In this document: one piece after another, positions 1-64,000 of the stretch | Layout of the letters: each line of letters opens with the position of its first letter | Position numbering within the stretch: the first letter of the stretch is position 1 | NCBI GenBank assembly: GCA_001803635.1 | Contig: MHDU01000074.1 | Coordinates: forward strand, 62,001 to 126,000 | Length of the DNA stretch: 64,000 nucleotides | Source: Nitrospirae bacterium GWB2_47_37 | GTDB taxonomy: Bacteria; Nitrospirota; Thermodesulfovibrionia; Thermodesulfovibrionales; Dissulfurispiraceae | Reading direction: 5' to 3' | Notes under the pieces: model-generated | Told to the model about the DNA's origin: nothing | What the model saw: the letters and a program-made list of their open reading frames with translations, nothing else | Databases searched by the model: none | Translations under genes and position numbers: made by a program

Positions 1-1
1 G

Positions 2-781
2 GACATTATAGGGCATGTATTGATATTTAAAGATATAACGAGGCTGAAACATCTCGAATCGGAGAGCGAGAGGAACAGGAGGCTGACCGCCATGGGAGAG
101 CTTGTGATGAAAATAGCCCATGAAATAAGGAATCCGCTCGGCAGCATAGAGCTTTTTGCCGGCCTTCTTTCCAACGATTTGAAAGGAACGGATCACGGCG
201 ATTACGCAAACAGGATATCCGGTTCGGTAAGGTCCCTCGTAAATACACTCGACAATATGCTCAGGTTTACCAAAGAAATAAAACCGAGGCTTGAATATCA
301 TTGTTTAAACGATGTGATTAGAGAAACCTGCGATGACTTTAAAGAACTATTCGCAAACAGTAAAATAGAAATTATTTTTTCCGAAGACGGCATACACTGG
401 TTGTCTCTCGACAGGGGTCTCATCAGGCAGGCGCTGATAAATATCCTCCTGAATTCCGTCCATGCGATGCCGGACGGAGGCGGGATAGACATAAGGGTCG
501 GCGGGCAGGGATTGACGGGCAAGGATGTATTTGAAAATGTCGGGATTGCGATCAAAGACAACGGCATCGGCATGGACGAAGAAACACGGTCGAGGATGTT
601 CGAGCCTTTTTTTTCCACAAAAGACAGGGGAACCGGGCTCGGCATGTCCATAACCGCTTCGATAATAAAGGCGCATGGGGGGCACATAGACGTAAGGAGC
701 GAAGCGGGGAATGGAACGGAGTTTATGATCACGTTGCCGGTAGCGGAGTTAAAAAATGAGGGGGCGAGGGAACTGCTATGA
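2..781 (+). CDS. PAS-containing sensor histidine kinase, FlrB/FleS-like (5' partial)
   Basis: The frame is open to the left edge of the window, so the true start lies outside it. The visible part begins at the end of a PAS domain (GHVLIFKDITRLK), followed by a HisKA domain with the phospho-acceptor motif AHEIRNPLG and a HATPase domain with N (ILLNSVHAM), G1 (DNGIGMD), F (FEPFFSTK) and G2 (GTGLGMS) boxes. No membrane segment is seen in the visible part. It overlaps the downstream NtrC-type regulator by four bases (ATGA), so the two are translationally coupled. By position before flgB it most resembles the FlrB/FleS kinase that controls sigma54-dependent flagellar genes; that role is inferred from context and family. 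Confidence 0.85.
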   Translation, partial: DIIGHVLIFKDITRLKHLESESERNRRLTAMGELVMKIAHEIRNPLGSIELFAGLLSNDLKGTDHGDYANRISGSVRSLVNTLDNMLRFTKEIKPRLEYHCLNDVIRETCDDFKELFANSKIEIIFSEDGIHWLSLDRGLIRQALINILLNSVHAMPDGGGIDIRVGGQGLTGKDVFENVGIAIKDNGIGMDEETRSRMFEPFFSTKDRGTGLGMSITASIIKAHGGHIDVRSEAGNGTEFMITLPVAELKNEGARELL

Positions 782-2088
782 GATCCGTATTGATAGTCGA
801 CGATGAAGCGGACATGGCGCTGGCGATACAAGAATCCTTAAAACGTTTCGGCTTCAAGCCGACGGTATATAACAATCCTGTAGACGTTCTTAACGAACTT
901 AATATTTCCGATTTTTCTCTTATTATCACCGACATGAAGATGCCCAAGATGAACGGTATAGAGTTCCTTCATGAGATAAGAAAAAGGGGAATATTCGTTC
1001 CCGTTATAGTGATAACCGGTTACGGTACGGTTGAAAACGCGGTGGACGCTATGAAACTTGGGGCTACCGATTACATTATGAAGCCCTTTTCATTAGATTC
1101 CCTTCGAGGGGTTATAGACAGGATACTGCCGGCGGAGTTCGGGCAAGGCGCCGGCGATATAGTGGCGGAATCACAGGTTATGAAGAACCTTATGGCCGTA
1201 GTAAGGGAGGTCGCTAAGAGCGATATAACGGTGCTCTTATCCGGGGAAAGCGGGACGGGAAAGGAAGTAATAGCCCGCGTCATCCACAAAAGCAGCCTGA
1301 GGGCGGATAAGCCCTTTGTCGCGATAAACTGCGCCGCGATATCGGAAAGCCTGTTGGAGGCGGAGCTTTTCGGACACGAAAAGGGCGCGTTTACAGGCGC
1401 TATCGATAGAAGGATCGGCAAGTTCGAACTCGCGGATAAGGGGACATTGCTCCTCGATGAGGTGAGCGAGATGGCCTTCCCGCTGCAGGCGAAGTTCTTG
1501 AGGGCGATACAGGAGCGGGAGGTAGACAGGATAGGAGGCCGATCGCCCATTCCCGTGGATGTCAGGATTATAGCGACTACAAATAAAGACCTCTTGTCGG
1601 AGGTTAAAAAAGGGCGTTTCAGGGAAGACCTCTATTACCGGTTGAATGTATTCCCGATAAAGCTGCCTCCTCTCAGGGAGCGGCGTGAAGACATAATACC
1701 CCTTGCGGAGTTTTTTATCCGGAAGCTTTCACAAAAGATGGGGAAGGTATTCAATATATCCGGCGACTTCGAATCCTACCTGTTGAAAAACGAATGGGAA
1801 GGCAATGTAAGGGAACTCGAAAATCTTATTTACAGGACAACCGTTATATCCAAAGCAGAGACGCTGTTGCCTCCTATTGAGGGGGGAGGCGCTCAAGGGC
1901 AGGAGGCGGGAAGGCCGAATGCGGCTGCAGGCAGGATGAAAGACATGGAAAGGGATCTGATCGTGAATACCCTCAAGGAGACCGGCGGCAATAGAACAAG
2001 GACGGCGCAATTATTGGGGGTAAGCGTAAGGACCATACGTAATAAATTAAAGGAATATGATATTTCCGAAGAAGAGATAAAGAGATAA
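778..2088 (+). CDS. Sigma54-dependent flagellar response regulator, FlrC/FleR-like
   Basis: A 436-residue NtrC-family activator. It has an N-terminal receiver domain (IVDDEAD acidic pocket, phospho-acceptor Asp in IITDMKMP, Lys in IMKPFS). The central AAA+ domain carries Walker A (GESGTGKE), the sigma54-contacting GAFTGA loop, Walker B (LLLDEV) and the R-finger region. A C-terminal Fis-type HTH follows (GNRTRTAQLLGVSVRTIRNKL). It is expected to be phosphorylated by the kinase that overlaps its start and to drive sigma54 promoters of middle or late flagellar genes. A strong sigma54 site precedes fliK and weaker ones precede flgB and fliL. Its identity as FlrC rather than a general NtrC rests on the gene neighbourhood. 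Confidence 0.9.
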   Translation: MRSVLIVDDEADMALAIQESLKRFGFKPTVYNNPVDVLNELNISDFSLIITDMKMPKMNGIEFLHEIRKRGIFVPVIVITGYGTVENAVDAMKLGATDYIMKPFSLDSLRGVIDRILPAEFGQGAGDIVAESQVMKNLMAVVREVAKSDITVLLSGESGTGKEVIARVIHKSSLRADKPFVAINCAAISESLLEAELFGHEKGAFTGAIDRRIGKFELADKGTLLLDEVSEMAFPLQAKFLRAIQEREVDRIGGRSPIPVDVRIIATTNKDLLSEVKKGRFREDLYYRLNVFPIKLPPLRERREDIIPLAEFFIRKLSQKMGKVFNISGDFESYLLKNEWEGNVRELENLIYRTTVISKAETLLPPIEGGGAQGQEAGRPNAAAGRMKDMERDLIVNTLKETGGNRTRTAQLLGVSVRTIRNKLKEYDISEEEIKR

Positions 2089-2089
2089 C

Positions 2090-2105
2090 GGGAATGAAAC
2101 TTGCA
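2090..2105 (+). promoter_or_regulatory. Weak sigma54 promoter candidate before flgB
   Basis: GGGAAT-N5-TTGCA keeps the GG and GC dinucleotides at the required spacing and has a perfect -12 box, but the -24 box matches TGGCAC poorly. The predicted transcription start would be near 2117, about 38 nt before the flgB ATG. Confidence 0.35.
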
Positions 2106-2154
2106 TTAAAATTTCAAGAGAATTTAAGGTATTTTGTCATAAACGGAGGGGATT

Positions 2155-2502
2155 ATGCCGGATAACACTATTAAAACGCTCGAAGGCATGCTCGATGTGG
2201 CGACCTTCAGGCAGAAACTGCTTGCGTCGAACATTGCGAACGCGGATACGCCCGGCTACAAGGCAAAGGATATATCGTTTCAGAAAGAACTCCTCAAGGC
2301 CATTGAAGGGACGGGTTCGAAAGAGAAGAGTTATGAAATTTACGAGCCGTTAAGCACTATGACTAACCGGGACGGCAACACGGTGAACCTCGATATAGAG
2401 ATGGCAAAGGTTGCTGAAAATACTCTAACATATACTACGGCAATCCAGTTGATGACAATGAAGGTGAGAATGATGAAAGATGTGATCAAGGGAGGCAGAT
2501 AA
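2155..2502 (+). CDS. flgB: Flagellar proximal rod protein FlgB
   Basis: 115 residues, typical for FlgB. The conserved N-terminal rod motif LLASNIANADTPGYKAKDISF is present (residues about 22-42), and the C-terminal helix is rich in Met, as in other rod proteins. It is exported by the flagellar type III apparatus and forms the proximal rod in the periplasm. A GGAGGGG ribosome-binding site precedes the ATG. Its stop overlaps the flgC start (TAATG), so the pair is translationally coupled. It is the first gene of the main flagellar operon. Confidence 0.96.
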   Translation: MPDNTIKTLEGMLDVATFRQKLLASNIANADTPGYKAKDISFQKELLKAIEGTGSKEKSYEIYEPLSTMTNRDGNTVNLDIEMAKVAENTLTYTTAIQLMTMKVRMMKDVIKGGR

Positions 2503-2909
2503 TGGAAGAGATGTTCATGCCGTTGAAGATCAGCGCGACAGCGCTTGAAGCGCAGAAAATAAGGATGAATGTTATAGCTTCGAATATCGCTAACGTAAAT
2601 TCCACCCGTACGCCGGAGGGCGGGGCTTACAAGAGAAAGGATGTGGTTTTCGAGTCATATCTGTTCGATGCGCATTCGGCCGGCGTAAATATATCTAAGA
2701 TAATAGAGGATCAACGGCCTTTCAGGATGGTTTACGACCCGGCGCATCCCGATGCGGATAAGGGAGGTTATGTAAGCTATCCTAACATCAACACCATAGA
2801 AGAGACCGTTAACCTCATCTCCGCTACAAGGGCATACGAGGCTAACCTGACAATAATCAACTCGTATAAGGAAATGTTTATGAAAACTTTAGACCTTACT
2901 AGGGTATAA
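2502..2909 (+). CDS. flgC: Flagellar proximal rod protein FlgC
   Basis: 135 residues. The N-terminal rod signature IRMNVIASNIANVNSTRTPEGG and the C-terminal FlgBC/FlgE-family motif (YEANLTIINSYKEMFMKTLDL) are both visible, so the protein is full length. It assembles with FlgB and FlgF in the rod. Its start overlaps the flgB stop and it is followed after 19 nt by fliE. Confidence 0.96.
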   Translation: MEEMFMPLKISATALEAQKIRMNVIASNIANVNSTRTPEGGAYKRKDVVFESYLFDAHSAGVNISKIIEDQRPFRMVYDPAHPDADKGGYVSYPNINTIEETVNLISATRAYEANLTIINSYKEMFMKTLDLTRV

Positions 2910-2928
2910 TTAATCGGGAGGTGTTATT

Positions 2929-3222
2929 ATGGACGGGATAAAGAAAATAGGCGAAATAACACAGGGCGTTTCGAAGGCAGCGCAGGCCGGCGGAAAAACA
3001 AATTCCTCCTTTGAGGCTGCGATAAACGATGCCTTAAAAGAGGTATCCCAGATTCAAAACGATGCCGAGAAGGCAATAGAGGATTTTTCTAAAGGCGAGG
3101 TCAAGGATATCCATACCGTAGTTATTGCTATGGAAAAGGCCGATATGTCTTTGCAGACAATGCTTCAGGTAAGGAATAAACTGCTTACCGCTTACGAAGA
3201 AATAACAAGGATGCAGGTATAA
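2929..3222 (+). CDS. fliE: Flagellar hook-basal body protein FliE
   Basis: 97 residues with the expected C-terminal helical part containing KADMSLQTMLQVRNKLLTAYEEI, the signature of FliE, the adaptor between the MS ring and the proximal rod. A GGAGGTG ribosome-binding site lies just upstream. The gene is followed by 133 nt holding a REP-like repeat before fliF, the widest gap in this part of the operon. Confidence 0.96.
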   Translation: MDGIKKIGEITQGVSKAAQAGGKTNSSFEAAINDALKEVSQIQNDAEKAIEDFSKGEVKDIHTVVIAMEKADMSLQTMLQVRNKLLTAYEEITRMQV

Positions 3223-3287
3223 TCGGCGCATGGGTCATTGCTCATGGTTCATAGAATCCGTTTTCAGCTATGAGCTATCAGCTATGA

Positions 3288-3337
3288 GGGGACTGTCCCA
3301 GATTTACGGGCGAAGCCGTAGAATCGGGCCTGTCCCC
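3288..3337. repeat. REP-like palindromic repeat, copy 1
   Basis: A 50-nt imperfect inverted repeat beginning GGGGACTGTCCC and ending with its near-complement, with TACGG...CCGTA inner arms. Copies 2 and 3 are at 36579-36628 and 42117-42166 and differ at only a few positions. The copy sits inside the flagellar operon between fliE and fliF. A short degenerate tract of AGCTATGAG/AGCTATCAG units lies just before it (3265-3288). Confidence 0.85.
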
Positions 3338-3355
3338 GCAGCGTAAGGAGATAGA

Positions 3356-4864
3356 ATGGCGGCGGATATAATCGAGAATATTAAAGCGTGGCCTTTAAAG
3401 AGGAAGCTTTCCCTTATTTTTGTGATACTGTCGAGCGTTGCCATAATGTCCGGAATAATGCTCTGGAGTCAGCGGCTCGACTTTCAGATCCTTTACAGCA
3501 ACTTAGGACAGGAAGACGCCGGACAGGTAGTCACAAAACTGAAAGAGATGAAGATTCCCTACGAGGTCGAAGGAAATATTATCTATGTCCCCGGCAACAA
3601 GGTTTACGAACTTAGGCTTGAACTTGCATCTCAGGGCATACCGCAGGGAGGCGGCGTAGGATTCGAGATATTCGATAAGACGCAGATAGGAGTTACCGAA
3701 TTCGTACAGAGGCTTAATTACATAAGGGCTATTCAGGGCGAACTGACGAGGACGATAAGGCAGCTCACAGAGGTAGAGCAGGCGCGGGTGCACATAGCTA
3801 TCCCCGAACGCACGATATTTACCGAAAAGGAAGAAAGACCTACCGCGTCCATAGTGCTGAAACTCAGGGCCGGAAGGGTATTGAATCAAGGGCAGATAGG
3901 AGGCATAGTCCACCTCGTATCGAGCAGCGTTGAAGGCCTCCAGCCGCAGAACATAACGGTAATAGACAATACGGGAAATCTCCTTTCAAGGGCTTCTTCC
4001 GGCGATGCCGTTGCGGATTCGAAACAGCTTGAATATCAGAAATCGGTAGATAAGGAATATGAGGGCAGGCTTCAGAGCATGCTCGAAGGTATTGTCGGAA
4101 GAGGAAAGGCCATAATACGTGTTGCTACAAAGATAGATTTTACGCAGGTCGAGAAAACCGAAGAAAAATTCGACCCTGATACCATCGCGGTCAAGAGCGA
4201 ACAGCGCACGCAGGAGAAATCGGCAGGCGCGTCGACAGGCGGGGTTCCGGGAGTATTATCCAATCAGCCGGGTCAGCAGCCGGCGCAGACAGGCGGAACA
4301 TCTCCCACGTCCCAGCGACAGTCCGAGAACATAAATTATGAGGTGAGCAGGAGCGTCAGCAAAATAATACAGCCGAGAGGCGAGGTCAAGAGCGTATCCG
4401 TGGCCGTGCTCGTTGACGGCACTTATAAAAAAGAGAAAGGTAAAACTACATATGTTGCCCGGAGCGAGGAAGATATCAAAAAATACAGGGAACTGCTGAT
4501 GGCTGCCATAGGATACAATAAGGAAAGGGGCGATCAGGTTATTATCGAGAACGTGCCTTTCGAAACCGGCGTGGAAGAACTGCCGCCGGCAAAAGTAGAT
4601 TTTCTTAGGGTCGCAATGTCCGTAGTAAAATATCTCGTTCCGATTGTCGTAGTTGTTCTTTTTATATTTTTTGTAGTCAAGCCGATAGTAGAAGCTCTTA
4701 AGGCTCCGGTAATAAGGAGGATGCCTGAAGGAGTCATGCCTGCCCCCGGTGTCCATATCGCCGCTACCGAACCGGAGGAGATTATACAGGAGGATGTGCT
4801 CGAAATGGTTAAAAAAGACCCGAGGCGGGCTTCCATGTTATTAAAGGAGTGGATGGCGGAGTAG
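3356..4864 (+). CDS. fliF: Flagellar MS-ring protein FliF
   Basis: 502 residues, near the usual 500-570. It has an N-terminal membrane helix (about 19-36), two YscJ/FliF ring-building domains in the periplasmic part (QILYSNLGQEDAGQVVTKL; RAIQGELTRTIRQLTEVEQARVHIAIPE), a low-complexity linker around residues 290-325, and a second membrane helix (about 423-445). The cytoplasmic C-terminal tail (LEMVKKDPRRASMLLKEWM) binds FliG. It forms the inner-membrane platform of the basal body. fliG starts directly after it. Confidence 0.97.
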   Translation: MAADIIENIKAWPLKRKLSLIFVILSSVAIMSGIMLWSQRLDFQILYSNLGQEDAGQVVTKLKEMKIPYEVEGNIIYVPGNKVYELRLELASQGIPQGGGVGFEIFDKTQIGVTEFVQRLNYIRAIQGELTRTIRQLTEVEQARVHIAIPERTIFTEKEERPTASIVLKLRAGRVLNQGQIGGIVHLVSSSVEGLQPQNITVIDNTGNLLSRASSGDAVADSKQLEYQKSVDKEYEGRLQSMLEGIVGRGKAIIRVATKIDFTQVEKTEEKFDPDTIAVKSEQRTQEKSAGASTGGVPGVLSNQPGQQPAQTGGTSPTSQRQSENINYEVSRSVSKIIQPRGEVKSVSVAVLVDGTYKKEKGKTTYVARSEEDIKKYRELLMAAIGYNKERGDQVIIENVPFETGVEELPPAKVDFLRVAMSVVKYLVPIVVVVLFIFFVVKPIVEALKAPVIRRMPEGVMPAPGVHIAATEPEEIIQEDVLEMVKKDPRRASMLLKEWMAE

Positions 4865-4865
4865 C

Positions 4866-5849
4866 ATGGCAAAAAAACTCAGCGGCGTAGAGAAGGTCGC
4901 GGCTTTCCTTTCCGTGATAGGCGAGGACGCGGCTACACAGATATTCAAGCACCTTGATCCGCTCGAACTGGCGCGAATAGTCCCGATGATGGCGAAGGTA
5001 AAGCTCTCTCCGGACGAAGCAAAAACGGTGATAAAAGACTTTTACGAAAAAGCCGGCACCGCCATGCTCGGCGTCGACGATGAGTACATCAAGAAGATAC
5101 TGACTAAGGCCTTCGGCGACGATCAGGCGAAAAAGCTGATGGATAAGATAGAGAGCGGCGCCAGCGCGTTCGATATATTGAGATGGCTGGATTCGGGCGC
5201 CGTGGCCAACATGCTTTCACGCGAGCATCCTCAGACCATCGCCATAGTGCTTGCCCACCTTGAACCCACTCAGGGCGCTGAAGTGCTTGCGAAGCTTCCC
5301 GAGCACTTGAAAATAGACGTTTCCCTCAGGATTGCGAGTCTTGATCAGATATCTCCGGCTATTTTGGGCGAGTTGGAGGACGTCCTTCAGTCTCAGCTTC
5401 AGAGTTATACGCGCGGCAGGAAGATAGGAGGCATAAGAACCGTCGCCGAAATACTCAATCAGCTCGACAGGGCATCCGAGGACATCATCCTGAAAAATAT
5501 CGAAGAAAAAGACCAGATACTTGCAGATGAAATAAGGAAGCTGATGTTTACGTTCGACGACCTTATCAATATCGACGACAGGGGCATACAGATGGTGCTG
5601 AAGGAGATAACTACCGACGACCTTTCGCTTGCGCTGAAGATGGCATCCGACGATTTGAAGGCGAAGATATTCAAGAATATGTCGCAAAGGGCGGGGCATA
5701 TACTAAGGGAAGATATGGAGTCAAGGGGAGCGGTGAAGGTTTCCGACGTAGAAAAGGCTCAGATGAACATCGTAAAGGTAGCGCGGCGACTGGAAGAAGA
5801 AGGCAAGATCATTGTCGGAGGAAAGGGTGGAGAAGAAGTTATCGCCTAA
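4866..5849 (+). CDS. fliG: Flagellar motor switch protein FliG
   Basis: 327 residues, the standard length. The N-terminal domain (KVAAFLSVIGEDAATQIFKHL) binds FliF. The middle domain carries the EHPQTIA motif, and the C-terminal torque domain shows charged residues in the stator-facing helix (KEITTDDLSLALKMASDDLKAKIFKNMSQRA). It couples MotAB ion flow to rotation and reversal. It overlaps fliH by about 23 nt if fliH uses its GTG start. Confidence 0.97.
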   Translation: MAKKLSGVEKVAAFLSVIGEDAATQIFKHLDPLELARIVPMMAKVKLSPDEAKTVIKDFYEKAGTAMLGVDDEYIKKILTKAFGDDQAKKLMDKIESGASAFDILRWLDSGAVANMLSREHPQTIAIVLAHLEPTQGAEVLAKLPEHLKIDVSLRIASLDQISPAILGELEDVLQSQLQSYTRGRKIGGIRTVAEILNQLDRASEDIILKNIEEKDQILADEIRKLMFTFDDLINIDDRGIQMVLKEITTDDLSLALKMASDDLKAKIFKNMSQRAGHILREDMESRGAVKVSDVEKAQMNIVKVARRLEEEGKIIVGGKGGEEVIA

Positions 5850-6462
5850 AGGCGGTTTGGATTCGGTTCGTCTCTATGAGCCGGTACGCTTTGAAGAAGG
5901 CCGTGATAAAGCGGCATCCGGCAAGGGCCTGAAAAAAGGTGAGGGGTCAGGTGAACTCGAAAAAGAAGGTTATGAAAAAGGTTATGCCGAGGGCTACGAC
6001 AAAGGCGTAAAAGACGGAGAAAAGGAAACTGCGGCTAAGCTCAAAAGGCTTGAGGGTATTATCAAGGAAATAGAAGGGTATAAGGAAAAGAAGGTTAATG
6101 AATTGCTGCCGCAGTTTATAGACCTTTCGATGGAGATCGCAAAAAAAATAGTCCATAAAGAGATAGAACTGGATAAGGATGTGATTACGCATATCGCCCG
6201 CGACGCCGTAAAACGGATAGAAGAAAGCGTTGAAGAGGTAATAATAAAAGTCAGTCCGGCGGATTATGAGGTGATGCGCGCTTATCTGAACGAGTTGAAA
6301 GAGCAATCGGGCTTAAAGAATATCGTTATCGAACCCCAGCAGGCGATCTCTCCGGGCGGATGCTACATTGAAATGCGGACGGGAGAGATAGACGCTCGTA
6401 TAGAAGAACAGATAAAGGAAATCGGCGATGCAGTCGGCACAGCAACTAATAGCGAAGTGTAA
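5827..6462 (+). CDS. fliH: Flagellar export ATPase regulator FliH
   Basis: 211 residues from the GTG at 5827, chosen because GGAGGAAAG lies immediately before it inside fliG; an upstream TTG at 5812 is an alternative. The sequence is highly charged with a Gly-rich helix (EKGYAEGYDKGVKDGE, GxxxG spacing) typical of FliH. The C-terminal domain resembles V-ATPase subunit E. It binds FliI and holds it at the export gate. It overlaps fliI by 35 nt. Confidence 0.93.
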   Translation: MEKKLSPKGGLDSVRLYEPVRFEEGRDKAASGKGLKKGEGSGELEKEGYEKGYAEGYDKGVKDGEKETAAKLKRLEGIIKEIEGYKEKKVNELLPQFIDLSMEIAKKIVHKEIELDKDVITHIARDAVKRIEESVEEVIIKVSPADYEVMRAYLNELKEQSGLKNIVIEPQQAISPGGCYIEMRTGEIDARIEEQIKEIGDAVGTATNSEV

Positions 6463-7786
6463 AAATTTCATAAACGATACCGACCCGATAAAGGTTTACG
6501 GCAAGGTAAGCAGGGGCGTAGGTCTTGTCATTGAAGGATTGGGCCCCAGAGCCAATATAGGCGATATCTGCCGGATAGAGTCGAGCGGCGGGCATCGGGC
6601 GCATGACGCACAACACGCAACACGCAACGCGTTTGTGGAAGCCGAAGTAATAGGGTTTAAAGAAGATAAGATACTGTTGATGCCGCTCGGAGATATGATG
6701 GGCATCGGCCCCGGTTCCCGGATAACGGCGAGGGGAAGAAAGCGGTATATCAGGGTCGGTCCCGGTCTATTGGGCAGGGTGCTTGACGGTCTCGGCAATC
6801 CGATGGACGGAAGGGGCCATATTACCGGACAACTTTATCCGATATATAACGAGCCGATAAATCCGCTTCGCAGAAAGCGTATCTCGGAACCACTCGATCT
6901 CGGAATAAAGGCCATAAACACCATGCTTACCTGCGGCAAGGGACAGAGAATAGGCATAATGGCGGGCAGCGGCGTAGGCAAGAGCGTACTGCTCGGCATG
7001 ATGGCGAGGAACACCGCAGCGGATGTAAATGTCATAGCAATGATAGGTGAAAGAGGCAGGGAGGTAAGGGAGTTCATAGAAAAGGATTTAGGCGTCGAGG
7101 GGCTTAAAAGGTCCGTATTAGTGGTGGCTACATCGGACACCTCTCCGCTTATAAGGATACGCGGAGCATTCGTAGCTACGGCGATCGCCGAATATTTCAG
7201 ATCTCAGGGCAGGAATGTGCTTTTTATGATGGATTCCCTTACGAGGTTTGCGATGGCGCAAAGAGAAATAGGCCTTGCTGCAGGCGAGCCGCCCACGACA
7301 AAGGGATATCCGCCTTCGGTATTCAATCTTTTGCCTAAGCTCCTCGAAAGGGCGGGGACATGGGGCGGCAAGGGGACGATCACCGGATTATACACTGTAT
7401 TGGTCGAAGGCGACGACATGAACGAGCCTATAGCCGACGCGGCCCGCTCGATACTCGACGGGCATATAGTATTGTCGAGAGAACTTGCCAATCATAATCA
7501 ATATCCGGCGATAGATATACTTCAGAGCATAAGCAGGCTTATGAAGGATATTACGGATGCCCCGCACAAGACGCACGTTGAAAAGGCGCTTGACATAATG
7601 GCTATATACAAGCGGTACGAGGACGTCGTTACCATAGGAGCATATAAAGAGGGCACAAACCCTAAACTGGATAATGCGATAAAGATGATGGATAAGCTGC
7701 GATTGTTCCTGAAACAGGAAATAACGGAAAAAGTTACATTCAAAGAAGGGTTAAATGTGTTTTATAAATTATTCGGCACGGCATGA
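6428..7786 (+). CDS. fliI: Flagellum-specific ATPase FliI
   Basis: 452 residues. Walker A is GIMAGSGVGKSVLLG and Walker B lies near NVLFMMDSLTRFAMAQREI; GERGREVREFI and GSGKG-like rotary ATPase motifs follow the F1-beta pattern. It energises and orders type III export of flagellar subunits with FliH and FliJ. Residues about 55-68 (HRAHDAQHATRN core) look like a short insertion into the N-terminal beta barrel. They are encoded by a tract of CACGCAA repeats at 6590-6631 and are not expected in the family, but the frame is kept. Confidence 0.97.
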   Translation: MQSAQQLIAKCKNFINDTDPIKVYGKVSRGVGLVIEGLGPRANIGDICRIESSGGHRAHDAQHATRNAFVEAEVIGFKEDKILLMPLGDMMGIGPGSRITARGRKRYIRVGPGLLGRVLDGLGNPMDGRGHITGQLYPIYNEPINPLRRKRISEPLDLGIKAINTMLTCGKGQRIGIMAGSGVGKSVLLGMMARNTAADVNVIAMIGERGREVREFIEKDLGVEGLKRSVLVVATSDTSPLIRIRGAFVATAIAEYFRSQGRNVLFMMDSLTRFAMAQREIGLAAGEPPTTKGYPPSVFNLLPKLLERAGTWGGKGTITGLYTVLVEGDDMNEPIADAARSILDGHIVLSRELANHNQYPAIDILQSISRLMKDITDAPHKTHVEKALDIMAIYKRYEDVVTIGAYKEGTNPKLDNAIKMMDKLRLFLKQEITEKVTFKEGLNVFYKLFGTA

Positions 7787-7792
7787 CGCTTT

Positions 7793-8233
7793 ATGAGAAA
7801 CCCGATTAAAAGTCTTTTGAATATAAAAATATGGAAGGAGGACGAAGCGAAAAGCCGTTTCGCGGTTCTCCTTAGAGAGCTTGCATCGGAAGAGAAACGG
7901 TTATATGATCTGGAGGAGGAGATTACAGGCACCGGCAAGAAGATGGAATGCGATGCGGATGAGCTTGTAGACGTGGAAGAAATAAAGAGGTTAAATAAAT
8001 ATATGGAGCGAGTGCTGCTTGAAATACACAAGCAGAGAAGAACGATTTCGGATAAAGCAAAACATGTGGAGATCGCGAGGATTGCCCTTGTAGAGGCATC
8101 GAAGGAAAAGAAGGTATTCGAAAAACTCGATGAAAAGAATAAAGCTGCTTTAAAGAAAGAATTCGAAAGGAAGGAGCAGATAGGAACAGACGAACATGCG
8201 GTTACGGGACATAATAGAAAAACTAAAGCATAA
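7793..8233 (+). CDS. fliJ: Flagellar export chaperone FliJ
   Basis: 146 residues, almost entirely alpha-helical and charged, as in FliJ, the coiled-coil stalk of the export ATPase that also recycles chaperones. Sequence conservation in this family is low; identification relies on the coiled-coil composition, the length and the position directly after fliI. It overlaps the next gene by 38 nt. Confidence 0.85.
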   Translation: MRNPIKSLLNIKIWKEDEAKSRFAVLLRELASEEKRLYDLEEEITGTGKKMECDADELVDVEEIKRLNKYMERVLLEIHKQRRTISDKAKHVEIARIALVEASKEKKVFEKLDEKNKAALKKEFERKEQIGTDEHAVTGHNRKTKA

Positions 8234-8729
8234 ACAAGGGGCAAGCGCAAAGCGTCAAGCGTCAAACGTATTGATTGTTTTTGTTTTTATAACCTATAGC
8301 CTATTGTCTTTTGCCTGTCTTGTTCATGCCCAGCAGCAGCCGCAGAAACAACAGACAGGGGTTGCGCAGCCCGCTCCACAGAAGTCGATTGAAGAGGAGA
8401 GGATGAATATCCTTAAATCCGATATACAAAAAGAGATAGAGCAGCTTAAAAAGCTCAAGCAGGAGATAGAAAACGCGCAAAAGGCGCTCGATGAAAAGAC
8501 AAAGGAAAAGCTCACCCAGATAGCAAAGATATATGAAGCGATGCCCGCTGAAGAGGCTGCGCGCAGGCTCGAAAAGCTCGATGACGATACGGCGGTCATC
8601 ATATTGATAGCGCTCAAGCCAAAAAGCGCCGGCAAGATACTGGCGCAAATGGAAAGCGACAAGGCGGCGGCCATCTCGAAGAAAATACTCGTAAAGAGCA
8701 AGATACTGCAGGAAAAAGCTTCCCAATAG
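8196..8729 (+). CDS. MotE-like flagellar periplasmic protein (MgtE-N-like fold)
   Basis: 177 residues. A hydrophobic segment at about 24-45 acts as signal or anchor, followed by a coiled coil (ILKSDIQKEIEQLKKLKQEIENAQKAL). The C-terminal MgtE_N/MotE-like domain contains MPAEEAARRLEKLDDDTAVIILIALKPKSAGKILAQM. In other bacteria MotE assists stator or basal body function in the periplasm. Its usual place is after fliJ, as here. The hydrophobic core is encoded by a degenerate repeat tract (ATAGCCTATTGTCTTTTGCC), similar to the one in the FliO-FliP linker. Confidence 0.85.
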   Translation: MRLRDIIEKLKHKQGASAKRQASNVLIVFVFITYSLLSFACLVHAQQQPQKQQTGVAQPAPQKSIEEERMNILKSDIQKEIEQLKKLKQEIENAQKALDEKTKEKLTQIAKIYEAMPAEEAARRLEKLDDDTAVIILIALKPKSAGKILAQMESDKAAAISKKILVKSKILQEKASQ

Positions 8730-8779
8730 GAAAAAAATTCCCACCTAAAGGACAGTAGCAATCCATAATCATTGGGCTA

Positions 8780-8934
8780 TGAGGCATATTTCAAAAGCCT
8801 TTACCGACGAAATTTTCAAGCTGCATACGATTTCCCGTCATCCGCATCGGTGCTTAGTTATTGGGTACTTTCGCTTAATATCTATGCCCTGAACGTAAAT
8901 CGGCACTTGTAAAGGCTTTGTAGCCGTGCCTTCA
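8780..8934. repeat. TIR element, copy A (~155 bp)
   Basis: The left end TGAGGCATATTTCAAAAGCC and the right end (TAAAGGCTTTGTAGCCGTGCC) are imperfect inverted repeats of each other. The internal part (CCGTCATCCGCATCGG and GAACGTAAA.CGGCACTTG) is shared with 40070-40223 and partly with 29190-29372. It contains no credible ORF. It fills most of the 270-nt gap between the MotE-like gene and fliK and ends 16 nt before the sigma54 promoter of fliK. Confidence 0.75.
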
Positions 8935-8950
8935 ATGCCTTTTTGTAAGG

Positions 8951-8967
8951 TTGGCACGCCTATTGCA
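8951..8967 (+). promoter_or_regulatory. Sigma54 promoter of the fliK operon
   Basis: TTGGCACG-N4-TTGCA is a near-perfect -24/-12 sigma54 promoter. The predicted start is near 8978, giving a leader of about 22 nt that holds GGAGG before the fliK ATG at 9000. The likely activator is the FlrC-like protein encoded at 778-2088. Confidence 0.92.
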
Positions 8968-8999
8968 TATCCAATTCAGAAATCAATCCGGAGGTCGAT

Positions 9000-10274
9000 A
9001 TGCTTAATGTTTTGATACAGCCTAACATGCCTAATCCGAATGCGGTTAACGCCGGCGGTAATACCAATCCTAATGCCGCTCCGCTTTTTGCGACGGCTGT
9101 TCAGGGGGATCAAAGCGGCATAGAGAATGGCGATTTTGTTGCGATCCTCAGCGCCATATTATCCGGTCTTAACAACAGCGTGATGAATACGCAGGACGGT
9201 TTGATTTTGAATAAAGACGGACAGCCGGTGAATATAGACGAACTCGCTGTGGATTTATTGACCGAAAATGACGGCAATACCGCAGCAGGCGGCAGTATTA
9301 TGGAAATGCTGCAGCAGCTTGTGTCTCAGGCGCAAATCATGGGTATTCCCAATGCCGTTGCCGTATCCGGTAATCAACAGCCTGTAAATGAAATGAGCAA
9401 TACGGTTTTGCAGGCGCATAACGGCAATGTTGTCCTGACTTCACTTGTGAAATCGGAAGACGGAATGCAAAAGGTTAAAGTGCATACTAATAATATATCC
9501 GCTAACATATCCGCTAACATATCCGCTGATGTATCCGCTGATGTATCCGACGGTAATAATGACGGCGCCGGCGATGGATTGTTTGATATTAAAATAATGA
9601 CCAAACAGAATAACGAGCAACCGATTCATTTATCGGTGAAAGATCTAAAACCCCAGGTCGATACTGTTTCCAAAAATCAAATACAGCCTAATCTTTTTGA
9701 TATCGCTTCAAAGGGAGTAAAAGACAATGCCGGGGCCGCCCTGCAATTACAGATCGTATCGGCTGAATCAGAAGGCTTCGAAAAGGTTGATAAGAAGGTA
9801 ATCGCGGGCGAGCAGTCGGCTGTAGACAGGCAACCCGTAATATCTTCGGTACAAAATTCAGGGGATAAACCCTCAGTCTCAAATTCCTCCGTGAAAGAAC
9901 CGCTTCATGTAAGCAGGCTGCATGAACTCGGCGAGCCTATCGCGAAAACCCTCGGAGCAGGGGATAAGCATCTTATTATAAAGCTCGATCCCCCCGACCT
10001 TGGAAGCATACGCATAAAACTCACTATGGATAACGGAGTATTAAAGGTCGATTTTAAAGTGGAATCTACGGCGATCAAGGATATGTTTTCGACAGCCATG
10101 CCGAATATTAAGGCGGCTCTCGAAAATTCGGGGATAAGAATGAGCGAGTTTTTCGTGGATGTAAAAGAAGACCGTTACCCGGATGAGGGAAGAAGGCATC
10201 ATGCCGAGAACGGACAGCAGCAGCAAAAACAGCAGAAAGAACAGAAATTCAAATTTTATGACTATTTCGCATAA
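9000..10274 (+). CDS. fliK: Flagellar hook-length control protein FliK
   Basis: 424 residues. The long, low-complexity N-terminal and middle parts act as molecular ruler. The conserved C-terminal Flg_hook domain (about 315-395) contains LGAGDKHLIIKLDPPDLGSIRIKLTMDNGVLKVDF. The ruler part includes five tandem 4-residue units (NISA/DVSA) at 164-183, encoded by 12-bp repeats. A Gln-rich tail (GQQQQKQQKEQK) ends the protein. It is secreted during hook assembly and switches FlhB specificity. The gene starts the sigma54-driven hook operon. Confidence 0.93.
   Translation: MLNVLIQPNMPNPNAVNAGGNTNPNAAPLFATAVQGDQSGIENGDFVAILSAILSGLNNSVMNTQDGLILNKDGQPVNIDELAVDLLTENDGNTAAGGSIMEMLQQLVSQAQIMGIPNAVAVSGNQQPVNEMSNTVLQAHNGNVVLTSLVKSEDGMQKVKVHTNNISANISANISADVSADVSDGNNDGAGDGLFDIKIMTKQNNEQPIHLSVKDLKPQVDTVSKNQIQPNLFDIASKGVKDNAGAALQLQIVSAESEGFEKVDKKVIAGEQSAVDRQPVISSVQNSGDKPSVSNSSVKEPLHVSRLHELGEPIAKTLGAGDKHLIIKLDPPDLGSIRIKLTMDNGVLKVDFKVESTAIKDMFSTAMPNIKAALENSGIRMSEFFVDVKEDRYPDEGRRHHAENGQQQQKQQKEQKFKFYDYFA
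9492..9551 (+). repeat. 12-bp tandem repeat inside fliK
   Basis: Five consecutive 12-nt units of the type AAYATATCCGCT / GATGTATCCGCT encode NISA-NISA-NISA-DVSA-DVSD in frame. Unit number could change by slippage without frameshift. Confidence 0.9.
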
Positions 10275-10287
10275 ACGGAGGTAAATT

Positions 10288-10725
10288 ATGGCAACAACAG
10301 CGCCTATTTTCAGCAACAGTTTGTATACGGGATCGACACAGAGCGCCGCAAAGGAAAAAAGCGGAACATTGGATCAGGATGCCTTTCTGAAACTCTTGAT
10401 AGCCCAGTTGCAAAATCAGGACCCGCTGAATCCGATGGAGGATACGGAATTCATAGCGCAGCTCGCGAGTTTCAGCAACCTCGAACAGACGAAGAATATG
10501 AACAGGACGATGGAGCAGGTCATGGGAATAAGCCTGATAGGAATGTCGGTAAAAGACAGTGAAGGCGTCTCGGGCATTGTAACGGATATGAGCCTTGAAT
10601 CGGGCAAGACGTATCTTACGCTTGCGTATAAGGACACCGATAAGAACGGCAATCAGGTGGATGCGACCAAGAAGATAGAATACAAAGACGTTAAACTAAT
10701 CAAAAATCCGATAATCTCGGCTTAA
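10288..10725 (+). CDS. flgD: Flagellar hook cap protein FlgD
   Basis: 145 residues, a short form. The N-terminal signature LDQDAFLKLLIAQLQNQDPLNPMEDTEFIAQLA is intact. The FlgD Ig-like/Tudor region is reduced compared with the 230-residue enterobacterial protein, with only a short beta-rich end (VSGIVTDMSLESGKTYLTLAY). It caps the growing hook and is discarded on completion. A GGAGG site precedes the start. Confidence 0.95.
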   Translation: MATTAPIFSNSLYTGSTQSAAKEKSGTLDQDAFLKLLIAQLQNQDPLNPMEDTEFIAQLASFSNLEQTKNMNRTMEQVMGISLIGMSVKDSEGVSGIVTDMSLESGKTYLTLAYKDTDKNGNQVDATKKIEYKDVKLIKNPIISA

Positions 10726-10737
10726 GGAGGTTTTACC

Positions 10738-12723
10738 ATGGGAATGTTGACATCACTTTTTTCGGCGGTCAGCGGTCTTAACGCAAACGGACAGGCTCTT
10801 TCGGTAATAGGCGATAACATAGCCAATGCCAATACCGTCGGCTTTAAGGGAAGCAGGGCGGCTTTCGGAGATATCTTAAGCCAGTCTTTAGGCGGAACTT
10901 CCGCCCTTCAGGTCGGAAGAGGCGTTCTCGTATCGTCAATTACCCCGCTTTTTTCGCAGGGTACGTTTGAATCGTCGTCGAACCCTCTCGACTTGGCGAT
11001 AGATGGAGACGGCTTTTTCATCCTGCACGATGCTTCCGGCGCGGAATTTTATACGAGGGCAGGTCTGTTTACCCTCGACAAGGACGGCAATATCGTGAAT
11101 CCTGACGCATTTGAGCTGCAGGGGAAAATACTTCAGGGTTCTCAGAACGGGCAGGTGGCTACAATAAATGTATCGTCCCTGAACAGCCCGCCACAGGTGA
11201 CAGAAAATGTTGAAGTAGCGTCAAATTTTAATTCGTCAACCACCGTGCATGATCCCACGCCTGATACGTTTGTTGTCAGTGCATCAAACCAGACAATATT
11301 TTTTACGGATTCCGGAGGAGCAGGTAACACTGCAACTATTGCAACGGGTTCCTATACGGCATCCGAGCTTGCTACGGCAGTGGATACTGCGCTTACCGCT
11401 GCGAGCGTCGATACGTATACAGTTGCATACAGTTCGAGCACGCATAAGTTTACGATAACATCAAGCAATGCGGCTTTCGATATGCAGGTGGAAAATGCAA
11501 GTTCAACAGCAGAAAGACTGCTCGGTTTTACAACAGAGAACCATGCTGCAGGAGCTGCACAGACAAGCGATTATGCGGTTGTCGGAGACGGCGGAACCGG
11601 TACGTTTACCATTGATTCGACTAATAACACTCTTGTATTTACCGATAGCGGCGGAACAGACCGGACCATTACTCTGACAGCAAATACATATACCGTTAAC
11701 GGGCTTGCAAAAGAGCTTGAAGACAAGATAGTTGCCGCAGACGCCGCTTCAGACGCCGTCAAGGTTTATTATGATCAGGACGCCAAGAAGTTCTACATAA
11801 AGAACGGCGAGGCAGCGTCTGTTACAATGAAATTTTCCGATTCATCCACCACGGTTGAGCAGATACTCGGCTATCAGTCTGTGGATGAGGCTATAGCAAC
11901 AACAGCTACGTCAGTTCCTGATTATGTGGCTGTAGGGTTTAACCCTCTGGATGCCGCTGATACGTCTGACTTTTCTACGTCGATAACCGTTTACGATTCT
12001 CTCGGCAACAGCCATCTGACGACCGTATATTTCAGAAAAACCAAGGAGAACGAGACGTTAACCCAAGATACCGCAGAGACAGGCAATACATGGCACTGGT
12101 ATTCTGTGGTGCAGGCTTCGGACAGCACTACAGGAGAGACATCTGTAGGAGGACAGGGATACCTTGAGTTTAATACCGAGGGCAAACTCGTGGCTGATAT
12201 TCAGCAGTATAATGACTTCGATTTCTCCGGCGGCGTTACGCAAAGCCAGCCTATAGCGTTCGATTTTGGAACGAGTACTGTTGAGGGAGGCAGCGGCCTG
12301 ACCGGCTCTACGCAGTTCGGCTCTGCAAACTCGGTTACATTTCAGGTTCAGGATGGTTATTCTTCGGGCAGTTTGAAGAGCCTTTCCGTCGGCAAAGACG
12401 GCGTAATAACAGGAACATTCACCAACGGCCAGACTCAGGACATAGCGCAGGTTTATCTCGCAAGGTTTACCGCTCCGACAGGCCTTTCAAAACAGGGCAA
12501 GAATATTTACAGCGAGTCAGCTAATTCCGGCAGCCCGATTGTCGGGGCAGCGAATACCTCGGGAAGAGGAAATATTCTGGCAAGCTCTCTTGAAACGAGC
12601 AATGTAGACCTCGCGGAAGAATTTGTAAGGCTGATCGCAGCCCAGAGAGGTTTTCAGGCTAATACGAGGGCCGTTACAACTACGGACGACCTCTTGAGCG
12701 AGTTGATGAATATAAAGAGATAG
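10738..12723 (+). CDS. flgE: Flagellar hook protein FlgE with a tandemly duplicated internal module
   Basis: 661 residues against about 400 in enterobacteria. The N-terminal rod/hook motif (VIGDNIANANTVGFKGSR, about 23-40) and C-terminal motif (NVDLAEEFVRLIAAQRGFQANTRAV) are typical. The extra length is mainly two homologous modules, about residues 176-271 and 287-386. Each has a TDSGG turn, a TYT/SYT-x-LA helix, KF(Y/T)I, and STxERLLGF / STTVEQILGY. These probably form surface-exposed hook domains. The gene is followed by a strong terminator at 12752. Confidence 0.95.
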   Translation: MGMLTSLFSAVSGLNANGQALSVIGDNIANANTVGFKGSRAAFGDILSQSLGGTSALQVGRGVLVSSITPLFSQGTFESSSNPLDLAIDGDGFFILHDASGAEFYTRAGLFTLDKDGNIVNPDAFELQGKILQGSQNGQVATINVSSLNSPPQVTENVEVASNFNSSTTVHDPTPDTFVVSASNQTIFFTDSGGAGNTATIATGSYTASELATAVDTALTAASVDTYTVAYSSSTHKFTITSSNAAFDMQVENASSTAERLLGFTTENHAAGAAQTSDYAVVGDGGTGTFTIDSTNNTLVFTDSGGTDRTITLTANTYTVNGLAKELEDKIVAADAASDAVKVYYDQDAKKFYIKNGEAASVTMKFSDSSTTVEQILGYQSVDEAIATTATSVPDYVAVGFNPLDAADTSDFSTSITVYDSLGNSHLTTVYFRKTKENETLTQDTAETGNTWHWYSVVQASDSTTGETSVGGQGYLEFNTEGKLVADIQQYNDFDFSGGVTQSQPIAFDFGTSTVEGGSGLTGSTQFGSANSVTFQVQDGYSSGSLKSLSVGKDGVITGTFTNGQTQDIAQVYLARFTAPTGLSKQGKNIYSESANSGSPIVGAANTSGRGNILASSLETSNVDLAEEFVRLIAAQRGFQANTRAVTTTDDLLSELMNIKR

Positions 12724-12751
12724 TTTATTCATAGATAACAGTTAACGCTTT

Positions 12752-12793
12752 GACGGTTATGTCCTGAGTATACGGATATAACCGTCATTTTAT
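12752..12793 (+). terminator. Rho-independent terminator after flgE
   Basis: A 13-bp stem (GACGGTTATGTCC with its complement, including one G-U pair) closes a 9-nt loop and is followed by a T-rich tract (ATTTTATT). It separates the fliK-flgD-flgE unit from the fliL unit. Confidence 0.85.
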
Positions 12794-12838
12794 TGACCTT
12801 TTCTATTTTAAATCCTTATAAATCAATACGATGCTTGC

Positions 12839-12854
12839 CGGCACATTATGTGCT
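12839..12854 (+). promoter_or_regulatory. Sigma54 promoter candidate before fliL
   Basis: CGGCAC-N5-GTGCT retains GG and GC at correct spacing; two positions deviate from consensus. It lies after the flgE terminator and about 50 nt before the fliL ATG, a sensible place for a promoter restarting the operon. Confidence 0.55.
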
Positions 12855-12906
12855 AATTCCATATAACACTACAATAGCGCAATAATTATGAAGAGGGAGG
12901 TTTTTT

Positions 12907-13404
12907 ATGGTTGATGACAAAGATCCAAAGTTGGAAGATGAAGAAGGTGGAGAACAGGCGCCTAAAAAGAAGAAAGGGAAGGGACTGATTATTATTATTA
13001 TTATCGCGGTCGCCGTTATAGCCGGAGGGGCAGGGGCTTTCCTGTTTTTTACAAAATCGGGCGGCGACAAGGCGGCTAAACAAGAAGCGGCAAAGGTTGA
13101 AGACGGCGTAACATTCGCGCTCGAGCCGTTTGTCGTTAACCTCAGCGACCCTACGGGAACGAGGTTTTTAAAGGTCTCTTTGCAACTCGAACTTTCAAGC
13201 CCCCTCATCATGGAGAAGGCTAAGGCAAAGAGCCCGCAGATAAGAGATGGGGTTATTACGCTGCTTACCGCAAAGACGTCCGACGCGCTTATCTCTCCCG
13301 AAGGAAAATTGCAGCTTAAAGACGAAATAAACATGCGGATAAACCAGATCTTAGGGGAAAATTCGGTAAAGAACGTCTATCTTACCGATTTCGTAATGCA
13401 GTAA
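12907..13404 (+). CDS. fliL: Flagellar basal body-associated protein FliL
   Basis: 165 residues. A charged cytoplasmic N-terminus (KKKKGK) precedes one membrane helix (about 28-50, Ile-rich) and a periplasmic stomatin-like domain (ALEPFVVNLSDPTGTRFLKVSLQLEL). FliL forms a ring around stator units and increases torque. The start follows GAGGGAGG. It heads the fliL-M-N-O/P-Q-R unit. Confidence 0.95.
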   Translation: MVDDKDPKLEDEEGGEQAPKKKKGKGLIIIIIIAVAVIAGGAGAFLFFTKSGGDKAAKQEAAKVEDGVTFALEPFVVNLSDPTGTRFLKVSLQLELSSPLIMEKAKAKSPQIRDGVITLLTAKTSDALISPEGKLQLKDEINMRINQILGENSVKNVYLTDFVMQ

Positions 13405-13415
13405 AAGGGGTTTGA

Positions 13416-14378
13416 ATGGAAGATATTCTTTCGCAAGAAGAAGTTGATGCGTTATTAAAAGGGATTGCCCACGGCGACGTAGAGACCGAGAAGGTAGAAG
13501 AGGTCTCCGGGGTAAAGCTTTATGACTTTACCGGTCAGGAAAAGATCGTCAGGGGAAGGATGCCGTCCCTCGACATCGCCAATGAAAGGCTTGCGAGGAA
13601 TTTCCGTTTGACGCTTTCCGCCGCAATAAGGAGAATGGTGGACGTAACGAACGTGAATGTGAATATCACTAAGTTCTATGACTTTATGCGGGGAGTGCCT
13701 TTCCCTTCGAGCATAAATATATTCAAGATGGACCCGTTGCGCGGGTTCGGCCTTCTGGTGTTTGACGCGCCCATGATATTCAGCCTTATCGAATTTTTCT
13801 TCGGAGGCACCGGCAAGGGATATTACAAGCCCGAAGGAAGGGAATTTACGCCCATAGAGCAGAAGATAATACATAAGGTCGTCATGATGTTCTTCAGCGA
13901 TATGGAAGAGGCATGGAAGCCCATTTATCCTATAACGCCTACATATGTGCGGTCTGAAATGAATCCACAGTTCGTAACGATCGTTACTCCGGTCGATGTT
14001 GTTATAAAGGTGGAATTTGTACTCGAAATAGAAGGCAAGCAGTGCAGGGCGTTCCTATGCATTCCTTACGGCACGGTCGAACCGATTAAGGACAAACTTT
14101 ACAGCGCGTTCTCAGCCGACAGGGATGAGCTTGACATGAAATGGCTCGAAAGGCTTAAAGACAGGCTGAGGGAAATACACGTTAATTTAACCGGTAAGCT
14201 CGGCACTACGACGGTTACGGTGCAGGACGTCATTGACTTTAAGATATCCGACCTTATAGTTCTCAACCAGAGGGCGGATGACGATGTAAGTATACTTATT
14301 GAAGGAACCCCGAAGTTTAAAGGCAGGTTTGGGATATACAGGGGATCGAATGCGTTAAAAATAGTAAAGGTATTATAG
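13416..14378 (+). CDS. fliM: Flagellar motor switch protein FliM
   Basis: 320 residues. The N-terminal CheY-binding segment (ILSQEEVDALLKGI) is conserved. The middle CheC-like domain and C-terminal SpoA domain (VNLTGKLGTTTVTVQDVIDFKISDLIVLNQRADDDVSILIEGTPKFKG) are complete. It forms the C-ring wall with FliN and FliG and changes rotation direction when CheY-P binds. Confidence 0.97.
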   Translation: MEDILSQEEVDALLKGIAHGDVETEKVEEVSGVKLYDFTGQEKIVRGRMPSLDIANERLARNFRLTLSAAIRRMVDVTNVNVNITKFYDFMRGVPFPSSINIFKMDPLRGFGLLVFDAPMIFSLIEFFFGGTGKGYYKPEGREFTPIEQKIIHKVVMMFFSDMEEAWKPIYPITPTYVRSEMNPQFVTIVTPVDVVIKVEFVLEIEGKQCRAFLCIPYGTVEPIKDKLYSAFSADRDELDMKWLERLKDRLREIHVNLTGKLGTTTVTVQDVIDFKISDLIVLNQRADDDVSILIEGTPKFKGRFGIYRGSNALKIVKVL

Positions 14379-14392
14379 AGACGGAGGTAAAC

Positions 14393-14722
14393 ATGACGGA
14401 TGAGGTAAAAGATTTGGATGTGCAGGAATTTCAAGGCGAAACCCAGCCGCCGCAGGCAGCTCAGAGGGATATCAATTTTATTTTAGATGTGCCCCTCGAA
14501 TTATCGGTGCTTATAGGCAGGACCAAGATACTTGTTCAGGAACTCCTTCAGTTAGGGCAGGGGTCTGTCATAGCGCTTGAGAAGCTTGCCGGAGAACCGA
14601 TGGAGGTTTACGTCAACGACAGGCTTATAGGCAGGGGAGAGGTTGTTGTCGTGAATGAGAAGTTCGGCATAAGGCTGACCGATATTATAAGCCCGACGGA
14701 ACGGGTAAGGCATTTGAGATAA
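14393..14722 (+). CDS. fliN: Flagellar motor switch protein FliN
   Basis: 109 residues. The N-terminal 25 are variable and Gln-rich; the rest is one SpoA domain (ILDVPLELSVLIGRTKILVQELLQLGQGSVIALEKLAGEP and VVVNEKFGIRLTDIISPTERV). It forms the base of the C-ring and docks FliH during export. A GGAGG site precedes the ATG at 14393. Confidence 0.97.
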   Translation: MTDEVKDLDVQEFQGETQPPQAAQRDINFILDVPLELSVLIGRTKILVQELLQLGQGSVIALEKLAGEPMEVYVNDRLIGRGEVVVVNEKFGIRLTDIISPTERVRHLR

Positions 14723-14742
14723 TGCGGTGCGGAGGTTAAGAC

Positions 14743-15798
14743 TTGGGATTTGAACTGATTAAAATCACTATTGCCTTATTAATTGTTCTCGGTGCGCTAT
14801 ACATCCTTTTGCGTTTTTTAAAACAAAGGGTATTGCCGCATAAAGGGATGGTGGAAATAATCCAGTATCAGCCGTTCGGCCCCAAAAAGGGAATCGCGGT
14901 CGTTAAGGTATTAAAGGAATATCTTGTAGTCGGTATAGCGGATGAAAATATATCGCTTCTTACAAAACCGGATCCTGCCGACGTAGATGAAGCGATTAAA
15001 AAGTCCGGAGTCAATAGTACGGAGCCGGGGGGCAAAAAACAACAGACGATAAAGGAATTGATAAAAGGAAAGTTCTTTTGTGTTTTTGCTTTATTACCAA
15101 TCGCTTATTGCCTGCTGCCTGACCTGTCTTTTGCAGCGGCGGCGCAGCCTCCTGCGGGCGGAGGTATACTCGGATTGACAACGCCTCTCGAACTTCTCTT
15201 GTTCCTCACGCTGCTTTCTATTTTACCCGCTATTTTGGTTATGACCACATGTTTTACGAGGATAGTAGTAGTACTCGGTTTTCTCAGGCAGGCGCTCGGA
15301 ACGCCGCAGGTCCCTCCCACGCAGGTAATAATCGGCCTCGCCCTTTTTATAACCCTTTTTGTCATGTCGCCGGTTGTCGACAAAATTTATACGGATGCTT
15401 ATCAGCCGTACACAAAAAAGCAAATAAACGCCGAAGAGGCGCTTAACAGGGCCGGAGTCCCGTTAAAGGAATTCATGCTTAAACAGACGAGGGAAAAAGA
15501 CCTTGCCCTTTTTTTAAAGATGTCTAAGGCCGAAAGGCCCGCAACTCCTATGGATCTTTCGTTGAGGGTTGTCATCCCGGCATTCGCGATAGGAGAGCTT
15601 AAGAAGGCATTCGAGATAGGGTTCCTGATCTTTCTGCCCTTTCTCGTTATTGATATGGTCGTTGCCAGCGTGCTTCTTTCGATGGGAATGATGATGCTTC
15701 CGCCTATTATGGTTTCCATGCCTTTTAAATTGCTTTTATTCGTCCTCGTGGACGGCTGGCAATTGCTGATAGGCTCGCTGGTAGGAGGTTTTAGATGA
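14743..15798 (+). CDS. fliP: FliO-FliP fusion of the flagellar export gate
   Basis: 351 residues in one frame. Residues 1-95 are FliO-like: one membrane helix (about 6-26), then a cytoplasmic domain with VEIIQYQPFGPKKGIAVVKVLKEYLVVGI. A linker (about 96-108) leads to a signal-like hydrophobic segment and a complete FliP (about 130-351: LTLLSILPAILVMTTCFTRIVVVLGFLRQALG, ending LVDGWQLLIGSLVGGF). There is no stop between the parts and no good internal start for FliP. The TTG start at 14743 follows GGAGG. In most bacteria FliO assembles the FliP ring as a separate protein; here they appear covalently joined, unless FliP reinitiates. Confidence 0.88.
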   Translation: MGFELIKITIALLIVLGALYILLRFLKQRVLPHKGMVEIIQYQPFGPKKGIAVVKVLKEYLVVGIADENISLLTKPDPADVDEAIKKSGVNSTEPGGKKQQTIKELIKGKFFCVFALLPIAYCLLPDLSFAAAAQPPAGGGILGLTTPLELLLFLTLLSILPAILVMTTCFTRIVVVLGFLRQALGTPQVPPTQVIIGLALFITLFVMSPVVDKIYTDAYQPYTKKQINAEEALNRAGVPLKEFMLKQTREKDLALFLKMSKAERPATPMDLSLRVVIPAFAIGELKKAFEIGFLIFLPFLVIDMVVASVLLSMGMMMLPPIMVSMPFKLLLFVLVDGWQLLIGSLVGGFR

Positions 15799-16064
15799 CG
15801 GTTGAGTTATTGAATCAGGTTTCGAGACAGACCTTTGAGACGATCTTATTGGTAGGGGGCCCTGTTTTGCTGGTAAGTCTTGTTATCGGTGTGCTGATAA
15901 GCCTTTTTCAGGCTATCACCCAGCTTCAGGAAATGACCATGACCTTTGTGCCCAAGATAATAGCCGTGTTTGTGACGCTGCTCGTGGCGCTTCCATGGAT
16001 GGTAAAGATATTGGTGGGGTTTACCCGGAGCATATTCGAGAATATTCCGATGTATGTGAAATGA
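15795..16064 (+). CDS. fliQ: Flagellar export gate protein FliQ
   Basis: 89 residues with two membrane helices (about 18-38 and 53-73) and the FliQ motif ALFQAITQLQEMTMTFVPKI in a slightly varied form. Four copies wrap the FliP5FliR1 core. The start overlaps the fliP stop by four bases (ATGA). Confidence 0.96.
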   Translation: MTVELLNQVSRQTFETILLVGGPVLLVSLVIGVLISLFQAITQLQEMTMTFVPKIIAVFVTLLVALPWMVKILVGFTRSIFENIPMYVK

Positions 16065-16067
16065 GAA

Positions 16068-16805
16068 ATGGAACTGTATAACCTGATAAATACATACTCC
16101 GAAAAATTTATCCCCATATTCATAAGGGTTGCGGTTATTTTTTTCTTCATTCCCTTTATAGGCGCGAGGATGACGCCTATGCTTGTGAAGGTCGGTTTTG
16201 CGCTTGCATTGACGCTGCTCCTTTTGCCTATTGTACAGGTCGAATCCGAAAATCCGGTGAAGGCCGTTTTCGAGGCCGTTTTTATCGGTTCCGCGGTAGG
16301 GCTGGCCGTGCGGATAATACTCGGAGCCGTTGAGACCGCCGCACAGTGGATAAACATAGAGATGGGGTTCGGAGCTGCAGCGATATTCAACCCGTTATTC
16401 GGCGAACAACTCGGGCCGTTAAGCCTTTTTTATACGTTCTTTTCCATGGGAATTTTTTTTATGATCGACATGCACCATTACTTCATAGAAGGCATCGTCA
16501 GGAGCTTCGATATGGGCGAAATACAATATAAAGGTATTTTCGATTCCATTATAAAACTGAACGCCGTTTTATTCCCGCTGGCCTTTAAAATAGCGGCTCC
16601 AATAATGCTGGTGCAGGTTATGATTAACCTCGCGATGGGGTTAATTTCGAGGGCATTGCCGCAGGCGAATATATTCTTTATAAGCATGCCTCTGCTTATT
16701 TTTGCCGGCGTAGTCTTCGTTGTGCTTTCGCTGCCGCTCACTTTTATGATTATCACAAAGGCCTTCAGTCATGCAAAGGACGCGATTATGGTGTTTACGA
16801 GGTAA
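16068..16805 (+). CDS. fliR: Flagellar export gate protein FliR
   Basis: 245 residues with about six hydrophobic helices and the FliR-family segments VRVAVIFFFIPFIGARMTPMLVKVGFALALTLLL-like core and INLAMGLISRALPQANIFFISMPL. It completes the FliPQR export channel. It follows fliQ by 3 nt and precedes flhB by 3 nt. Confidence 0.96.
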   Translation: MELYNLINTYSEKFIPIFIRVAVIFFFIPFIGARMTPMLVKVGFALALTLLLLPIVQVESENPVKAVFEAVFIGSAVGLAVRIILGAVETAAQWINIEMGFGAAAIFNPLFGEQLGPLSLFYTFFSMGIFFMIDMHHYFIEGIVRSFDMGEIQYKGIFDSIIKLNAVLFPLAFKIAAPIMLVQVMINLAMGLISRALPQANIFFISMPLLIFAGVVFVVLSLPLTFMIITKAFSHAKDAIMVFTR

Positions 16806-16808
16806 GCA

Positions 16809-17879
16809 ATGGCTGAAAATTTCGAAGAAAAAACGGAACAAGCTACAGGCCGAAGACGGTCTAAGGCGCGGGAACAGGGCAACATACCGAGGAGCCGGGA
16901 CCTTACCGGGGTTATGCCGCTTTGGGTAATTTTTATATACATGTCGTTCGGCGGCTATATGCTTACTATGCTGTTATCTTATTTGAGATCGTCGTTAAAA
17001 AGAGGATTCGAGTTCAGGATTACAGAGGTCTCGCTGATGGAATTATTGAGGACCGATCTCGCGCAGTTGGGCTTGATTTTGGGCCCTATATTAGGATCGA
17101 TACTGGTAGTCGTCGCCGTCGTCCATTTTTTTCAGACAGGTTTTTTGCTTACTGCAGAACCGTTAAAAGCCGATCTCAAAAAACTTAATCCCATACAGGG
17201 GATGAAGCGTTTTTTCTCGCTGAATACCCTTTTTGAGACATTGAAAGGGTTGTTAAAGGTTATTGTTATGGGATTCATATTGTATTTTGTGATTAAAAAA
17301 GAATTGATAAACCTGCCGCTGCTTGTGGATATGGATATGAACGGGATAATGTCTTTTTCATTCGGGCAGATAAGAAAGCTGCTTTTGATATCGGCCATTG
17401 TCTTAACGACCTTTGCGGTTGCGGATTACGCTTACCAGAGGTGGCAGTATGAGCGTAACTTGCGCATGACCAAACAGGAAGTAAAGGAAGAGCATAAGGA
17501 AACGGAGGGAGATCCGAGGGTAAAGGCGAGGATCAGAAGCCTGCAGAGAGAGATGGCGCGCAAGAGGATGATGCAGGAGGTTCCGAAGGCGGATGTTGTC
17601 ATAACGAACCCCACGCACTTTGCAGTCGCCTTAAAATACGATTCTTCAAAAATGGGAGCGCCGACGATCATCGCAAAAGGAGCGAATCTTGTTGCCGCTA
17701 AGATAAAAGGAATCGCGCAGCAGAGCAGGGTTCCCGTTTTCGAAGATAAGCCGCTTGCAAGGACGTTGTTTAAGCTCGATGTAGGGCAGGAAATACCGGA
17801 AATACTATACAGGGCGGTTGCTGCGATACTGGCGAACGTGTATAAATTGAAAAATAAAAGGGTGACGGGTAATGCTTGA
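16809..17879 (+). CDS. flhB: Flagellar export switch protein FlhB
   Basis: 356 residues: charged N-terminus (EKTEQATGRRRSKAREQGNIPRSRDL), four membrane helices, and a cytoplasmic domain with the autocleavage motif NPTHFAVALKYD. The C-terminal domain is intact (VFEDKPLARTLFKLDVGQEIPEILYRAVAAILA). It switches substrate class from hook to filament with FliK. It overlaps flhA by 8 nt. Confidence 0.97.
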   Translation: MAENFEEKTEQATGRRRSKAREQGNIPRSRDLTGVMPLWVIFIYMSFGGYMLTMLLSYLRSSLKRGFEFRITEVSLMELLRTDLAQLGLILGPILGSILVVVAVVHFFQTGFLLTAEPLKADLKKLNPIQGMKRFFSLNTLFETLKGLLKVIVMGFILYFVIKKELINLPLLVDMDMNGIMSFSFGQIRKLLLISAIVLTTFAVADYAYQRWQYERNLRMTKQEVKEEHKETEGDPRVKARIRSLQREMARKRMMQEVPKADVVITNPTHFAVALKYDSSKMGAPTIIAKGANLVAAKIKGIAQQSRVPVFEDKPLARTLFKLDVGQEIPEILYRAVAAILANVYKLKNKRVTGNA

Positions 17880-19917
17880 TAATCTCTTAAGGCGGAGCGA
17901 TCTGGTTCTCTCAATCGGAGTTGTCGGCATTTTAGGAGTTATGATCATCCCGATCCCTCCGATATTTTTGGACCTTGCCCTCTCGTTCAGCATCACCCTC
18001 GCTATTATTGTGCTTTTAGTATCTACATCTATTTCAAGGCCGCTCGATTTTTCGGTATTTCCTTCGGTGCTTCTTGTGTCTACGCTGTTGAGGCTTTCGC
18101 TTAACATAGCATCCACGCGGCTTATATTGATGAGAGGCGACGAGGGCATAGAGGCGGCCGGAAAGGTCATTAAGTCCTTTGGAGAATTCGTTGTAGGCGG
18201 CAATTTCGTTGTCGGCTTTGTAATATTTTTTATTCTGGTCATTATCAACTTCGTTGTTATAACAAAAGGCGCGGGAAGGATCGCGGAGGTTTCAGCCCGC
18301 TTTACCCTCGACGCGATGCCGGGCAAACAGATGAGCATCGACGCCGATCTGAACGCGGGACTTATCGACGATGCGGAGGCGCGCAGGCGCAGGCAGGATA
18401 TAAGCAGGGAAGCGGATTTTTACGGCTCCATGGACGGCGCGAGCAAGTTCGTCAGGGGAGACGCCATTGCCGGAATAATCATAATGGTCATTAATATTAT
18501 AGGAGGTTTCCTTATCGGCGTATTGCAGAAGGGAATGCCTATGGCAGAGGCCGCTAAGACTTATACAATACTCACAGTCGGCGACGGCCTTGTCGCCCAG
18601 ATACCGGCGCTTGTAACATCCACGGCCGCCGGTATGATCGTTACGCGGGCCGCCTCGGAAGCCAACCTCGGCGCCGAGGTGATAAAGCAATTGTTTACGA
18701 ATTCAAAGGCATTGGGCGCGACTGCCGGCATACTGGCATTTTTCGGCCTCATACCCGGCCTCCCGCATATACCTTTCCTAATGCTTTCTGCAGTTACCGG
18801 CACAGGGGCTTATTTCCTCGGCAAGGCCGTTAAACGAGAGGAAGAAGCCGCTCTACCTGCGGCAGAAGCTATAAAGCCTGTTGAGACCCTCGAATCGCTG
18901 CTCCCGATAGACGCTCTTTCTCTCGAAATAGGGTACGGACTAATACCGCTTGTTGAAGAAGGTGGGCCGCTTTTAGCGCGAATTAAAGCGGTCAGGAAAC
19001 AGACGGCTACCGATATGGGCTTTATCGTCCCTCCCATCCATATAAAAGACAACCTATCCCTGAAGCCTATGGAATATTCGATACTCATAAAGGGCGTCGA
19101 AGTCGCTTCGGCGGAGGTTATGGTAAATAAGTATTTAGCTATTTCTCCGGGGACGGAAAAGATCAAGATAGAAGGGATACCGGCCGTAGATCCGACTTTC
19201 GGTCTTCCTGCGGTATGGATAGACGAAATAGGCATGGAACGGGCGCAGCTTGCGGGGTATACGGTTGTCGATGTGCCGTCCGTTATCATTACGCATATTA
19301 CCGAGGTGATAAAAAGTTATGCCCATGAATTGCTCGGCAAGCAGGATGTTCAGAAACTGCTCGATAACACTGCAAAGACCCAGCCGAAGGTTGTGGAAGA
19401 CCTGATACCCGGACTTCTGAACCTCAGCGCGGTGCAGCGGGTGCTTCATAATCTCCTCAAGGAGCGCGTGTCGATAAGGGACCTTCAGACAATTCTGGAG
19501 ACCCTTTCCGATTACGCGAGCGCAACTAAGGATCCGGATTTCCTCACGGAATATGTTCGGCAGGCGCTGGCGCGAAGCATAACGAAACAGATACAGAACG
19601 CGGACGGCTCCGTGTCCGTAATCGTGATAGACCCTAAAGTGGAAAGGACCATTATCGAAGCGGTACAAACCACGCCGCAGGGCGCTTATCTCGCGCTTGA
19701 TCCCGCGGCTAACGATAAGATAGTCAACAGCATAAAGAAAAGCTTTGAAGGCGGAGTTTTGAAAGGATACCAGCCTGTGATTCTCTGTTCTCAGGCGATA
19801 AGGAGATTTGTTAAAAAGTTGTCTATAGGCGTTTCGAGCAGCATTATGGTAGTTTCGCATAGTGAAATAGCTCCGAATACAAAGGTATTCTCGATCGGAA
19901 CGATAAAAATGGAATAA
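17872..19917 (+). CDS. flhA: Flagellar export gate protein FlhA
   Basis: 681 residues. Seven to eight membrane helices fill the N-terminal half. The family signature is present (GAGRIAEVSARFTLDAMPGKQMSIDADLNAGLI), followed by conserved Asp in the ion pathway and a large cytoplasmic domain that receives chaperone-substrate complexes. It is the proton-driven export engine. It follows flhB with overlap and precedes flhF by 11 nt. Confidence 0.97.
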   Translation: MLDNLLRRSDLVLSIGVVGILGVMIIPIPPIFLDLALSFSITLAIIVLLVSTSISRPLDFSVFPSVLLVSTLLRLSLNIASTRLILMRGDEGIEAAGKVIKSFGEFVVGGNFVVGFVIFFILVIINFVVITKGAGRIAEVSARFTLDAMPGKQMSIDADLNAGLIDDAEARRRRQDISREADFYGSMDGASKFVRGDAIAGIIIMVINIIGGFLIGVLQKGMPMAEAAKTYTILTVGDGLVAQIPALVTSTAAGMIVTRAASEANLGAEVIKQLFTNSKALGATAGILAFFGLIPGLPHIPFLMLSAVTGTGAYFLGKAVKREEEAALPAAEAIKPVETLESLLPIDALSLEIGYGLIPLVEEGGPLLARIKAVRKQTATDMGFIVPPIHIKDNLSLKPMEYSILIKGVEVASAEVMVNKYLAISPGTEKIKIEGIPAVDPTFGLPAVWIDEIGMERAQLAGYTVVDVPSVIITHITEVIKSYAHELLGKQDVQKLLDNTAKTQPKVVEDLIPGLLNLSAVQRVLHNLLKERVSIRDLQTILETLSDYASATKDPDFLTEYVRQALARSITKQIQNADGSVSVIVIDPKVERTIIEAVQTTPQGAYLALDPAANDKIVNSIKKSFEGGVLKGYQPVILCSQAIRRFVKKLSIGVSSSIMVVSHSEIAPNTKVFSIGTIKME

Positions 19918-19928
19918 AGGGGGGCAGG

Positions 19929-20966
19929 ATGAAGATTAAGAAGTTTGTCGGAAAAAATTTTAAAGAGGCCCTTGAGACCGTGAAAAAGGAACTCGGGCCC
20001 GACGCAATAATACTTTCGAGCAAATCCGCGAAGTCCGGGCCCTTCGGTATTATCAGCAAGGACGCGGTTGAGGTTACTGCCGCTATCGATGAATCCGAGG
20101 ACAGGGAACCCGTAAACGAAAGACAGCCGGTATCGGTGGAGGTCGAGGAGATAATAAGGGAGATAAGGGGGCTCAGGGATGAAATGGGATTTTTGAAAGA
20201 GACCTTGAGGCCTATAGTCCCTACGCTCAGGATTGGAAAGAATAAAAAGGGATTATTCAATCTTTTGGTAAAACAGGGGGTTGACACCCAGTTTGCGATA
20301 ATCTTACTCGAACGCTCCCAGGATTCTCTGGACAGCCTTAAAAACGCCTTAAAAAGAGACCTGAAGATTCAGGGACCGATGAGTGCGGATGATAACGGAC
20401 TTATATTTCTCGGCCCTCCGGGCGTCGGTAAGACCACTACTATGTCTAAAATAGCCCACGTGCTTGCGGCGGAGAAGAAGCATGTAAATCTCATATCCCT
20501 CGATGATAACAGGATAGGCTCGATAGCATACATGAAAGATCTGTCGAGACAGTTGCGCTGTCCGTTAAAGATAATAAGGAAGGTAAGCGATCTGCCGAAG
20601 ATAGTGTATAGGGAGATGGGAAGGGGGCCTATCCTTATAGATACGCCGGGATATGAGTATAAAGGCATACTCGAAGACATAAAGGATCTATTTCCTTCGG
20701 GTTTTCCGGTAAAGAGATGTTTTCTGATGGATGCGACAATGGAGACTCAGGCGGCCGTTAAGGCATGGCAGGGATGCAATATAGATATGATAGATTCCAT
20801 AGGTTTTACGAAACTCGACATGGCTACGCAGTATGGAAACCTCTATAACCTTTCGTTGTTGACGGGCCGTCCTTTATCGTTTATAGCTACCGGCCCCGAC
20901 ATTCCCGACGACATAAGGGTTCCTACTCCGGAATTTCTTGCAGGCCTGATCATCGGAGGTGTTTAA
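19929..20966 (+). CDS. flhF: SRP-type GTPase FlhF
   Basis: 345 residues. The N-terminal B domain (MKIKKFVGKNFKEALETVKKELGPDAIIL) is followed by a helical N domain and a G domain with G1 GPPGVGKTTTMSKIA, DTPGYE (G3) and TKLD (G4). FlhF sets the polar site and number of flagella. It is shorter than the usual 370-450 residues because the linker is short. The stop overlaps the flhG start (TAATG). Confidence 0.96.
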   Translation: MKIKKFVGKNFKEALETVKKELGPDAIILSSKSAKSGPFGIISKDAVEVTAAIDESEDREPVNERQPVSVEVEEIIREIRGLRDEMGFLKETLRPIVPTLRIGKNKKGLFNLLVKQGVDTQFAIILLERSQDSLDSLKNALKRDLKIQGPMSADDNGLIFLGPPGVGKTTTMSKIAHVLAAEKKHVNLISLDDNRIGSIAYMKDLSRQLRCPLKIIRKVSDLPKIVYREMGRGPILIDTPGYEYKGILEDIKDLFPSGFPVKRCFLMDATMETQAAVKAWQGCNIDMIDSIGFTKLDMATQYGNLYNLSLLTGRPLSFIATGPDIPDDIRVPTPEFLAGLIIGGV

Positions 20967-21775
20967 TGAGCGCGAACGGTCCACGTATAATAGCGGTATC
21001 CAGCGGTAAAGGCGGCGTCGGAAAAACCAATTTTACGGCCAACCTTGCCCTGTTTTATGCAAGTCTCAATAAAAAGGTGCTCATACTCGACGCGGATCTG
21101 GGGTTGAGCAATATAGACGTATTGTTCGGAATAGCTCCGAAGTATAATCTCAAGCATGTGCTGTTGGGAGAAAAGAAGATAAAGGATATTATCGTTACCG
21201 GGCCTCTCGGGATAACGATCCTGCCTGCGAGTTCCGGCATCAGGGAGCTTACGAAACTGACGGACGGGCACAGGTTAAAGCTCGTATCGGAACTCGATGA
21301 TTTCGATATGGCTTTCGATGTGTTTTTGATAGACACAGGGGCCGGAATATCCGATAACGTGTTGTTTTTCTGCAGCGCCGCTCAGGAGACAATAGTGGTC
21401 GTAACTCCCGAACCCACATCCATAGCCGATGCCTATGCCCTGATTAAGGTGCTTTCGAGGGACTTCGGAGAAAAGAATTTAAGGATTATGATAAATACGG
21501 CCCGCTCCGAAAAAGAGGCGTTCGACACATTCAGAAAACTGGCGATTGTAGCCGATAAGTTCTTAAATCTTTCCATAGACTATCTGGGATTTTTGCCCTT
21601 CGAGCCGCATGTAAAGGATGCTATTATCGCTCAGAAAGGCTATATTGCCATGTATCCTAACAGCGCTTTCACCAAAAAGCTGGCGCATATAGGCAAAAAG
21701 CTGCTCGATAACCCGCTTAACGAAGTGAAGGGCACTATCCAGTTCTTTTTGAAAAAGGCGTTAAGGGTCGGATAG
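20966..21775 (+). CDS. flhG: MinD-like ATPase FlhG (FleN/YlxH)
   Basis: 269 residues. The deviant Walker A (SSGKGGVGKTNFTANLA) and the DADLGLSNIDVLFG and DTGAGIS motifs place it in the MinD/FlhG group. It lacks an obvious FlrA-binding DQAxxLR motif at the N-terminus. The C-terminal amphipathic region (GTIQFFLKKALRVG) probably binds membrane. It activates FlhF GTPase and limits flagellar number. It is overlapped by flhF upstream. Confidence 0.96.
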   Translation: MSANGPRIIAVSSGKGGVGKTNFTANLALFYASLNKKVLILDADLGLSNIDVLFGIAPKYNLKHVLLGEKKIKDIIVTGPLGITILPASSGIRELTKLTDGHRLKLVSELDDFDMAFDVFLIDTGAGISDNVLFFCSAAQETIVVVTPEPTSIADAYALIKVLSRDFGEKNLRIMINTARSEKEAFDTFRKLAIVADKFLNLSIDYLGFLPFEPHVKDAIIAQKGYIAMYPNSAFTKKLAHIGKKLLDNPLNEVKGTIQFFLKKALRVG

Positions 21776-21845
21776 CAGCCGGATAGTAATAGTAATTGTA
21801 ATTTGCCGTTTTCCGGTGTATTATTATTGCAGAGGCAAGGAAGCC

Positions 21846-24185
21846 ATGAGAGTCGAAAACAGCAAATTGCAATCCATGATGTCTTATTCCGCAGAAGGCG
21901 CTACCGAAAAGGCCAATCCGCAACTCAGCATAGCGTACGTAGTAGGCCACGAACTCGGACATGCGAGCACGAACAGGATGCTTGCGATCTCAAAAGGCGA
22001 GGAAGTAGATCAGAATATAACCTATAAAGTAACCGTAAGGGACGGCAGATTGACGGCCGTCGGCGGCACTACCGAGGCTACGTTTAAAAAGACGGATGTT
22101 AAAAGCCGTAAGCCCGAGACGGTGAGCAAGTCTCAGGAGCCCGGAGTTCAAAGGCCGGCAAAAAATATTACATCGAGCCCGCCGGATACCGCAGTAATCT
22201 ACGGCAGACAAATCCAATCCTTGAAAGTAAAAAGAGAAGAACTTGAGCAAAGGCTTATGGATATGAAAAATGGAGAGAATGCCGAAGGTATTACCGGATT
22301 AGAATCCGAATCCGGCATGCAGGAAACAGGCATGCCGCTGTCTCAGGACTTATCCCTAAGGGATTACATCAAAGATTCCGAACAAGAGAGGATGAAGAGG
22401 GAAATAAAAAGGCTTGAGCAGGATATAAAGGAAGTAAAGACAAATGATGAAGACAGGAAATATGATGATAGTCAGTTAATCGGGTTCGGTCATAAAAGTC
22501 AGGAACAGGCTACAGATCAGCGGCCGCAGACCACTTCACAGGACACAACCCTCAATGGGCTCGTCTTTTTAAACAACTTCAGATTCGTGGAGCAGGAAGT
22601 CCCGCCTGTGGTCTTTATAGACGGCGGCGGTTCTGCGTTAAAGGTAAGGGACGCGCTCGAGGTGCTCGTAAATGAGAAACAGAGGAGAGAGCCTCCCGTA
22701 ATTCAGAGGCTTAATCTCAATCCCGCATTTTATAAAGTAAAGTCTTCTCGATGGGACGAACTCGGGAGTCGTCTCATCGAATTGTATAAATCGAATATCC
22801 CCCTTCTTAGCGCGGAGGGATTCAATACAAATGCGGCTTCTTCATCGGATGAGGAAACGTTAACGGCAGCGGCATCATCGAATGCCGTACCCGGAGTGTA
22901 TAATTTAAAGGTAAACCAACTTGCGAAGGCTCACCGGATAGAATCGGACATTTTTGAGGATACCGGGTCGGAGCTTAATCTTTCAGGAACGATAAACATA
23001 AACGATTTCGATGTTTTGATAGATGAAACGGATTCTCTATACGCCATCGCCGATAAAATCAATTACGGCGAAGACTTAAACAGGAACGGAACGCTCGATT
23101 TCGGAACGGAGACGGATGCGGATAACGACAGGCTTATGGATCAGGGCGAGGACGGCAACCGCAACGGCGTTCTCGATACGAGAGAAGATATTAATTTTAA
23201 CAATGAACTCGACGGCGGCACGGATAAGCACGGCGTGCAGGTTACTATCGCTGAAGGAAAACTTATTTTTACGGCATCCGATACGGGAAAGGAAATAAAC
23301 CTTAAGGACGATAATGATGTACTTAGGGAACTCGGTATCCTGAGCTATGACATATACCCGCTGAATGTAACTTTTAAGCATGAATTACAGCCGGCGCAAA
23401 AAGCGAATATAACCGTCGACGACGTGGAATACGAAATAGACGGCAACGAAATAGCGGGAGCGATAGAGGGAATTACTCTTTCGCTGAAAGGAACGTCTTC
23501 TTCGGAAGTTGCAGTAACGGTATCCGAATCCACGGACGCGGCGTTCTCTAATATCAGCGCTTTCACGGACGATTATAACAATGCAATGAAGTTCCTGAAC
23601 GATCAGATAAAATTCGCAAAGGCATTTTATCAGGACATCGCGGCACAGCGCGTCAGGACGGATCTTATGCACAGCATTGCGGACGATGTAGGCGGCCGGC
23701 CTTCCGATTTCGACAATATAACCGATATCGGCATCTCTGTCGCTAATACCGGCAAAAACAGCATGAATCAGCTTAGTTTGCTGAACCTTTTAAAGAAAGT
23801 AAAGGGAGAGGTTAAGAACAGCTTATCCATGCCTTTGAAGGGGTCAGGCTCGATATTGTCGAGTATAGAAGACCTCGGCATTAAGACAAAAGACGATGAT
23901 ACTATTGAGATTGACGGTGAAAAACTTAGGGAAGTGTTGCAGGCTACTAATGCTGCCGTATCCGCAATGTTCAACAGCGATAGCGGCATTTCGACGAGGC
24001 TGAAAAAACAGCTCGACAGGGAACTTGACGAACGGCTCGGTACGATAGTATTTCAAAATACAGTGATAGCAGTCACGATAAAAACACTCGATTCTCTTCA
24101 GAAGCTGCAGGATTTAAAGGAGACGCTCAGCAATATTAATGAAAGAGGGCGGCTTATATCGTCAAACATTTCCGTAACGGCATAA
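21846..24185 (+). CDS. FliD-like protein with N-terminal SprA-related HEXXH region and Ca-binding-like repeats
   Basis: 779 residues from ATG 21846 (after AAGGAAG). Residues about 25-80 contain a HELGH motif (35-39) followed by KVTVRDGRLTAVGGTTEATF, resembling the SprA-related putative metalloprotease family. A coiled-coil segment lies at about 120-200. From about 300 the sequence is FliD-like: STFNxxAASSSDEETLTAAASSNAVPGVYNLKVNQLAKAH-type region (about 325-365), then a block of DxNxNGxLD units (about 407-460), and a FliD_C-like region (about 515-779) ending in a hook-associated helix. The canonical FliD N-terminal D0 (GLxSGLD...IVxxL) is absent. It could be a modified filament cap or a secreted accessory. 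The protease activity is not demonstrated, and the third zinc ligand is not obvious. Confidence 0.75.
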   Translation: MRVENSKLQSMMSYSAEGATEKANPQLSIAYVVGHELGHASTNRMLAISKGEEVDQNITYKVTVRDGRLTAVGGTTEATFKKTDVKSRKPETVSKSQEPGVQRPAKNITSSPPDTAVIYGRQIQSLKVKREELEQRLMDMKNGENAEGITGLESESGMQETGMPLSQDLSLRDYIKDSEQERMKREIKRLEQDIKEVKTNDEDRKYDDSQLIGFGHKSQEQATDQRPQTTSQDTTLNGLVFLNNFRFVEQEVPPVVFIDGGGSALKVRDALEVLVNEKQRREPPVIQRLNLNPAFYKVKSSRWDELGSRLIELYKSNIPLLSAEGFNTNAASSSDEETLTAAASSNAVPGVYNLKVNQLAKAHRIESDIFEDTGSELNLSGTININDFDVLIDETDSLYAIADKINYGEDLNRNGTLDFGTETDADNDRLMDQGEDGNRNGVLDTREDINFNNELDGGTDKHGVQVTIAEGKLIFTASDTGKEINLKDDNDVLRELGILSYDIYPLNVTFKHELQPAQKANITVDDVEYEIDGNEIAGAIEGITLSLKGTSSSEVAVTVSESTDAAFSNISAFTDDYNNAMKFLNDQIKFAKAFYQDIAAQRVRTDLMHSIADDVGGRPSDFDNITDIGISVANTGKNSMNQLSLLNLLKKVKGEVKNSLSMPLKGSGSILSSIEDLGIKTKDDDTIEIDGEKLREVLQATNAAVSAMFNSDSGISTRLKKQLDRELDERLGTIVFQNTVIAVTIKTLDSLQKLQDLKETLSNINERGRLISSNISVTA

Positions 24186-24236
24186 CCTGCTGATACGCCT
24201 GTAAAAATTTTATAAAATAGTTTATACTAACAATCT

Positions 24237-24995
24237 ATGGACATCGCTACTTTTTTAGGACTGATATTAGGCGTAGGCGCAATTTTTGTCGGCAATATTA
24301 TCGAAGGAGGCAATACTTCGCATCTTGTACAGGGCGCAGCCGCACTTATCGTGTTCGGCGGCACTTTCGGCGCAACCCTGCTGAGTTTTTCGATGCGGGA
24401 TGTCTTCAACGCCTTTAAAGCCCTCGGTCTGGTGTTCGGGGGAAGCCGGCAGTCCCCTTCGGAGGTAATAGAAGAGATACTCGGCATCCTCGTTAAGGCG
24501 AGAAAAATGGGACTTATCGCCCTCGAGTCGGAGGTTAAGAATATAAGCAATCCATTTCTGAGGAGCGGACTGGGCTTTGTCATAGACGGTATGACTCCTG
24601 CGATGATAAAGGACGTCCTCTATCAGGAAATAAGCACTTATGAGGAGAAAATGAAAAACGCGGCCGATGTTTTGGGCGCCGCGGGCGGATACGCTCCTAC
24701 CATAGGAATACTCGGAGCGGTCCTCGGCCTGATTCAGGTCATGAGGAATGTCAGCGATCCGGCAAAGATAGGCGGGGGAATAGCGGTAGCGTTCGTAGCG
24801 ACTATTTACGGCGTCGGATCCGCGAACCTGATATTTTTGCCTATGGCGCGGAAGATAATGAACAGGGTGAAAGAAGAGGCATTTACAAGGGAATTGATAA
24901 TAGAGGGCATAATAGGCATAGAAAGCGGCGTTAATCCTTATTTCCTGAAGACGCGTCTGAATGCGTTCGTTTCGGAGCACGATAAATCGGAGTAA
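24237..24995 (+). CDS. motA: Flagellar stator protein MotA, first set (PomA/MotC-like)
   Basis: 252 residues with four membrane helices. Conserved cytoplasmic segments are seen (GLIALESEVKNISNPFLRSGLGFVIDG), and the channel helices are intact (AAGGYAPTIGILGAVLGLIQVM; GGGIAVAFVATIYGVGSANLIFLPMARKI), with Thr/Ala positions typical of PomA/MotC-type stators. It forms the stator pentamer around MotB. motB follows after 2 nt. Confidence 0.95.
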   Translation: MDIATFLGLILGVGAIFVGNIIEGGNTSHLVQGAAALIVFGGTFGATLLSFSMRDVFNAFKALGLVFGGSRQSPSEVIEEILGILVKARKMGLIALESEVKNISNPFLRSGLGFVIDGMTPAMIKDVLYQEISTYEEKMKNAADVLGAAGGYAPTIGILGAVLGLIQVMRNVSDPAKIGGGIAVAFVATIYGVGSANLIFLPMARKIMNRVKEEAFTRELIIEGIIGIESGVNPYFLKTRLNAFVSEHDKSE

Positions 24996-24997
24996 GC

Positions 24998-25636
24998 ATG
25001 AGAAGAAGGCGCAGGGTATCACATGAAAGACCGAGCCATGAAAGATGGCTGATATCGTATGCCGATTTTATAACCCTCATGTTTACTTTTTTTGTGGCTC
25101 TCTACGCGTTATCTTCGACCGATACAAAAAAAATGGAAAAGTTTTCAGGATCGCTGCGTCAGGCTTTTAAGGTTATAGATGAGCCCATTTCGTTTCAGGA
25201 GGATAAGCACAAGGCCGTTATAGAGGATTTAAGAAAAGTTATTACGGACGTTTCAGGCGTGTCCGTAAAAACAGACCCGAGGGGAATAGTGCTGACATTC
25301 TCGGATACGGCTCTTTTCGCTTCGGGCGCAGCCGACATAAAACAGGAGGCATCCGGAGCCCTTGAAAAGCTTTCAAAGACGATTAACGGGACGCCGGGCA
25401 AAATAACTATAGAAGGACATACCGATAATATACCTATGTCCGGAGGCAAATATGCGTCCAACTGGGAGCTTTCCACTGCGCGGGCCGCGAGCGTCCTGAG
25501 TTTTTTCGTGGGGAGGGGCGTTGACCCGAACAGGTTTTCCATAGCCGGCTATGCCGAATACAGGCCGTTGACGAGCAACGAAACGGAAGAAGGAAGGGCA
25601 AAGAACAGAAGGGTCGAGATGATTATAAGCCAATGA
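24998..25636 (+). CDS. motB: Flagellar stator protein MotB, first set
   Basis: 212 residues. One membrane helix carries the essential ion-binding Asp in SYADFITLMFTFFVALYA. The plug and OmpA-like peptidoglycan-binding domain follow (ITIEGHTDNIPMSGGKYASNWELSTARAASVL, ending NRRVEMII). It anchors stator units to peptidoglycan. It is shorter than the second MotB and lacks a Pro-rich tail. Confidence 0.95.
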   Translation: MRRRRRVSHERPSHERWLISYADFITLMFTFFVALYALSSTDTKKMEKFSGSLRQAFKVIDEPISFQEDKHKAVIEDLRKVITDVSGVSVKTDPRGIVLTFSDTALFASGAADIKQEASGALEKLSKTINGTPGKITIEGHTDNIPMSGGKYASNWELSTARAASVLSFFVGRGVDPNRFSIAGYAEYRPLTSNETEEGRAKNRRVEMIISQ

Positions 25637-25678
25637 GGCAGTTATAATATAATCAGCGGTTGTAAAGGAGCAGGCGGA

Positions 25679-26215
25679 ATGAAAAACAGCGATGACAAAA
25701 GTTTGAAGATGAGGGAATTTTCGAGGGTGGACGCACATATCCCTTTTAGCGTGCGTATTGTCCCTCCCGAAGAGCGGAAGGGCATGCGGTCGAAAATAAC
25801 CGGCGAGTCCATTTTAGCCGAATTCCAGACGCTGACGGATCTCGAAGATAAACTTCTTTCGGATTGGCTCAAGATGCTGAACGCGAAATTAGACGCGATT
25901 ATTAATATGATCACATTTCAGAGGGAAGGATTCGGCTCGCTTCCGTTTATGCAGGTCAATATAAGCGGCGGCGGTTTGAGTTTTTTTTCTCCGGAGAAAT
26001 ACAACATAGGCGATATCATAGAGATGAAGACGATGCTGCCGATGATGCCTCCCGTGGCTATGTATATTTACGGCGAGATCGTAAAGCTCGAAAGCCGTGC
26101 AAACGGCAACATTGTTGCGGTTAAATATATAGAGATCGATGAGGAAATAAGGGACGAGATAGTGAAATTCGTTTTCAGAAGGCAGCGGGAAATGCTCAGG
26201 GAAAAGAGAAAATAA
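25679..26215 (+). CDS. PilZ-domain c-di-GMP receptor protein between the two stator sets
   Basis: 178 residues. RxxxR is present near the N-terminus (REFSR, 12-16) and NxSxxG further on (NISGGG, about 97-102), the two halves of the c-di-GMP-binding signature. The roughly 80 residues between them are helical and charged. The C-terminus completes the PilZ beta barrel (GEIVKLESRANGNIVAVKYIEI). The position between motAB pairs suggests YcgR/FlgZ-like control of stator choice or speed; that is an inference. Confidence 0.85.
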   Translation: MKNSDDKSLKMREFSRVDAHIPFSVRIVPPEERKGMRSKITGESILAEFQTLTDLEDKLLSDWLKMLNAKLDAIINMITFQREGFGSLPFMQVNISGGGLSFFSPEKYNIGDIIEMKTMLPMMPPVAMYIYGEIVKLESRANGNIVAVKYIEIDEEIRDEIVKFVFRRQREMLREKRK

Positions 26216-26235
26216 AAATGAGGGGAAATAGTTAG

Positions 26236-27093
26236 ATGTTGGCGATAATAGGCGCTGTTATTGTTTTGGGTATGGTTATCGGCGGGTATCTCATGGAGCA
26301 CGGGAACCTTGCCCTTCTTTTTCAGCCTGCCGAACTGGTTATTATCGGAGGCGCAGCATTGGGCGCCTTTATAATTTCGTCTCCGATGAAGGTTATAAAG
26401 TCGGTTATCGGCGGTGTTTTTAAGGTATTGGGCGGAAAGGCATATTCAAAAATAGACTATATGGAAGTCCTGATGATGTTTTCGGAGATTTTTGCGAAGA
26501 TAAGGAAGGAGGGGCTCGTTTCCATAGAAGCGGACGTCGATGACCCTGAAAGCAGCAAGATTTTCAGCAATTATCCCAAATTCCTGAAAAACCATCACGC
26601 CTTGATTCTGGTTACGGATACGCTCCGCACAGTCATGACGACGAGCATAGCGCCTCATGAACTGGAATCGCTGATAGATACGGAAATCGAGGCATTGCAT
26701 GAAGAGGAATTGATACCTTCCAGCGCCATAAGCAATATTGCCGACGGCATGCCGGCGCTCGGCATAGTTGCGGCGGTTTTAGGGGTCGTTATTACGATGC
26801 AGAAAATAAGCGAGCCTCCGGAGGTATTGGGCCACAGTATCGGTGCGGCTCTGGTCGGCACATTTTTGGGCGTATTGCTGAGCTACGGGTTTGTAGGGCC
26901 TGTCGGAAGGAATTTAGGCTATTTAGCCAATGAGGAGAAGGAATACCTTAGCGTGCTTAAGACCGGATTGGTCGCGTTTGTCGGAGGCGCTGCCCCGCAG
27001 ATAGCGGTTGAATTCGCAAGAAGAATAATCCCGGCAAGTGTAAAACCCCCCTTTATAGAAGTTGAAGAAGCGATGAGGGAAATGAAGAAATAG
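26236..27093 (+). CDS. Flagellar stator protein MotA, second set (E. coli/LafT-type)
   Basis: 285 residues, the longer MotA class. Four membrane helices, a large cytoplasmic loop (LMMFSEIFAKIRKEGLVSIEADVDDPESSKIFSNYP), the conserved Pro-containing helix DGMPALGIVAAVLGVVITM, and a channel helix (GHSIGAALVGTFLGVLLSYGFVGPV) are all visible. This differs in class from the first MotA, so two stator types are encoded. An AGGGGAAATAGTTAG leader precedes the ATG. Confidence 0.95.
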   Translation: MLAIIGAVIVLGMVIGGYLMEHGNLALLFQPAELVIIGGAALGAFIISSPMKVIKSVIGGVFKVLGGKAYSKIDYMEVLMMFSEIFAKIRKEGLVSIEADVDDPESSKIFSNYPKFLKNHHALILVTDTLRTVMTTSIAPHELESLIDTEIEALHEEELIPSSAISNIADGMPALGIVAAVLGVVITMQKISEPPEVLGHSIGAALVGTFLGVLLSYGFVGPVGRNLGYLANEEKEYLSVLKTGLVAFVGGAAPQIAVEFARRIIPASVKPPFIEVEEAMREMKK

Positions 27094-27126
27094 TTCGGTT
27101 TAAACTGTTCAAACGGTTTCAAGTGT

Positions 27127-28509
27127 ATGTCGGACAAGGGAAAATCCATAATCATCAAAAAAATCAAGAAGGGCCACGGCGGCCATCACGGCGGCGCGTG
27201 GAAAGTCGCGTATGCCGACTTCGTCACAGCTATGATGGCATTCTTCTTATTGTTGTGGCTTATGACAATGACCGACCAGCAGAAAAGAATAGCCTTATCG
27301 CAGTACTTTACGGATTTCAGTTTATTCGAAAAATCGGGCACAAGCATGTTTATGGAAGGACAATCCGGCGTTATGAAGGATGCCGGAGGCGGAAAAGTAA
27401 AGGCATTGGAGTTAGGACAAAAAACAGGGCTTGGGCCGGCTGAAAGTTTAAAGGATAAACTGAAAAAAGAAATAGAAGCTAAACTTCAGGCGCTGAAGGA
27501 TCAGGCGCTTATTGATATATTCGAAGGCGGCGTCAGGATACAGCTTGTCGATCTGGAGGGGAAATCAATGTTCCTCCCCGGCAGCGCGCAACTCAGCCAG
27601 AACGCTAAACAAATCATAAAGATAGTGACCGAAAATATAAAAGAACTGCCTAATAAGATTGCGGTGGAAGGCCATACGGACGCTGCACCGTTAAAAAAAG
27701 GGCAAATTACGAACTGGGAGCTTTCCACGGACAGGGCATCGTCCGCGCGGAGAGAGCTTGAATTAAACGGCATCAAACTTGGACAGATCGCAAGGGTTGT
27801 CGGTTATGCGGATACGGAACTCTTAGACCCTCAGAACCCCACCGATCCTAAAAACAGGAGGATAAGCATAATTCTGCTTCAGTCGAAAGTAGCGGAGATG
27901 ACCCAGCCCACAAAGGATACTGAGGCTAAACCGGCGCCGCATCTTGTGCCTCCACCGCCGCCTCCGTCGCAGGTACAGCAAGAGCCTGCGGTTAAAAAAG
28001 CGCCTGCATTTCCGCAGGAACAGAAGAAGGATGCCGGCGGACCGGATTTGGGCATAAGACCGAAGGGACCGATAGAAATTAAAGGTCCTATTAAGGATGT
28101 CGCGCCTTCATCCGGCGGACAGGTCAAACCTGTTCAGCCGAAGGCAGGGCAGCAAAAACAAGCCCCTGCCGAGAGACCTGCGCCTCCTCCTCCGCCTCCG
28201 TCGCCTAAGGTTGAGCCTCAGACAAAGAAACAGCCTGCGGAAAAATCTGCACCCAAACAGGATTTAGGCATAAAGCCCATAGCGCCTATAGTCCCCGGAG
28301 TGCAGGGTAAAGGACAGGCCCAACCTGTTCAGCCGAAGGCAGGGCAGCAAAAACAAGCCCCTGCCGAAAGGACTGCGCCTCCACCACCACCTCCTCCGAG
28401 ATCCGAACCGCAGAAGCAGCCTGCCGCAAAACCGGCTGTTAAACAGGAGCAGAAGAAGGCGATAGGCATAGAGCCTATCGCGCCTATCGTTCCCGGCATC
28501 GGGAAATAG
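27127..28509 (+). CDS. Flagellar stator protein MotB, second set, with Pro/Gln-rich repeat tail
   Basis: 460 residues. A His/Lys-rich N-terminus (KKGHGGHHGGAWKVAYADF) leads to the membrane helix with essential Asp31. The OmpA domain (about 140-260) is complete (VEGHTDAAPLKKGQITNWELSTDRASSARREL). Residues about 265-460 are a Pro/Lys/Gln-rich tail with three imperfect repeats: PVQPKAGQQKQAPAER + polyproline, ending GI+PIAPIVPG. This tail is unusual for MotB, which normally ends soon after OmpA. The repeat DNA at 28129-28175 and 28324-28370 is nearly identical. Confidence 0.93.
   Translation: MSDKGKSIIIKKIKKGHGGHHGGAWKVAYADFVTAMMAFFLLLWLMTMTDQQKRIALSQYFTDFSLFEKSGTSMFMEGQSGVMKDAGGGKVKALELGQKTGLGPAESLKDKLKKEIEAKLQALKDQALIDIFEGGVRIQLVDLEGKSMFLPGSAQLSQNAKQIIKIVTENIKELPNKIAVEGHTDAAPLKKGQITNWELSTDRASSARRELELNGIKLGQIARVVGYADTELLDPQNPTDPKNRRISIILLQSKVAEMTQPTKDTEAKPAPHLVPPPPPPSQVQQEPAVKKAPAFPQEQKKDAGGPDLGIRPKGPIEIKGPIKDVAPSSGGQVKPVQPKAGQQKQAPAERPAPPPPPPSPKVEPQTKKQPAEKSAPKQDLGIKPIAPIVPGVQGKGQAQPVQPKAGQQKQAPAERTAPPPPPPPRSEPQKQPAAKPAVKQEQKKAIGIEPIAPIVPGIGK
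28129..28370 (+). repeat. Internal repeats in the MotB C-terminal tail
   Basis: Two 47-nt stretches 195 nt apart are identical except for one synonymous change (GAG/GAA). Adjacent LGI+P units recur three times at the protein level. Confidence 0.85.
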
Positions 28510-28518
28510 GGGTTACGA

Positions 28519-28659
28519 TTAGTGCACGCCGTGGATCAGCATCGGCAGGCATCTTACGCATACGAGTTTATTTTCACCCGAATGTATGCATGGAAGATAT
28601 ACCCGCTCGTTATCGCTTGCCCCGCAGATAAAGCATTTTACCTCTTCGTTAGCCGACAT
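28519..28659 (-). CDS. 46-residue Cys/His-containing small protein
   Basis: MSANEEVKCFICGASDNERV is its first part. CFIC, then C-x-H, and CVRC-LP give a CxxC...C..H...CxxC arrangement likely to bind zinc. The family is not recognised. The start is supported by its position one base after the stop of the DUF1858 gene, and the reading frame has no other start. It ends nine bases from motB2 on the opposite strand. Its function is unknown; co-transcription with the DUF1858 protein suggests a shared redox or metal role. Confidence 0.7.
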   Translation of the reverse strand: MSANEEVKCFICGASDNERVYLPCIHSGENKLVCVRCLPMLIHGVH

Positions 28660-28660
28660 A

Positions 28661-28876
28661 TCAGTTGCCCTCCAGTTCATTGATCTCTTTTACGACCTTT
28701 TCGGGATCTATATTGTGCATCATGGCCCCGAATGCGATGGATTCGACCTTTATGCCCGGGCAGGTGAAGCATCCGTTCCCGAAGTATTTCTCGATAACCT
28801 TGGTTGCCGCCGGGTTCTCTTTGATAACATCCCCTATAACGGTATCCCTTGTCACTTTTGTTTTTGTTACTTCCAT
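28661..28876 (-). CDS. DUF1858 domain protein
   Basis: 71 residues matching DUF1858: TRDTVIGDVIKENPAATKVIEKYFGNGCFTCPG. The single CxxC-like pair lies in GCFTCPG. The family is small, often encoded near hybrid-cluster or redox proteins, and its role is not established. AGGAGGATGCT precedes the start. It forms a two-gene unit with the 46-residue protein downstream. Confidence 0.9.
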   Translation of the reverse strand: MEVTKTKVTRDTVIGDVIKENPAATKVIEKYFGNGCFTCPGIKVESIAFGAMMHNIDPEKVVKEINELEGN

Positions 28877-28976
28877 AGCATCCTCCTTTGAACTTTGGTT
28901 AATTTTAGAATATCAGAAATACAGAATTTCTTTTATGACGGCTGTCATATGACCTCAATACGTAATCATCGGGATA

Positions 28977-29132
28977 TGAGGCATACTTCAAAAGCCTTTA
29001 CTAAGTGTAGTTGCCGGTGCAATCCGGAGATTACCCTTGTCTCATTGAATAAGAAAGCAATGTTGTAGCTCACGAGAAAGAGAATGCTGTTATGATATTA
29101 CATATGAGTAAAGGCTTTTTCAGCACGCCTCA
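28977..29132. repeat. TIR element, copy B1 (156 bp)
   Basis: It starts TGAGGCATACTTCAAAAGCC and ends with the imperfect reverse complement (AAAGGCTTTTTCAGCACGCC). The internal sequence is almost identical to that of 39879-40034, including TAGTTGCCGGTGCAATCC and the GTTGTAGCTCACGAGAAAG block. No convincing ORF is present. Confidence 0.85.
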
Positions 29133-29189
29133 CATCCCAGAACTTGCAATTAAACATTTGAAAGATTTCAGCACAAAGCGCGGGTCCGC

Positions 29190-29372
29190 TTCAATGACTT
29201 TATCGACGAAACTTTTAAACTACATTCTCTTATGCGCGTCATCCGCATCGGCGGTATCTATTTTTATGAAACATACAGCATCTTTGCCTTGCACAAGAAA
29301 TAACACTTATAAAGGCGTTGAAGCGGATTTGCGCTTTGCGCTATTGAAGGCTTTGAAGCCGTGCCTTTCATG
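29190..29372. repeat. TIR element, degenerate copy B2
   Basis: It shares GTCATCCGCATCGG and the right end AAGGCTTTGAAGCCGTGCC with elements A and C2. The left end is degraded. Together with B1 it fills the 28.88-29.47 kb gap; an open frame across it (29092-29445) has no family-like features and is treated as chance. Confidence 0.6.
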
Positions 29373-29475
29373 CCTTTTTGACTACGGATTGCTGCCATAT
29401 GACCTCAATCATAGCGGTGCGAATTATTTTAGGTTATTATTGTGATAACATATAAACAAATCAGGAGGAGAAAGT

Positions 29476-29883
29476 ATGGAAAAATTCGTAAGGAACTTTA
29501 TTGTGATGAGCATCGTGTATTTAGCGCTCGCCGCGTTTTTCGGGATCATCATGTTCGCAAGCCCCTCGTATCTTTATCTCAAATTCGTGCATTCACACCT
29601 CAATATGCTGGGATGGGTGTCGATGATGATATACGGCGTAGGTTATCACATACTGCCGAGATTCGCGGGGAAAAAAATAAAAAGCGTAAAGATGGGAGAG
29701 GCGCAGTTTTACCTTGCCAATATCGGTCTAATCGGTATGCTTTTGTTTTACACTATGCAAATGAATAACCCTGAGAATGCTTTGTACAGAGGACTTTCGG
29801 TCGCCTCCGGAATTATGGAGACCGTATCGATATTCCTGTTCTTCTATAATATGCTTGCCACCCTTTTTTCTAAAGGGGAGTAG
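29476..29883 (+). CDS. Small membrane protein related to heme-copper oxidase subunit I
   Basis: 135 residues and four membrane helices. The segment FVHSHLNMLGWVSMMIYGVGYHILPRFAGK carries His residues resembling the heme-ligand helix of cbb3-type subunit I and NO reductase, but only a third of that protein's length is present. It may be a truncated derivative or a distinct heme or quinol-binding family. No partner oxidase genes are nearby. GGAGGAG lies before the ATG and a strong terminator follows. Confidence 0.7.
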   Translation: MEKFVRNFIVMSIVYLALAAFFGIIMFASPSYLYLKFVHSHLNMLGWVSMMIYGVGYHILPRFAGKKIKSVKMGEAQFYLANIGLIGMLLFYTMQMNNPENALYRGLSVASGIMETVSIFLFFYNMLATLFSKGE

Positions 29884-29896
29884 CCGGCTATTTTAT

Positions 29897-29951
29897 ACGG
29901 ACCGGGCATGGCTCAAAGCCTTTGTTTTAGCCGTACCCGGTCTGTATTTTA
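29897..29951. terminator. Rho-independent terminator after the oxidase-like gene
   Basis: A 17-bp stem with wobble pairs (ACGGACCGGGCATGGCT and AGCCGTACCCGGTCTGT) and a 15-nt loop is followed by ATTTT. Flanking A/T tracts could let it work in both directions. Confidence 0.85.
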
Positions 29952-30076
29952 AGTGTAAGGATCGCTTAATTTCGGTGATAGTGTTTTTTTTCCCCATTTG
30001 TTGTAAAATTTACTTAGTAACCCCCGTTAAAAGCCCCATTTTTAACGGGCAAATCCCACCCTTATAGGAGGCTGCC

Positions 30077-30307
30077 ATGAAGGAAGAAGAGGTCGTAGAG
30101 GCTTTAAAAAGGGAGAACGAGGAGTTCAAGCGTATTCATCAGGAGCATAGAGAGCTGGATAGCCAACTGCTGGAATATAATAAAAAATCCAGTTTTACCG
30201 CAGAAGAAGAAATAGAAATAAACAGGATTAAAAAAGAGAAACTTCACAAAAAAGACAAGATTGCGGAATTGATACGAGAGTACAAAAAACACCAGTCGAT
30301 GAATTAA
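30077..30307 (+). CDS. DUF465 (YdcH-like) small coiled-coil protein
   Basis: 76 residues, highly charged and helical (EEFKRIHQEHRELDSQLLEYNKK; EIEINRIKKEKLHKKDKIAELIREY), the DUF465 pattern. GGAGG lies before the ATG. Its role is unknown; family members are small soluble coiled coils. It precedes ilvD by 61 nt and may share its transcript. Confidence 0.88.
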   Translation: MKEEEVVEALKRENEEFKRIHQEHRELDSQLLEYNKKSSFTAEEEIEINRIKKEKLHKKDKIAELIREYKKHQSMN

Positions 30308-30368
30308 AAAAATAGTAATCATTCAGCAGGGTTAAACTAACTTTTGCAAAAGGGGAGATATTATTGTC

Positions 30369-32021
30369 ATGAGGAGTAAAACAATTAAGACCGGACTTGA
30401 GAGGATGCCGCACAGGGCGCTTCTTTACGCTACAGGCATTCCCAAGAGCGAGATGGATAAGCCTTTCATCGGGGTTGCCACCAGTTTTACCGATATTATA
30501 CCGGGACATATAGGCATGAGGGATCTCGAAAGGTTTATAGAGAAAGGGGTTCACACCGGCGGCGGTTATCCTTTCTTTTTCGGCATTCCGGGCATATGCG
30601 ACGGCATAGCTATGGGGCATAAGGGCATGCACTACTCGCTTCCTTCGAGGGAGTTGATTGCGGATATGGTAGAGACCATTGCCGAGGCGCATCAACTCGA
30701 CGGTCTTGTCCTTTTGACCAACTGCGACAAGATAACACCGGGAATGCTTATGGCAGCCGCGCGGTTGAATATCCCCAGTATTGTGGTTACCGCAGGGCCT
30801 ATGCTGTCGGGTCATTACAGGGGAAGGCGGTTGAACCTTACGAGCGATACCTTCGAGGCTGTCGGCAAATATAAAAAAGGACTGATAAAGGACACCGAAC
30901 TGCAGGCGCTCGAAATGTGCGCGTGTCCCGGAGCCGGATCGTGTCAGGGAATGTATACCGCCAACACTATGGCGTGCGTTACCGAATCCCTCGGAATGAG
31001 CCTGCCGGGCTGCGCGACATCGCCTGCCGTGCTCGCGCATAAAAAGAGGATCGCGTTTGAGAGCGGCATGAGCATAGTGAAAGCAGTGAAGAAAAATATC
31101 ACCCCAAGAAAGATAATGACCGAGAAGGCGTTCAGAAACGCGATAATGGTCGATCTCGCGCTCGGCGGCTCCACGAACACGGTGCTGCATATACCGGCGA
31201 TAGCGCACGATGCGGGGGTTTCATTGCCGCTTGAAGTTTTCGACGAACTGAGCAAAAAAACACCGCATATAGTCAATATGATACCGGGAGGCAGGCATTA
31301 CATGGAAGACCTCGATCATGCGGGCGGAATACCGGCTGTTCTGAAGAGATTGAAGGACATGCTGAATTCGAACCCTACAGTTTCAGGAAAGAACATCCTT
31401 GAAATTGCCGATGAAGCGGATATAACGGACGAAGACGTTATCAGGTCTACCGGAAATGCTTACCATAAAGAGGGCGGGATCGCGATTCTTAAAGGAAATA
31501 TAGCGCCTCAAGGGGCCGTAGTAAAGCAGACTGCTGTAAGCAAAAATATGATGAAATTCGAGGGAACCGTTAAGGCATTCGATTCCGAAGAAGCCGGTAT
31601 GAAGGCCATAATGGGAGGCAATATCAAGGCAGGAGACATTATTGTCATAAGATATGAGGGGCCTAAAGGCGGGCCGGGCATGAGAGAGATGCTCTCGCCG
31701 ACATCCGCTATCGCGGGCATGGGGCTCAGCGAATCCGTTGCCCTGATAACGGACGGAAGATTTTCCGGAGGAACCCGCGGGCCGTGCATAGGCCACGTAT
31801 CGCCTGAGGCGATGGAAGGCGGTCCGATTGCCGTATTGAAAAACGGCGATAAGATCAGAATAGATATTCCCAAGAGAAAGATTGAGGCGCTCATTTCGGA
31901 TGAAGAGATAAAAAAGAGGCTTTCACAGTGGAAGAGACCCGAGCCTAAGATCAAGAAAGGCTATCTTTCGAGATACGCGAAGCTCGTAAGCTCGGCAGGC
32001 AGCGGCGCGATAATGGAATAG
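30369..32021 (+). CDS. ilvD: Dihydroxy-acid dehydratase IlvD
   Basis: 550 residues. It converts 2,3-dihydroxy-isovalerate and methylvalerate into the keto acids of valine and isoleucine. Iron-sulfur Cys residues are seen in [10 protein letters not shown] and [20 protein letters not shown]. The C-terminal substrate segment ([24 protein letters not shown]) is conserved. No other branched-chain genes are adjacent. Confidence 0.97.
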
Positions 32022-32023
32022 GA

Positions 32024-32986
32024 TCAGATTACCTTCAGCCCGTATTGCTCTATCAGCCGCAGATCGTCTTTGTATGTTCTGCCTGTGGTTGTCAGGTAAT
32101 TGCCGGTGAGCAGGGAATCCGCTCCTGCCATAAAAACCCATGAATTGAATTCGCCGAGTATCTGCGTCCTGCCGCCGCAAATTCTGATCTCTTTTTCGGA
32201 GAGTATAAACCGGTAAAGGCTTATGATCTTGAGAGCCTCTAAAGGATGGAGAAATTCTTTTTCCGACATGCAAGTGCCCTTGACCGGTATTAAAAAATTA
32301 ATAGGAACGGACGCTACATCGAGTTCCTTTATCGCAAAGGCCATGTCTATTCTGTCCTGCCACGTCTCGCCCATGCCGAAAATTCCGCCCGAACATACGG
32401 AAAGACCGGCGGATTGCGCTGCCTTTACGGTCTCTATCTTGTCGTAATACGTATGCGTCCTGCATATTGCCGGGAAAAATCTCTCCGACGTTTCGAGATT
32501 ATGGTGATAGCGTTCGAGCCCGCTGTTTTTCAGGGACAACAAATCATCCCTGTCTAAAAGCCCGAGCGTAGCGCATGGAAGAAGTCCTATGCCCCTGATA
32601 GCTTCTATCATGGACGCTATTTCGGCAAGCTCTTTTTGTGCCGTTTTTTTTCCGCTCGTGACCACGCAGAACCTTTTCACTCCGGCGTCCCTTGCCTCTC
32701 TTGCCTTTTCGAGAACTGCGTCCTTTTTCACGAGAGGATACACCGATACATCGGTCTTGTTTTTCGAGGATTGGGCGCAGTAAGAGCAATCTTCAGGGCA
32801 CGCTCCCGATTTAGCGTTTATGATCGCGCAAAGGTCTACGTATTCTCCCCTGAACTTTTTCCGTATGATATTGGCCGCGGAGAAGAGGTCGAATAAATCC
32901 GCATTTTGGATCTCAGATATCCGGAGAGCGTCGGATTTTGTTATGGGATTACCCGAAAGGATTTTATTTTTGAGCGAATTAATCAT
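32024..32986 (-). CDS. bioB: Biotin synthase BioB
   Basis: About 320 residues from the ATG at 32986. An upstream in-frame start (33040) would overlap acyP by 49 nt and is less likely. The radical SAM motif CPEDCSYCAQS and the IRICGGRTQ segment are conserved. It inserts sulfur into dethiobiotin. It is the last gene of the minus-strand operon and ends two bases from ilvD. Confidence 0.96.
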   Translation of the reverse strand: MINSLKNKILSGNPITKSDALRISEIQNADLFDLFSAANIIRKKFRGEYVDLCAIINAKSGACPEDCSYCAQSSKNKTDVSVYPLVKKDAVLEKAREARDAGVKRFCVVTSGKKTAQKELAEIASMIEAIRGIGLLPCATLGLLDRDDLLSLKNSGLERYHHNLETSERFFPAICRTHTYYDKIETVKAAQSAGLSVCSGGIFGMGETWQDRIDMAFAIKELDVASVPINFLIPVKGTCMSEKEFLHPLEALKIISLYRFILSEKEIRICGGRTQILGEFNSWVFMAGADSLLTGNYLTTTGRTYKDDLRLIEQYGLKVI

Positions 32987-32991
32987 GCTTG

Positions 32992-33267
32992 CTAATATCG
33001 TATCCTGAAATCGCTGAGGCCTTCTATAATGTTTTCCCATGTTACGTCCATATCCTTAACATTCGCATGGGGCGGGCCTTCATGACATCTTGTGACGGCT
33101 TTTTCGATTAATTCCTTTTCTCCCTCAAAGACGGCCTCGACTCTTCTGTCCGGCATGTTTCTTACCCATCCCGTAAGACCGAGAGAATCGGCGACTTCCT
33201 GCGTAAATGCCCTGTAGAATACCCCTTGGACCTTTCCTGAGATGTAAAGATGCGCCCGCGCCTTCAT
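32992..33267 (-). CDS. acyP: Acylphosphatase
   Basis: 91 residues, the usual size. The catalytic Arg in GKVQGVFYRAFTQEVAD and Asn in GWVRNMPDRRVEAVFEGE are present. It hydrolyses acyl phosphates in the cytoplasm. It lies 5 nt before bioB and 7 nt after the NlpC gene, consistent with one operon. Confidence 0.95.
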   Translation of the reverse strand: MKARAHLYISGKVQGVFYRAFTQEVADSLGLTGWVRNMPDRRVEAVFEGEKELIEKAVTRCHEGPPHANVKDMDVTWENIIEGLSDFRIRY

Positions 33268-33274
33268 GCGCCGC

Positions 33275-34255
33275 CTAATCTTGAGATGTTATCGGAGGGA
33301 TTTTCAGATCCTTGGACGGCTCGCTGATTTTTATTTCTTCTTCCTCTATCAATCTCTTAGCGCCGATAAAGCGCTTGAAATAGTAGGGGCTTTCGAGGCT
33401 GTCGATGGTTATTTTTTTAGATCTCGATGACGCGTGTATGAAAAGGTTGTTGCCTAAATATATGCCTACATGAGACGGGAAAGACGCGTATGTCCTGAAG
33501 AAGACGAGGTCTCCTATCGAAAGATCTTCCTTGTCGACAGGCTCTCCCACCCGGAACTGTTCCCTTGCGCTTCGCGGTATGGTTATACCTGTAATTCCGT
33601 ATACCTTTTGCACATACGCGGAGCAGTCCACTCCTATAGCGCCGTTGCCGCCGAACTTATAGGGGAGATGCAGCATTTTTTTTGCAAAGAGCATCAGCCG
33701 CTCCTTCACGCTCATCTTTGACAGGTCGTTGGAACTTGAAAGTTCTTTTACTTCCTCCAGACGCGCGGATGTTACGACCGGGTTGGCCTTTCTGTCATAC
33801 TGCACCTGAATCGACTTTATTATATCTTCCGGTTCAACGGGTTCCTCCATCTTTTCCGAAATGATAAGCGTTTGTCCGATTTTCAGGGAATTCTTCTTAA
33901 GCGCGTTCAGTTCCTTCAGTTCTTCTATGCTGAGATCGAACCGTTTTGCGATGCGGTATATGGTGTCTCCTTTTTTAACGGTGTATGTGTTTTCCGTACC
34001 TTTACTATGCGGTTTGCCCTTTGCGGAATTTTTACGGGCAACTTTCCTGTCGGCATTTTTTATCCGTATTTTTTGTCCGATCTTCAGTTTATTGGTTTTA
34101 AGGCCGTTTATCCGCTTTAATTCCGATTCGGAAATATCGAATTTTTTCGAGATTTTATATAGGGAATCGCCGTTTTTAACGGTATAGTTCGCGGCGGCAT
34201 ATACGGTCGAAGCCGAGAAAAGGAATAACGCTATGAATGCGAATATTTTTTTCAT
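33275..34255 (-). CDS. Secreted LysM-NlpC/P60 peptidoglycan hydrolase
   Basis: 326 residues from the ATG at 34255, chosen because GGAGGAGG lies 6 nt before it and a signal peptide (MKKIFAFIALFLFSASTVYA) follows. There are two LysM domains (about 22-65 and 88-131) and a C-terminal NlpC/P60 domain with catalytic Cys (GVDCSAYVQKVYG) and His (FPSHVGIYL). It cleaves peptide cross-links of peptidoglycan in the periplasm, probably for cell growth or separation. The 3' end of scpB reaches to within 30 nt upstream. Confidence 0.93.
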   Translation of the reverse strand: MKKIFAFIALFLFSASTVYAAANYTVKNGDSLYKISKKFDISESELKRINGLKTNKLKIGQKIRIKNADRKVARKNSAKGKPHSKGTENTYTVKKGDTIYRIAKRFDLSIEELKELNALKKNSLKIGQTLIISEKMEEPVEPEDIIKSIQVQYDRKANPVVTSARLEEVKELSSSNDLSKMSVKERLMLFAKKMLHLPYKFGGNGAIGVDCSAYVQKVYGITGITIPRSAREQFRVGEPVDKEDLSIGDLVFFRTYASFPSHVGIYLGNNLFIHASSRSKKITIDSLESPYYFKRFIGAKRLIEEEEIKISEPSKDLKIPPITSQD

Positions 34256-34283
34256 TAATTCCTCCTCCAGTCTAAATTCAAAA

Positions 34284-34835
34284 TTACGCCGCTTCATCTT
34301 TCAAAAAGTCGTTAATCGGCGGCAGGTCGCTTAAATTCTTAAGGCCGAAGTACTGCAAAAATTCCTTTGTAGTGCCGTAAAGAAACGGCCTTCCGGGCGT
34401 CTCTTTCTTTCCCACAATTTTAATGAGCCGCTTGTCGAGCAGGCTCTTTACTGCACCGTCGGAATTGACCCCTCTCAACTGGTCTATCTCGAGCTTGGTT
34501 ATCGGCTGCTTGTATGCCGTGATCGCCAATGTTTCGAGAGCCGGAGACGACAGTTTATTCGTCTGATTTATGTTTTTGAATTTTTTAACGAACAACGAAA
34601 AGTCCGGATTGGTGACCATCTGATACCCGTCCGCGATCTCCGCGATGATAATGCCGGAATTCCGCTCTTTATACTCCGATATCAACCCGGCCATCAGGCG
34701 TTTTATATCGGCCTCGTTTATTTCCGTTGTCTTTACGAGGGCGCTTAATGCGACAGGTTCGCCTGCCGCGAACAGGAGCGCCTCAACGGCCGCCTTCCGG
34801 AGATGCTTCTCTTGCGATGCCTCCATTTCTTCCAT
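34284..34835 (-). CDS. scpB: Segregation and condensation protein ScpB
   Basis: 183 residues with two winged-helix domains: KAAVEALLFAAGEPVALSALVKTTEI and SPALETLAITAYKQPITKLEIDQLRGVNSDGAVKSLLDKRLI, the classic ScpB signature. It forms SMC-ScpAB condensin. scpA is not adjacent here, which is less common. An in-frame ATG nine bases downstream is an alternative start. Confidence 0.94.
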   Translation of the reverse strand: MEEMEASQEKHLRKAAVEALLFAAGEPVALSALVKTTEINEADIKRLMAGLISEYKERNSGIIIAEIADGYQMVTNPDFSLFVKKFKNINQTNKLSSPALETLAITAYKQPITKLEIDQLRGVNSDGAVKSLLDKRLIKIVGKKETPGRPFLYGTTKEFLQYFGLKNLSDLPPINDFLKDEAA

Positions 34836-34843
34836 TGCGGAAG

Positions 34844-34873
34844 ATTATAACAAAAAACAGCTTGAAATTCCAA
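34844..34873 (-). promoter_or_regulatory. Sigma70-type promoter of the scpB operon
   Basis: On the minus strand TTGGAA-N18-TATAAT lies just upstream of scpB. The predicted start is within a few bases of the first ATG, so translation may begin at the second ATG (34826) or on a nearly leaderless transcript. Confidence 0.6.
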
Positions 34874-34920
34874 GAAAACGTCGGTTAGTATAAGAAAACA
34901 ATCGAGGTGGATAAACTAAA

Positions 34921-35691
34921 ATGAAAAAATTCTTAATAATCTTATGTCTTGCCGTTCTGTTTCTTGCGGCGAATGCGGCGCATGCCTTCAGCACGAGCGG
35001 CTGCGAAGGAGATTGCAAGAGGTGCCATTCTTTAAGCAATCAGGAAGCCGGCGCAATCCTGAAAAAAATAAAACTTTCTCATGCGAAGATACTCGATATT
35101 CAGTTGAGTCCGGTAAAAAGCCTCTGGGAAATATCATTGGACGACCGGGGTAAAAAGGGAGTCATTTACGTCGATTTTTCAAAAAAATATCTCGTTTCAG
35201 GCCATATAGTCGAGATAAGCTCAGGGGCAAGCAGGACAGCGGAAAGCATACAAAATATACCGATAGGGAAAACGGATTTTTCGAAGATATCGCTCGCAAC
35301 TCCATTTGTAATAGGAAGCGCCGATGCGCCTAAAAAGGTGGCAGTATTTTCCGACCCCGATTGACCGCACTGCAAGAAACTTCATCTGGAGATGAAGAAG
35401 GCGGTCGAAAAAAGAAAAGACATAGTTTTTTACGTCAAGCTTCTGCCTATTGTCGGAGTAAAACCGGATAAAATAGGAGATGCCGCCTGCGATAAGTACG
35501 CAAAAATGCGCGTTGAATTTAACGGCAGCGGTAAAAAAGAGTGCGATCAAAAAGAGGTGGAGAGCACTGTTGCCCTCGCCAAATCCCTCGGCATCAACGG
35601 CACTCCTACATTGATCATGCCGGACGGCAAGATATACTCCGGCAATATGCCCGCGGACAGGCTCATTAAATTTATAGATGGGAGGCAATGA
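34921..35691 (+). CDS. DsbC-like thiol-disulfide oxidoreductase, predicted selenoprotein (UGA at codon 148 read as Sec)
   Basis: 256 residues if the TGA at 35362-35364 is decoded. A signal peptide (about 1-22) is followed by GCEGDCKRCHSL with a CxxCH motif, then a dimerisation-type domain, then the thioredoxin fold (VAVFSDPD-U-PHCKKLHLEMKKAVE). The frame continues unbroken with the DsbC-like remainder (GINGTPTLIMPDGKIYSGN, cis-Pro loop). Replacing U by C would give the CPHC active site of Dsb proteins. A SECIS-like hairpin follows the TGA. A plain nonsense mutation is less likely, because the downstream frame and coupling to the next gene (ATGA) are intact. It acts in the periplasm on disulfides. 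Confidence 0.85.
35363..35406 (+). promoter_or_regulatory. SECIS-like hairpin directly after the UGA
   Basis: An outer 6-bp stem (GACCGC with GCGGTC) begins within the UGA itself, and a perfect 7-bp inner stem (CTTCATC with GATGAAG) closes the loop UGGA. The loop starts 22 nt after the UGA and has G at its second position, matching known bacterial SECIS spacing. Confidence 0.75.
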
Positions 35692-36554
35692 AAGCCTATC
35701 CCGACACGCTTTTAATTTTTTTGTCGGCTTCGGTATTCCTGATACTGCTTCTTGCGGTATTGGTATTCCTGCCCCGCCTTATCCGGAAGAAAGAGCCGGC
35801 AAAAGAAAGAACTATTGAAACGGATTCGGTTGTCGGCGCGTTTCACGCGCTCGGCACTGAAATACGGTCTTTAAAAGAACAACTCATCACAAGGGAGAGG
35901 CTTGCCGCCATCGGAGAGGTTTCGGCCGGCATAGCCCATGAATTCAGAAACCCGATGGGCGTGATCGCCGGATATGCAAAGCTGCTTTTAAAGAGTTTTG
36001 AAGATTCCGACGGCAGGAAAGAGAGCGCCCTCGGCATTCTTAAAGAGATAGAAGAAATGAACATTGTCATGGAAGAACTGCTTCAATTTTCAAATCCCGG
36101 CTCCCTTAAAAAGACGAACATAAACCTGACAAACACTATAAACGATATGCTCGAAGGCATGGGAGATGAAGCCGCCCGCAGTATAGATTTTTCCCGCAGT
36201 GATATTATTGAGATAAAGGCCGACGAAACCCTTTTGAAACAGGCATTGAAAAACCTTATCCGCAACGCCCTTGATGCCGGGGACCCTATATTGAAAAAAA
36301 TATGGATAAATATAGAGGGGGGCAGTTCTTCGGGTAAGGACGGCGTATTTATTTTTATTAGAGATAACGGTAAAGGCATAGCGGAAACCGATATCGATAA
36401 AATATTCATGCCGTTTTATACGACGAAGGAAAGAGGCGCAGGAATAGGCCTTGCGCTTGTTCAGAAGATAGCTATGGGGCACGGCGGGAACGTGAGCGTT
36501 GAAAGCAGGGAAGGCGAGGGCAGCACGTTCAGGCTGTTTTTGCCGAATGATTGA
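35688..36554 (+). CDS. Membrane-anchored sensor histidine kinase
   Basis: 288 residues. One N-terminal membrane helix (about 6-30) is followed by HisKA with AHEFRNPMGVIAGYAKLL and HATPase boxes (LKNLIRNALDAG, DNGKGIAETD, FYTTKERGAGIGLALVQK). There is no separate periplasmic sensor domain. The start overlaps the stop of the selenoprotein gene by four bases, so the two are translationally coupled. Its probable partner is the NtrC-type regulator after the 50-nt repeat at 36579. Confidence 0.9.
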   Translation: MKAYPDTLLIFLSASVFLILLLAVLVFLPRLIRKKEPAKERTIETDSVVGAFHALGTEIRSLKEQLITRERLAAIGEVSAGIAHEFRNPMGVIAGYAKLLLKSFEDSDGRKESALGILKEIEEMNIVMEELLQFSNPGSLKKTNINLTNTINDMLEGMGDEAARSIDFSRSDIIEIKADETLLKQALKNLIRNALDAGDPILKKIWINIEGGSSSGKDGVFIFIRDNGKGIAETDIDKIFMPFYTTKERGAGIGLALVQKIAMGHGGNVSVESREGEGSTFRLFLPND

Positions 36555-36578
36555 TAAATGGAGTGATGGAGTAGTAGA

Positions 36579-36628
36579 GGGGACTGTCCCAGAATTACGG
36601 GCATAGCCGTAGATTCGGGACTGTCCCC
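36579..36628. repeat. REP-like palindromic repeat, copy 2
   Basis: The same 50-nt inverted repeat as at 3288 and 42117, placed between the kinase and regulator genes of a two-component pair. Confidence 0.85.
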
Positions 36629-36641
36629 GTTCCCAAATGAT

Positions 36642-37994
36642 ATGCAGACGATTCTTATTGTAGAAGACAAGAAAAGCATGGCGGACATGCTGGCTAAAAC
36701 CTTTCAAGCCGAAGGGTTTGCCGTCAGGGCGGCCTATAGCGTCAAAGACGGCATCTCCTTGATTTCGTCCGGCCTGAGCGCGGTGATTAGCGATCTGAAG
36801 CTGCCCGACGGCAGCGGCATGGATATATTGAAGGCCGTAAAAGAAAGTTTTCCTTTTATCCCGGTGGTTATGATGACCGCTTATGGAAGCATCGAAACGG
36901 CGGTCAAAGCGGTAAAAGAGGGGGCTTATGATTTCATAACCAAGCCCTTCGACCCCGACCATCTTTTACTCATCATCAAAAGGGCGATAGCAGAGAGAAA
37001 CATCGCAAAGGAAAACCTCATAATGAAAAAAGAGTTCCAGAGGTTTTTATCGGCTCCTGAAATGGTGGGAATCAGCAGGGAATGGAACGAAGTGATGGAA
37101 AAAGTAAAAAAGGTAGCGTCCCTCAAAACAACGGTTTTAATCTTGGGCGAAAGCGGAACCGGAAAGGAACTCGTAGCGAGAGCTATTCATCACATGAGCC
37201 CGAGGTCAAAGGAACCGTTTGTCGCGGTTAATTGCGCGGCAATCCCAAAGGATTTAATAGAAAACGAGATATTCGGGCATGAAAAAGGCGCGTTCACCGG
37301 CGCGGCTGAACTAAAGCCCGGCAGGTTTGAGCTGGCGGACAGGGGCACAATATTCCTCGACGAAATAGGAGATATGGAGATGCCTTTGCAGACAAGGCTC
37401 TTAAGGGTATTACAGGAAAACGAGTTCGAGCGCGTCGGAGGCACAAAGACGATAAAGGTTGACGCGAGGGTGATCGCCGCAAGCAATAAAGACCTTGAAA
37501 AAGAGGTTTCCGAAGGCCGTTTCAGGGAAGACCTGTTTTACAGATTGAATGTATTCCCGATATTTATTCCGCCTCTCAGGGAAAGGCGCGAGGATATTAT
37601 ACCCCTTACAAGGCATTTTGTTTCTTTATTCGCAAAGGAGATGAATAAACCCGAAATTACTGTTTCTTCCGAAGCTGAAAATATGTTGTTAACCCGTGAA
37701 TGGAAAGGCAATGTGCGAGAGCTTAAAAACGTTATCGAAAGGGCGGTTATTTTGTGCGAAGGGCAGGCCCTGATGCCTGAACATTTTAGTTTTGGTGAAA
37801 ACTCATTCCACGAAAAAATCGCTTCCGACGCTCCTTTACATGTAATCGCGGAATCTGCGGCAAAGTCCGCGGAAAAAGCGCGAATAGCGGAGACGCTCAA
37901 AAAGACTTACGGCAATAAAAGCAGGGCTGCGGAGATTCTTAAGGTGAGTTATAAGACGCTTCTGAATAAGATAAAGGAATATCGGATTTCGTAA
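36642..37994 (+). CDS. Sigma54-dependent NtrC-family response regulator
   Basis: 450 residues. The receiver domain has its phospho-acceptor in VISDLKLPDGSG and Lys in ITKPFDPD. The AAA+ domain has GESGTGKELVARAIH, EKGAFTGAAELKPG and IFLDEIGDM. The C-terminal Fis HTH is YGNKSRAAEILKVSYKTLLNKI. The upstream kinase is the likely partner. The sigma54 promoter of the pilin cluster 2.4 kb away is a candidate target, as with PilR; this is inferred. Confidence 0.93.
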   Translation: MQTILIVEDKKSMADMLAKTFQAEGFAVRAAYSVKDGISLISSGLSAVISDLKLPDGSGMDILKAVKESFPFIPVVMMTAYGSIETAVKAVKEGAYDFITKPFDPDHLLLIIKRAIAERNIAKENLIMKKEFQRFLSAPEMVGISREWNEVMEKVKKVASLKTTVLILGESGTGKELVARAIHHMSPRSKEPFVAVNCAAIPKDLIENEIFGHEKGAFTGAAELKPGRFELADRGTIFLDEIGDMEMPLQTRLLRVLQENEFERVGGTKTIKVDARVIAASNKDLEKEVSEGRFREDLFYRLNVFPIFIPPLRERREDIIPLTRHFVSLFAKEMNKPEITVSSEAENMLLTREWKGNVRELKNVIERAVILCEGQALMPEHFSFGENSFHEKIASDAPLHVIAESAAKSAEKARIAETLKKTYGNKSRAAEILKVSYKTLLNKIKEYRIS

Positions 37995-38014
37995 ATATGC
38001 CTATATATGGAAAA

Positions 38015-39814
38015 TCAGCCCGTAACCGATATGACTTCATCGTAAGTAGTAACGCCCTCCAGCATTTTACTTATGGCTGTTTCCCTCAGAGCGACCAGTC
38101 CGTCGGCCCTTGCGGCTTCATGCAGCAGATGCATTTCGACACTTCCAGATAGTATAGCGCGTGTCTTATCCGTCAGTTCCATTACCTCGAATATTCCTGT
38201 CCTTCCTCTGTAGCCGGTGCCTCTGCATTCCGTGCATCCGTCGCCGTAATAAACGGTATAAGGCTTTTTGATCTGCAAATGCTCCATTTCCTCGCTGCTC
38301 AATACCCTTTCTCTTTTGCAGAACGGGCAGATTTTTCTTAATAACCTCTGTGCGACGACGCCTATTAATGTCGATGATATAAGGAATGGAGGCACTCCGA
38401 GATCGAGCAGGCGGATGATGGAGGAAGGCGCGTCGTTCGTGTGCAGGGTGGAAAGGACGAGATGTCCGGTCAATGCCGACTGCACGGAGTTTTCGGCTGT
38501 TTCTTTGTCTCTTATTTCTCCCACCATTATAATATCCGGGTCCTGCCTTAATATCGAACGCAGCGCAGCGGCGAATGTAACTCCGACATTTTGCTGCACT
38601 CCAACCTGATTGAATTCTTCGACTACCATTTCTATCGGATCTTCTATGGTAACTATATTTATTTCCGGCGACGACAGCGCCTTGAGAGTGGAATAGAGGG
38701 TCGTGGTCTTACCGCTCCCTGTGGGGCCGGTAACGAGTATTATCCCGTTAGGCCTCTTGATGAAAGCACTATAAAGTTGATACTCCCTCGGATAAAATCC
38801 CAACTGATCTATGTCCTGCAAAAGCACGTCCGGGTCGAATATCCTTATGACCGTTTTTTCGCCGAAGGCTACAGGAAGCGTGGATACCCTGAGTTCTATA
38901 TCCTTGCCTTTATAGTTTGTCTTTATCCTGCCGTCCTGCGGCCTTCGCTTCTCCGTTATATCCATTCTTGAGAGCGTTTTAATCCTCGATATCAGGGGCG
39001 CGTGCAATATTTTCGGTATCGTATGTATGTGGTGCAATACGCCGTCAATCCGCAATCTGATAAGAGATTTTTCTCTTTTGGGTTCGATGTGAATGTCGCT
39101 CGCCCTCTGGTCGAATGCATAATGGAGGAGATATTCCGCCGCGTTTACGATATGCTTGTCCGTGGCCTCTATTTCTCCATGCCCGCGGAGTTTTATATAC
39201 TGTTCAAGATTGCCGAGGTCTATTTTCGGCGACAATTCAGCCTCGGCTGCTGAAACAGACGCCCTGAACCCGAAAAACTCCCTTACTATTTTAAGGATGT
39301 CGCTTTTGGAACTGAGCACCGGTTTTATATCTATTTTTTTTGTCGTCTTCAGGCTTTCAAGAGGCTCGAGGTTAAAGGGATCCGCAACCGCTATGGTTAC
39401 GATGCCGTTTGTTTCATCGATAGGGACGATAAGATGCTTCATGGCAAAGGGACGGGGTATGTGTTTGGTTACTATATCGATGTCGAGCTTGAGCGGGTCT
39501 ATTTTTCTATACTCCATGCCGATCTCTTCCGCAATAGCCCCGGTTATAATATCCTCGGTAAGTATTTTTCCGTTTGTGCCGGGGATCTCGATATTGAATG
39601 AGGAAATTATCTCTGCCGGAAGCAGCGCGTGCAAGGAATAATGGAGCTTTCTCGAATACGCTGTCTCCTGATATTTTTGGAGCCGCAGCTTCTGCGCGTT
39701 GCCTTTGGAGAGGATGGCGGTATATTGCTCTTCGGAGATAAGGTTTCTTCTCTTGAGCAAAAAGGCGACAGAGTCGATAGTGAGTGATTTTTTTATGTTC
39801 GCTTTCGGCGTCAT
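38015..39814 (-). CDS. Type IV pilus / type II secretion assembly ATPase (PilB/GspE)
   Basis: 599 residues. The N-terminal GspE_N domains (about 1-180) lead to the ATPase core with Walker A GPTGSGKTTTLYSTL, the Asp box (ITIEDPIE), Walker B (LRQDPDIIMVGEIRD) and His box (ALTGHLVLSTLHTNDA). A tetra-Cys zinc site (CPFCKRE...CTECRGTGYRGRTGIFE) is complete. It powers pilin polymerisation in the cytoplasm. The minor pilin genes are divergent at 40.4 kb. Confidence 0.93.
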   Translation of the reverse strand: MTPKANIKKSLTIDSVAFLLKRRNLISEEQYTAILSKGNAQKLRLQKYQETAYSRKLHYSLHALLPAEIISSFNIEIPGTNGKILTEDIITGAIAEEIGMEYRKIDPLKLDIDIVTKHIPRPFAMKHLIVPIDETNGIVTIAVADPFNLEPLESLKTTKKIDIKPVLSSKSDILKIVREFFGFRASVSAAEAELSPKIDLGNLEQYIKLRGHGEIEATDKHIVNAAEYLLHYAFDQRASDIHIEPKREKSLIRLRIDGVLHHIHTIPKILHAPLISRIKTLSRMDITEKRRPQDGRIKTNYKGKDIELRVSTLPVAFGEKTVIRIFDPDVLLQDIDQLGFYPREYQLYSAFIKRPNGIILVTGPTGSGKTTTLYSTLKALSSPEINIVTIEDPIEMVVEEFNQVGVQQNVGVTFAAALRSILRQDPDIIMVGEIRDKETAENSVQSALTGHLVLSTLHTNDAPSSIIRLLDLGVPPFLISSTLIGVVAQRLLRKICPFCKRERVLSSEEMEHLQIKKPYTVYYGDGCTECRGTGYRGRTGIFEVMELTDKTRAILSGSVEMHLLHEAARADGLVALRETAISKMLEGVTTYDEVISVTG

Positions 39815-39878
39815 TTAAAACATAGTTTAACAGAAAAACCGTATGAATGTATGACCTCAATCCGTAATCATCGGGCTA

Positions 39879-40034
39879 TGAGGCATACCTCAAAAGCCTT
39901 TACTAAGTGTAGTTGCCGGTGCAATCCGAAGATTACCCTTGTCTCATTGAATAAGAAAGCAATGTTGTAGCTCACGAGAAAGAGAATGTTGTTATGACAT
40001 TTCGTATGAGTAAAGGCTTTTTCAGCACGCCTCA
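39879..40034. repeat. TIR element, copy C1 (156 bp)
   Basis: Nearly identical in sequence and length to B1 (28977-29132), including both ends. The flanking sequence CGTAATCATCGGG is also shared upstream of both copies. Confidence 0.85.
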
Positions 40035-40069
40035 CATCCCGCTAAAATGATGGGTCGAAGGTATGGAAG

Positions 40070-40223
40070 GTATGGCGGAAAAGACTTTACCGGCGAAATA
40101 TTCAACTAACATACGCCTTCCCGTCATCCGCATCGGCGCTTTCTTATTGGGCGATTCGTTGAATATCTATGCTCTGAACGTAAACCGGCACTTGTAAAGG
40201 CTTTGAAGCCGTGCCTTTCATAC
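40070..40223. repeat. TIR element, copy C2 (~154 bp)
   Basis: Its internal part matches element A (CCGTCATCCGCATCGG, GAACGTAAACCGGCACTTG, and the TTTGAAGCCGTGCC end). An extra outward right end (AAAGGCTTTTGAAGTATGCC) at 40262-40281 is a perfect complement of the left ends, so the 39879-40284 block is a composite. No gene is seen in the 39.8-40.44 kb gap. Confidence 0.7.
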
Positions 40224-40312
40224 CTTGCTTGCGGATTTGTGCTTTGTACTATGTCATTGTTAAAGGCTTTTGAAGTATGCCTTACATCTTGAACTACGTC
40301 TATAGGCGACAG

Positions 40313-40347
40313 TGTAACGGATTACCTATCTCTATGTAACGGCTTAC
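40313..40347 (+). promoter_or_regulatory. Tandem upstream activator boxes of the pilin promoter
   Basis: TGTAACGGATTAC (40313-40325) and TGTAACGGCTTAC (40335-40347) are direct repeats 22 nt apart, two helical turns. They lie 66-100 nt upstream of the sigma54 -24 box, the usual place for enhancer-binding proteins. Confidence 0.6.
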
Positions 40348-40412
40348 ATAAGAAATTCCGTCTTTACGGATAAATGCGTTAAAAATCAAAGGAATTGAAA
40401 TCTGTTTTATTA

Positions 40413-40428
40413 TGGCATCTTTGTTGCT
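40413..40428 (+). promoter_or_regulatory. Sigma54 promoter of the pilin cluster
   Basis: TGGCAT-N5-TTGCT matches the -24/-12 consensus except for one base. The predicted start is near 40439, one base before the first ATG (40440), so the mRNA may be almost leaderless or translation may begin at ATG 40449. Confidence 0.85.
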
Positions 40429-40439
40429 ATAATATCGTT

Positions 40440-40922
40440 ATGAAACCCATGAACCAAAAAGGCTTCTCCCTCGTCGAGCTTCTGATGGTGGTCGCGATCA
40501 TAGGTATCGTAACTGCGGTTGCTATCCCTTACCTGACAAGATATACGCAAAACAATAATCTTAGAAACGCGGCGAGGGCGATTTCAGGCGACTTTTTCGA
40601 ATATAAATCCAAGGCGACAGCCGAATACAAGCGATACAGGATAACATTCGATACGGCGAATGATAATTATACGATCGAACAATGCACCGCTACGGGATCT
40701 ACATGCGCGAATTATTCGACTGTGGCTACAAAAGCAATGTCGTCTTTCGGCAGCGGCATAGATATTACAAACGCGGCCTTTGGAGCAAACTCTACGATTA
40801 ATTTTCAGACGAGAGGCACTACAGAGGCAGGTAGTGTCGCATTAGTCAATAGCAGGGGCTCGACCGCTACGATAACAACAAACATTACGGGGAAGACATA
40901 TGTACAATACAGTATTCAATAA
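40440..40922 (+). CDS. Type IV pilin-like protein, FimT/GspH type
   Basis: About 160 residues. The prepilin motif QKG/FSLVELLMVVAIIGIVTAVAIPYL has the conserved Gly(-1), Phe(+1) and Glu(+5). The C-terminal part is beta-rich with two Cys (QCTATGSTC). It is likely a minor pilin or pseudopilin. Two starts are possible (40440 and 40449) and neither has a good ribosome-binding site, as expected from the short leader. Confidence 0.9.
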   Translation: MKPMNQKGFSLVELLMVVAIIGIVTAVAIPYLTRYTQNNNLRNAARAISGDFFEYKSKATAEYKRYRITFDTANDNYTIEQCTATGSTCANYSTVATKAMSSFGSGIDITNAAFGANSTINFQTRGTTEAGSVALVNSRGSTATITTNITGKTYVQYSIQ

Positions 40923-41349
40923 AAAAGGCATAAGCATGATCGAAGTAGCGCTGGCGATTTTTATTTTAATGGTCGGCATCGTCGGCGTTATCTCGATCCA
41001 ATCTCAGAGCTGGCGGACTACCCGCACATCGGATTATCAGGGCAGGGCAGCGCAGATATTGAGCAAAGAACTTGAAGACAATCAGGCGCAGATAATGAAC
41101 TGTTGCCTCGCGCTTCCGGTTTCGGGGACAGAGACCGTTTATTCGAGCGGGGGAAGCAGCAGCGTATCAGCTACAGTCTTGGATGTTCCGTTTACGGTGC
41201 AGACCACCATTACAAACATTGCAACCGGCATATGGAACGTTAAAGCTAAGGTTACATGGACAGGCAATACTACGGGAATTTCTGAAACCAGAACCGTTAG
41301 TACTCAGGAATCTTTTAGAAGCCCGGCGAGTTGCACATGCGCGCATTAA
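40900..41349 (+). CDS. Minor pilin, PilV-like
   Basis: 149 residues. NKKG/ISMIEVALAIFILMVGIVGVISIQ is a prepilin motif with Ile at +1 and Glu at +5, as in PilV. A CC pair lies near residue 67 and a CTC near the end. It overlaps the previous gene by 23 nt and the next by 13 nt. Confidence 0.88.
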   Translation: MYNTVFNKKGISMIEVALAIFILMVGIVGVISIQSQSWRTTRTSDYQGRAAQILSKELEDNQAQIMNCCLALPVSGTETVYSSGGSSSVSATVLDVPFTVQTTITNIATGIWNVKAKVTWTGNTTGISETRTVSTQESFRSPASCTCAH

Positions 41350-42032
41350 CGAATAATAAGGGTTTTACCCTCGTCGAAATGCTGCTTGCAGTCCTCTTCG
41401 GCGTTATAGTGATGGCAGGCATAGGCATTGCCGTGCAGTCGGTTTCCCGATCAGGTTCATCTTTAGAGAGAAAGGTTGTCGCACAGCAGGATGTAAGGGC
41501 GGCGCTCGAATTAATGGCTATGGAAATAGGCATGGCGTCTTATAATCCGACATTTGCCGCAAGCACCATGTGGCTTAATTCCAATGATTGCGCTACTGCC
41601 GGCACAGGAGCAAACAAAGGAATTCAGACTGCATCCGCAAACGCTATAACGGTAGAGATGGACAACAATACCGAAGACGGTGTGCTGGATGACAGCAACG
41701 AGATAATTACTTACACTTATGATACTGCAAATGAATATATTACCCGCACGGCAAGCTGCGGCGTTGCAAATCCGTTTTTGGGAGATACTACGGCATCCGG
41801 CAGGCCGAGGGGAGTAAAGGTTATAAATAACACGCTTGGCATACCAATATTCAAGTATTACGACGCCTCCGGCGCTGCTACCGCAAGCATACCCGATATA
41901 AGGCGCATAGAGATAACATTAGTTGTAGAGATAGACGAGACAGGTTTTACATATACGACTACAGGCACTCAGAAAAGGAGATTGGTTTATTCAACGAGCG
42001 TTATACCGAGGAATCACGGGATTACTTATTAA
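41337..42032 (+). CDS. Minor pilin, PilW-like
   Basis: About 231 residues from ATG 41337 (a TTG six bases earlier is possible). NNKG/FTLVEMLLAVLFGVIVMAGIGI is the prepilin motif. The size and the QDVRAALELMAMEIGMASYNP segment match PilW-type minor pilins, which prime pilus assembly. Confidence 0.88.
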   Translation: MRALTNNKGFTLVEMLLAVLFGVIVMAGIGIAVQSVSRSGSSLERKVVAQQDVRAALELMAMEIGMASYNPTFAASTMWLNSNDCATAGTGANKGIQTASANAITVEMDNNTEDGVLDDSNEIITYTYDTANEYITRTASCGVANPFLGDTTASGRPRGVKVINNTLGIPIFKYYDASGAATASIPDIRRIEITLVVEIDETGFTYTTTGTQKRRLVYSTSVIPRNHGITY

Positions 42033-42044
42033 GAGGTATGAATT

Positions 42045-42647
42045 ATGAAAGACATTAGAAAATATAGCAAAGCGAAGGGACATGGGACTGTCCCCGTGAC
42101 GCATAACGCAAAGCAAGGGGACTGTCCCAGATTTACGGGCAAAGCCGTAGAATCGGGACTGTCCCCGTGGCGCAACGACGGTTTCGCGTTCATAGCCGCT
42201 CTGCTCGCGTTGTTGCTTATCACGGCAATAGGAATGCTCGTTTTTACCGCCTCGACGAGCGATATAAGGACAAGCACGAGGATCACGGGAGAGAAAAAGG
42301 CGTTTTCGGCAGCAGAGACCGGTTTGTATAAGATGATACAGAATTTCGATCCGGACAATCTTAGCGGCTCCGCCACAAGCGGCAGCGCATCCGACGCTAC
42401 TACATGGCCGCAGGTCGACTCTGCAACAGATCCCGACAGCCGTTATCGGATAAACACTCCGGCAGCGCCTACAAGCGGCGCATCATATCTGCCTTTGGCG
42501 GGCTATGCCATAGGCGGAGGCCAGCAGTGGGGACAATCGAGGTATGACGTAGACATTACAGGAACAAATACGAGGTATAGCAGCAGGGTGGAGATAGGAG
42601 TAGGGTTCGGTTATGGCCCCGTAGAAATATCCACCACGTATAAATAA
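42045..42647 (+). CDS. Minor pilin, PilX-like, with repeat-derived leader extension
   Basis: 200 residues. The class III-type hydrophobic segment DG/FAFIAALLALLLITAIGMLVFTASTSDIR and GEKKAFSAAETGLYKMIQNF are PilX-like. The peptide before the cleavage site is 46 residues long instead of the usual 6-12, because a REP-like repeat (42117-42166) plus a partial copy lie inside it in frame. There is no alternative start between the repeat and the cleavage site. The RBS AAGAGG precedes the annotated ATG. Confidence 0.85.
   Translation: MKDIRKYSKAKGHGTVPVTHNAKQGDCPRFTGKAVESGLSPWRNDGFAFIAALLALLLITAIGMLVFTASTSDIRTSTRITGEKKAFSAAETGLYKMIQNFDPDNLSGSATSGSASDATTWPQVDSATDPDSRYRINTPAAPTSGASYLPLAGYAIGGGQQWGQSRYDVDITGTNTRYSSRVEIGVGFGYGPVEISTTYK
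42117..42166. repeat. REP-like palindromic repeat, copy 3 (inside coding sequence)
   Basis: The same 50-nt unit as copies 1 and 2, here translated in frame as about 16 residues of the PilX-like leader. A partial copy, GGGACTGTCCCCG, lies at 42084-42096. Confidence 0.88.
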
Positions 42648-42660
42648 GGAGGAAATAGAC

Positions 42661-45600
42661 ATGTTAAAGATACATAAAATCATATTTTTGTTTGTTGTAA
42701 TATTCGGTCTGTTTTTGAGCATAGATTCTTATGCCGATGAATCAGCCCTTATAACTTCATCTGTAAATCCGGATGCCTTGATAGTGCTTGATTTGTCTTA
42801 CAGCATGGTCTGGAACCCGACAGACGACGTTAATAAAGCAACTCATATTTGGGGCAATTCTTCATGTTCCGGGACTTTTTATGACTCTTCGGGAACCGGA
42901 CATACTTATAACTGCAGTCGTATTGCCATTGCGAAAAGGGCAATCTGTCAGATACTCGATGATACCGGCAACGGATGTCTTGACAGCAATAACGACGGTA
43001 CTATTGATACCCACAATATAACCACAGCCGATGAGAGCAGTCTAAAAATAAGAATAGGGTATATGAGATTTTATGCTTGTAATAAGGATAGCAGTGCTGA
43101 AAAGGGGGCGAGTCCAACATATGATTACAGCAGCGGGTGCAATACCATAATAAGAGCCTTAAATACGACAAATAAAGAGATAGGGGAGGGGGGATATGGC
43201 CCGAATTACAGCGATATATGGTCTTCAGTAAGCGGTGAAAATATTACTGTTGTCGGCTACACCCCTGACGCTGCTGCACTGTATGAGGCAAAACTCTATC
43301 TCGACGCGCATAAGAATGGAGATAATTCGTCTTCGTGCCGGAAGAAATTTGTAATATTAATTACCGACGGCGAAGATACTATGGCATGCGACAATGACGG
43401 AGGCTCGGATCATAAAAACAGAAAATCGGTCGTAGCAAGGGCTAAGGCATTGGCCGACGCCGGCTATAAGGTCTTTGTGATCGGGTTTGGTTCTGCAATG
43501 GGCGCTACCCTTGAGAGAACTCTTAACTGGGCAGCTTATTACGGAGGGACAGATAATCCTAATGTTGCAAATTCGGGCAGTACCAGCGCTGTTTCGGTAG
43601 CTGCGGATCCCTGCGAAAGCAGCGCATCTAATGATCCGGAAGACTTCGCGCTTTCAGGCTATGCCTTTTTAGCGGCCGATGCGGACGAGCTTAAGGATGC
43701 ACTCAGGCAGGCTATGAATATAATCAAGGAGGCTAATTATTCTTTTTCCACATCTTCCGTGTCTTCGACAAGAATTTCAACTGAGAATTATCTGTATGAG
43801 GCATCCTTCAAGCCTGTGAATAATGACCCATTCTGGGAGGGGCATCTTAAAAAATATCCCATAAATTCCGACGGAAGCCTCGGCAGTGCGGTGCGTGACG
43901 CGGGCACCGTATTATCCACTACAGCCGCATCGAGCAGGAATATTTTAACTTATACATCCGGAGGGTTTACCCGTTTTTCGACATCCACTTTTTCGGCTCC
44001 TACTTGTTCCGCTTGCTTAACTCAGAGTGTTACGGCATCGAACCTTGCAGTTACAACCGATACTGAAAGAGACAATGTTGTCGGCTATATCAGGGGAGAA
44101 TCGGCAAAAAATCCGGACGACTGGAAACTTGGAGATATTTTCCATTCAAACGCGATAACCATGGGAAGCCCGTCGTCATTTTTCAACGACACTCTCGATT
44201 CCAATAATGCATTTTCCACGTTCAGAAGCGATCATCCGAGGACATCCTCAAACGGTCTTAGGCGTCTCGTGGTCGGCGCAAACGACGGACAGTTACATGC
44301 ATTTAGAATATCTGATACCCCTGCACTTGACTTATCCGAAATGTGGAGTTTTATCCCGCCGAACCTTTTATCCAAGCTTAAAAATATAGCCCATTCCTCT
44401 CATCCTACAAGTCTCAGCCATCAATATATGGTAGACGGCCCTGTTACGGTCGCCGATGTATGGCTCGGTACAGGAAGCGGCTCCACAAAGTCCGCGTCGG
44501 ACTGGAAGACTATTATGGTATTCGGCGAAGGCAAGGGTGGCAGCTCTACCTTGTGGAGCTCTTCATCTTCATGCGATTCAGGATTCAGTTCAACTTATGA
44601 TTCATCAACATACAGTTATTATTGCGGTTATTATGCATTTGATTTCACAACTACGTCGAGCCCAACGTATAAGTGGCGGATAAATCCTACATCTTCCAAT
44701 GCCGCCTATCTTGGCGAGCCGTGGAGCAAAATGGTAGTCGGAAGGGTAAAAATAAGCGGAAATGAAAAATGGGTAGGTTTTATAGGAGGAGGATACAATG
44801 ATTCTAACTGCTCCGGCGGGGGAAGCTGCGATACGAGGGGAAAGGGATTTTATGCTATAGATTTGAACAATGGAGACGTTTTGTGGAGTTACACAAGGGC
44901 TAATACTACTACTATGACATACAGCATTCCGGCGACTCCAGCTATTGTAGATACGGATAACGACGGCTTTATCGATACCGCTTATGTCGGCGATCTGGAA
45001 GGCAATATATGGAGATTTAAATTCTGCACTAAATCGGCAATTACAGACGGGACATGCACCGGTACAGCCCATTGGAGCGGAGGGAAGTTATATAACGCGT
45101 CCGGAGGCGGCGAGGGATTGAGGCCTGTTTATAGCTCTGCAACTGTAACCAAAGACGCGAGCGGCAACTTATGGATCTATTGGGCATCAGGAAATAAATC
45201 CGAACCGACGGCTACAAGCACAAACGAAAAGGTTTTTGGGATAAAAGATAATGACCGCACTACGACGTACACTCTCAGCAATCTTGAGAATGTAACATCC
45301 GTTTCAAGCCAATGCAATAATGATGACTTAACCAAAGTCGGATGGTATATAAATTTTACAGGCAATGAAAAGGCATTGTCCGACATTACGGTCTTCGGCG
45401 GGGTTGTTTATTTCACTACATATACGTCCGACACCACGAACTCAAATCTGTGCGCACGGTCAGGAACGTCGAGATTATACGCGGTAAGCTATCAAAACTG
45501 CGCCGGCATGTTTTCTGAAGGCGCACGGAGCGTATCATTAGGAAGCGGAATAGCTTCTGCGCCGTTTATTTCTTTAAAACCCGGTACTGCTGTGCCGGCC

Positions 45601-45726
45601 GATCTTTATGTTACCACCAGCGGCGGATCCGGAACCGATGCTGTAACTACAAGAATAGACTTTAATCCGCCGTTCCTTTCCAACAGGACGAATATGCTGT
45701 TCTGGAAGGATAAAAGGGTTCAGTAG
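42661..45726 (+). CDS. pilY1: PilY1-like pilus adhesin/assembly protein
   Basis: 1021 residues with a signal peptide (about 1-25). An N-terminal von Willebrand A domain has the metal site DLSYS and later ITDGEDT. The C-terminal beta-propeller typical of PilY1 includes RRLVVGANDGQLHAF, VGDLEGNIWRF and a calcium loop (DTDNDGFIDT). The protein is secreted, promotes pilus extension and can act as adhesin. It is the last large gene of the pilin operon. Confidence 0.93.
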   Translation: MLKIHKIIFLFVVIFGLFLSIDSYADESALITSSVNPDALIVLDLSYSMVWNPTDDVNKATHIWGNSSCSGTFYDSSGTGHTYNCSRIAIAKRAICQILDDTGNGCLDSNNDGTIDTHNITTADESSLKIRIGYMRFYACNKDSSAEKGASPTYDYSSGCNTIIRALNTTNKEIGEGGYGPNYSDIWSSVSGENITVVGYTPDAAALYEAKLYLDAHKNGDNSSSCRKKFVILITDGEDTMACDNDGGSDHKNRKSVVARAKALADAGYKVFVIGFGSAMGATLERTLNWAAYYGGTDNPNVANSGSTSAVSVAADPCESSASNDPEDFALSGYAFLAADADELKDALRQAMNIIKEANYSFSTSSVSSTRISTENYLYEASFKPVNNDPFWEGHLKKYPINSDGSLGSAVRDAGTVLSTTAASSRNILTYTSGGFTRFSTSTFSAPTCSACLTQSVTASNLAVTTDTERDNVVGYIRGESAKNPDDWKLGDIFHSNAITMGSPSSFFNDTLDSNNAFSTFRSDHPRTSSNGLRRLVVGANDGQLHAFRISDTPALDLSEMWSFIPPNLLSKLKNIAHSSHPTSLSHQYMVDGPVTVADVWLGTGSGSTKSASDWKTIMVFGEGKGGSSTLWSSSSSCDSGFSSTYDSSTYSYYCGYYAFDFTTTSSPTYKWRINPTSSNAAYLGEPWSKMVVGRVKISGNEKWVGFIGGGYNDSNCSGGGSCDTRGKGFYAIDLNNGDVLWSYTRANTTTMTYSIPATPAIVDTDNDGFIDTAYVGDLEGNIWRFKFCTKSAITDGTCTGTAHWSGGKLYNASGGGEGLRPVYSSATVTKDASGNLWIYWASGNKSEPTATSTNEKVFGIKDNDRTTTYTLSNLENVTSVSSQCNNDDLTKVGWYINFTGNEKALSDITVFGGVVYFTTYTSDTTNSNLCARSGTSRLYAVSYQNCAGMFSEGARSVSLGSGIASAPFISLKPGTAVPADLYVTTSGGSGTDAVTTRIDFNPPFLSNRTNMLFWKDKRVQ

Positions 45727-45735
45727 GATACGGCG

Positions 45736-46602
45736 TTGAATCGTTCATTCAAGAAAGAGCCGGTAGAGATAAGGATTCCGGAGCTTGAAAAAAAATTTAA
45801 ACAGGCGGCTAAACAGCCTGTTAAGATAACGCAGAAACAGCAAAAGGAAGAGGAGAAAAAAACAGGCGGCAGAAAACTTCTTTTTGCTGTTTTGATATTT
45901 ATTGCGGTGATTGCGGGTCTGATTTTTTTTAAGAAAGAATCAGGCAAGCAACATCAGGTTGAGAATCAAGTTGCAGGCCGTGAGATCGCGAAAGAGGACG
46001 TTGTTTCACGCGAGGATGAAACCAAACAAACCGTTAGAGCCGAACAGCCTCCCGATGAATTTTTCATAAAGAAAGTTATCTTCAGTCCGCCTCAGCCTTT
46101 AATTACCGATTCGATAAAGGCCGATGTGTCGGGCGATTATCAGGGGACAGGGCATGTGACATACGAATACACATGGCATATAAACGGCAAACCTGTTAAA
46201 GGCATAAAAGATAACACCTTACCGCCCGGCGAATTCAAGAAAAAAGATCGCATCAGCGTGATAGTAATTCCTTTTATTGACGGCGCTGAAAAAGACCCTT
46301 ACAAAAGCATGTTTATCGTTATCCACAGCTCACCCCCGTCTCTTGAATTAAAAGAGATTTCGCAGAAGTTGAATCAAGCAATAGAGTTGCAGCTTATAAG
46401 CAGCGATCCGGATGGAGATAAGGTAACTTTTTCTCTTGAAACTCCGTTTTTGGAAGGGATGACCATAGAAAAAGAAACCGGGAAAATAATCTGGAACCAG
46501 AAAGACAAAAAAAAGGGAACTTATAAATTCAAGGCATCCGCGACGGACGGCGACGGGATTAAAACGTCAAAAAACTTTGAGTTCAAAATAGGGACTAAAT
46601 AA
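45736..46602 (+). CDS. Membrane-anchored Ig/cadherin-like protein of the pilus locus
   Basis: 288 residues from a TTG start. A cytoplasmic Lys/Gln-rich N-terminus (about 1-47) precedes one membrane helix (48-66) and a periplasmic part. That part has two beta-rich segments: KVIFSPPQPLITDSIKADV and a cadherin-like LQLISSDPDGDKVTFSLETPFLEGMTIEKETGKIIW. The family is not recognised. It follows pilY1 by 9 nt and is probably co-transcribed, so a role in pilus assembly or surface anchoring is likely but unproven. Confidence 0.7.
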   Translation: MNRSFKKEPVEIRIPELEKKFKQAAKQPVKITQKQQKEEEKKTGGRKLLFAVLIFIAVIAGLIFFKKESGKQHQVENQVAGREIAKEDVVSREDETKQTVRAEQPPDEFFIKKVIFSPPQPLITDSIKADVSGDYQGTGHVTYEYTWHINGKPVKGIKDNTLPPGEFKKKDRISVIVIPFIDGAEKDPYKSMFIVIHSSPPSLELKEISQKLNQAIELQLISSDPDGDKVTFSLETPFLEGMTIEKETGKIIWNQKDKKKGTYKFKASATDGDGIKTSKNFEFKIGTK

Positions 46603-46621
46603 ACGGCAGGCGCGAATAAGT

Positions 46622-48088
46622 TCAATAGAGTTTTACCGGCAGTTTACCTTGAAAATCGATCTCTCCGTTCAGGCATTTTATCACAGCCGTTTGCGCCTGC
46701 TCCGAAGGCTCGTAGGCCGCGATGAGCATATCGGCTTTATTGAAATGCCTTAGAACATACGGGCTTCCGAAGGAAATGATAACGGATCTTTTCGAGTTTC
46801 GGATAAGCCCGTCGATGCGATTTTTTTCTTCATCGCTTATTCCGGAGCTTCCCTTCCACGCGGCAACGCTTGTGAATATCGCGACTATTAAAAGTTCGGA
46901 GTCAGGAGTTTGTGGCTCGGAGTTGAAATGATTTTTTAACGGCGATGATTTATAAGTCTCGCCGGCGCCCGCAAATACAATGTTCGCGTCTCTATCATTT
47001 GAAAGCGGCAATATGTCAGGTTTGCTCTTTACAAGCGTTATCGACATATCCGAGATCTGTTCCGAAATCAACGCGTGGGCCTTATAATTCAAATCAGGCT
47101 TTTTTATATTACTAATTTTTCCCTTTGCCTTCATTATGCGCTCTAATGCGCCGGCAATTTGATCTTCGCCGATCTCTTTTGACTCAATGGCCGATAATAG
47201 CTCCTTAACCGTCACATCCGCATCCACAGGATGCAGAAGTATATCAACTCCTGCATTTATGCATTCGGCAGGGACATTTCCGAAATCTTTCAGAGCGCTC
47301 ATATTCAGGGCATCGGTAATGACAAGGCCGTTAAAGCCCAATTCTTTTCTTAGTAAATCCGTTATTATTTTTTTTGACAGGCTTGCCGGCTTTGAGTCCA
47401 ACGCGGGAATTTGCAGGTGTCCGATCATGATGCTGCCGGCGCCCGCTTCTATTGCCCTGATGAAAGGCATGAGGTCTGTTTTCATTAGATCATCCCTGGA
47501 CTTTGCGATGATCGGGAGGGCTATGTGCGAGTCGATTGCCGTATCTCCGTGTCCGGGGAAATGCTTGGGACAGCTTATTAAGCCGGAGGCTTCGACTATC
47601 TTTATGTAGTGCGAACCGAACCACGCTACTGTCCTGGGATTGTCCGAAAATGCCCTCGTGCATATTATGGGATTGTCCGGATTTTGATTTATATCCATTA
47701 CAGGGATCAATGGCATGTTTATACCGATATCGATTGCCTCATATGTTACGGCCTGTATTACGATGTCGAGGAGCAATATATCTTCAGGCCTGTTTTTGTC
47801 TATAGCGGCTGCCGTAGCCATCTGGAACGGGAAGTATGTCGCGTTCCTGAACTGCTGTCCCGCTCCGCGCTCTATGTCCGAGGCGATAAATAGAGGGATT
47901 TCCGCGGCTGTCTGCAATCCGGCTATGAATTCCGTTATTTCGTTTTTTTCACCGCCGAAGATTATGAACCCGCCTATGCCTTTCTTAACGAGATCGAATA
48001 TTTTATCGCGATACGAGGTTTCATGGATTTTATCTCCGTCGAGCCTGGGGATGATCAATTGATAGAGTTTTCTTTGTAATGCAGGCAT
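46622..48088 (-). CDS. Glycoside hydrolase family 3, NagZ-like beta-N-acetylglucosaminidase
   Basis: About 488 residues from the ATG at 48088 (an earlier ATG at 48136 is possible). The NagZ/GH3 motif SCPKHFPGHGDTAIDSHIALP and the catalytic Asp in LVITDALNMSAL are present. A C-terminal extension (about 330-488) is like the GH3 C domain. It removes GlcNAc from peptidoglycan fragments; no signal peptide is obvious. It converges with the pilus locus. Confidence 0.9.
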   Translation of the reverse strand: MPALQRKLYQLIIPRLDGDKIHETSYRDKIFDLVKKGIGGFIIFGGEKNEITEFIAGLQTAAEIPLFIASDIERGAGQQFRNATYFPFQMATAAAIDKNRPEDILLLDIVIQAVTYEAIDIGINMPLIPVMDINQNPDNPIICTRAFSDNPRTVAWFGSHYIKIVEASGLISCPKHFPGHGDTAIDSHIALPIIAKSRDDLMKTDLMPFIRAIEAGAGSIMIGHLQIPALDSKPASLSKKIITDLLRKELGFNGLVITDALNMSALKDFGNVPAECINAGVDILLHPVDADVTVKELLSAIESKEIGEDQIAGALERIMKAKGKISNIKKPDLNYKAHALISEQISDMSITLVKSKPDILPLSNDRDANIVFAGAGETYKSSPLKNHFNSEPQTPDSELLIVAIFTSVAAWKGSSGISDEEKNRIDGLIRNSKRSVIISFGSPYVLRHFNKADMLIAAYEPSEQAQTAVIKCLNGEIDFQGKLPVKLY

Positions 48089-48245
48089 AAAGGAGTTTAT
48101 CAGATTAATAATGTTAGAAACAATAATTAATTCCACTCTCGCCGGGTCGAGGTAAACCGTGATTTTGCTTCAGAAATCGAGCCATATGCCTTGTTTTATG
48201 CCGTATCATAAATTTATCTTGGACAGATGTGAGTTAAAATAAACA

Positions 48246-49385
48246 ATGAGGTATTACCTTTCAGATAGATTCATTTTAAAACTGCTTGAAACTCCAACTG
48301 TTTACGATATAAGGAACGACGAGCTTTATGATCTCGACGATGACGCGTTTGAATTTTTGAAAAAGTGCGCGGGTAATGAAGGATGCGGGGAAGAGGGCGC
48401 GGATAAGGAATTTATCGGGTATTGTCTTTCGGAAGGGATACTCGCAAAAGAGCCTGTTAATGTTAAAAGGCCGTTTATCATCAAATCGCCTGTTCCATCA
48501 TTGCGGTATCTCGAACTCCAGATAACCGATAAATGCAATCTCAAATGCAGGCATTGTTATATAGGCAAACCCCTTAACAACGAACTTTCCGTAGGCGAAA
48601 TAAAGGCGTTACTGAATGAGTTTGAAGAGATGCAGGGACTCCGCCTTCTTATAACCGGAGGCGAGCCTTTAATGCACAGCCGGTTTGAAGAGATCAATTC
48701 ATTGCTGCCGGAATACAATTTCAGGAAAATACTATTTACAAACGGCTTGTTGTTGACCGACAACCTTCTCGAAAATTTACACGCGGATGAAATCCAATTC
48801 AGCGTTGACGGCATGGAACACGGACACGAGGCTGTTAGGGGGAAAGGGACATATGAAATTGTTATGCGAAAGGTCAGGGAAGCGATAGACAAAGGTATTG
48901 CGGTATCCATAGCCACAATGATCCACGGGGAGGATCTTGGAGAATTCGAGGAGATGGACGGCCTGTTCAGAAAGATCGGCATCAAAGACTGGACTGTCGA
49001 TGCGCCCTGCGTATCCGGCAATTTGAGAGATAACCCTATTTTTCAGGTTGCGCCTGAGGTCGCGGGGAAATATCTGAATTACGGCTTCGGGGACGGCCTG
49101 CACGGCGGAGGCGAGGGGTTCGCGTGCGGACTGCATCTTATGTCCGTGCTCGCAAACGGCTACGCGGCCAAATGCGCTTTTTATTCCCGAACGCCGGCAG
49201 GAAATATAGAAGAGGGATTAAGTGCGTTATGGGGAAAAATAAGGCCGATAAGGCTTAACGAACTGGAATGTTTCAGTTCATCGTGTCAATTCATAGACGC
49301 ATGCAGGGGCGGGTGCAGGTTCAGGGCGGAAGGCATTTATGGAAAAGACTTTTACAGATGTCATGCCTATGATATAATTAAATAA
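48246..49385 (+). CDS. Radical SAM/SPASM peptide-modifying enzyme with PqqD-like N-terminus
   Basis: 379 residues. The N-terminal region (about 1-75: FILKLLETPTVYDIRNDELYDLDDDAFEFLKK) resembles a PqqD/RRE fold that binds peptide leaders. The radical SAM core has CNLKCRHCYIG and GGEP. The SPASM region has seven or more Cys (CGLHL, KCAFYS, ECFSSSCQFIDACRGGCRFRA, RCHAY), binding auxiliary clusters. It is followed within 50 nt by a 20-residue Cys-containing peptide gene, its likely substrate. The architecture matches RiPP maturases; the exact subfamily (a geopeptide-like type is possible) needs a search. Confidence 0.85.
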   Translation: MRYYLSDRFILKLLETPTVYDIRNDELYDLDDDAFEFLKKCAGNEGCGEEGADKEFIGYCLSEGILAKEPVNVKRPFIIKSPVPSLRYLELQITDKCNLKCRHCYIGKPLNNELSVGEIKALLNEFEEMQGLRLLITGGEPLMHSRFEEINSLLPEYNFRKILFTNGLLLTDNLLENLHADEIQFSVDGMEHGHEAVRGKGTYEIVMRKVREAIDKGIAVSIATMIHGEDLGEFEEMDGLFRKIGIKDWTVDAPCVSGNLRDNPIFQVAPEVAGKYLNYGFGDGLHGGGEGFACGLHLMSVLANGYAAKCAFYSRTPAGNIEEGLSALWGKIRPIRLNELECFSSSCQFIDACRGGCRFRAEGIYGKDFYRCHAYDIIK

Positions 49386-49434
49386 AGAAACGGCAATGAA
49401 GTCCGTTTAACTCCAAGAAAGGGAGGTGTTTGAC

Positions 49435-49497
49435 ATGGTAATAAAGAAGGTCTCCAAGAAGGGTGCAACAACCTGCAAATGCAAAGGCTCCTGTTAA
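49435..49497 (+). CDS. Putative RiPP precursor peptide, 20 residues
   Basis: ATG to TAA encodes a basic N-terminal half (MVIKKVSKKG) and a C-terminal core ATTCKCKGSC with three Cys. A strong GGAGGTG lies 7 nt before the ATG. It follows the radical SAM enzyme by 49 nt in the same direction. Such small Cys-ending peptides next to a SPASM enzyme with RRE are typical ribosomally made, modified peptides. The modification (thioether link is most likely) is inferred. Confidence 0.75.
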   Translation: MVIKKVSKKGATTCKCKGSC

Positions 49498-49520
49498 TCG
49501 AGGGGGTAATGGGGGGGGGC

Positions 49521-49672
49521 GGCAGGTATGCCGAAAAGCCTTTAATAGCGATACCATAGAGCCGACCCCTCCCGCCGTTTAAGGGCAACTTCGGCATCAG
49601 ACATCCATTCATAAGAAAAACAGGCATACGATAATCTCATAGCATTATTAAATGCTTTGAGGTATATCTGCC
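49521..49672. repeat. Divergent TIR element, copy E (~152 bp)
   Basis: The left end GGCAGGTATGCCGAAAAGCC and the right end (AAATGCTTTGAGGTATATCTGCC) match in inverted orientation at 18 of 23 positions and resemble the ends of elements A-C. The interior has no match to the other copies by eye. It fills the gap between the peptide gene and the TPR gene. Confidence 0.5.
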
Positions 49673-49730
49673 GGCCACAGATTACAATTGTTTACTTTAT
49701 ATTTATAAACCCTTTGTGCCATAATTAAAA

Positions 49731-51464
49731 ATGTCTTTTAAAAATTTAATCGTCATAATTTGCGTATTTACCTTTACGGTTTCGTGTTCGGCTGCATCGA
49801 AGGAGCCTGATGAGATAATCGACGTCGTATCTCCGGTAAAAGCCGATAACCTTCAATATTCCGATAAGGCATATTTCGAATATCTGCTCGGATACGAATC
49901 CGAGATAACCGGCAAATGGGAAAACGCCTTAAGGCATTATTCCAATGCCCTTGCCTTTGATCCCGCGTCGGCGCATATCAAGACCCAGATAAGCTACATG
50001 CAGGTCAGGCTCGGAAAGATTCAGGAAGCGTTGAAAACACTGGAAGGCGTCGTTGTTGCTCATCCCGATCATGTGCCCGCCCTCATGCTGTTAGGCGAGA
50101 TATACAACTCGCAGAAGAGACCGGACGATGCGATAAGGATATACGAGAATGTCCTGAAATTGGCTCCGGAAAAGAACGAAGCGGTAATATTCTTAGGTGT
50201 CCTGCATGCCGCGAAAGGGGATTTCCAAAAGGCGATAGATACATTCGAAGGCATCTTAAAAAAGGATCCTGAAAATGTGATGGCGATGTATTACATAGGC
50301 TCCATCAAAATGGAAGAAAAGGATTATGAAAAGGCCGAGGAAAGGTTTAAAAAAATTATAGAGGTCCATCCCTCTTTCGATGCGGCTTATGCAAATCTCG
50401 GGCTTATAAGCGAAACGAGGGGCGACCTGAAGGCTGCGGAAGAGTATTATAAAAAGGTTCTTATCATTAATCCTCACAATCTCTTTGTGAGGGAAAGGCT
50501 TACGCAGTTATACCTTACCGAAAAGTCTTTTGAAAAGGCCATCAAGGAACTCGAAGGGATTTCAAAGAAGATGCCTAAGAATATAGACATTCACCAGAGG
50601 CTCGGGCTTTTATACCTTCAGGAGAAGAAGTACGATAAGGCGGTTTCCGAGTTCAGGATGGTTCTTGAGGCGCGGCCCGACGATATCGCGTCGAGATATT
50701 ATCTTTCCCTCGCGCTCGCGGAGGCAAAGCGCTACGACGAGGCTTTGGGAGAATTGAAAAAAATAATATCGGCCGATCCTAAGAATATTAATGCCTTTTT
50801 GAACCTTGCCTTGATCTACGCGAGGCAGAACCGGTACGCGGATGCCGTCAAGATATACGAGGAGATACTGAGTTTCGAAAAAGGGAAGGCCGAGATATAC
50901 GTTTACCTTGGGAACGCGCATATACAGATGAAACAATACGGGAAGGCGGAGACGGTATTAAAGGAAGGACTGAAGCTCTTCAGCGACAGCGACGAGTTGA
51001 ATTTTACCGTTGCCGTTGTGTACGAGAAGACCGGAAGGCCCGACGATATGTTTTCTCACCTGAAGCGGACCGTTGAAATTAACCCCAACCATGCCGACGG
51101 ACTGAATTATTTGGGGTACAGTTACGCCGATAGGGGGATAAACCTGCAGGAGGCGTTAGGGCTCATTAAAAAGGCGCTTGAATTAAAGCCCGACAGCGGA
51201 TACATAATCGACAGCCTCGGGTGGGTATATTTCAAGCTCGGCAAAATTGAAGACGCGTTAACGACACTTAAAAGGGCGCTCGAATTCGTTAAGGACGATC
51301 CCGTTCTCCATGAACATATCGGGGATGTATACGAGTCCCTCGGAAAATACGATGACGCGGTTAAGGCATGGACGGATGCCCTGAAGTTTCAAGAAAAGGA
51401 AGACGGGTTAAAGAGCAGGGTCGAGAAGAAGATTCAAAATTTAAAATTAAAAATTCAAAATTAA
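49731..51464 (+). CDS. TPR-repeat lipoprotein
   Basis: 577 residues. The signal peptide ends in a lipobox (TVSC, Cys19). The rest is about 14 tetratricopeptide repeats (e.g. AEEYYKKVLIINPHNLFVRERLTQLYLTEKSFEKAI). It is probably a periplasmic or outer-membrane scaffold; no specific partner is visible. The last residues (KIQNLKLKIQN) come from an A/T-rich repeat tract (51430-51464) often seen at gene ends and not part of the TPR fold. Confidence 0.85.
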   Translation: MSFKNLIVIICVFTFTVSCSAASKEPDEIIDVVSPVKADNLQYSDKAYFEYLLGYESEITGKWENALRHYSNALAFDPASAHIKTQISYMQVRLGKIQEALKTLEGVVVAHPDHVPALMLLGEIYNSQKRPDDAIRIYENVLKLAPEKNEAVIFLGVLHAAKGDFQKAIDTFEGILKKDPENVMAMYYIGSIKMEEKDYEKAEERFKKIIEVHPSFDAAYANLGLISETRGDLKAAEEYYKKVLIINPHNLFVRERLTQLYLTEKSFEKAIKELEGISKKMPKNIDIHQRLGLLYLQEKKYDKAVSEFRMVLEARPDDIASRYYLSLALAEAKRYDEALGELKKIISADPKNINAFLNLALIYARQNRYADAVKIYEEILSFEKGKAEIYVYLGNAHIQMKQYGKAETVLKEGLKLFSDSDELNFTVAVVYEKTGRPDDMFSHLKRTVEINPNHADGLNYLGYSYADRGINLQEALGLIKKALELKPDSGYIIDSLGWVYFKLGKIEDALTTLKRALEFVKDDPVLHEHIGDVYESLGKYDDAVKAWTDALKFQEKEDGLKSRVEKKIQNLKLKIQN

Positions 51465-51471
51465 TTCCTTC

Positions 51472-52401
51472 ATGACATCACCCATTACTCATCGTTCGCA
51501 GCTTGTTTTAAAGGCTCCCGCCAAGATAAACTGGTCTCTCTACATTCTGAATAAAAGGGACGACGGTTACCATAATATAGTTTCACTGATGCACTGCATA
51601 GGGCTTTACGACACGTTGACATTCGAGCCTTCGGATAATATCGAATTTTCTTCCGATATGGATATACCCCATAATCAGAACCTCGTTTACAAGGCCGCCG
51701 TGAAACTCCAATCGTATGCCGCAATAAAAACGGGGGCAGGGATTACCCTGAAAAAGGAAATCCCGTCGGGCGCCGGCCTCGGCGGAGGAAGCAGCGATGC
51801 CGCGTATACGCTTATGGGATTGAATAAACTATGGGGACTCGGGCTCGATGCCGGAGAACTGAAACATATCGGCAGCGGTCTCGGGGCCGATGTGCCTTTC
51901 TTTTTTGATTGTCCTATTGCGATTGCAGAAGGGAAGGGAGAGATATTAACGCCTTTAAATATATCCGTTCCTTATACGCTGCTTGTGGTAAAGCCTTCAA
52001 TATCCGTATCGACGGCATGGGCATATGAGCAGATAGGGGCAAGGGGCAGGAGGCAGGGGATAGAAACAACAGAAACGGGAAATGACGAACAATCGGCTTC
52101 GGAATTGACAAAAACAGGGAATAAGATTAATAATATCAAGTTAATTTATGACGCCCTTAAGGGAGGAGACACGTCTTTTCTTAGGGCAAAAGTCCATAAC
52201 GACTTTGAAGATGTAGTAAGGCAGAAATATCCCGTTATCGGCTCGGTTAAGGAAGAACTGCTGAATGCGGGGGCGTTGCTGTCGATCATGAGCGGAAGCG
52301 GGTCGGCGGTCTTCGGTCTTTTTGAAGACAGGGATACGGCCATTAGCGTATCGAGCCGTTTCCCTTCGCACTGGAACAGGGTGATAGAGACTTTGGTATA
52401 G
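51472..52401 (+). CDS. ispE: 4-diphosphocytidyl-2-C-methyl-D-erythritol kinase IspE
   Basis: 309 residues. GHMP kinase motif PSGAGLGGGSSDAA binds ATP; KAPAKINWSLYILNKRDDGYHNIVSLM is the N-terminal signature and LSIMSGSGSAVFGLF the C-terminal loop. It is part of the MEP isoprenoid pathway. A roughly 30-residue insertion (about 188-220: QTEEIGARGRR-like polar stretch, QGIETTETGNDEQSASELTKTGN core) precedes the last domain. The stop lies six bases before tRNA-Gln. Confidence 0.95.
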   Translation: MTSPITHRSQLVLKAPAKINWSLYILNKRDDGYHNIVSLMHCIGLYDTLTFEPSDNIEFSSDMDIPHNQNLVYKAAVKLQSYAAIKTGAGITLKKEIPSGAGLGGGSSDAAYTLMGLNKLWGLGLDAGELKHIGSGLGADVPFFFDCPIAIAEGKGEILTPLNISVPYTLLVVKPSISVSTAWAYEQIGARGRRQGIETTETGNDEQSASELTKTGNKINNIKLIYDALKGGDTSFLRAKVHNDFEDVVRQKYPVIGSVKEELLNAGALLSIMSGSGSAVFGLFEDRDTAISVSSRFPSHWNRVIETLV

Positions 52402-52407
52402 CCGGAT

Positions 52408-52479
52408 TGGGGCGTCGGCAAGCGGTAAGCCAGCAGATTTTGGATCTGCCATTCCCAGGTTCGAATCCTGGCGCCCCAG
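52408..52479 (+). tRNA. tRNA-Gln (TTG anticodon)
   Basis: The acceptor stem TGGGGCG pairs with CGCCCCA and the discriminator is G. The anticodon stem GCAGA/TCTGC closes loop TTTTGGA with anticodon TTG. The T arm has GGTTCGAATCC. CCA is not encoded. It lies between ispE and prs and is probably co-transcribed. Confidence 0.96.
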
Positions 52480-52510
52480 TGTGTAATTGATAGATATTAC
52501 GGAGGTAAAA

Positions 52511-53452
52511 ATGCCTGACGGTATTAAACTTCTTACGGGTAACGCAAACAGGCCGCTCGCTGCGAAGGTCAGCCGGCATATCGGCATACCTTTGACCGAT
52601 ACGACCGTGACGAGATTCAGCGACGGCGAAATAATGGTACAGATCAATGAAAACATAAGAGGCGCGGATGTCTTTGTCATTCAGCCTACATGCACCCCGG
52701 TAAATCAAAACATTATGGAATTGCTTCTTATAATAGACGCCCTCAAACGGGCTTCCGCGCAAAGGATAACGGCAGTAATCCCCTACTATGGCTATGCGCG
52801 ACAGGACAGGAAGGTGCAGCCGAGGGTTCCCATATCTTCGAAACTTATTGCCGACCTGCTTACCGCCGCGGGCACAAACAGGGTTCTCACCATAGACCTG
52901 CACGCCGCGCAGATACAGGGTTTTTTCAATATACCGGTGGATCACCTGTACGCGGCGCCCGTCTTATTGGACTACATAAAGAGATCTAAATTTAAAGACC
53001 TCGTTATAGTATCGCCCGATGCGGGCGGCGTGGAAAGGGCGCGCGCCTTTGCGAAAAGGGTGGACGCCTCCCTTGCCATTGTCGATAAACGGCGCGAGGC
53101 CGCGAATATTTCAAAGGTAATGCACGTGATAGGAGACGTCAAGGGGAAAGACGTTATTATCCTTGATGATATGATGGACACCGCGGGGACGACTACCCAG
53201 GCGGCGCTGGCTCTTAAGGACAACGGAGCGGAGAGGGTATTCGCCGCATGCAGCCATGCCGTATTGTCGGGACCTGCCATCGAAAGGATAAACAATTCGG
53301 TGCTTGAGGAGGTCATAGTTACGGATACGATCCCCATGGACGATAAAATGAGCGTTTGCGGCAAGCTCAAAGTGCAGAGCGTAGCGCCTCTTCTGTCGGA
53401 GGCCATTAAGAGGATTAACGAAGAGACTTCGGTAAGTTCATTGTTCGTATAA
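52511..53452 (+). CDS. prs: Ribose-phosphate pyrophosphokinase
   Basis: 313 residues from ATG 52511, selected for GGAGG six bases earlier. Signature motifs are seen: [49 protein letters not shown], and the PRPP loop [15 protein letters not shown]. It makes PRPP for nucleotide, His and Trp synthesis. Confidence 0.97.
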
Positions 53453-53468
53453 TAGAAGAGGAGGAAAT

Positions 53469-54113
53469 ATGGAAAGAACAACACTTAGTGTGGAGAAAAG
53501 AGAAAAATACGGTAAAGGCGGGGCACGGTCTTTGAGGAGGAGCGGAATCATTCCTGCAATTCTTTATAAAGGCGGTAATTCCATGCCGGTGCAGCTTTCG
53601 GGTAAAGAGCTTTCACGGTTTATCAGCAAGAGCGCCGGAGAGCAGGTGATCGTGAACCTTCAGTTCCCGGAGGATACGAAGCAGGCCATAGTAAAGGATT
53701 ATCAGAAAGACCCGGCGATAGGCGATCTGCTCCATGTGGATTTTCAGGAAATTTCCGCTACCGAGATGCTGAAGGTAATGGTTCATGTGGTAATAAAGGG
53801 CGAGGCGCTCGGCGTAAAGCGGGATAAGGGCTTGCTCCAGCACGGACTGAGAGAAATAGAGATAGAGTGCCTTCCGGACAAGATCCCGGGCCACATAGAC
53901 GTGGATGTAACAAATCTCATAATAGGACAATCCATTCATGTCAGCGATCTGAAACTGGGAGAGGGCATCCGTATCCTTACGGACACTCACGATGTTCTTG
54001 CATCGGTAATCGGCATCAAGGAAGAAGTTGTCGCGCCGGTCGAAGCCGTCGCTGAAGTTGCGGAGCCTGAAGTAATAAAGAAGGGCAAAAAGCCGGAAGA
54101 GGAAGCGAAGTAA
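53469..54113 (+). CDS. rplY: 50S ribosomal protein L25, Ctc form
   Basis: 214 residues. The N-terminal L25 domain (ERTTLSVEKREKYGKGGARSLRRSGIIPAILYKGG) binds 5S rRNA, and the C-terminal TL5/Ctc domain follows, with an acidic-basic tail ending KKGKKPEEEAK. GGAGG precedes the ATG. pth starts directly after it. Confidence 0.96.
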   Translation: MERTTLSVEKREKYGKGGARSLRRSGIIPAILYKGGNSMPVQLSGKELSRFISKSAGEQVIVNLQFPEDTKQAIVKDYQKDPAIGDLLHVDFQEISATEMLKVMVHVVIKGEALGVKRDKGLLQHGLREIEIECLPDKIPGHIDVDVTNLIIGQSIHVSDLKLGEGIRILTDTHDVLASVIGIKEEVVAPVEAVAEVAEPEVIKKGKKPEEEAK

Positions 54114-54695
54114 TTGTGGATTATTGCCGGTTTGGGGAATCCGGGAAGTAAATATTCCGGAAACCGCCATAATGTCGGATTTAAGGTTATAGACAGGATA
54201 GCGGAAGAATACGATATTACGCTGGAAGAAAAAGATATTTATGTAATCGGTAAAGGGGTTTTAGAAGGAATCGACGTAATCCTTCTAAAGCCCCTTACAT
54301 TTATGAACAGAAGCGGGCTTGCAGTAAAAAAGATCCTCAGGAAGAAAAATTTTTCTCCGGATAAACTTATAGTCGTTCAGGACGACCTCGATCTGGCTGC
54401 CGGAATAATAAAGATCAGAAAAAACGGATCTTCCGGCGGACACAGGGGGATCGAATCCGTAATTCAGGAGACAGGAACAAAGGATTTTATCAGGGTTAAA
54501 GTGGGAATAGGCCGGGATAATGACATTCCGGTAGAAAAATATGTGCTTATGAATTTCAGGCCGTCCGAAAAAGTACAGGCGAAAGATGGTATAATAAAAG
54601 CGGCCGGCGCAGTAGTATCCATAGCGGCGGAGGGTATCGATAAAGCGATGAACAGATATAACCGATCCGCAAAGGCCGATAAAAGCGAAATATAA
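54114..54695 (+). CDS. pth: Peptidyl-tRNA hydrolase
   Basis: 193 residues from a TTG start immediately after the rplY stop. Conserved residues include the catalytic His in NRHNVGFKVID, PLTFMNRSG, DDLDLAAG and GSSGGHRGIESVI. It recycles peptidyl-tRNA. The rplY-pth pairing is common. Its stop overlaps the pepA start. Confidence 0.96.
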   Translation: MWIIAGLGNPGSKYSGNRHNVGFKVIDRIAEEYDITLEEKDIYVIGKGVLEGIDVILLKPLTFMNRSGLAVKKILRKKNFSPDKLIVVQDDLDLAAGIIKIRKNGSSGGHRGIESVIQETGTKDFIRVKVGIGRDNDIPVEKYVLMNFRPSEKVQAKDGIIKAAGAVVSIAAEGIDKAMNRYNRSAKADKSEI

Positions 54696-56164
54696 TGAAT
54701 ATCCTCTTTAAAGATATATCCGAACTGGAAATAAAAGCGGATGCTCTGATCCTCCCTTTATTCGAAGGTGCGGACAATATTTATTCCGACATAAACAAGG
54801 CAACCGGCGGCCTGATAAACGATGTCATCAAGTCCAAAGAATTCGGCGGAAAACTGAATCAAACAACCCTTCTCCACGTTAGAGGCATAAACATCGGCAG
54901 GATTTTATTGATAGGGATAGGGAAACAATCCGACATAACGCCCGACAGGATAAGGCGGGCGGGCGGCAAGGCGTTCTCTTATTTGAGAGGAACCGGAAGC
55001 AAAAACATAGCCCTGTCCGGCAGATTATTCGCCAAGCTCTCCAAGAGTTTCGCGGCATCGCAAAGACCCGCGTTTTATTTTATCGAAGGGGGCCTCTTAA
55101 GTCTCTACAGGTTCGAGAAATACAAGAAATCCGAAAATGACAAAGAGATAAAAACGGCAATCGTGCTCGGCGCGGATAAGGGCATATCCGTCAAATGGCT
55201 TAAGACAACGTCATCTGCGGTTAATTTTGCGAAAGACCTTATAAACAGCCCTTCCAACGATATGACTCCCGCCGTTTTAGGCAGGATCGCAAAATCCCTT
55301 TCCGGCAAAAAGATAAAGGTCAAAGTGCTCGAAAAAAAGGATATGGAAAAAGAGGGCATGGAGGCGTATCTCTCCGTATCCAAAGGCTCTGCCGAACCTC
55401 CGAAGTTCATTATCCTTGAGTACAAAGGCGGCAAAGGCGCGCCGTTGGCATTGGTAGGCAAATCCATAACCTTCGACAGCGGCGGCATATCGCTTAAACC
55501 CGCCGACGGAATGGAAAAGATGAAATACGATATGTCCGGCGGGGCGGCAGTGCTTGCCGTAATCAAAGCTGCTTCGGAATTGAATCTGCCGGTGAATATC
55601 GTCGGACTTCTTCCGGCTACCGAAAACCTTCCGGGCGGCAGCGCGTCTAAGCCCGGCGACATAGTCAAAAGCATTACAGGCAAGACCATAGAGATAATAA
55701 ATACAGACGCGGAAGGACGCCTTGTCCTTGCGGATGCCATCGGATATGCAATAAAATATTATAAACCGGAGGCGGTGATCGATATCGCTACACTGACCGG
55801 CGCGTGCTCCATAGCACTCGGCAGCGAAGCCGCAGCCATGATGGGGAATAACGAAGGACTTATGGAAAAACTGGAGAAGGCGGCGGAAGAGACATACGAA
55901 AGGGTTTGGCCGATGCCGCTTTATGAGGAGTATAAGGAATACATAAAGAGCGACGTAGCGGACATAAAGAACAGCGGCGGCAGGAACGGCTCTCTCGTTA
56001 CGGCGGGTTATTTCCTGAAGGAGTTTGCCGGCGACACTCCGTGGGTGCATCTCGACATAGCAGGCACAGCGTGGAGCGATAAGGATAATCCCTATACGCC
56101 TAAAGGCGCTACTGCGATGGGAGTCAGACTGGTGCTTAATTTTTTGAAGGAGAATAATAGATGA
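54695..56164 (+). CDS. pepA: Cytosol (leucyl) aminopeptidase PepA
   Basis: 489 residues. The M17 signature NTDAEGRLVLADA and metal-binding residues in GKSITFDSGGISLKPADGMEKMKYDMSGGAAV are present. It removes N-terminal residues from peptides with two metal ions. It starts one base into the pth stop and its stop overlaps the next gene. Confidence 0.96.
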   Translation: MNILFKDISELEIKADALILPLFEGADNIYSDINKATGGLINDVIKSKEFGGKLNQTTLLHVRGINIGRILLIGIGKQSDITPDRIRRAGGKAFSYLRGTGSKNIALSGRLFAKLSKSFAASQRPAFYFIEGGLLSLYRFEKYKKSENDKEIKTAIVLGADKGISVKWLKTTSSAVNFAKDLINSPSNDMTPAVLGRIAKSLSGKKIKVKVLEKKDMEKEGMEAYLSVSKGSAEPPKFIILEYKGGKGAPLALVGKSITFDSGGISLKPADGMEKMKYDMSGGAAVLAVIKAASELNLPVNIVGLLPATENLPGGSASKPGDIVKSITGKTIEIINTDAEGRLVLADAIGYAIKYYKPEAVIDIATLTGACSIALGSEAAAMMGNNEGLMEKLEKAAEETYERVWPMPLYEEYKEYIKSDVADIKNSGGRNGSLVTAGYFLKEFAGDTPWVHLDIAGTAWSDKDNPYTPKGATAMGVRLVLNFLKENNR

Positions 56165-56844
56165 TATTTTTGCTCGCATTCCTCGGATTTTTACTCATTC
56201 CGTCTTTTGCGTTTGCGTGGGGGCCGATGACTCACATGTATTTAGGGAGCGAAATGTATTCGTATGCGCCTTTAATCCCGGCGGGCATCATGGCCTTATT
56301 GAAAAAATACCGTCAGGATTTTCTTTACGGAAACCTGATGGCCGATATGATACTCGGAAAGAAATACCTTCCCGACGATAAAAGCTCTCACAGTTGGGAT
56401 GTCGGGCTTAAGCTTCTGGAGCAGGCTAAGAAAGGGCAGGAAAAGGCGTTTGTTTACGGCTATCTGAGCCACCTTGCGGCGGACACCGTAGCTCACGAAT
56501 ATCTCACGGAAGACAAGTGGGATATGGGACACGCATGGGTAGAGATGAAGGCCGACAGCCTTATCAATAAAGCTTACTGGCTTGAATATGTGACGATAAA
56601 CAGGGCAGTCAAGAGAAGAAACGACAGGTTCCTCCAAGAGTCCCTCGACAGATTTATTTTTTCATTTAACACCAATAAGAGAATATACAAAAGCATGGTT
56701 TTTCTGTCCGTACTGAACAAAAAGAGAAAAAGGGGAGTGGATAAGAAATATATCCGGACGCTCCATGACGAATCCATAACGGGCATGCTCGATCTGCTTC
56801 GAAACGGCAAAGACGCCTCTGTCCTTACCAAAAGCCCGCTATAA
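56161..56844 (+). CDS. Zinc-dependent phospholipase C-like membrane/secreted protein
   Basis: 227 residues. An N-terminal hydrophobic signal (about 1-20) is followed by WGPMTHMYLGSEM and His/Asp residues (NLMADMI, SHSWDVG, YLSHLAADTVAHEYL) that fit the zinc-dependent PLC/S1-P1 nuclease-like family. The C-terminal half is basic. The substrate is unknown. It overlaps pepA by four bases. Confidence 0.8.
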   Translation: MIFLLAFLGFLLIPSFAFAWGPMTHMYLGSEMYSYAPLIPAGIMALLKKYRQDFLYGNLMADMILGKKYLPDDKSSHSWDVGLKLLEQAKKGQEKAFVYGYLSHLAADTVAHEYLTEDKWDMGHAWVEMKADSLINKAYWLEYVTINRAVKRRNDRFLQESLDRFIFSFNTNKRIYKSMVFLSVLNKKRKRGVDKKYIRTLHDESITGMLDLLRNGKDASVLTKSPL

Positions 56845-56846
56845 TC

Positions 56847-58094
56847 ATGTTCGATAAAACGTACCTTTTACCGGCCGATGCGCTTCAACGCCTTTTATCC
56901 TCGATACCGGACACGCTCATAACGACCGAAAGATTAAAGATAGAGGAATGCTATAACCGCATTATATCGGTTGATGTCGTCGCCCCAGAAGACCTTCCGG
57001 CGTTTTCCCGCTCCACAGTTGACGGTTACGCGCTCAACGCCAGAGATACATTCGGCGCAAAGGATACCTCTCCTGCCTATATAACCGTAAGGAACGAGAT
57101 AATGATGGGGACATCCCCCGATTTCGAAATAAAAACAGGAGAGGCCGCGAAGATACCGACCGGTGGAATGATGCCTAAAGGCGCGGATGCCGTTTTGATG
57201 CTCGAACACGCTCAGGCGGTTTCCGACGACATGATAGAGGCTATGCGCTCTGTTGCTCCGGGCGAAAATGTCATTCAAAAGGGCGAAGACATACAAAAAG
57301 GTGCAACGGTGCTTGCAAGCGGCCGCAGGTTAAGGCCTCAGGATATAGGCGCGCTTGCCGGTATCGGAATAACCGGAATAGAGGTATTCAAAAAGCCCGT
57401 AGTGTCGATAATCTCCACAGGAGACGAGATAGTACCGGCGAGCAGCCTTTTAAAGTTAGGACAGGTAAGGGATATTAATTCATTTACATTGGCCGGGCTC
57501 ATAAGCGATAACGGAGGAGTTCCGGTTAAAAAGGGAATATTCAAGGACGATTACGGGACAATAAAAAAGGCCATCGAGGATTCGGTTAAAGATTCCGATA
57601 TGGTTTTGATAAGTGGGGGAACATCCGCCGGCACAAAAGATATGACAGCCGATATTATAAACGACATCGCTATGTCGCAAGGCGGCGCGGGAGTGGTCTT
57701 TCACGGCTTATCCCTGAAGCCCGGCAAACCGATGATAGGCGGCGTTGTGAATAACAAGCCGATTCTGGGGCTTCCGGGACATCCCGCAGCCGTGGTCGTA
57801 TGCTTCAACCTCTTCATAAAACCGGCGCTCGAAAGGCTCGGCGGTTTTATTTCGAATAAAATTTTCATTAAGACCGTTGCCGCTAAGATGGCTAAAAACA
57901 TCGCATCCGCGGCAGGAAGGGAAGACCACATAAGGGTCTATCTCGAAGAAAAAGACGGAGAGTTCTCAGCAGTTCCCGTACTCGGAAAATCCGGGTTGAT
58001 AACCACGCTCGTCAAGGCCGACGGCATAGTCGTTATCCCGCAGAATAAACTCGGTCTCGACGCCGGGGAAGATGTAACTGTAAGGTTGTTTTAA
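56847..58094 (+). CDS. moeA: Molybdopterin molybdotransferase MoeA
   Basis: 415 residues. MoeA motifs are visible: FSRSTVDGYALNARD, TGGMMPKGADAVLMLE, STGDEIV, SGGTSAGTKDMTADII and GLPGHPAAVVVCF. It inserts molybdenum into molybdopterin. No molybdoenzyme genes are nearby. It follows the PLC-like gene by 2 nt. Confidence 0.96.
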   Translation: MFDKTYLLPADALQRLLSSIPDTLITTERLKIEECYNRIISVDVVAPEDLPAFSRSTVDGYALNARDTFGAKDTSPAYITVRNEIMMGTSPDFEIKTGEAAKIPTGGMMPKGADAVLMLEHAQAVSDDMIEAMRSVAPGENVIQKGEDIQKGATVLASGRRLRPQDIGALAGIGITGIEVFKKPVVSIISTGDEIVPASSLLKLGQVRDINSFTLAGLISDNGGVPVKKGIFKDDYGTIKKAIEDSVKDSDMVLISGGTSAGTKDMTADIINDIAMSQGGAGVVFHGLSLKPGKPMIGGVVNNKPILGLPGHPAAVVVCFNLFIKPALERLGGFISNKIFIKTVAAKMAKNIASAAGREDHIRVYLEEKDGEFSAVPVLGKSGLITTLVKADGIVVIPQNKLGLDAGEDVTVRLF

Positions 58095-58126
58095 GCCGTA
58101 AATTCGATCAAGCCTAAAAAAAATTC

Positions 58127-58156
58127 TTGACATTAGAATTACGCCGGGTGTATATT
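58127..58156 (+). promoter_or_regulatory. Sigma70 promoter of the arsR-like gene
   Basis: TTGACA-N18-TATATT, a strong housekeeping promoter, upstream of the GTG at 58191. It abuts the proposed operator. Confidence 0.8.
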
Positions 58157-58180
58157 AGTATATGCTTATAAGCTTAATAG
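58151..58180 (+). promoter_or_regulatory. ArsR operator, copy 1
   Basis: A 30-nt A/T-rich block containing perfect palindrome GCTTATAAGC (58164-58173), flanked by TATATTAGT and CTTAATAG. It overlaps the -10 box, as expected for a repressor site. A second copy with identical flanks is at 58539-58568. Confidence 0.6.
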
Positions 58181-58190
58181 AGGGCAGGTT

Positions 58191-58517
58191 GTGAAGGAAT
58201 CGGCGGACTTATTTAAAATCCTTTCGGTAGACAAAAGAATAGAGATCGTCGAACTGCTGAAGAAAGAGCCTATGAGCGTTAACGCTTTAGCCGACGCGTT
58301 GGGGATAACGCAATCGGCAGTGTCCCAACACTTGCGGGTGCTGAAAGGAGCCGGGCTTGTGAAAGACGAAAGGCAAGGATACTGGATTTATTATTCCTTG
58401 AATAAAGACGCGCTTGAAAAATGCCGGCAGAGACTCAATCGTATTTGTACTTGCGGTTGTTTAGGCGGACAGGCAGGTATTATAAGAATAGACAAGAAAG
58501 CTTCAAGAACAAAATAA
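58191..58517 (+). CDS. ArsR/SmtB-type repressor with C-terminal CxCxC
   Basis: 108 residues from a GTG start. Winged-helix DNA-binding signature: LFKILSVDKRIEIVELLKKEPMSVNALADALGITQSAVSQHLRVLKGAGLVKDERQGYWIYY. The canonical ELCVC metal site is absent from the recognition helix. A C-terminal tail NRICTCGCLGG is the likely metal site. It is expected to repress itself and the next two genes through the two operators and to release DNA on metal binding. Confidence 0.88.
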   Translation: MKESADLFKILSVDKRIEIVELLKKEPMSVNALADALGITQSAVSQHLRVLKGAGLVKDERQGYWIYYSLNKDALEKCRQRLNRICTCGCLGGQAGIIRIDKKASRTK

Positions 58518-58538
58518 AGAGATATTTTTTTGATCATT

Positions 58539-58568
58539 TATATTAGTTATTAAGCATTAACTTAATAG
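58539..58568 (+). promoter_or_regulatory. ArsR operator, copy 2
   Basis: TATATTAGT...CTTAATAG with an internal ATTAAG/CTTAAT inverted repeat, 21 of 30 positions identical to copy 1. It lies just before the Cys-rich peptide gene and shares no strong -35 box. Confidence 0.55.
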
Positions 58569-58585
58569 TAAAGGAGGTGATAATA

Positions 58586-58705
58586 ATGGCAAAGGACAGC
58601 AAAGAGACCAAAGAACAGCCTGAAGAAAAAAAGCCCGAAGTTAAGAGCGACTCAAAGTGTTCCTGCGGCTGCGGTTGCGTTCCGCCCATGAAAACGAAGC
58701 AGTAA
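58586..58705 (+). CDS. 39-residue Cys-rich peptide, putative metal chelator
   Basis: The first 24 residues are Lys/Glu-rich; then KCSCGCGCVPPMKTKQ with four Cys in CxCxCxC. AAAGGAGGTG lies six bases before the ATG, the strongest ribosome-binding site in this cassette. The family is not recognised. The CxCxC pattern echoes the repressor's CTCGC tail. It could be a metallothionein-like metal buffer or, less likely, a modified peptide; no maturase is adjacent. Confidence 0.75.
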   Translation: MAKDSKETKEQPEEKKPEVKSDSKCSCGCGCVPPMKTKQ

Positions 58706-58774
58706 ATCGCTTGCGGGGGCGGGTTGAAAAATCAATCCGCCCTCACTTTTGAAAAAAATCATACGGAGGACAAA

Positions 58775-59251
58775 ATGAGGGAGATAATGTTAGCGGGTTC
58801 TTATTGGCTGCATTCGATAGCAACGGTCGTATGGATTGGGGGAATTGCTTTTATCCTTCTTATCGTGATACCGTCGGCAAAGCAGGTTTTAGGCGTAGAG
58901 GCCGGCAAACTGATGGGTGATATTTCAAAGAGATTTACTCCCATAGCGAACTACAGCATAATTGTTTTGTTCATTACAGGGGCCGTATTAGCCGCTCTTA
59001 ACAAGCAGTTTTCAGGGATTGGAAATTTTAGTAACGGGTGGTCTTCTGGCTTAATCGTAAAGCATGTTTTGGTATTAGGAATGGCGGCTGTCCATTTTTA
59101 TAGAGGCTTGATATTAGCTCCCAAGATTGCAAAAACAGAACCTGCCGCTGAAAAAGCATCCTTACAGAAATTGTCCCTGAATTTGGTCAAGGTGAACTTT
59201 TGTCTGGGATTGATGGTGTTACTATTCAGCGGAATAATATCTATTCTATAG
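58775..59251 (+). CDS. CopD-like/DUF4149-type membrane protein
   Basis: About 158 residues from ATG 58775 (GGAGGA upstream). Four membrane helices: SYWLHSIATVVWIGGIAFILLIV, ANYSIIVLFITGAVLAAL, LIVKHVLVLGMAAVHFYRG, VNFCLGLMVLLFSGIISI. The conserved His (SYWLHS, IVKHV, AVHFY) and Gly pattern resembles CopD-type copper-resistance proteins. It ends the ArsR-controlled cassette, suggesting metal transport or sensing at the membrane. Confidence 0.75.
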   Translation: MREIMLAGSYWLHSIATVVWIGGIAFILLIVIPSAKQVLGVEAGKLMGDISKRFTPIANYSIIVLFITGAVLAALNKQFSGIGNFSNGWSSGLIVKHVLVLGMAAVHFYRGLILAPKIAKTEPAAEKASLQKLSLNLVKVNFCLGLMVLLFSGIISIL

Positions 59252-59301
59252 GGAAAATAGGGACAGCGAGGAACGGCGCTGTTCCTAATAAAAAAACGAA
59301 C

Positions 59302-60870
59302 TTATTCATCGAGCACCTGTCTGATTTTTTTCAGCAGGACGTCGGACGGGATCGGTTTTGAAAGAAATTCGTATTCCTTTTCATCGATGCCTTTCCCGCG
59401 CACGATATCACCTTCATGCCCGCTCATAAATATCACCTTGATGTCCGGGCTTATCTTTTTTATCTCTTCGTATGCCTCCTTGCCCCCTTTGTTCGGCATC
59501 ATGGCGTCGAACAGCAAGAGACGGATACGGTCCCTGTTTTCATGAAACTTCCTGACCGCGTCATTCCCGTCCTCAGCCGTGATAACCGTATAGCCGAACC
59601 AATCAAAGGTTCTGATTAAAGACTTTCTCATTCCTTCATCGTCTTCGGCTATCAATATGGTCTCAGTCCCTCCGGTTGCGCCGGCGGATGAGGTCGCGAC
59701 TGCAGACGCCTCTGCCTCAACCCTGTTTTTCACTATCGGCAGATATATGGAAAATGTACTCCCTTCACCCGGTCTACTGTCGATGATAATAAATCCATTA
59801 TGCTGTTTTACGATGCCGTAAACCACGGCGAGGCCGAGCCCGGTACCTTTGCCGGCTTCCTTAGTAGTGAAGAAGGGCTCGAATATCCTCTCTTTCGTTT
59901 TTTCGTCAATGCCTATTCCTGTGTCGGTCATCTTCACGAGCGCATATTTGCCCGGTTCGCCATAGTTATGAAACCTGATGAATTCGTCATTTATAATTAT
60001 CTCTTCCGTAGATAAGACCAGCTCCCCTCCATCGGGCATGGCGTCCCTTGCGTTTGCAGCCAGATTAATCAGCACTTGATCTATCTGGCTCGGGTCGGCG
60101 AGCACTTTTAATGCTCCTTGCGACAATACGAAGGTAAGCTTAATGTCTTCACGGATAAGGCGCCTAAGGAGTTTTTCAATATTTTGTATGAGTTCGTTCA
60201 AATCGGTCAGTTTTAGGTCCAGCACCTGTTTCCTGCTGAAAGCGAGTATCTGCTGGGTCAGCGAAGCCCCTCTATGAGCTGCGGCGAGTACTTCATTGAT
60301 GTTGGACATCATAGGACTGTCCTTAGGAAGGTTCAGTCGTATAAGCCCGCCGAAACCCATGATCGCAGTAAGAATATTGTTAAAATCATGGGCAATTCCT
60401 CCGGCAAGTTGGCCTATTCCTTCCAATTTATGGGACCGGCTAAGTTGTTCTTCAAGCCTTGCCCTCTCCTCCTCCGCCCTCTTGCGCCCGGTAGTGTCCC
60501 TCGCATCGGTGTGCATGTACTTTTTATTTTTGACGACGATGACCCGGTTGTTGAATTCGGTATCAATTTTAGTGCCGTCTTTATGCCGGATTTTGGCTTC
60601 TCCGATTGTCTCTTCTCCCCGTAAGATACTTTTGTGATACTGCATGTAAGCGTCAAGATCGACATCATCATAAAGGTCTTGTATGCGCATCGACAGGAGT
60701 TCGTCTCTGGAATAGCCGGTCAGCCTGCATGCGGCATCGTTTACATCGATAAAGCGGTAGTGCCTATCGTTGATAAAAATGGCGTCGCGCGAGCCCTGAA
60801 ACACGGCATCATGCCATTGCAGGGCTTCTTGGAGTCGTTTTTCGCAGTTTGTTGTTTTTTCTTTTTTCAT
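59302..60870 (-). CDS. Cytoplasmic hybrid histidine kinase (PAS-HisKA-HATPase-REC)
   Basis: 522 residues. PAS domain (about 20-130), HisKA with [14 protein letters not shown], HATPase ([42 protein letters not shown]), and a C-terminal receiver domain ([10 protein letters not shown]; phospho-acceptor [17 protein letters not shown]). No membrane segment. It is divergent from the NtrC-type regulator at 60986, its probable partner through a phosphorelay or direct transfer. Confidence 0.92.
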
Positions 60871-60925
60871 AAATCAGCTAAAGCAAACATACCATACTTT
60901 GATAAAGCGGTCAAGAAATACCGGA

Positions 60926-60954
60926 TTGAAGAAATGCATTGCATGCTATATACT
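60926..60954 (+). promoter_or_regulatory. Sigma70 promoter of the NtrC-type regulator
   Basis: TTGAAG-N17-TATACT, with the ATG at 60986 and GGGGGTG before it. Confidence 0.75.
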
Positions 60955-60985
60955 TTAAGGAGTTTTTATTACGGCGTGGGGGTGT

Positions 60986-62347
60986 ATGAGCAAGATACTG
61001 ATTGTCGATGACGAAGAGATCGTGCGGTTTGCCTTATCGGAAAAGCTGGAGGAAAACGGTTTCTCTGTGCTTAAGGCCTTTGACGGCAGAAATGCCGTGG
61101 ATGTTTTCGGGCGTGAGGCTGTTGACGCCGTTTTGTTGGACCTCAGAATGCCCGGCATGAACGGTATCGAGACGATGCACGAGCTTAAAAGGCTCGATCC
61201 GGACGTGCCCATTATTATCGTTACGGCGTACGGCGATATACCGACGGCAGTGCAGGCCATTAAACTGGGGGCATATGACTTTATAGAAAAACCTCCCCCG
61301 ATAAGCAAGCTTATAGTCACGCTCCAGAGGGCCACGGAAAAACTTGAACTTGAAAGGAAGGTAAAGAGGCTCGATACGACCTTCGAGACATCGCTCGAAC
61401 TGTTGATGGGAAGAAGCAAGGTCATGAAGCGGGTGATAGAACAGATAAAGCAGGTGTCGTGGAGCGACATGTCGGTTATGCTGCAAGGCGAGACCGGAAC
61501 CGGAAAATCGTTTATTGCCAACACCATACATAACCTCAGCAAAAGGGCCGGAAAGGAATTCGTGAGAGTGGATATAGGCGTAATACCCGAGTCCCTTGTA
61601 GAAAGCGAGCTTTTCGGGCATGAAAAGGGAGCATTTACCGGAGCCGATAGGAAGAAGAAGGGTTATTTCGAGTTTGCTCATGGAGGCACCATATTTATAG
61701 ACGAATTGCAGAACATGTCCCCTATTGTGCAGACCAAATTGCTGAGCGTTGTGGAAGAAAAAAAGGCGTACCCGCTCGGCAGCGTAAAACCTTTAGACAT
61801 AGACGCCCGCATAATAACCGCCACTAATAAGGATATGAAGGAAAGCGTCGCGGAAAATAAATTCAGGGAAGACCTTTTTTTCAGGCTCGGTGAATTTATA
61901 ATTACCCTTCCTCCGCTTCGGGAAAGGTCGGACGACATCCCGTTTCTTTCCCGTAAATTCATGATCGAGGCGGAAACGGAAATGAATAAACAGATAAAGG
62001 AGATGGACGACAATGCGCTCGATTACCTGACGCGGTATAACTGGCCGGGCAATATAAGGGAATTGAGAAACGTCATAAGAAGGGCAGTCCTTCTTACCGA
62101 GGACGGCGTCATAAGAAATACTCACATCGAACTCCTGATAGAAGAAAGCGATGAGAAAAAAGAGACCCTAAGCGTATCTTCATTATTCCCGTTAAAAGCG
62201 GCAGTAACCGATACGGAAAAAAGGGCATTGAGACACGCGCTTCGCGTAACGAACGGCAATAAGAAAAAGGCGGCATCTTTGCTTAATATAGACTACAAAA
62301 CGCTTCTTTCCAAAATAAAAGAGTATGGAATTTTTCCTGTGGAATAA
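60986..62347 (+). CDS. Sigma54-dependent NtrC-family response regulator
   Basis: 453 residues. Receiver domain (LIVDDEEIV, LLDLRMPGMNG, IEKPPP), AAA+ with GETGTGKSFIANTIH, EKGAFTGADRKKKG and IFIDELQNM, and a C-terminal Fis HTH (GNKKKAASLLNIDYKTLLSKIKEYGI). The last codons lie within a 33-nt palindrome that is a probable binding site for this protein or its small paralogue at 63266. Confidence 0.93.
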   Translation: MSKILIVDDEEIVRFALSEKLEENGFSVLKAFDGRNAVDVFGREAVDAVLLDLRMPGMNGIETMHELKRLDPDVPIIIVTAYGDIPTAVQAIKLGAYDFIEKPPPISKLIVTLQRATEKLELERKVKRLDTTFETSLELLMGRSKVMKRVIEQIKQVSWSDMSVMLQGETGTGKSFIANTIHNLSKRAGKEFVRVDIGVIPESLVESELFGHEKGAFTGADRKKKGYFEFAHGGTIFIDELQNMSPIVQTKLLSVVEEKKAYPLGSVKPLDIDARIITATNKDMKESVAENKFREDLFFRLGEFIITLPPLRERSDDIPFLSRKFMIEAETEMNKQIKEMDDNALDYLTRYNWPGNIRELRNVIRRAVLLTEDGVIRNTHIELLIEESDEKKETLSVSSLFPLKAAVTDTEKRALRHALRVTNGNKKKAASLLNIDYKTLLSKIKEYGIFPVE

Positions 62348-62372
62348 TTCCATACGGTATGGAATTATTCCA
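62340..62372. promoter_or_regulatory. 33-nt perfect palindrome, probable enhancer site
   Basis: TGGAATAATTCCATAC-G-GTATGGAATTATTCCA: two perfect 16-nt arms around one base. It covers the stop codon of the regulator. Its centre is about 108 nt upstream of the predicted sigma54 start, typical for an NtrC-type binding site. It lacks a T tract, so it is not an ordinary terminator. A half-site (TATGGAATTTTTCC) precedes it. Confidence 0.7.
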
Positions 62373-62437
62373 TAAACCCCTTCTAAGACAGCCATCAAAA
62401 AGCAGTTAAATCAAATTGTTATCGTTTAATATTCTGC

Positions 62438-62453
62438 CGGCATTCCGTTTGCA
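62438..62453 (+). promoter_or_regulatory. Sigma54 promoter before the small exported protein
   Basis: CGGCAT-N5-TTGCA: -24 box with two deviations, -12 box perfect, spacing right. The predicted start is near 62464, five bases before the ATG at 62469. Confidence 0.75.
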
Positions 62454-62468
62454 TTATCAATATGCGTT

Positions 62469-62807
62469 ATGCGAAACGGATTTATTTTAATTATTGTAAT
62501 TGCTTTTTCTTTTCTGTCGTTCGGATTCGTATCGGCGCCCGACAAAAAAGCAAAGAACAGTTACAACATGGTCGCGATGACTGTGGAAGACGCGAAATAT
62601 AAGTTGATTAGAGAGGCGGACAGGAAAGGATTCTCTGCGGGTAAAAAGGCCGAGATAGTCAGGGCGTTTGAAAAACTTTCCATTTATATGCCGGTGAAAG
62701 AGGCTTATAAAATGGTTTTGATAAGATTCAACCTGACCGATATGGAAAAGTTAAGGAAAGAAGGAAGCTACGACTATGAGGATACGATGAGATTGTCATC
62801 TCAATAA
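62469..62807 (+). CDS. Small exported protein of unknown function
   Basis: 112 residues with a signal peptide (about 1-23, ending VSA). The mature part is charged and helical (MTVEDAKYKLIREADRKGFSAGKKAEIVRAFEKLSIYMPVKEAYKMVLIRF). No family is recognised. It is the first gene behind the sigma54 promoter, so it is the probable main target of the upstream regulator. No ribosome-binding site is visible, in line with the very short predicted leader. Confidence 0.7.
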   Translation: MRNGFILIIVIAFSFLSFGFVSAPDKKAKNSYNMVAMTVEDAKYKLIREADRKGFSAGKKAEIVRAFEKLSIYMPVKEAYKMVLIRFNLTDMEKLRKEGSYDYEDTMRLSSQ

Positions 62808-62850
62808 TAGAACTAAGGCTGTGTGTTTGCCGAATGGAGGGTGATTATTA

Positions 62851-63234
62851 ATGAACTTGAAGGTTGTAGTGGTCGACAATGATAAAAGCAATCTGCTTCT
62901 CATAGAAGAGATGGCGGCGTCATCCGGTCTTGAAGTTAAAGGCTTTTTATATCCGGAGATTGCTCTTGATTACATTAGAAGCAACGATGTCGATATGGTT
63001 CTTACGGATTTCAGGATGCCCAAAATGGATGGTTTGACGTTAGCAAAGGAAATAAGAAAAACGCACGCCGGAATGCCGGTTATTATGATAACGGCGGAAT
63101 GGGACGATCCGTCCTTGAATAGAACTGCGGTCGAGAGCGGCGTGGACGGCATCTTAAGCAAGCCTATAAGTTATGAAGAATTCAAGGTTAAAATCATGGA
63201 AGCAATACAAGATACGCAAAACAGAGCTGTTTGA
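62851..63234 (+). CDS. Stand-alone receiver-domain response regulator
   Basis: 127 residues, one receiver domain (VVVVDNDKSN; phospho-acceptor in MVLTDFRMPKMDG; LSKPISYEE). GGAGGGTG precedes the ATG. It ends 31 nt before the Fis-type gene. The two together look like an NtrC regulator without its AAA+ domain. Confidence 0.9.
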   Translation: MNLKVVVVDNDKSNLLLIEEMAASSGLEVKGFLYPEIALDYIRSNDVDMVLTDFRMPKMDGLTLAKEIRKTHAGMPVIMITAEWDDPSLNRTAVESGVDGILSKPISYEEFKVKIMEAIQDTQNRAV

Positions 63235-63265
63235 GCTTTCATTATCACAATACATGGAGGACGGC

Positions 63266-63460
63266 ATGAAAAAAAGCAGGTATGACATTGAAGCAAGCGG
63301 TCTTTTCCCCTTAAAAAAGGCTGTAATGGGCGTCGAGAAAGACGCCATAAAGCAGGCGTTGGAGATTGCCGGATGGAATAAATCTGCGGCGGCATCCATT
63401 CTGCATATCGATTATAAGACGCTGCTTACAAAGATAAGGACATACGGGATTTCTCAATAA
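63266..63460 (+). CDS. Stand-alone Fis-type HTH protein
   Basis: 64 residues from ATG 63266 (GGAGGACGGC upstream); a longer frame to 63173 is less likely. GLFPLKKAVMGVEKDAIKQALEIAGWNKSAAASILHIDYKTLLTKIRTYGI aligns without gaps to the C-terminal 50 residues of the regulator at 60986, with the recognition helix (AASxLxIDYKTLLxKI) nearly identical. It has no AAA+ domain and so cannot activate sigma54. It could bind the same palindrome and compete with the regulator. Confidence 0.82.
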   Translation: MKKSRYDIEASGLFPLKKAVMGVEKDAIKQALEIAGWNKSAAASILHIDYKTLLTKIRTYGISQ

Positions 63461-63489
63461 ATGCGTTATGTCGAAGCCGAAGATTATGT

Positions 63490-63518
63490 TTGACAGCAAT
63501 GAGAAAAGGGGGTATTAT
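63490..63518 (+). promoter_or_regulatory. Sigma70 promoter before the CheY-like gene
   Basis: TTGACA-N17-TATTAT, a near-consensus promoter 57 nt before the ATG at 63575. Confidence 0.75.
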
Positions 63519-63574
63519 ATGAATTGTTTTTATGGTTCAGTAAGTTATGACATCCTGCGGAACGGGAGGCGTCC

Positions 63575-63997
63575 ATGCTGGGAAATATAAAAATATTGAT
63601 AGTAGACGACGCTCCTCCGATGAGGGCATTTATTAAAGCCGGCATCCTTTCGTCGATCTCCAAAGATATTTTCATAGACGAGGCGGTCAGCGGCGAAGCA
63701 GCTCAGAGCAAGCTTCAATTGCATAACTACGACCTTATACTGTGCGATTGGAATATGCCCGGCATGAAGGGCAGCGATCTTCTGCGGTGGATGAAGGAGC
63801 AGGAAGATCTGAAGGATACGCCGTTTATCATGGTGACGGCCCACAATGAAAAGGATATCATCATGGACGCCGTGAATCTGGGGATAACGGACTTTATCGT
63901 GAAACCTATAACGGTCGATATGCTGGCCAAAAAGACGGCATCCGCGCTTAGGGATATAATCCTTAAAAAAAGGCAGAACAACAATGGGGAGGAATAG
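63575..63997 (+). CDS. CheY-like response regulator
   Basis: 140 residues, one receiver domain: ILIVDDAPPMRAFIKA, phospho-acceptor in DLILCDWNMPGMKG, FIMVTAHNE, and IVKPITVD. The sequence resembles CheY-type proteins that act on the flagellar switch. No chemotaxis genes are visible here, so its partner is unknown. GGGAGG lies before the ATG. Confidence 0.9.
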   Translation: MLGNIKILIVDDAPPMRAFIKAGILSSISKDIFIDEAVSGEAAQSKLQLHNYDLILCDWNMPGMKGSDLLRWMKEQEDLKDTPFIMVTAHNEKDIIMDAVNLGITDFIVKPITVDMLAKKTASALRDIILKKRQNNNGEE

Positions 63998-64000
63998 CGC

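Follow-up and report, generated by a model that had tools for sequence, protein, structure and literature searches.

Flagella that carry enzymes have been described in bacteria, with the catalytic domain built into the filament subunit. The flagellinolysins hold a metallopeptidase within the hypervariable region of flagellin (PMC5595980), and, as far as the accessible portions of two flagellinolysin accounts tell, the enzyme of such flagella resides inside flagellin only (PMC5595980, PMC7643111). The available text of the flagellinolysin paper makes no mention of the cap protein FliD (PMC5595980), and a search of the openly accessible literature found no enzyme-bearing or fused FliD. Flagella are also linked to the SprA-related proteins. 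In Campylobacter jejuni, the presence of the SprA-related protein CJM1_0395 in the supernatant depends on the flagellum, and the accessible part of that study reports no activity for it (PMC5223770). With regard to the cap itself, the available portion of the C. jejuni account describes legs separated by gaps, N-terminal residues that fold under and behind the subunit, and a C-terminal part for which contact with the filament lumen is proposed (PMC7316729).

The gene described here, which we term gene X, encodes a FliD-type protein with an N-terminal HELGH module. The window, the whole 64,000-nucleotide stretch of DNA that was analyzed, contains a flagellar cluster with two-component regulator genes, flgC, fliF–fliI, fliK, flgD, flgE, fliL, and fliM, which continues with fliP/Q/R, flhB, flhA, flhF, flhG, gene X, motA, motB, a PilZ-type gene, and a second motA/motB pair. 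These names were assigned by sequence, and those of FlhF, the FlhG/MinD-type protein, MotA, MotB, and FlhA were tested. The features of gene X and its neighbors, in window coordinates, are as follows.

20966–21775, + strand: flhG-type ATPase gene directly upstream of gene X (MinD-family match)
21846–24185, + strand: gene X, a 779-aa protein with an N-terminal HELGH module, a linker, and a FliD module (ORF translation, Pfam)
21846–22091, + strand: N-terminal module of X, residues 1–82, the most conserved part (AlphaFold2 of the module alone)
21948–21962, + strand: HELGH, residues 35–39, a putative zinc-binding HExxH motif (invariant in 4/4 orthologues)
22041–22067, + strand: DGRLTAVGG, residues 66–74, an SprA-like hairpin segment (hhalign register with SprA GPDG(R/K).YAVGG, marginal score)
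22092–22595, + strand: variable linker, residues 83–250 (two predicted long helices, 116–142 and 172–202, from a low-confidence model)
22596–24182, + strand: complete FliD-type module, residues 251–779, with D0/D1 N part, D2/D3, and D1/D0 C part (Pfam, structure matches, profile alignment)
23073–23222, + strand: four D-x-N-x-N/D-G-like loops, residues 410–459, a possible calcium-binding insert in D2/D3 (kept in all four orthologues)
24237–24995, + strand: motA directly downstream of gene X (NCBIfam NF006583 over cut-off)
24998–25636, + strand: motB-type gene after motA (best match MotD, below its equivalog cut-off)

Gene X starts at an ATG at 21846, just 5′ of which lies an AAGGA-like ribosome-binding site. 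An alternative GTG at 21816 would add 10 aa, and the four orthologues align from the ATG. The two N-terminal segments that a preliminary description had singled out, HELGH and DGRLTAVGG, are both read in the frame 21846–24185. The FliD-like character given there to the C-terminal half is borne out as well, as both FliD domains score above their Pfam cut-offs within residues 286–766: FliD_N at residues 286–363 (E 4.5e-13, 50.1 bits versus a cut-off of 24.8) and FliD_C at residues 517–766 (E 1.2e-23, 84.2 bits versus 25.4). Ten distinct sequences of solved FliD structures match this part, the best being 5fhy (E 5.7e-21). The same description held that the normal N-terminal D0 helix of FliD is missing, and this proved incorrect. 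In profile alignments of the four X proteins, residues 258–404 correspond to residues 8–156 of one ordinary FliD and residues 258–382 to residues 7–131 of a second. Because residue 258 aligns with residues 7–8 of ordinary FliDs, X is a complete FliD module whose D0 segment is present and displaced behind ≈250 extra residues. The best score of X against the NCBIfam FliD equivalog models is 103.5 versus a cut-off of 387, which makes it a paralogue within the FliD superfamily rather than a FliD equivalog. The D-x-N-x-N/D-G-like loops, spaced 12 to 14 residues apart, form a cluster that is seen in none of 23 FliD frames from relatives, three of which contain single matches; judged by its motif, it is a possible calcium-binding insert in D2/D3.

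The genome also carries a second, ordinary fliD, as the preliminary description had proposed to check, in a flaG-fliD-fliS set on another contig (C5; flaG and fliS were identified by eye). This fliD is read as two overlapping frames, one of 242 aa and the other of 549 aa (locus L001, 697–2986), which may reflect an assembly error or a real break. Two of the three genomes with orthologues of X, G013 and G028, have an ordinary fliD in one frame (885 and 809 aa, respectively), and none was seen in the third, G012, a genome that is 88% complete. In a tree of the FliD part (23 rows, 499 columns), the four X proteins form one clade with 100/100 support, whose branch length is 2.07 changes per column and which stands apart from all ordinary FliDs. 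X is thus a fast-diverging paralogue of single origin. A 409-aa FliD-like protein of genus g4 (L138, 5068–6294; L139, 4818–6044) was considered as a possible form of X without the module and rejected, since its gene is located away from any flagellar cluster and its sequence falls among those of ordinary FliDs. It does not have the usual N-terminal GLDxxxLVxxL segment, and its gene adjoins a Sua5/YciO-like gene (names by eye).

The position of gene X can be compared with the same junctions in related genomes. A flhG-type gene is present in 28 of the 31 genomes of the family; four of these gave no locus, and in the other 24 loci the gene that follows flhG is fliA in 20, X in three, and a contig end in one (FliA was recognized by eye, with one tested as FliA/WhiG). 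The flhG-fliA junction, common in the family, is broken in the genus that carries X (window position 21775), and the genome's own fliA is located on another contig (C76). Gene X adjoins flhG in the window, G012, and G013, and adjoins motA in the window, G012, and G028, the G013 contig stopping 134 bases after X. Upstream of motA, 25 family loci show fliD and/or fliS in seven cases, X in three, contig ends in three, and other genes in 12. Because fliD and/or fliS occupy this place in seven loci, the site of X is normal for a cap gene, and it is the X-motA block that has moved behind flhG in the genus. Further along, the window holds two motA/motB pairs with the PilZ-type gene between them (24237–28509), and the C-terminal tail of the second MotB is long, rich in proline, and repeated.

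Gene X is rare. Full-length matches occur in four of the 31 family genomes and in four of the 176 genomes of the order, and the orthologues are 79% (G012), 81% (G013), and 43% (G028) identical to X (named records L064–L066, all Nitrospirota; L064 is that of G012). A search for the module in a phylum sample of 395 genomes gave three strong matches, with the next best at E 0.003, and the 11 loci inspected among the weaker matches are general zinc-peptidase helices or unrelated frames. Patterns drawn from X matched 34 times on genome contigs, with three matches confirmed, all in Nitrospirota, under patterns strict enough that distant relatives could be missed. On viral contigs, 45 pattern matches yielded no confirmed X; phages gave no match, and on plasmids there was none to the module and matches to the FliD part only.

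Within this small family the module is the most constant element. An HExxH motif stands at residue 35 in all four orthologues, with no loss among these close homologues, and the HELGH lies within AYVVGHELGHASTNR, which at 15 residues is the protein's longest invariant run; the next is SYSAEGATE (9), followed by runs of 7 and 5. The retention of HExxH in all four proteins within the longest invariant run argues that it is not a chance motif. Between X and the G028 protein, the module (residues 9–82) is 65% identical and the whole protein 43%, with 14 to 39% in pieces of the linker, 41 to 55% in the FliD parts, and 25% in the first eight residues. Three pairs within the genus give dN/dS values of 0.22, 0.12, and 0.10 for the module and 0.15 to 0.18 for the whole gene. 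Judged from these sequence comparisons, the module is kept by purifying selection and is better conserved than the FliD part. The motif appears in 0/23 FliD frames of relatives, some of which are fragments or repeats of one gene.

The gene is also a mosaic relative to its G012 orthologue. Residues 1–250 have dS values of 0.13 to 0.17 and the FliD ends 1.4 to 1.6, and close to the junction of the modules the nucleotide identity with L064 (window 22596–24400) falls from ≈92% to ≈72%, a pattern that would fit an exchange of the FliD part with a diverged allele.

AlphaFold2 modeling of the module alone (four rows) gave a mean pLDDT of 73.6, so that helix and hairpin are predicted at fair confidence. 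The predicted module comprises a helix at residues 29–49 that contains the HELGH, followed by a hairpin of strands 52–65 and 68–82; residues 1–18 form a low-confidence tail, and no secondary structure is predicted before residue 29. A model of full-length X (pLDDT 34) was used solely for a loose list of helices. Foldseek searches of the module against the PDB returned no matches at E ≤ 0.001. In VIA-align (989 chains) the best Z was 4.2, and the match list includes no metallopeptidase family, a result that excludes nothing. Flagellar rod and hook-junction chains were among the weak VIA-align rows (Z 3.2–4.1); the resulting idea of a rod/hook-type N terminus was rejected, as the profile scored only 9.6 against three rod-type proteins.

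The preliminary description had called the N-terminal region SprA-like. What stands of this is the arrangement, in that an HExxH helix is followed by a DGR..AVGG hairpin in the same order by eye. Formal membership was rejected, because the SprA-related Pfam family, PF12118, has no match in X (nor anywhere in its own genome at E ≤ 10) and profile-profile scores are marginal, barely above those of column shuffles. Using hhalign, the module profile scored 21.8 (E 0.0025) against 12 SprA fragments versus 19.5 for the best of 200 shuffles, and 24.3 versus 20.2 (200 shuffles) against 27 fragments. Restricted to the residues that follow the helix, the comparison scored 18.8 versus 17.6 (200 shuffles), and with the HExxH columns masked the score was 19.1 versus 18.8 (100 shuffles); the masked alignment retains DGRL.A.GG of X on GPDGK.Y..GG of SprA, in register. 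A composite HExxH...DGR..A.GG pattern was found only in the X and SprA rows of a set of 205,527 residues with 59 HExxH motifs, which is a description and not a test, since the pattern was written after both families were known and the set is SprA-enriched.

The residues that differ between the two families count against both catalysis and a descent from SprA. In the SprA alignment (A3), E60 and D64 are invariant or nearly so, and in the hhalign register their positions in X are occupied by T75 (Val in G028) and T79. The SprA hairpin, GPDG..Y.VGGEV.ID, thus carries an E and a D where the DGR..AVGG of X does not, and the conserved SprA segment ALAPA.PS.QD was not seen in X by eye. A third zinc ligand is not evident in the module, E53 being the sole invariant acidic residue after H39. 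With the SprA acidic positions lost and a third ligand not confidently identifiable, an active protease cannot be assumed. Overall, kinship with SprA is suggestive only, and we read the module as a true zincin-type helix joined to a hairpin of possible SprA descent.

Other metallopeptidases resemble X at the motif helix. The module profile scored 40.5 against the M48 active-site helix (15.4 for the best shuffle; 60 shuffles, 20 sequences), and kinship with M48 was rejected because this score vanishes once the HExxH columns are masked. The 20 sequences form an independent set, used in place of a first M48 set (score 54.7) that was biased in that its rows were matches of the same query. The M48 Pfam model gives 12.4 bits versus a cut-off of 20.3, and no downstream E-x-x-x-D helix motif was seen in the conserved part. 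Against M78 the score was 25.7 versus 17.5 (60 shuffles), with four motif-chosen rows of which one is probably not a peptidase. No protease family exceeded its cut-off on X. Matches to Peptidase M91, YlqD, and 5′-nucleotidase (E 0.05–0.06) were set aside as below cut-off and absent for the distant orthologue, and neither flagellin N/C nor M9 domains matched over cut-off (Flagellin_IN, E 0.16).

SprA-related genes occur elsewhere in the phylum. PF12118 matches (E ≤ 0.01) are present in 32 of 295 Nitrospirota genomes, 29 of them over cut-off, and the genome of the window (G000) and G013 have none. Neighboring ORFs of the SprA genes were read, and the eight fliW or flaG neighbors among them were tested. 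A SprA gene adjoins fliW in seven of the 29 loci (L067, L069, L070, L072, L074, L081, and L085) and flaG in one (L077), a flagellar link of SprA outside Campylobacter. Together with the C. jejuni protein, these loci suggest how a cap-type gene could have acquired, by fusion, an enzyme that was exported through the flagellum.

What X does can be approached from these features. On the sequence evidence X is best read as a FliD paralogue that has diverged and to which a zincin-like module is fused, and the explanation that we favor, tentatively and at somewhat under even chances, is that this second FliD paralogue is exported and situated at the filament end or a junction, with a tethered module that binds zinc and acts on protein. 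The ≈250-residue extension consists of a compact, ≈80-residue HExxH module that resembles the core of flagellum-secreted SprA-type proteins, followed by a long, helical, variable linker. X would most likely leave the cell by the flagellar type III export apparatus, and its export through the flagellum is probable; its FliD part would then occupy the filament's distal end or one of its junctions, assembling as cap proteins do. The tethered module would bind zinc and act on a protein outside the cell or on X itself. The architecture, the conservation, the presence of an ordinary second fliD, the flagellar gene neighborhood, and the single origin of X are shown by the data, whereas export, tip location, and zinc binding are inferred, and proteolytic activity is the least certain component. 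By analogy with the published cap, of which part was available (PMC7316729), an N-terminal extension would start in the leg near the filament lumen, where a folded enzyme would be awkwardly placed. The extension might reach out through a gap between the legs by means of its linker, or it might be cleaved away. The rarity of X (4/176 genomes) counts against the favored explanation. A narrower version, in which an SprA-type enzyme otherwise freely secreted via the flagellum became fused to FliD and is tethered at the tip as a zinc protease, appears unlikely.

The competing explanations differ in the role they give to the HELGH. The glutamate of an HExxH motif, E36 in X, is the catalytic base of HExxH enzymes, and its invariance together with both histidines speaks against a metal-binding but non-catalytic module, in which the HELGH would hold zinc for folding, oligomerization, or adhesion and X would serve as a specialized cap or an adhesin. 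At a purely structural site E36 would be dispensable. The non-catalytic reading has in its favor that the third ligand is not evident, that the SprA acidic positions are lost, and that the module is just ≈80 residues long, and although unlikely it retains an appreciable chance. Alternatively, the HELGH could be a chance resemblance within an export, chaperone-binding, or assembly segment without metal or proteolysis. The N-terminal position would suit an export signal, and the low confidence of residues 1–18, the lack of predicted secondary structure before residue 29, and the failure of any protease family to exceed its cut-off also favor this view. We consider this improbable, given a canonical HExxH with zincin-typical hydrophobic flanks that is invariant in 4/4 proteins, found in 0/23 other FliD frames, and set in a module to which rod-type N termini provide no profile match (9.6). 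A self-processing module, needed solely during export or assembly, would cut the linker and free a normal-looking FliD module. Such a scheme accommodates a variable, helical or disordered linker between two conserved ends and a FliD module that starts where ordinary FliDs start, and with the extension gone, the filament lumen would escape the crowding inferred from the accessible part of the cap study (PMC7316729); a cleavage site is not recognizable, however, and we regard this as a distinctly slim prospect. The enzyme and self-processing readings differ in whether full-length X is present in flagella. Least probable is a cytoplasmic or motor-associated factor outside the outer flagellar structure. 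The neighbors of X are indeed flhG and motA rather than flagellin or fliS, but X has a complete FliD module with both D0/D1 ends, and fliD-fliS precedes motA in several relatives, so that the place is normal for a cap-type gene. Returning to the favored explanation of an exported paralogue with a tethered, zinc-binding module, the locus suggests, short of proof, that the flagella of a few Nitrospirota bear an enzyme close to the tip.

If there is a protease at the tip, X would be the first filament cap to bear an enzyme. With the HExxH module carried by a FliD paralogue, the enzyme would form one ring at the growing end, as opposed to thousands of copies along the filament, and the flagellum-secreted SprA-related proteins, about which little is understood, would also be linked to the filament itself. 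If the module proves inert, X still demonstrates that 250 extra N-terminal residues can be accommodated by cap-type proteins, a point of relevance to models that lock the N terminus of FliD in the leg.

Set beside the known families, X has both Pfam domains of the FliD/HAP2 caps (PF02465, PF07195) and aligns with ordinary FliDs from their first residues almost to the C terminus. It differs from them in its HELGH-bearing extension, its loop cluster, its very long branch, and its genomic setting, being a second copy beside an ordinary fliD with no adjoining flaG or fliS. Its likeness to the SprA-related family (PF12118) lies in the HExxH helix followed by the DGR..AVGG hairpin and in the flagellum link; unlike those proteins, X has a spacing 7 to 8 residues longer, no Pfam match, neither the acidic E60/D64 positions nor ALAPA.PS.QD, and a module fused to FliD where SprA-related proteins stand alone. 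With the M48 and M78 zincins (HtpX and ImmA type) it has in common an active-site helix with HE(L/I)GH, and the similarity ends at that helix, the downstream glutamate helix being absent from X. The closest parallel in concept is flagellinolysin, in which an HExxH zinc-protease module is likewise borne on a flagellar structural protein. X shares this idea and not the family: flagellinolysin carries a collagenase-type M9 domain in the middle of flagellin, whereas in X, a FliD paralogue, the module spans ≈80 residues, stands at the N terminus, and belongs to no known family. We class X within the FliD superfamily, as a paralogue whose N-terminal module is new; if it works as an enzyme, X would function like an enzyme-bearing flagellar part.

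Follow-up and report, generated by a model that had tools for sequence, protein, structure and literature searches.

Features of the locus

The window analysed here is a stretch of 64,000 nt from Nitrospirae bacterium GWB2_47_37 (assembly GCA_001803635.1, contig MHDU01000074.1, positions 62,001 to 126,000 of the forward strand), and all positions are numbered from its first nucleotide. The locus contains a gene for a DsbC-type protein with an internal TGA, followed by two regulatory genes:

34921..35691, + strand: DsbC-type gene, predicted selenoprotein (256 aa, Sec at residue 148)
34921..34989, + strand: predicted signal peptide, about MKKFLIILCLAVLFLAANAAHAF (boundary set by eye; helix at residues 3-17 in the structural model, low confidence at 22-26)
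35014..35028, + strand: CKRCH (CxxCH) motif, residues 32-36 (homologue alignment)
35044..35238, + strand: DsbC_N dimerisation-type domain PF10411, residues 42-106 (Pfam)
35332..35673, + strand: Thioredoxin_2 catalytic domain PF13098, residues 138-251, with U148-P-H-C151 (Pfam)
35362..35364, + strand: in-frame TGA read as selenocysteine (alignment and frame)
35380..35397, + strand: SECIS hairpin, 7-bp stem CTTCATC/GATGAAG, loop TGGA (conservation and folding)
35688..36554, + strand: histidine kinase with HisKA and HATPase_c and a single predicted membrane helix (4-nt overlap with the stop of the selenoprotein gene)
36642..37994, + strand: NtrC/AtoC-type sigma-54 response regulator (conserved neighbour)

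When TGA is read as a residue, the region 34921-35691 encodes 256 aa and codon 148 is its sole internal TGA. The surrounding sequence, FSDPD-U-PHCKKLH, places this codon at the first residue of a CPHC active site, and the frame ends in a TGA that shares nucleotides with the start codon (ATG, 35688) of the following gene. The frame, the Pfam matches and the alignment bear out the first-pass annotation, which had located a TGA at 35362-35364 in the position of the first redox Cys and had described a frame that resumes beyond it up to a stop overlapping the next gene. Standard gene callers would cut the protein short upstream of its active site. As a measure of chance, open frames of at least 100 codons past a TGA follow 6 of the 37 long frames in the window. 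Other in-frame TGA extensions in the window (at 7784, at 25634 and at three minus-strand sites) look like adjoining genes or antisense frames and were not retained as selenoproteins.

The protein belongs to the DsbC/DsbG type

Both domains scored above their Pfam cut-offs (DsbC_N, 31.7 bits versus 25; Thioredoxin_2, 57.2 bits versus 27), and among 51 homologues they were found in 49 and 51 proteins, respectively. Within the Thioredoxin_2 domain, C190 and C208 are invariant and the TP at 228-229 occupies the cis-Pro position; we take the spacing of C190, C208 and P229 to be that of the second disulfide and the cis-proline of E. coli DsbC. The solved structures closest by sequence were DsbC, DsbP and DsbG, and an AlphaFold2 single-chain model (mean pLDDT 89, pTM 0.78) retrieved DsbG, DsbP and DsbC at the top ranks of Foldseek. 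Since this single-chain model places the two domains differently and at another angle, its whole-chain TM-scores against DsbC and DsbG were low, at 0.37-0.42 when scaled by query length. Scores also fell below the NCBIfam equivalog cut-offs for DsbC (48.6 bits versus 215) and DsbG (42 bits versus 124), and the protein is therefore of the DsbC/DsbG type, not an E. coli-type orthologue. Sequence comparison thus makes the homology to this type clear, and the earlier label "DsbC-like" stands as a homology placement, supported by Pfam and the structures, and falls as evidence for isomerase activity. Ahead of DsbC_N, 47 of 52 homologues retain the CxxCH motif, which could be a haem-binding site or an extra pair of thiols.

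Predicted selenocysteine and cysteine alternate at the same codon

We searched 40 relatives for homologues and obtained matches in 38; the nearest public-genome records were MAGs of Nitrospirae/Thermodesulfovibrionales. Plasmid searches returned only Cys-containing DsbC proteins with under 35% identity, and viral contigs yielded two remote relatives. Alignment of the homologues, which had been suggested as a check together with the first description of the locus, placed either TGA (31) or Cys (21) at exactly codon 148 in the 52 distinct sequences obtained after readthrough. A UxxC motif was present in 30 of the 31 TGA homologues; in the remaining one (L072:869-1639) the resolving Cys is changed to Ser (UPFS), so that Sec would there have no partner thiol within the motif. 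Residues W69, E70, Y83, D145, P146, H155, P176, C190, C208 and P229 were invariant, and the rest of the active site was conserved in both TGA and Cys forms.

This alignment also bears on the possibility that the TGA does terminate translation, leaving a 147-aa DsbC_N fragment, and that the catalytic half is reinitiated separately, for example at ATG 35392, which opens a 99-aa frame. However, translation from 35392 would miss the UPHC active site that all homologues conserve, and the Cys homologues are single unbroken proteins. We give such a split arrangement practically no credence.

A maximum-likelihood tree contained 13 changes between Sec and Cys, at least five of which were forced by well-supported branches, indicating that the exchange is recurrent. 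Cys and TGA forms were found in tandem in two genomes (L042 and L071 in G035, L095 and L101 in G130). One Cys homologue (L047:1489-2268) still carries a perfect SECIS hairpin; the simplest reading is that it switched from Sec to Cys recently and that the hairpin is probably a fossil of this switch. From these comparisons, it appears that this uncultured Nitrospirota bacterium and many of its relatives use Sec, as predicted, at the position where other relatives use Cys. With exchange so frequent at a single syntenic locus, where one Cys gene even retains a SECIS hairpin, natural pairs are available that could serve to test the benefit of Sec to a periplasmic disulfide enzyme.

A uniform SECIS hairpin accompanies the TGA

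The inner hairpin begins 15 nt past the TGA, with its loop 22 nt past it, and the 51-nt element (35362-35412) folds with -17.3 kcal/mol (z = -4.8). The constraints described for bSECIS elements are a loop of 3-9 nt, a stem of 4-16 bp, a distance of 16-37 nt from the UGA, a G in the first two loop positions and an MFE of -7.5 or lower (PMC13188914). The hairpin, with the 4 nt of its TGGA loop and its 7 bp, lies within all of them, in agreement with the first-pass annotation. That annotation had described two nested stems, and they fared differently. Cells of the inner stem were paired in 99.5% of cases in the TGA forms versus 57.8% in the Cys forms; the outer stem GACCGC/GCGGTC occurs here, yet it was paired in 61% among 30 TGA homologues, and we discarded it as a conserved element.

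Every TGA form has, 15 nt past the TGA, the stem CTTCATC/GATGAAG or a copy of it that departs by a single variant pair or mismatch, and a G is present within the first two loop positions. Covariation was thin, as six of the seven stem pairs are invariant and only one compensatory change was present (CAC/GTG in L043). The choice of codons for identical residues appears to be the stronger evidence. The Leu codon CTT was used in 31/31 TGA forms versus 10/16 Cys forms (Fisher P = 7e-4), the His codon CAT in 29/31 versus 9/21 (P = 8e-5) and the Lys codon AAG at codon +11 in 31/31 versus 7/17 (P = 3e-6), these P values being nominal because related sequences are counted as independent. Codons for the same amino acids thus seem to be constrained in the TGA forms only. 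In a second batch of loci, outside those used to define the element, the hairpin was found in six of six new TGA forms and in none of 17 new Cys forms. An Rfam search of positions 34000-38000 gave no match, and a scan for the hairpin as a minus-strand terminator gave no excess over shuffled sequences.

Single internal stops in metagenome-assembled genomes frequently reflect errors or decay, and the TGA might accordingly represent a sequencing error for TGC or TGT, or a nonsense mutation in a decaying gene. In addition, a 7-bp stem arises at the hairpin site in 3.9% of synonymous draws made with local codon usage. Given this frequency and that of open frames beyond a TGA, neither feature is decisive alone, and it is conservation across relatives that decides. 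Against error or decay, 31 homologues spread over many genera have the TGA at this very codon, nearly all of them without any other stop, the hairpin is tied to the TGA, and the 108 codons downstream remain conserved. Since related species that were assembled independently show the TGA with the same hairpin, a one-base sequencing error is excluded, and we regard this whole explanation as having a negligible chance of being correct.

The genome encodes a complete selenocysteine machinery

The genome that contains the window (2.47 Mb, 81 contigs, 98% complete) was searched for the components needed to insert Sec, as had also been advised at the outset. All four were found above curated cut-offs: tRNA-Sec (71.2 bits), SelA (624.6 bits), SelB (391.2 bits) and SelD (323.3 bits). 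None of the three grounds for rejection named with the first description (no Sec machinery, a misread base at 35362, homologues lacking both Cys and Sec at this codon) applied. The selD gene itself (L017:1489-2415) has an in-frame TGA at L017:1531, in the context VRAAG-TGA-AAKMGP, followed by a hairpin, and is thus a predicted selenoprotein gene too, like known Sec-containing SelD. Scanning the same genome with the SECIS model recovered the DsbC-type element and one insignificant match (E 0.48); with so little else found, the scan is no listing of the whole selenoproteome.

The reading frame alone does not name the inserted residue, and UGA could in principle be recoded as Cys or Trp, or be passed by plain readthrough. 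Nevertheless, the genome holds complete Sec machinery, the hairpin is of the Sec type and fits the bSECIS constraints, and the other gene in which a TGA was seen, selD, belongs to the classical selenoproteins; recoding to anything other than Sec is very improbable.

Co-occurrence was analysed in 129 genomes of the order with a completeness of at least 90%. Homologues were present in 108 of them and SelA in 121, and since the trait is so common, the comparison provides no sharp test. Among the eight genomes without SelA, two had no homologue, four had Cys forms only and two (G087 and G130) had TGA forms (L097, L100, L101, L106 and L107). The hairpins of these forms are intact, and both genomes have a strong tRNA-Sec. 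In these two genomes SelA was not found and SelB was not found above the cut-off, a discordance that is most simply explained by missing contigs.

Genomic context and proposed function

The family to which the window belongs keeps one arrangement with both Sec and Cys forms: a divergent ScpB gene, then the DsbC-type gene, the histidine kinase and the sigma-54 regulator. Most members show the 4-nt overlap between the DsbC-type gene and the kinase gene. A functional link among the last three genes is plausible. Genes for a PilB-like ATPase and for pilin-like proteins lie further downstream.

Taking together the computational results on the Sec codon, the SECIS element, the Sec machinery, the fold family and the Sec/Cys exchange, we consider the gene very likely to code for an exported thiol-disulfide oxidoreductase of the DsbC/DsbG type, with Sec as its predicted nucleophilic residue (UPHC). 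Its export, catalytic chemistry, redox partner and substrates are what we infer from this assignment. SelA would make Sec-tRNA-Sec using selenophosphate from SelD, and SelB carrying Sec-tRNA-Sec would bind the hairpin just 3' of the TGA, which would then be decoded as Sec instead of stop. Catalysis in the periplasm would start with an attack of the U148 selenol on substrate disulfides; C151 would then resolve the resulting mixed selenylsulfide, leaving the substrate reduced or isomerised. A membrane reductase of the CcdA/DsbD type, as expected from the family, would restore the reduced state; the genome encodes a CcdA/DsbD_TM protein of 239 aa, the only such reductant found, and a protein of this type is probably the redox partner. 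Isomerase, oxidase and reductase are not distinguishable by sequence, and the activity is presumed to be that of an isomerase or reductase.

A different emphasis would be that the main task of the selenoprotein is to provide redox input to the kinase/sigma-54 regulator, or to reduce the CxxCH of apocytochromes during cytochrome c maturation, and not to act as a general isomerase. The gene order, conserved for Sec and Cys forms alike and mostly with the 4-nt overlap, speaks for such a role, as do the CxxCH motif of the protein itself, the presence of CcdA instead of full-length DsbD and the kinase at 35688..36554, in which a sensor domain was sought and none was recognised. On the other hand, paralogues and members of other families have no kinase neighbour, and DsbC_N and the two invariant extra Cys residues point to a general DsbC-type enzyme. 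We hold this specialised role to be the less likely one, though a serious contender. A further reading, in which the CxxCH binds a c-type haem and the operon acts as a seleno-haem sensor that passes the periplasmic redox state to the kinase and the sigma-54 regulator, seems improbable.

Comparison with known systems

The general DsbC/DsbG-type selenoenzyme that we favour would extend the bacterial selenoproteins by a well-supported branch of the DsbC type whose SECIS is unusually uniform, in an order that is mostly uncultured. A 2026 inventory lists 119 families of prokaryotic selenoproteins, among them DsbA-like, DsbG-like (NF041057) and thiol:disulfide interchange (PF13098, UxxC) proteins (PMC13188914). 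A DsbC-type selenoprotein is absent by name from this inventory, whose generic PF13098 UxxC entry was compared by description only, and a literature search did not find one by name. A Prx-like selenoprotein fused to a domain named DsbC (Pfam11412) is a different protein (PMC9402790).

The DsbG-like selenoprotein (COG1651; NF041057 Rcas_1661 family; PMC13188914 Table 1) shares with the present protein the UxxC motif and a DsbG/COG1651-type thioredoxin fold. However, our protein scored 12.4 bits against the NF041057 DsbG-like (seleno)lipoprotein model, whose cut-off is 190 bits, and is not a member of that family. The thiol:disulfide interchange selenoprotein (WP_011366075.1, PMC13188914 Table 1), compared by description only, likewise has PF13098 and UxxC; its family is called Trx-like 2, cd02953, in a marine study (PMC2398784). 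DsbA-like selenoproteins (PF01323, UxxC) are also similar in their UxxC and as periplasmic thiol oxidoreductases, but they are without DsbC_N, and PF01323 is just a weaker secondary match in the present protein. We take cd02953 to be the gamma domain of DsbD, not DsbC, and the PF13098 UxxC inventory entry may be a DsbD-gamma-type protein.

The protein resembles DsbC and DsbG (E. coli DsbC 1eej, DsbG 1v57; plasmid DsbP 4ml1) in its combination of DsbC_N and Thioredoxin_2, the position of the CxxC, the second Cys pair, the cis-Pro and, as predicted here, export. It differs from all three in that Sec replaces the first active-site Cys and a CxxCH segment lies N-terminal to DsbC_N.

Follow-up and report, generated by a model that had tools for sequence, protein, structure and literature searches.

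The locus analyzed here raises the question of whether a very short open reading frame behind a radical SAM/SPASM enzyme gene encodes a genuine peptide and, if so, whether this peptide is the substrate of the enzyme. The window, a stretch of 64,000 nucleotides, harbors the enzyme gene at positions 48246..49385 of the forward strand (379 amino acids; Pfam Radical_SAM, E 5.8e-22; SkfB-like fold). After 49 nt it is followed on the same strand by the peptide gene (49435..49497), whose 20-residue product is MVIKKVSKKGATTCKCKGSC. The ribosome-binding site GGGAGGTG (49421..49428, forward strand) is positioned 6 nt upstream of the ATG. An earlier note, made from the sequence alone, had described both reading frames and their spacing, a strong ribosome-binding site and the lack of an adjacent peptidase or transporter, and the window agrees with it on each of these points. 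The upstream neighbor is a GH3 glycosidase gene on the opposite strand. Downstream, a TPR protein gene (49731..51464, forward strand) is followed by ispE, a tRNA-Gln and prs, with ispE and prs read from sequence; no peptidase or transporter gene adjoins the pair among these neighbors. The TPR gene marks an ancestral position and is not proposed as a member of the system.

The peptide was analyzed in 176 genomes of the order Thermodesulfovibrionales, placed by NCBI in the phylum Nitrospirota. A degenerate DNA pattern for the peptide end matched in 109 of the 176 genomes and its reversed control in none, which excludes chance. Of the other 67 genomes, 16 gave matches to a looser pattern, and 15 of these were counted as carrying the peptide; the matches dropped were that of G006 and one in each of G131 and G132, all with a core ending in Cys-Cys. 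One genus uses the variant core TCKCHSSC, read in four genomes, and three matches with three mismatches (two in G037, one in G042) were left out of the search for it. Altogether, 127 distinct gene-plus-upstream sequences encode 108 distinct peptides, each 19 or 20 residues long; among the copies read with start codons, that of L186 is cut by a contig end. In a wider scan of contigs with exact peptide patterns, 80 loci were among the matches listed, and a longer peptide pattern gave no match in viral contigs. Queries of 20 residues are close to the limit of profile methods, and at E<=10 all 24 peptides searched against Pfam and NCBIfam gave no match to a family model.

Two parts of the peptide can be distinguished. 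The basic, leader-like residues 1-12 (49435..49470, forward strand) follow the motif MxI[K/R]KV..K, with Ile3 in 125 of 127 sequences and Lys5 in 124 (Arg in the others). The core, residues 13-20 (49471..49494, forward strand), reads TCKCKGSC in the window and is near-invariant across copies as TCKC[K/H]xSC. Its Cys, Lys/His and Ser positions are partly fixed by the search pattern; Thr13, present in 124 of 127 sequences, lies outside it, as do Ile3 and Lys5. The ratio pN/pS is 0.38 for the leader and 0.06 (0.061) for the core, the latter being biased because the copies were selected by a core pattern and the former being free of this bias. The share of the search pattern in fixing these core positions is bounded by the looser patterns and by the finding that the peptide was missed in three of 119 enzyme genomes. 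A G-rich ribosome-binding site is retained upstream of most copies. The short open reading frame encodes a real peptide, and this peptide is under constraint at the protein level. The reading frame, the conservation of which in relatives the earlier note had made decisive for its proposal, is conserved.

As judged from its sequence, the enzyme belongs to the radical SAM/SPASM superfamily. The CX3CX2C motif (C97, C101, C104; 48534..48557, forward strand) occurs in all 107 relatives, and the seven cysteines of the SPASM region (C294, C310, C342, C347, C353, C357, C372; 49125..49361, forward strand) are found in 106-107 of the 107. A possible eighth SPASM cysteine, C255, is present in 82 of these relatives, and His286 is invariant in an alignment of 73 sequences. 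The Pfam SPASM model matched weakly, in six of the 73 members. Since seven cysteines are kept and the eighth is not strictly so, an open AuxI site would be allowed, as reported for thioether-forming maturases in the excerpted text of PMC10452713. According to the same excerpt, three-Cys AuxI sites of ranthipeptide maturases can take part in substrate binding (PMC10452713). The clusters alone do not settle the substrate, because AhbD, a heme synthase, likewise carries two auxiliary clusters, as described in that source (PMC10452713).

The HMM search against radical SAM subfamilies that the earlier note had proposed as a check was run. All scores were far below the cut-offs, and by this comparison the enzyme fits no curated NCBIfam family. 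Its best score was 82.5 bits against a cut-off of 650, and for NirJ1, AhbC/D, MftC, ScmE and WgkB it reached 72 to 82.5 bits, below cut-offs of 265 to 650. By number of members matched, WgkB (70/73), ScmE (63/73) and GeoRSP (15/73) are among the nearest curated models. The nearest solved protein by sequence is SkfB (E 4.2e-14), with lower matches to CteB (1.5e-06), PqqE (1.2e-04) and also SuiB. A first fold model, built from six sequences, was poor (pLDDT 43.7); a second, from 38 sequences, reached a pLDDT of 66.8 and is usable for the core only. With this second model, Foldseek placed SkfB on top (E 1.4e-15). VIA-align gave Z 23.0 for SkfB (rmsd 4.5, 285 residues aligned), 22.4 for SuiB (rmsd 4.2, 274 aligned) and about 21 for viperins; as rows within 1 of each other count as tied, SkfB and SuiB are tied.

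The earlier note had read the N-terminal part of the enzyme as a PqqD-like domain, a label that is interpretive. Residues 1-80 (48246..48485, forward strand) are predicted in both models, at low pLDDT, to have the strand-strand-strand-helix-helix order of a RiPP recognition element (RRE), and this order fits the claim. Support at the level of sequence was not obtained: the Pfam PqqD model matched none of 73 enzymes, and hhalign of residues 1-80 against 30 PqqD stretches gave a probability of 1.9%, like that of a control domain. An N-terminal RRE is common to SkfB, CteB and SuiB, according to the part of PMC6231123 that treats these enzymes. The domain may thus be designated a possible RRE on the basis of its predicted fold.

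The association between enzyme and peptide extends well beyond the window. In the larger set of loci (L191 and up), the peptide gene is located directly downstream of the enzyme gene in 60 loci, with a median gap of 43 nt. When repeated genomes are counted, it is adjacent in 86 of 131 loci and lacking there in 40, and five loci have too little flank. In family f10, the peptide gene precedes TPR-ispE-prs as in the window and the enzyme gene lies elsewhere; in family f2, the enzyme gene occupies this position and the peptide gene lies elsewhere. Of 91 enzyme loci, 22 have the TPR gene as the open reading frame that directly follows the enzyme, and of 43 unlinked peptide loci, 19 have it directly behind the peptide. 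This suggests an ancestral order enzyme-peptide-TPR-ispE, which would have been broken up in different ways with both partners kept. That both were retained in f10 and f2 after moving apart speaks most strongly for a tie between them, and the tie looks functional.

At E<=1e-30 the enzyme was detected in 119 of the 176 genomes of the order. Both partners occur in 116 genomes, the enzyme only in three, the peptide only in 12 and neither in 45. Stratified by family, the association has a p value of about 1e-19, which overstates independence even within families because the genomes are related. Superoxide dismutase, used as a control and present in 113 of the 176 genomes, is weakly associated with the enzyme (p 0.04). 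The earlier note had staked its proposal on homologous enzymes having a small Cys peptide downstream, and the figures of 116 of 119 enzyme genomes with the peptide and 60 loci with direct adjacency answer this point. They tie a precursor gene to an enzyme of the modifying type, as is the case for RiPPs. A substrate relationship is opposed by G039, G168 and G173, in which the enzyme is present and the peptide was not found, and by the near-complete genomes G097 and G138, which contain the peptide and lack the enzyme. Many of the other peptide-only genomes are incomplete, and G148 retains only ends of the enzyme gene at a contig edge.

Enzyme and peptide also occur together in other classes of the phylum. 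From 261 genomes outside the order, 79 were tested for the enzyme, namely all 16 genomes of the phylum sample with the peptide pattern, G205 and 62 others spread over genera. The enzyme was found in 21 of the 79, among them all 16 pattern-positive genomes. Of the five enzyme genomes without the pattern, G195 carries a variant peptide (L305); in the other four the peptide was not found, partly because contigs end there.

A promoter-like sequence TTTACA-N16-TATAAT with an extended -10 element, matching 11 of 12 consensus bases, is located at 49351..49378 of the forward strand, within the 3' end of the enzyme gene. Similar sites precede the peptide gene in 72 of 115 loci, compared with 3.4% of shuffles and none in a control stretch 275-400 nt upstream. 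They were also found in 17 of 39 unlinked peptide copies, which provide the cleaner evidence because part of TTTACA overlaps conserved enzyme codons. The peptide gene thus probably has its own promoter, as predicted from these sites, and its transcript would start about 50 nt upstream. A short separate message of this kind would probably yield more peptide than enzyme, as is expected of a substrate. In several families an element resembling CCCTATGAAAGGGAGGTG lies upstream of the peptide ATG (e.g. L160-L174, L228-L238, and 49400-49428 in the window). Sequences like CCCTATGAAAGGGAGG in several families had suggested a conserved hairpin around the ribosome-binding site, but folding of 124 sequences gave no support for it (mean z -0.47, 24% below -1).

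The explanation favored here is that the 20-residue peptide is a dedicated substrate of the enzyme, which modifies it, probably for use within the cell. As a whole, this explanation is assigned a probability of about 0.65. Its first part, the substrate relationship, is very probable. The reading of the locus as a RiPP locus in the earlier note gains support from the co-inheritance of peptide and enzyme, the conserved frame and a structure comparison that puts RiPP maturases first; the modification itself is inferred. The enzyme would dock on the basic leader MxI[K/R]KV..K and abstract hydrogen from the core T-C-K-C-[K/H]-x-S-C. The result might be one or several thioether links at Cys, each with a mass shift of -2 Da. 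This chemistry is favored because a SkfB/CteB-like enzyme is combined with a Cys-rich core, and it is proposed tentatively, by analogy to those enzymes; oxidation of the C-terminal Cys or another crosslink are possible alternatives. The product would work inside the cell that makes it, with a cofactor-like or metal/redox function, and not as a bacteriocin. Such an intracellular role is probable, since the core is near-constant over the phylum, the gene is usually present in a single copy per genome and no exporter gene is adjacent in the window.

The best candidate for a partner of enzyme and peptide is a protein of about 110 amino acids with seven invariant cysteines, for which Pfam, NCBIfam and PDB gave no convincing match. 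The copy in the genome of the window is located at G000:C50:17213-17533 (L308). This 7-Cys protein occurs in 118 of the 176 genomes, and within families its presence is correlated with that of the enzyme (p ~2e-13). Among 39 genomes measured, chosen from the 118 for carrying the enzyme and the 7-Cys gene on one contig, the two genes are arranged head-to-head at less than 500 nt in 32, which represent five families. The 7-Cys gene adjoins the enzyme gene in L257, L259, L265 and L289, and its product is fused to a cupin-like domain in L262 and L263.

Frequent neighbors in families f3, f9, f11, f12 and f25 encode rubrerythrin-like proteins, superoxide dismutase and a DsrC-like protein according to Pfam, and a 2-oxoacid:ferredoxin oxidoreductase and a nitroreductase as read from sequence. 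As annotated, these genes fit a redox setting. In at least 23 genomes of four families (e.g. L246, L247, L259, L261-L265; G128:C5:337660-338511), no more than 3 kb separates superoxide dismutase from enzyme or peptide; this number is a lower bound because distances were measured for 24 hand-picked genomes. Despite this proximity, a link to oxidative stress via superoxide dismutase was rejected, as its presence is barely correlated with that of the enzyme. It is conceivable, though somewhat doubtful, that the system represents a further ribosomal cofactor pathway beside PQQ and mycofactocin, in which a precursor of 19-20 residues would yield an intracellular redox or metal cofactor and the 7-Cys protein would serve as carrier, maturation partner or client.

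Alternatively, the unmodified peptide could be a tiny metallothionein-like metal carrier, with the enzyme making or using something else in the same metal/redox pathway. The CxC-x3-C spacing of three cysteines and the basic charge are suited to this role, redox genes are frequent among the neighbors, and the co-occurring 7-Cys gene follows a gene read as cutA in 12 of 20 loci examined (f1, f10, f13). However, the peptide gene adjoins that of a radical SAM enzyme whose nearest solved relatives modify peptides, and the conserved leader-like half is unneeded for metal binding. A metal carrier is therefore an unlikely explanation. Rather less likely is a secreted RiPP, i.e. a bacteriocin or signal that is exported and trimmed by proteins encoded elsewhere. 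SkfB and CteB, the nearest solved enzymes, make such peptides, but a core that is almost constant across the phylum and usually encoded once per genome is at odds with this function. In addition, no transporter or peptidase gene is adjacent in the window, and none was seen among the frequent neighbor clusters inspected elsewhere.

It is improbable that the enzyme acts on tetrapyrroles, like NirJ or AhbD, or on another small molecule and that the peptide is a passenger or regulator. At E<=1e-20, the models for NirJ, NirJ1 and AhbD pick up 58, 55 and 53 of 73 members, respectively, on a par with models for peptide maturases, and the two auxiliary clusters of AhbD point in the same direction. Against this, the window enzyme scores far below the cut-offs, its best solved matches are RiPP maturases, and co-retention of the unlinked genes speaks against a passenger. 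A regulatory leader peptide, i.e. a cysteine-codon attenuator of the downstream gene, would be short, Cys-rich, preceded by a strong ribosome-binding site and located upstream of the TPR gene as in many loci, but this reading is highly improbable. The downstream gene varies between families; in 14 genomes of f12, superoxide dismutase was measured as the next gene, at a distance of 68-119 nt from the peptide, and its annotation is on the other strand. Conservation is not limited to the Cys codons, since synonymous codons preserve Ile, Lys, Thr and Ser as well, and no terminator-like site was found.

Modification of a dedicated substrate invites comparison with known systems. The sporulation killing factor maturase SkfB, which forms sactipeptides, is the best solved match in sequence and fold and likewise has an N-terminal domain, and many members of the present enzyme family share its C-x-C pair. 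SkfB differs in having a Twitch domain with one auxiliary cluster, according to the excerpt of PMC6231123, whereas seven SPASM cysteines are found here. Moreover, the substrate proposed here comprises 19-20 residues and hardly varies, and it has neither an exporter gene nor an immunity gene beside it. The ranthipeptide maturase CteB, which acts in the SCIFF system, is also a RiPP maturase with a SPASM domain; its AuxI cluster has three Cys and an open site, as stated in the part of PMC10452713 concerned, which is possible in this enzyme. CteB differs in its lower sequence match. SCIFF precursors are about 45 amino acids long and contain six Cys.

The pairs PqqE/PqqA and MftC/MftA also combine a radical SAM/SPASM enzyme with a constant intracellular product, as presumed for the present pair, and the precursors PqqA and MftA are very short. 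PqqE and MftC act on Glu/Tyr and Val/Tyr, respectively. The core described here is rich in Cys and Lys and lacks these residue pairs, and the enzyme represents a separate family, with the weak match to PqqE given above and 74.5 bits against a cut-off of 265 for the MftC model. WgkB and ScmE, which are among the nearest curated models together with GeoRSP, are likewise far below cut-off for the window enzyme (82.2 vs 650 and 77 vs 400 bits). In the literature searched, no description was found of TCKCKGSC or of a Nitrospirota radical SAM/SPASM RiPP system. The locus thus appears to represent a RiPP-type system built on a radical SAM enzyme, in which the precursor is unusually short and near-invariant, and no family model covers either enzyme or peptide. 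Gene finders readily overlook precursors of this size, yet this one has been kept across much of an anaerobe-rich phylum, and its near-constant core suggests a basic intracellular role. Enzyme and putative substrate form a defined pair that is open to direct testing, and the co-occurring 7-Cys protein adds a second new family.

Additional copies of the peptide gene were noticed at two loci. In L185 (G148:C26), the 3' end of the enzyme gene and the peptide gene are tandemly repeated, giving two peptide copies, one of which is located behind a short enzyme remnant. In L188 (G170:C228), a second, degenerate peptide-like open reading frame about 2.3 kb downstream of the peptide gene starts with VKIEKIIKKMATTCKCEVSC and continues into a longer frame; it may be a decayed duplicate.

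Follow-up and report, generated by a model that had tools for sequence, protein, structure and literature searches.

Described ArsR systems and the cassette

In the SmtB-SmtA system of cyanobacteria an ArsR/SmtB repressor is found beside a metallothionein, which is a small Cys-rich polypeptide that binds metal, and the group of ArsR proteins responding to As(III) is known to include sensors whose Cys clusters lie elsewhere than in the classic alpha-3 site. ArsR is also among the proteins reported to block elongating RNA polymerase in E. coli (review PMC10310618), and in Pseudodesulfovibrio mercurii hgcAB is under the control of an ArsR-like regulator, according to work cited in PMC10349881. 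Among copper proteins of the CopD type, a conserved CopD histidine is important for copper function in YcnJ and YebZ (PMC13344008).

Here we describe a cassette of one kilobase, made up of arsR, a peptide gene and a copD-like gene, in the window, that is, the whole stretch of 64,000 nucleotides analysed (Table 1). The first-pass annotation, made from the letters alone, had proposed an ArsR repressor, a 39-residue peptide and a CopD-like protein, and open reading frames and Pfam place all three where it had put them. The cassette is a real, conserved response unit of the soft-metal type; its operators, the selection on the peptide and the hairpin have been computed, and its mechanism is in part inferred. 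It resembles SmtB-SmtA in that a repressor with a fold near that of SmtB accompanies a small Cys-rich polypeptide, here predicted to bind metal. However, the repressor lacks the alpha-3N and alpha-5 ligands and carries a C-terminal CxCGC instead, the peptide (about 39 aa) has a single CxCxC and no metallothionein family match, and the cassette has an additional operator accompanied by a T-run. With the As(III)-responsive ArsR proteins (6j05, 6j0e) the repressor shares the same fold, but identity is 25-27% over the aligned part, the CxCGC is arranged differently, and genes for arsenic transport or reduction are not among the common neighbours of the cassette.

No title or abstract describing the cassette was found in a literature search that covered a minority of the subscription journals. 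The cassette has apparently gone unseen so far since annotation misses the peptide and no sampled host is in culture.

Table 1. Coordinates of the cassette features in the window.
Feature	Position	Strand	Remarks
Sigma-70-type promoter	58127..58156	+	-35 TTGACA 58127-58132, 18-nt spacer, -10 TATATT 58151-58156; read from sequence
Operator 1	58151..58180, core 58155-58176	+	30-nt block; overlaps -10 box
arsR, ArsR/SmtB repressor	58191..58517	+	GTG start, 108 aa; CTCGC encoded at 58446-58460
T7 run	58525..58531	+	7 nt ahead of operator 2 block, fixed distance
Operator 2	58539..58568, core 58543-58564	+	30-nt block, without -35 box
Strong Shine-Dalgarno AAAGGAGGTGAT of peptide gene	58570..58581	+	read from sequence
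Peptide gene	58586..58705	+	39 aa, KCSCGCGC; CSCGCGC is residues 25-31 (58658-58678)
Stem-loop, peptide/copD intergenic	58715..58744	+	predicted
copD-like membrane protein gene	58775..59251	+	158 aa; invariant H13 and H107

The repressor and its C-terminal cysteines

The window ArsR matches the Pfam family HTH_5/ArsR (E 3.9e-16) and the NCBIfam model NF033788 (score 95.1, above the cut-off of 55). Its structure model matches the fold of CzrA (Z 13.9) and is also near SmtB, CadC and the As(III)-responsive ArsR proteins, with BigR and SqrR among its neighbours in sequence and fold. As read from the sequence, the classic metal sites are absent, there being neither an alpha-3 CxCxxC nor an alpha-5 DxH...HxxE. 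Residues 86-90 in the C-terminal tail are CTCGC, and C86, C88, G89 and C90 are invariant across 46 ArsR sequences while the rest of the tail varies, so that the earlier suggestion of a repressor devoid of the classic site yet ending in CTCGC stands. In the structure model the tail is of low confidence from residue 96 onwards, and the CTCGC region is of moderate confidence at best.

The peptide

Like metallothioneins, the peptide is a short Cys-rich polypeptide with repeated CxC (39 aa, CSCGCGC) whose core is conserved in relatives; it matches no Pfam or NCBIfam family, metallothionein families included. The proposed correspondence between the cysteine motifs of repressor and peptide was borne out, a CxCGC-type motif being present in both. 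The same metal trap may occur in sensor and effector, perhaps because the repressor acquired its tail motif as a copy of the peptide module.

When one genome per species was scanned, 80 loci were recovered (139 confirmed matches), with 57-92% identity. A CxCxC peptide lies directly downstream of arsR in 67 of them by pattern, and in 71 when reading by eye is included, which adds L105 (frame slip in an A-run), L134, L153 and L155. Another small Cys-rich protein is found downstream of arsR in five loci (L148, L154, L157, L158 and L159), and no small Cys-rich product in four (L146, L160, L162, which reaches a contig end, and L166, where the peptide is truncated). Comparison of codons in the peptide gene gave pS 0.67, pN 0.25 and pN/pS 0.37, which indicates purifying selection. 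pN was below pS in 983 of 986 pairs. These are not independent of one another, yet the coding nature of the gene is clear.

A protein of 55-58 aa with vicinal cysteines (MCG.SD.KC...CC), belonging to no Pfam family, was observed 3' of ArsR in L157 (~3740-3905), L158 (525-692), L159 (~3860-4035) and L148 (~1500); in L157-L159 it fills the peptide slot after operator 2.

In a second clade (genomes G019, G027, G041, G057, G005 and G017) ArsR is longer and has a helical tail, and the peptide is mostly CGCGCGC. Further, an extra Cys-rich small ORF of coiled-coil type lies between arsR and the peptide gene in loci L039-L044, L161, L163-L165 and L168 of this clade. In L165 and L168 this ORF and the CGCGCGC peptide share one open frame, an arrangement that supports a putative joint action of the two. 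The helical tail of the second-clade ArsR aligned with the helical part of the extra ORF with an hhalign probability of 94% (E 1.6e-7), although short charged helices inflate such scores.

Two operators that are not equivalent

A matrix search over 81 loci detected operator 1 in 77 and operator 2 in 79. With a matrix derived from the whole set of loci, among them the pair of sites in the window, this pair scored 31.1 and 32.8, and no further site in the window rose above 10. A loose operator pattern found two sites in the 64 kb against 1.74 expected, which is not beyond chance, and a stricter pattern run on the window's whole genome gave operator 1 as its sole exact match, other matches being near the control count; in this genome the operator is confined to the cassette. 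It is recurrence at other loci (77 and 79 of 81), and not the loose pattern, that makes the operators secure. Operator 1 is, as is characteristic of the ArsR family, a palindromic operator at the repressor's own promoter; it overlaps the -10 box in 77/81 loci and is predicted to be bound by ArsR.

The twin operators of the first-pass annotation are thus both present and recurrent, but they are not equivalent, a recognisable promoter being found at the first only. Of the 77 operator 1 sites, 75 have TTGAC[AT] on the 5' side, and no operator 2 site has it. Conversely, 70 of the 79 operator 2 sites are followed by GGAGG, as against one of the 77 operator 1 sites. The T-run ends mostly 6-7 nt ahead of the operator 2 block, while its distance to the arsR stop codon is variable; it lies ~10-17 nt before the operator 2 core, approximately the position expected for the end of the RNA when polymerase is halted. 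DNA looping between the operators was considered and rejected, as their spacing takes many values with no evident phasing.

Proposed mechanism and alternatives

We consider it probable that the cassette is an autoregulated, compact soft-metal unit, in which a metal-responsive ArsR controls an induced chelator peptide; repression, metal response and chelation are the parts that we infer. The first-pass suggestions that repressor and peptide bind one and the same soft metal and that the cassette buffers metal stay putative. ArsR would bind operator 1 over the -10 box of its own promoter and so repress arsR. At operator 2, between arsR and the peptide gene, it would halt as a roadblock the RNA polymerase coming from operator 1, so that little peptide would be made without metal. 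Binding of a thiophilic ion at the C-terminal CxCGC would then release both operators, the peptide would be produced in large amounts from its strong ribosome-binding site, and its CxCxC would sequester the same ion in a metallothionein-like manner. The candidate ions, in rough order, are Cu(I), then Zn/Cd or As(III), then Hg(II).

Taken alone, the roadblock step is a tentative proposal, at somewhat less than even chances. The cassette shares with the E. coli ArsR roadblocks, engineered or natural (PMC10310618), an ArsR site inside a transcribed unit, but here the site is natural, is kept in 79 of the 81 loci and goes together with a T-run, and blocking is predicted. From the geometry, our hypothesis is that if ArsR at operator 2 halts a polymerase, the end of the RNA would come to lie close to the T-run, and the hold of the polymerase would be weakened. 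An extended version, in which ArsR blocks initiation at operator 1 and forces the release of polymerase at operator 2, such that peptide is made only when both locks are open, appears rather doubtful.

The main rival to the roadblock is a second promoter at operator 2, under ArsR control and of unusual type in its upstream element; we regard this as possible, likewise at somewhat less than even chances. Operator 2 retains a TATATAAG-like box that might act as a -10 box, and the T-run recurs at a fixed distance from the operator. Nevertheless, across 79 loci the best candidate for a -35 box at operator 2 matches no better than random positions do, against the near-constant TTGACA at operator 1, and the T-run sits where the promoter spacer would be. 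The TATA-like part is common to operator 1 too, and may therefore belong to the operator itself rather than be a -10 box.

An alternative concerning the signal is that what the cassette senses and buffers is not a metal but a sulfur or redox signal (persulfide, polysulfide or disulfide stress). The relatives BigR and SqrR, named above, respond to sulfur species, three close cysteines are able to form disulfides, and many genome titles indicate anaerobic, sulfur-rich settings. We find this unlikely, given that the BigR match of the window ArsR is far under the curated NCBIfam cut-off (48.6 vs 155) and that a CxCxC spacing of cysteines, shared by the sensor and a peptide predicted to be highly translated, fits soft-metal chelation better.

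If the metal reading is true, the cassette would be among the smallest self-contained metal-response units known, apparently present in several phyla of largely subsurface bacteria. Its twin operators with a fixed T-run offer a natural test case for repressor roadblocks, and a possible use is as a low-background metal biosensor.

The CopD-like gene and the intergenic hairpin

The CopD-like ORF matches Pfam CopD (E 9.7e-11, 42.4 bits vs a cut-off of 32.1), and H13 and H107 are invariant in the CopD-like proteins of the cassette. It thus has in common with YcnJ and YebZ the CopD domain and invariant histidines, but it has no CopC domain and falls well below the NCBIfam equivalog copper_CopD (38.4 bits vs a cut-off of 195). 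The structure model is helical throughout; no solved relative was found by sequence, and Foldseek gave no match at E < 0.001. To our knowledge, export is not an established function of CopD-like proteins.

The region between the peptide and copD genes is predicted to form a strong stem-loop in 38 of 40 loci; the hairpin covaries, with changes on both sides in 12 of 13 pairs (22 sequences), and nothing corresponding to it was found in Rfam. Since few T residues follow it on the 3' side, the hairpin is more likely an mRNA stabiliser or a partial terminator than a full terminator. Where copD is present, it would favour the peptide over the membrane partner.

Distribution and spread

The first-pass annotation had treated the three genes as a triad and made its reading depend on the peptide remaining next to ArsR in relatives. 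The ArsR-peptide pair is indeed conserved in most of the 80 loci, and is present in relatives of the same order. The CopD-like gene was confirmed as a member but proved optional, being found in 46 of the 80 loci; the triad is intact in G043, G034, G056 and G054, with identities of 78-88% for ArsR and 61-78% for CopD.

Titles of the genomes recovered by the scan include uncultured Nitrospirota, Deltaproteobacteria, Geobacteraceae, Nitrospinota, Spirochaetes, Omnitrophota and Schekmanbacteria, among others, and identities of 80-90% occur between titles of different phyla. Presence is patchy: the cassette is found in 42 of 230 genomes of the class and in neither of the two other genomes of the window's genus. 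When the flanks were clustered, ArsR and CopD were the sole common genes, and no neighbour named a metal. The cross-phylum identity, the patchy presence and flanks without common genes together suggest horizontal spread of the cassette, although mis-binned contigs could explain part of it. In G001, which belongs to the same genus, DNA similarity with the window breaks off no more than two bases from the stop codon of moeA, directly 5' of the cassette.

Plasmid carriage was rejected, as no plasmid relative reached 60% identity, and so was viral carriage, for which there were weak relatives alone (43-53% over ~36 residues).

The site after moeA is variable (window 58094; L174 1847-2564), and is occupied by the cassette in the window and by a PIN-type gene with a small partner in G001. 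In three loci the surroundings of the cassette include a chromate-transporter-like gene (for instance downstream in L107), which may be chance. Beside the cassette in the window, a hybrid PAS sensor kinase/receiver (59302-60870, minus strand) is placed head to head with a sigma-54-type response regulator (60986-62347, plus strand).

Relation to mercury methylation

The cassette is found directly 3' of hgcAB in G019 and G027, which belong to one genus (L039 4330-6132, minus strand; L042 2642-4406), the window's genome has hgcAB on another contig, and ArsR control of hgcAB has been published, as cited in PMC10349881. Repressor and peptide could accordingly manage Hg(II) for HgcAB as part of mercury methylation. 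We judge this very improbable. Among 230 genomes of the class, 42 have the cassette and 65 have hgcA, and the 12 that have both compare with 11.9 expected. Further, hgcA was within the examined DNA of only 1 of the 80 scanned loci. No operator was found near hgcA in L046, L048, L049 or L050, and the strong sites in L039 and L042 are the cassette's own only. Chance-level co-occurrence and the lack of operators at hgcA thus largely refute a tie between the cassette and mercury methylation, and the link was rejected. The likeness to HgcR, an ArsR-family gene adjoining hgcAB, is confined to the two related genomes; unlike HgcR, the cassette is not generally associated with hgcA, where its operator is absent.

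Finally, hgcA and hgcB were located in the window's genome at G000:C80:40848-41846 (L050 from ~1500), with the HgcA motif NVWCAAGKGTFGT, and the organism is therefore a putative mercury methylator.
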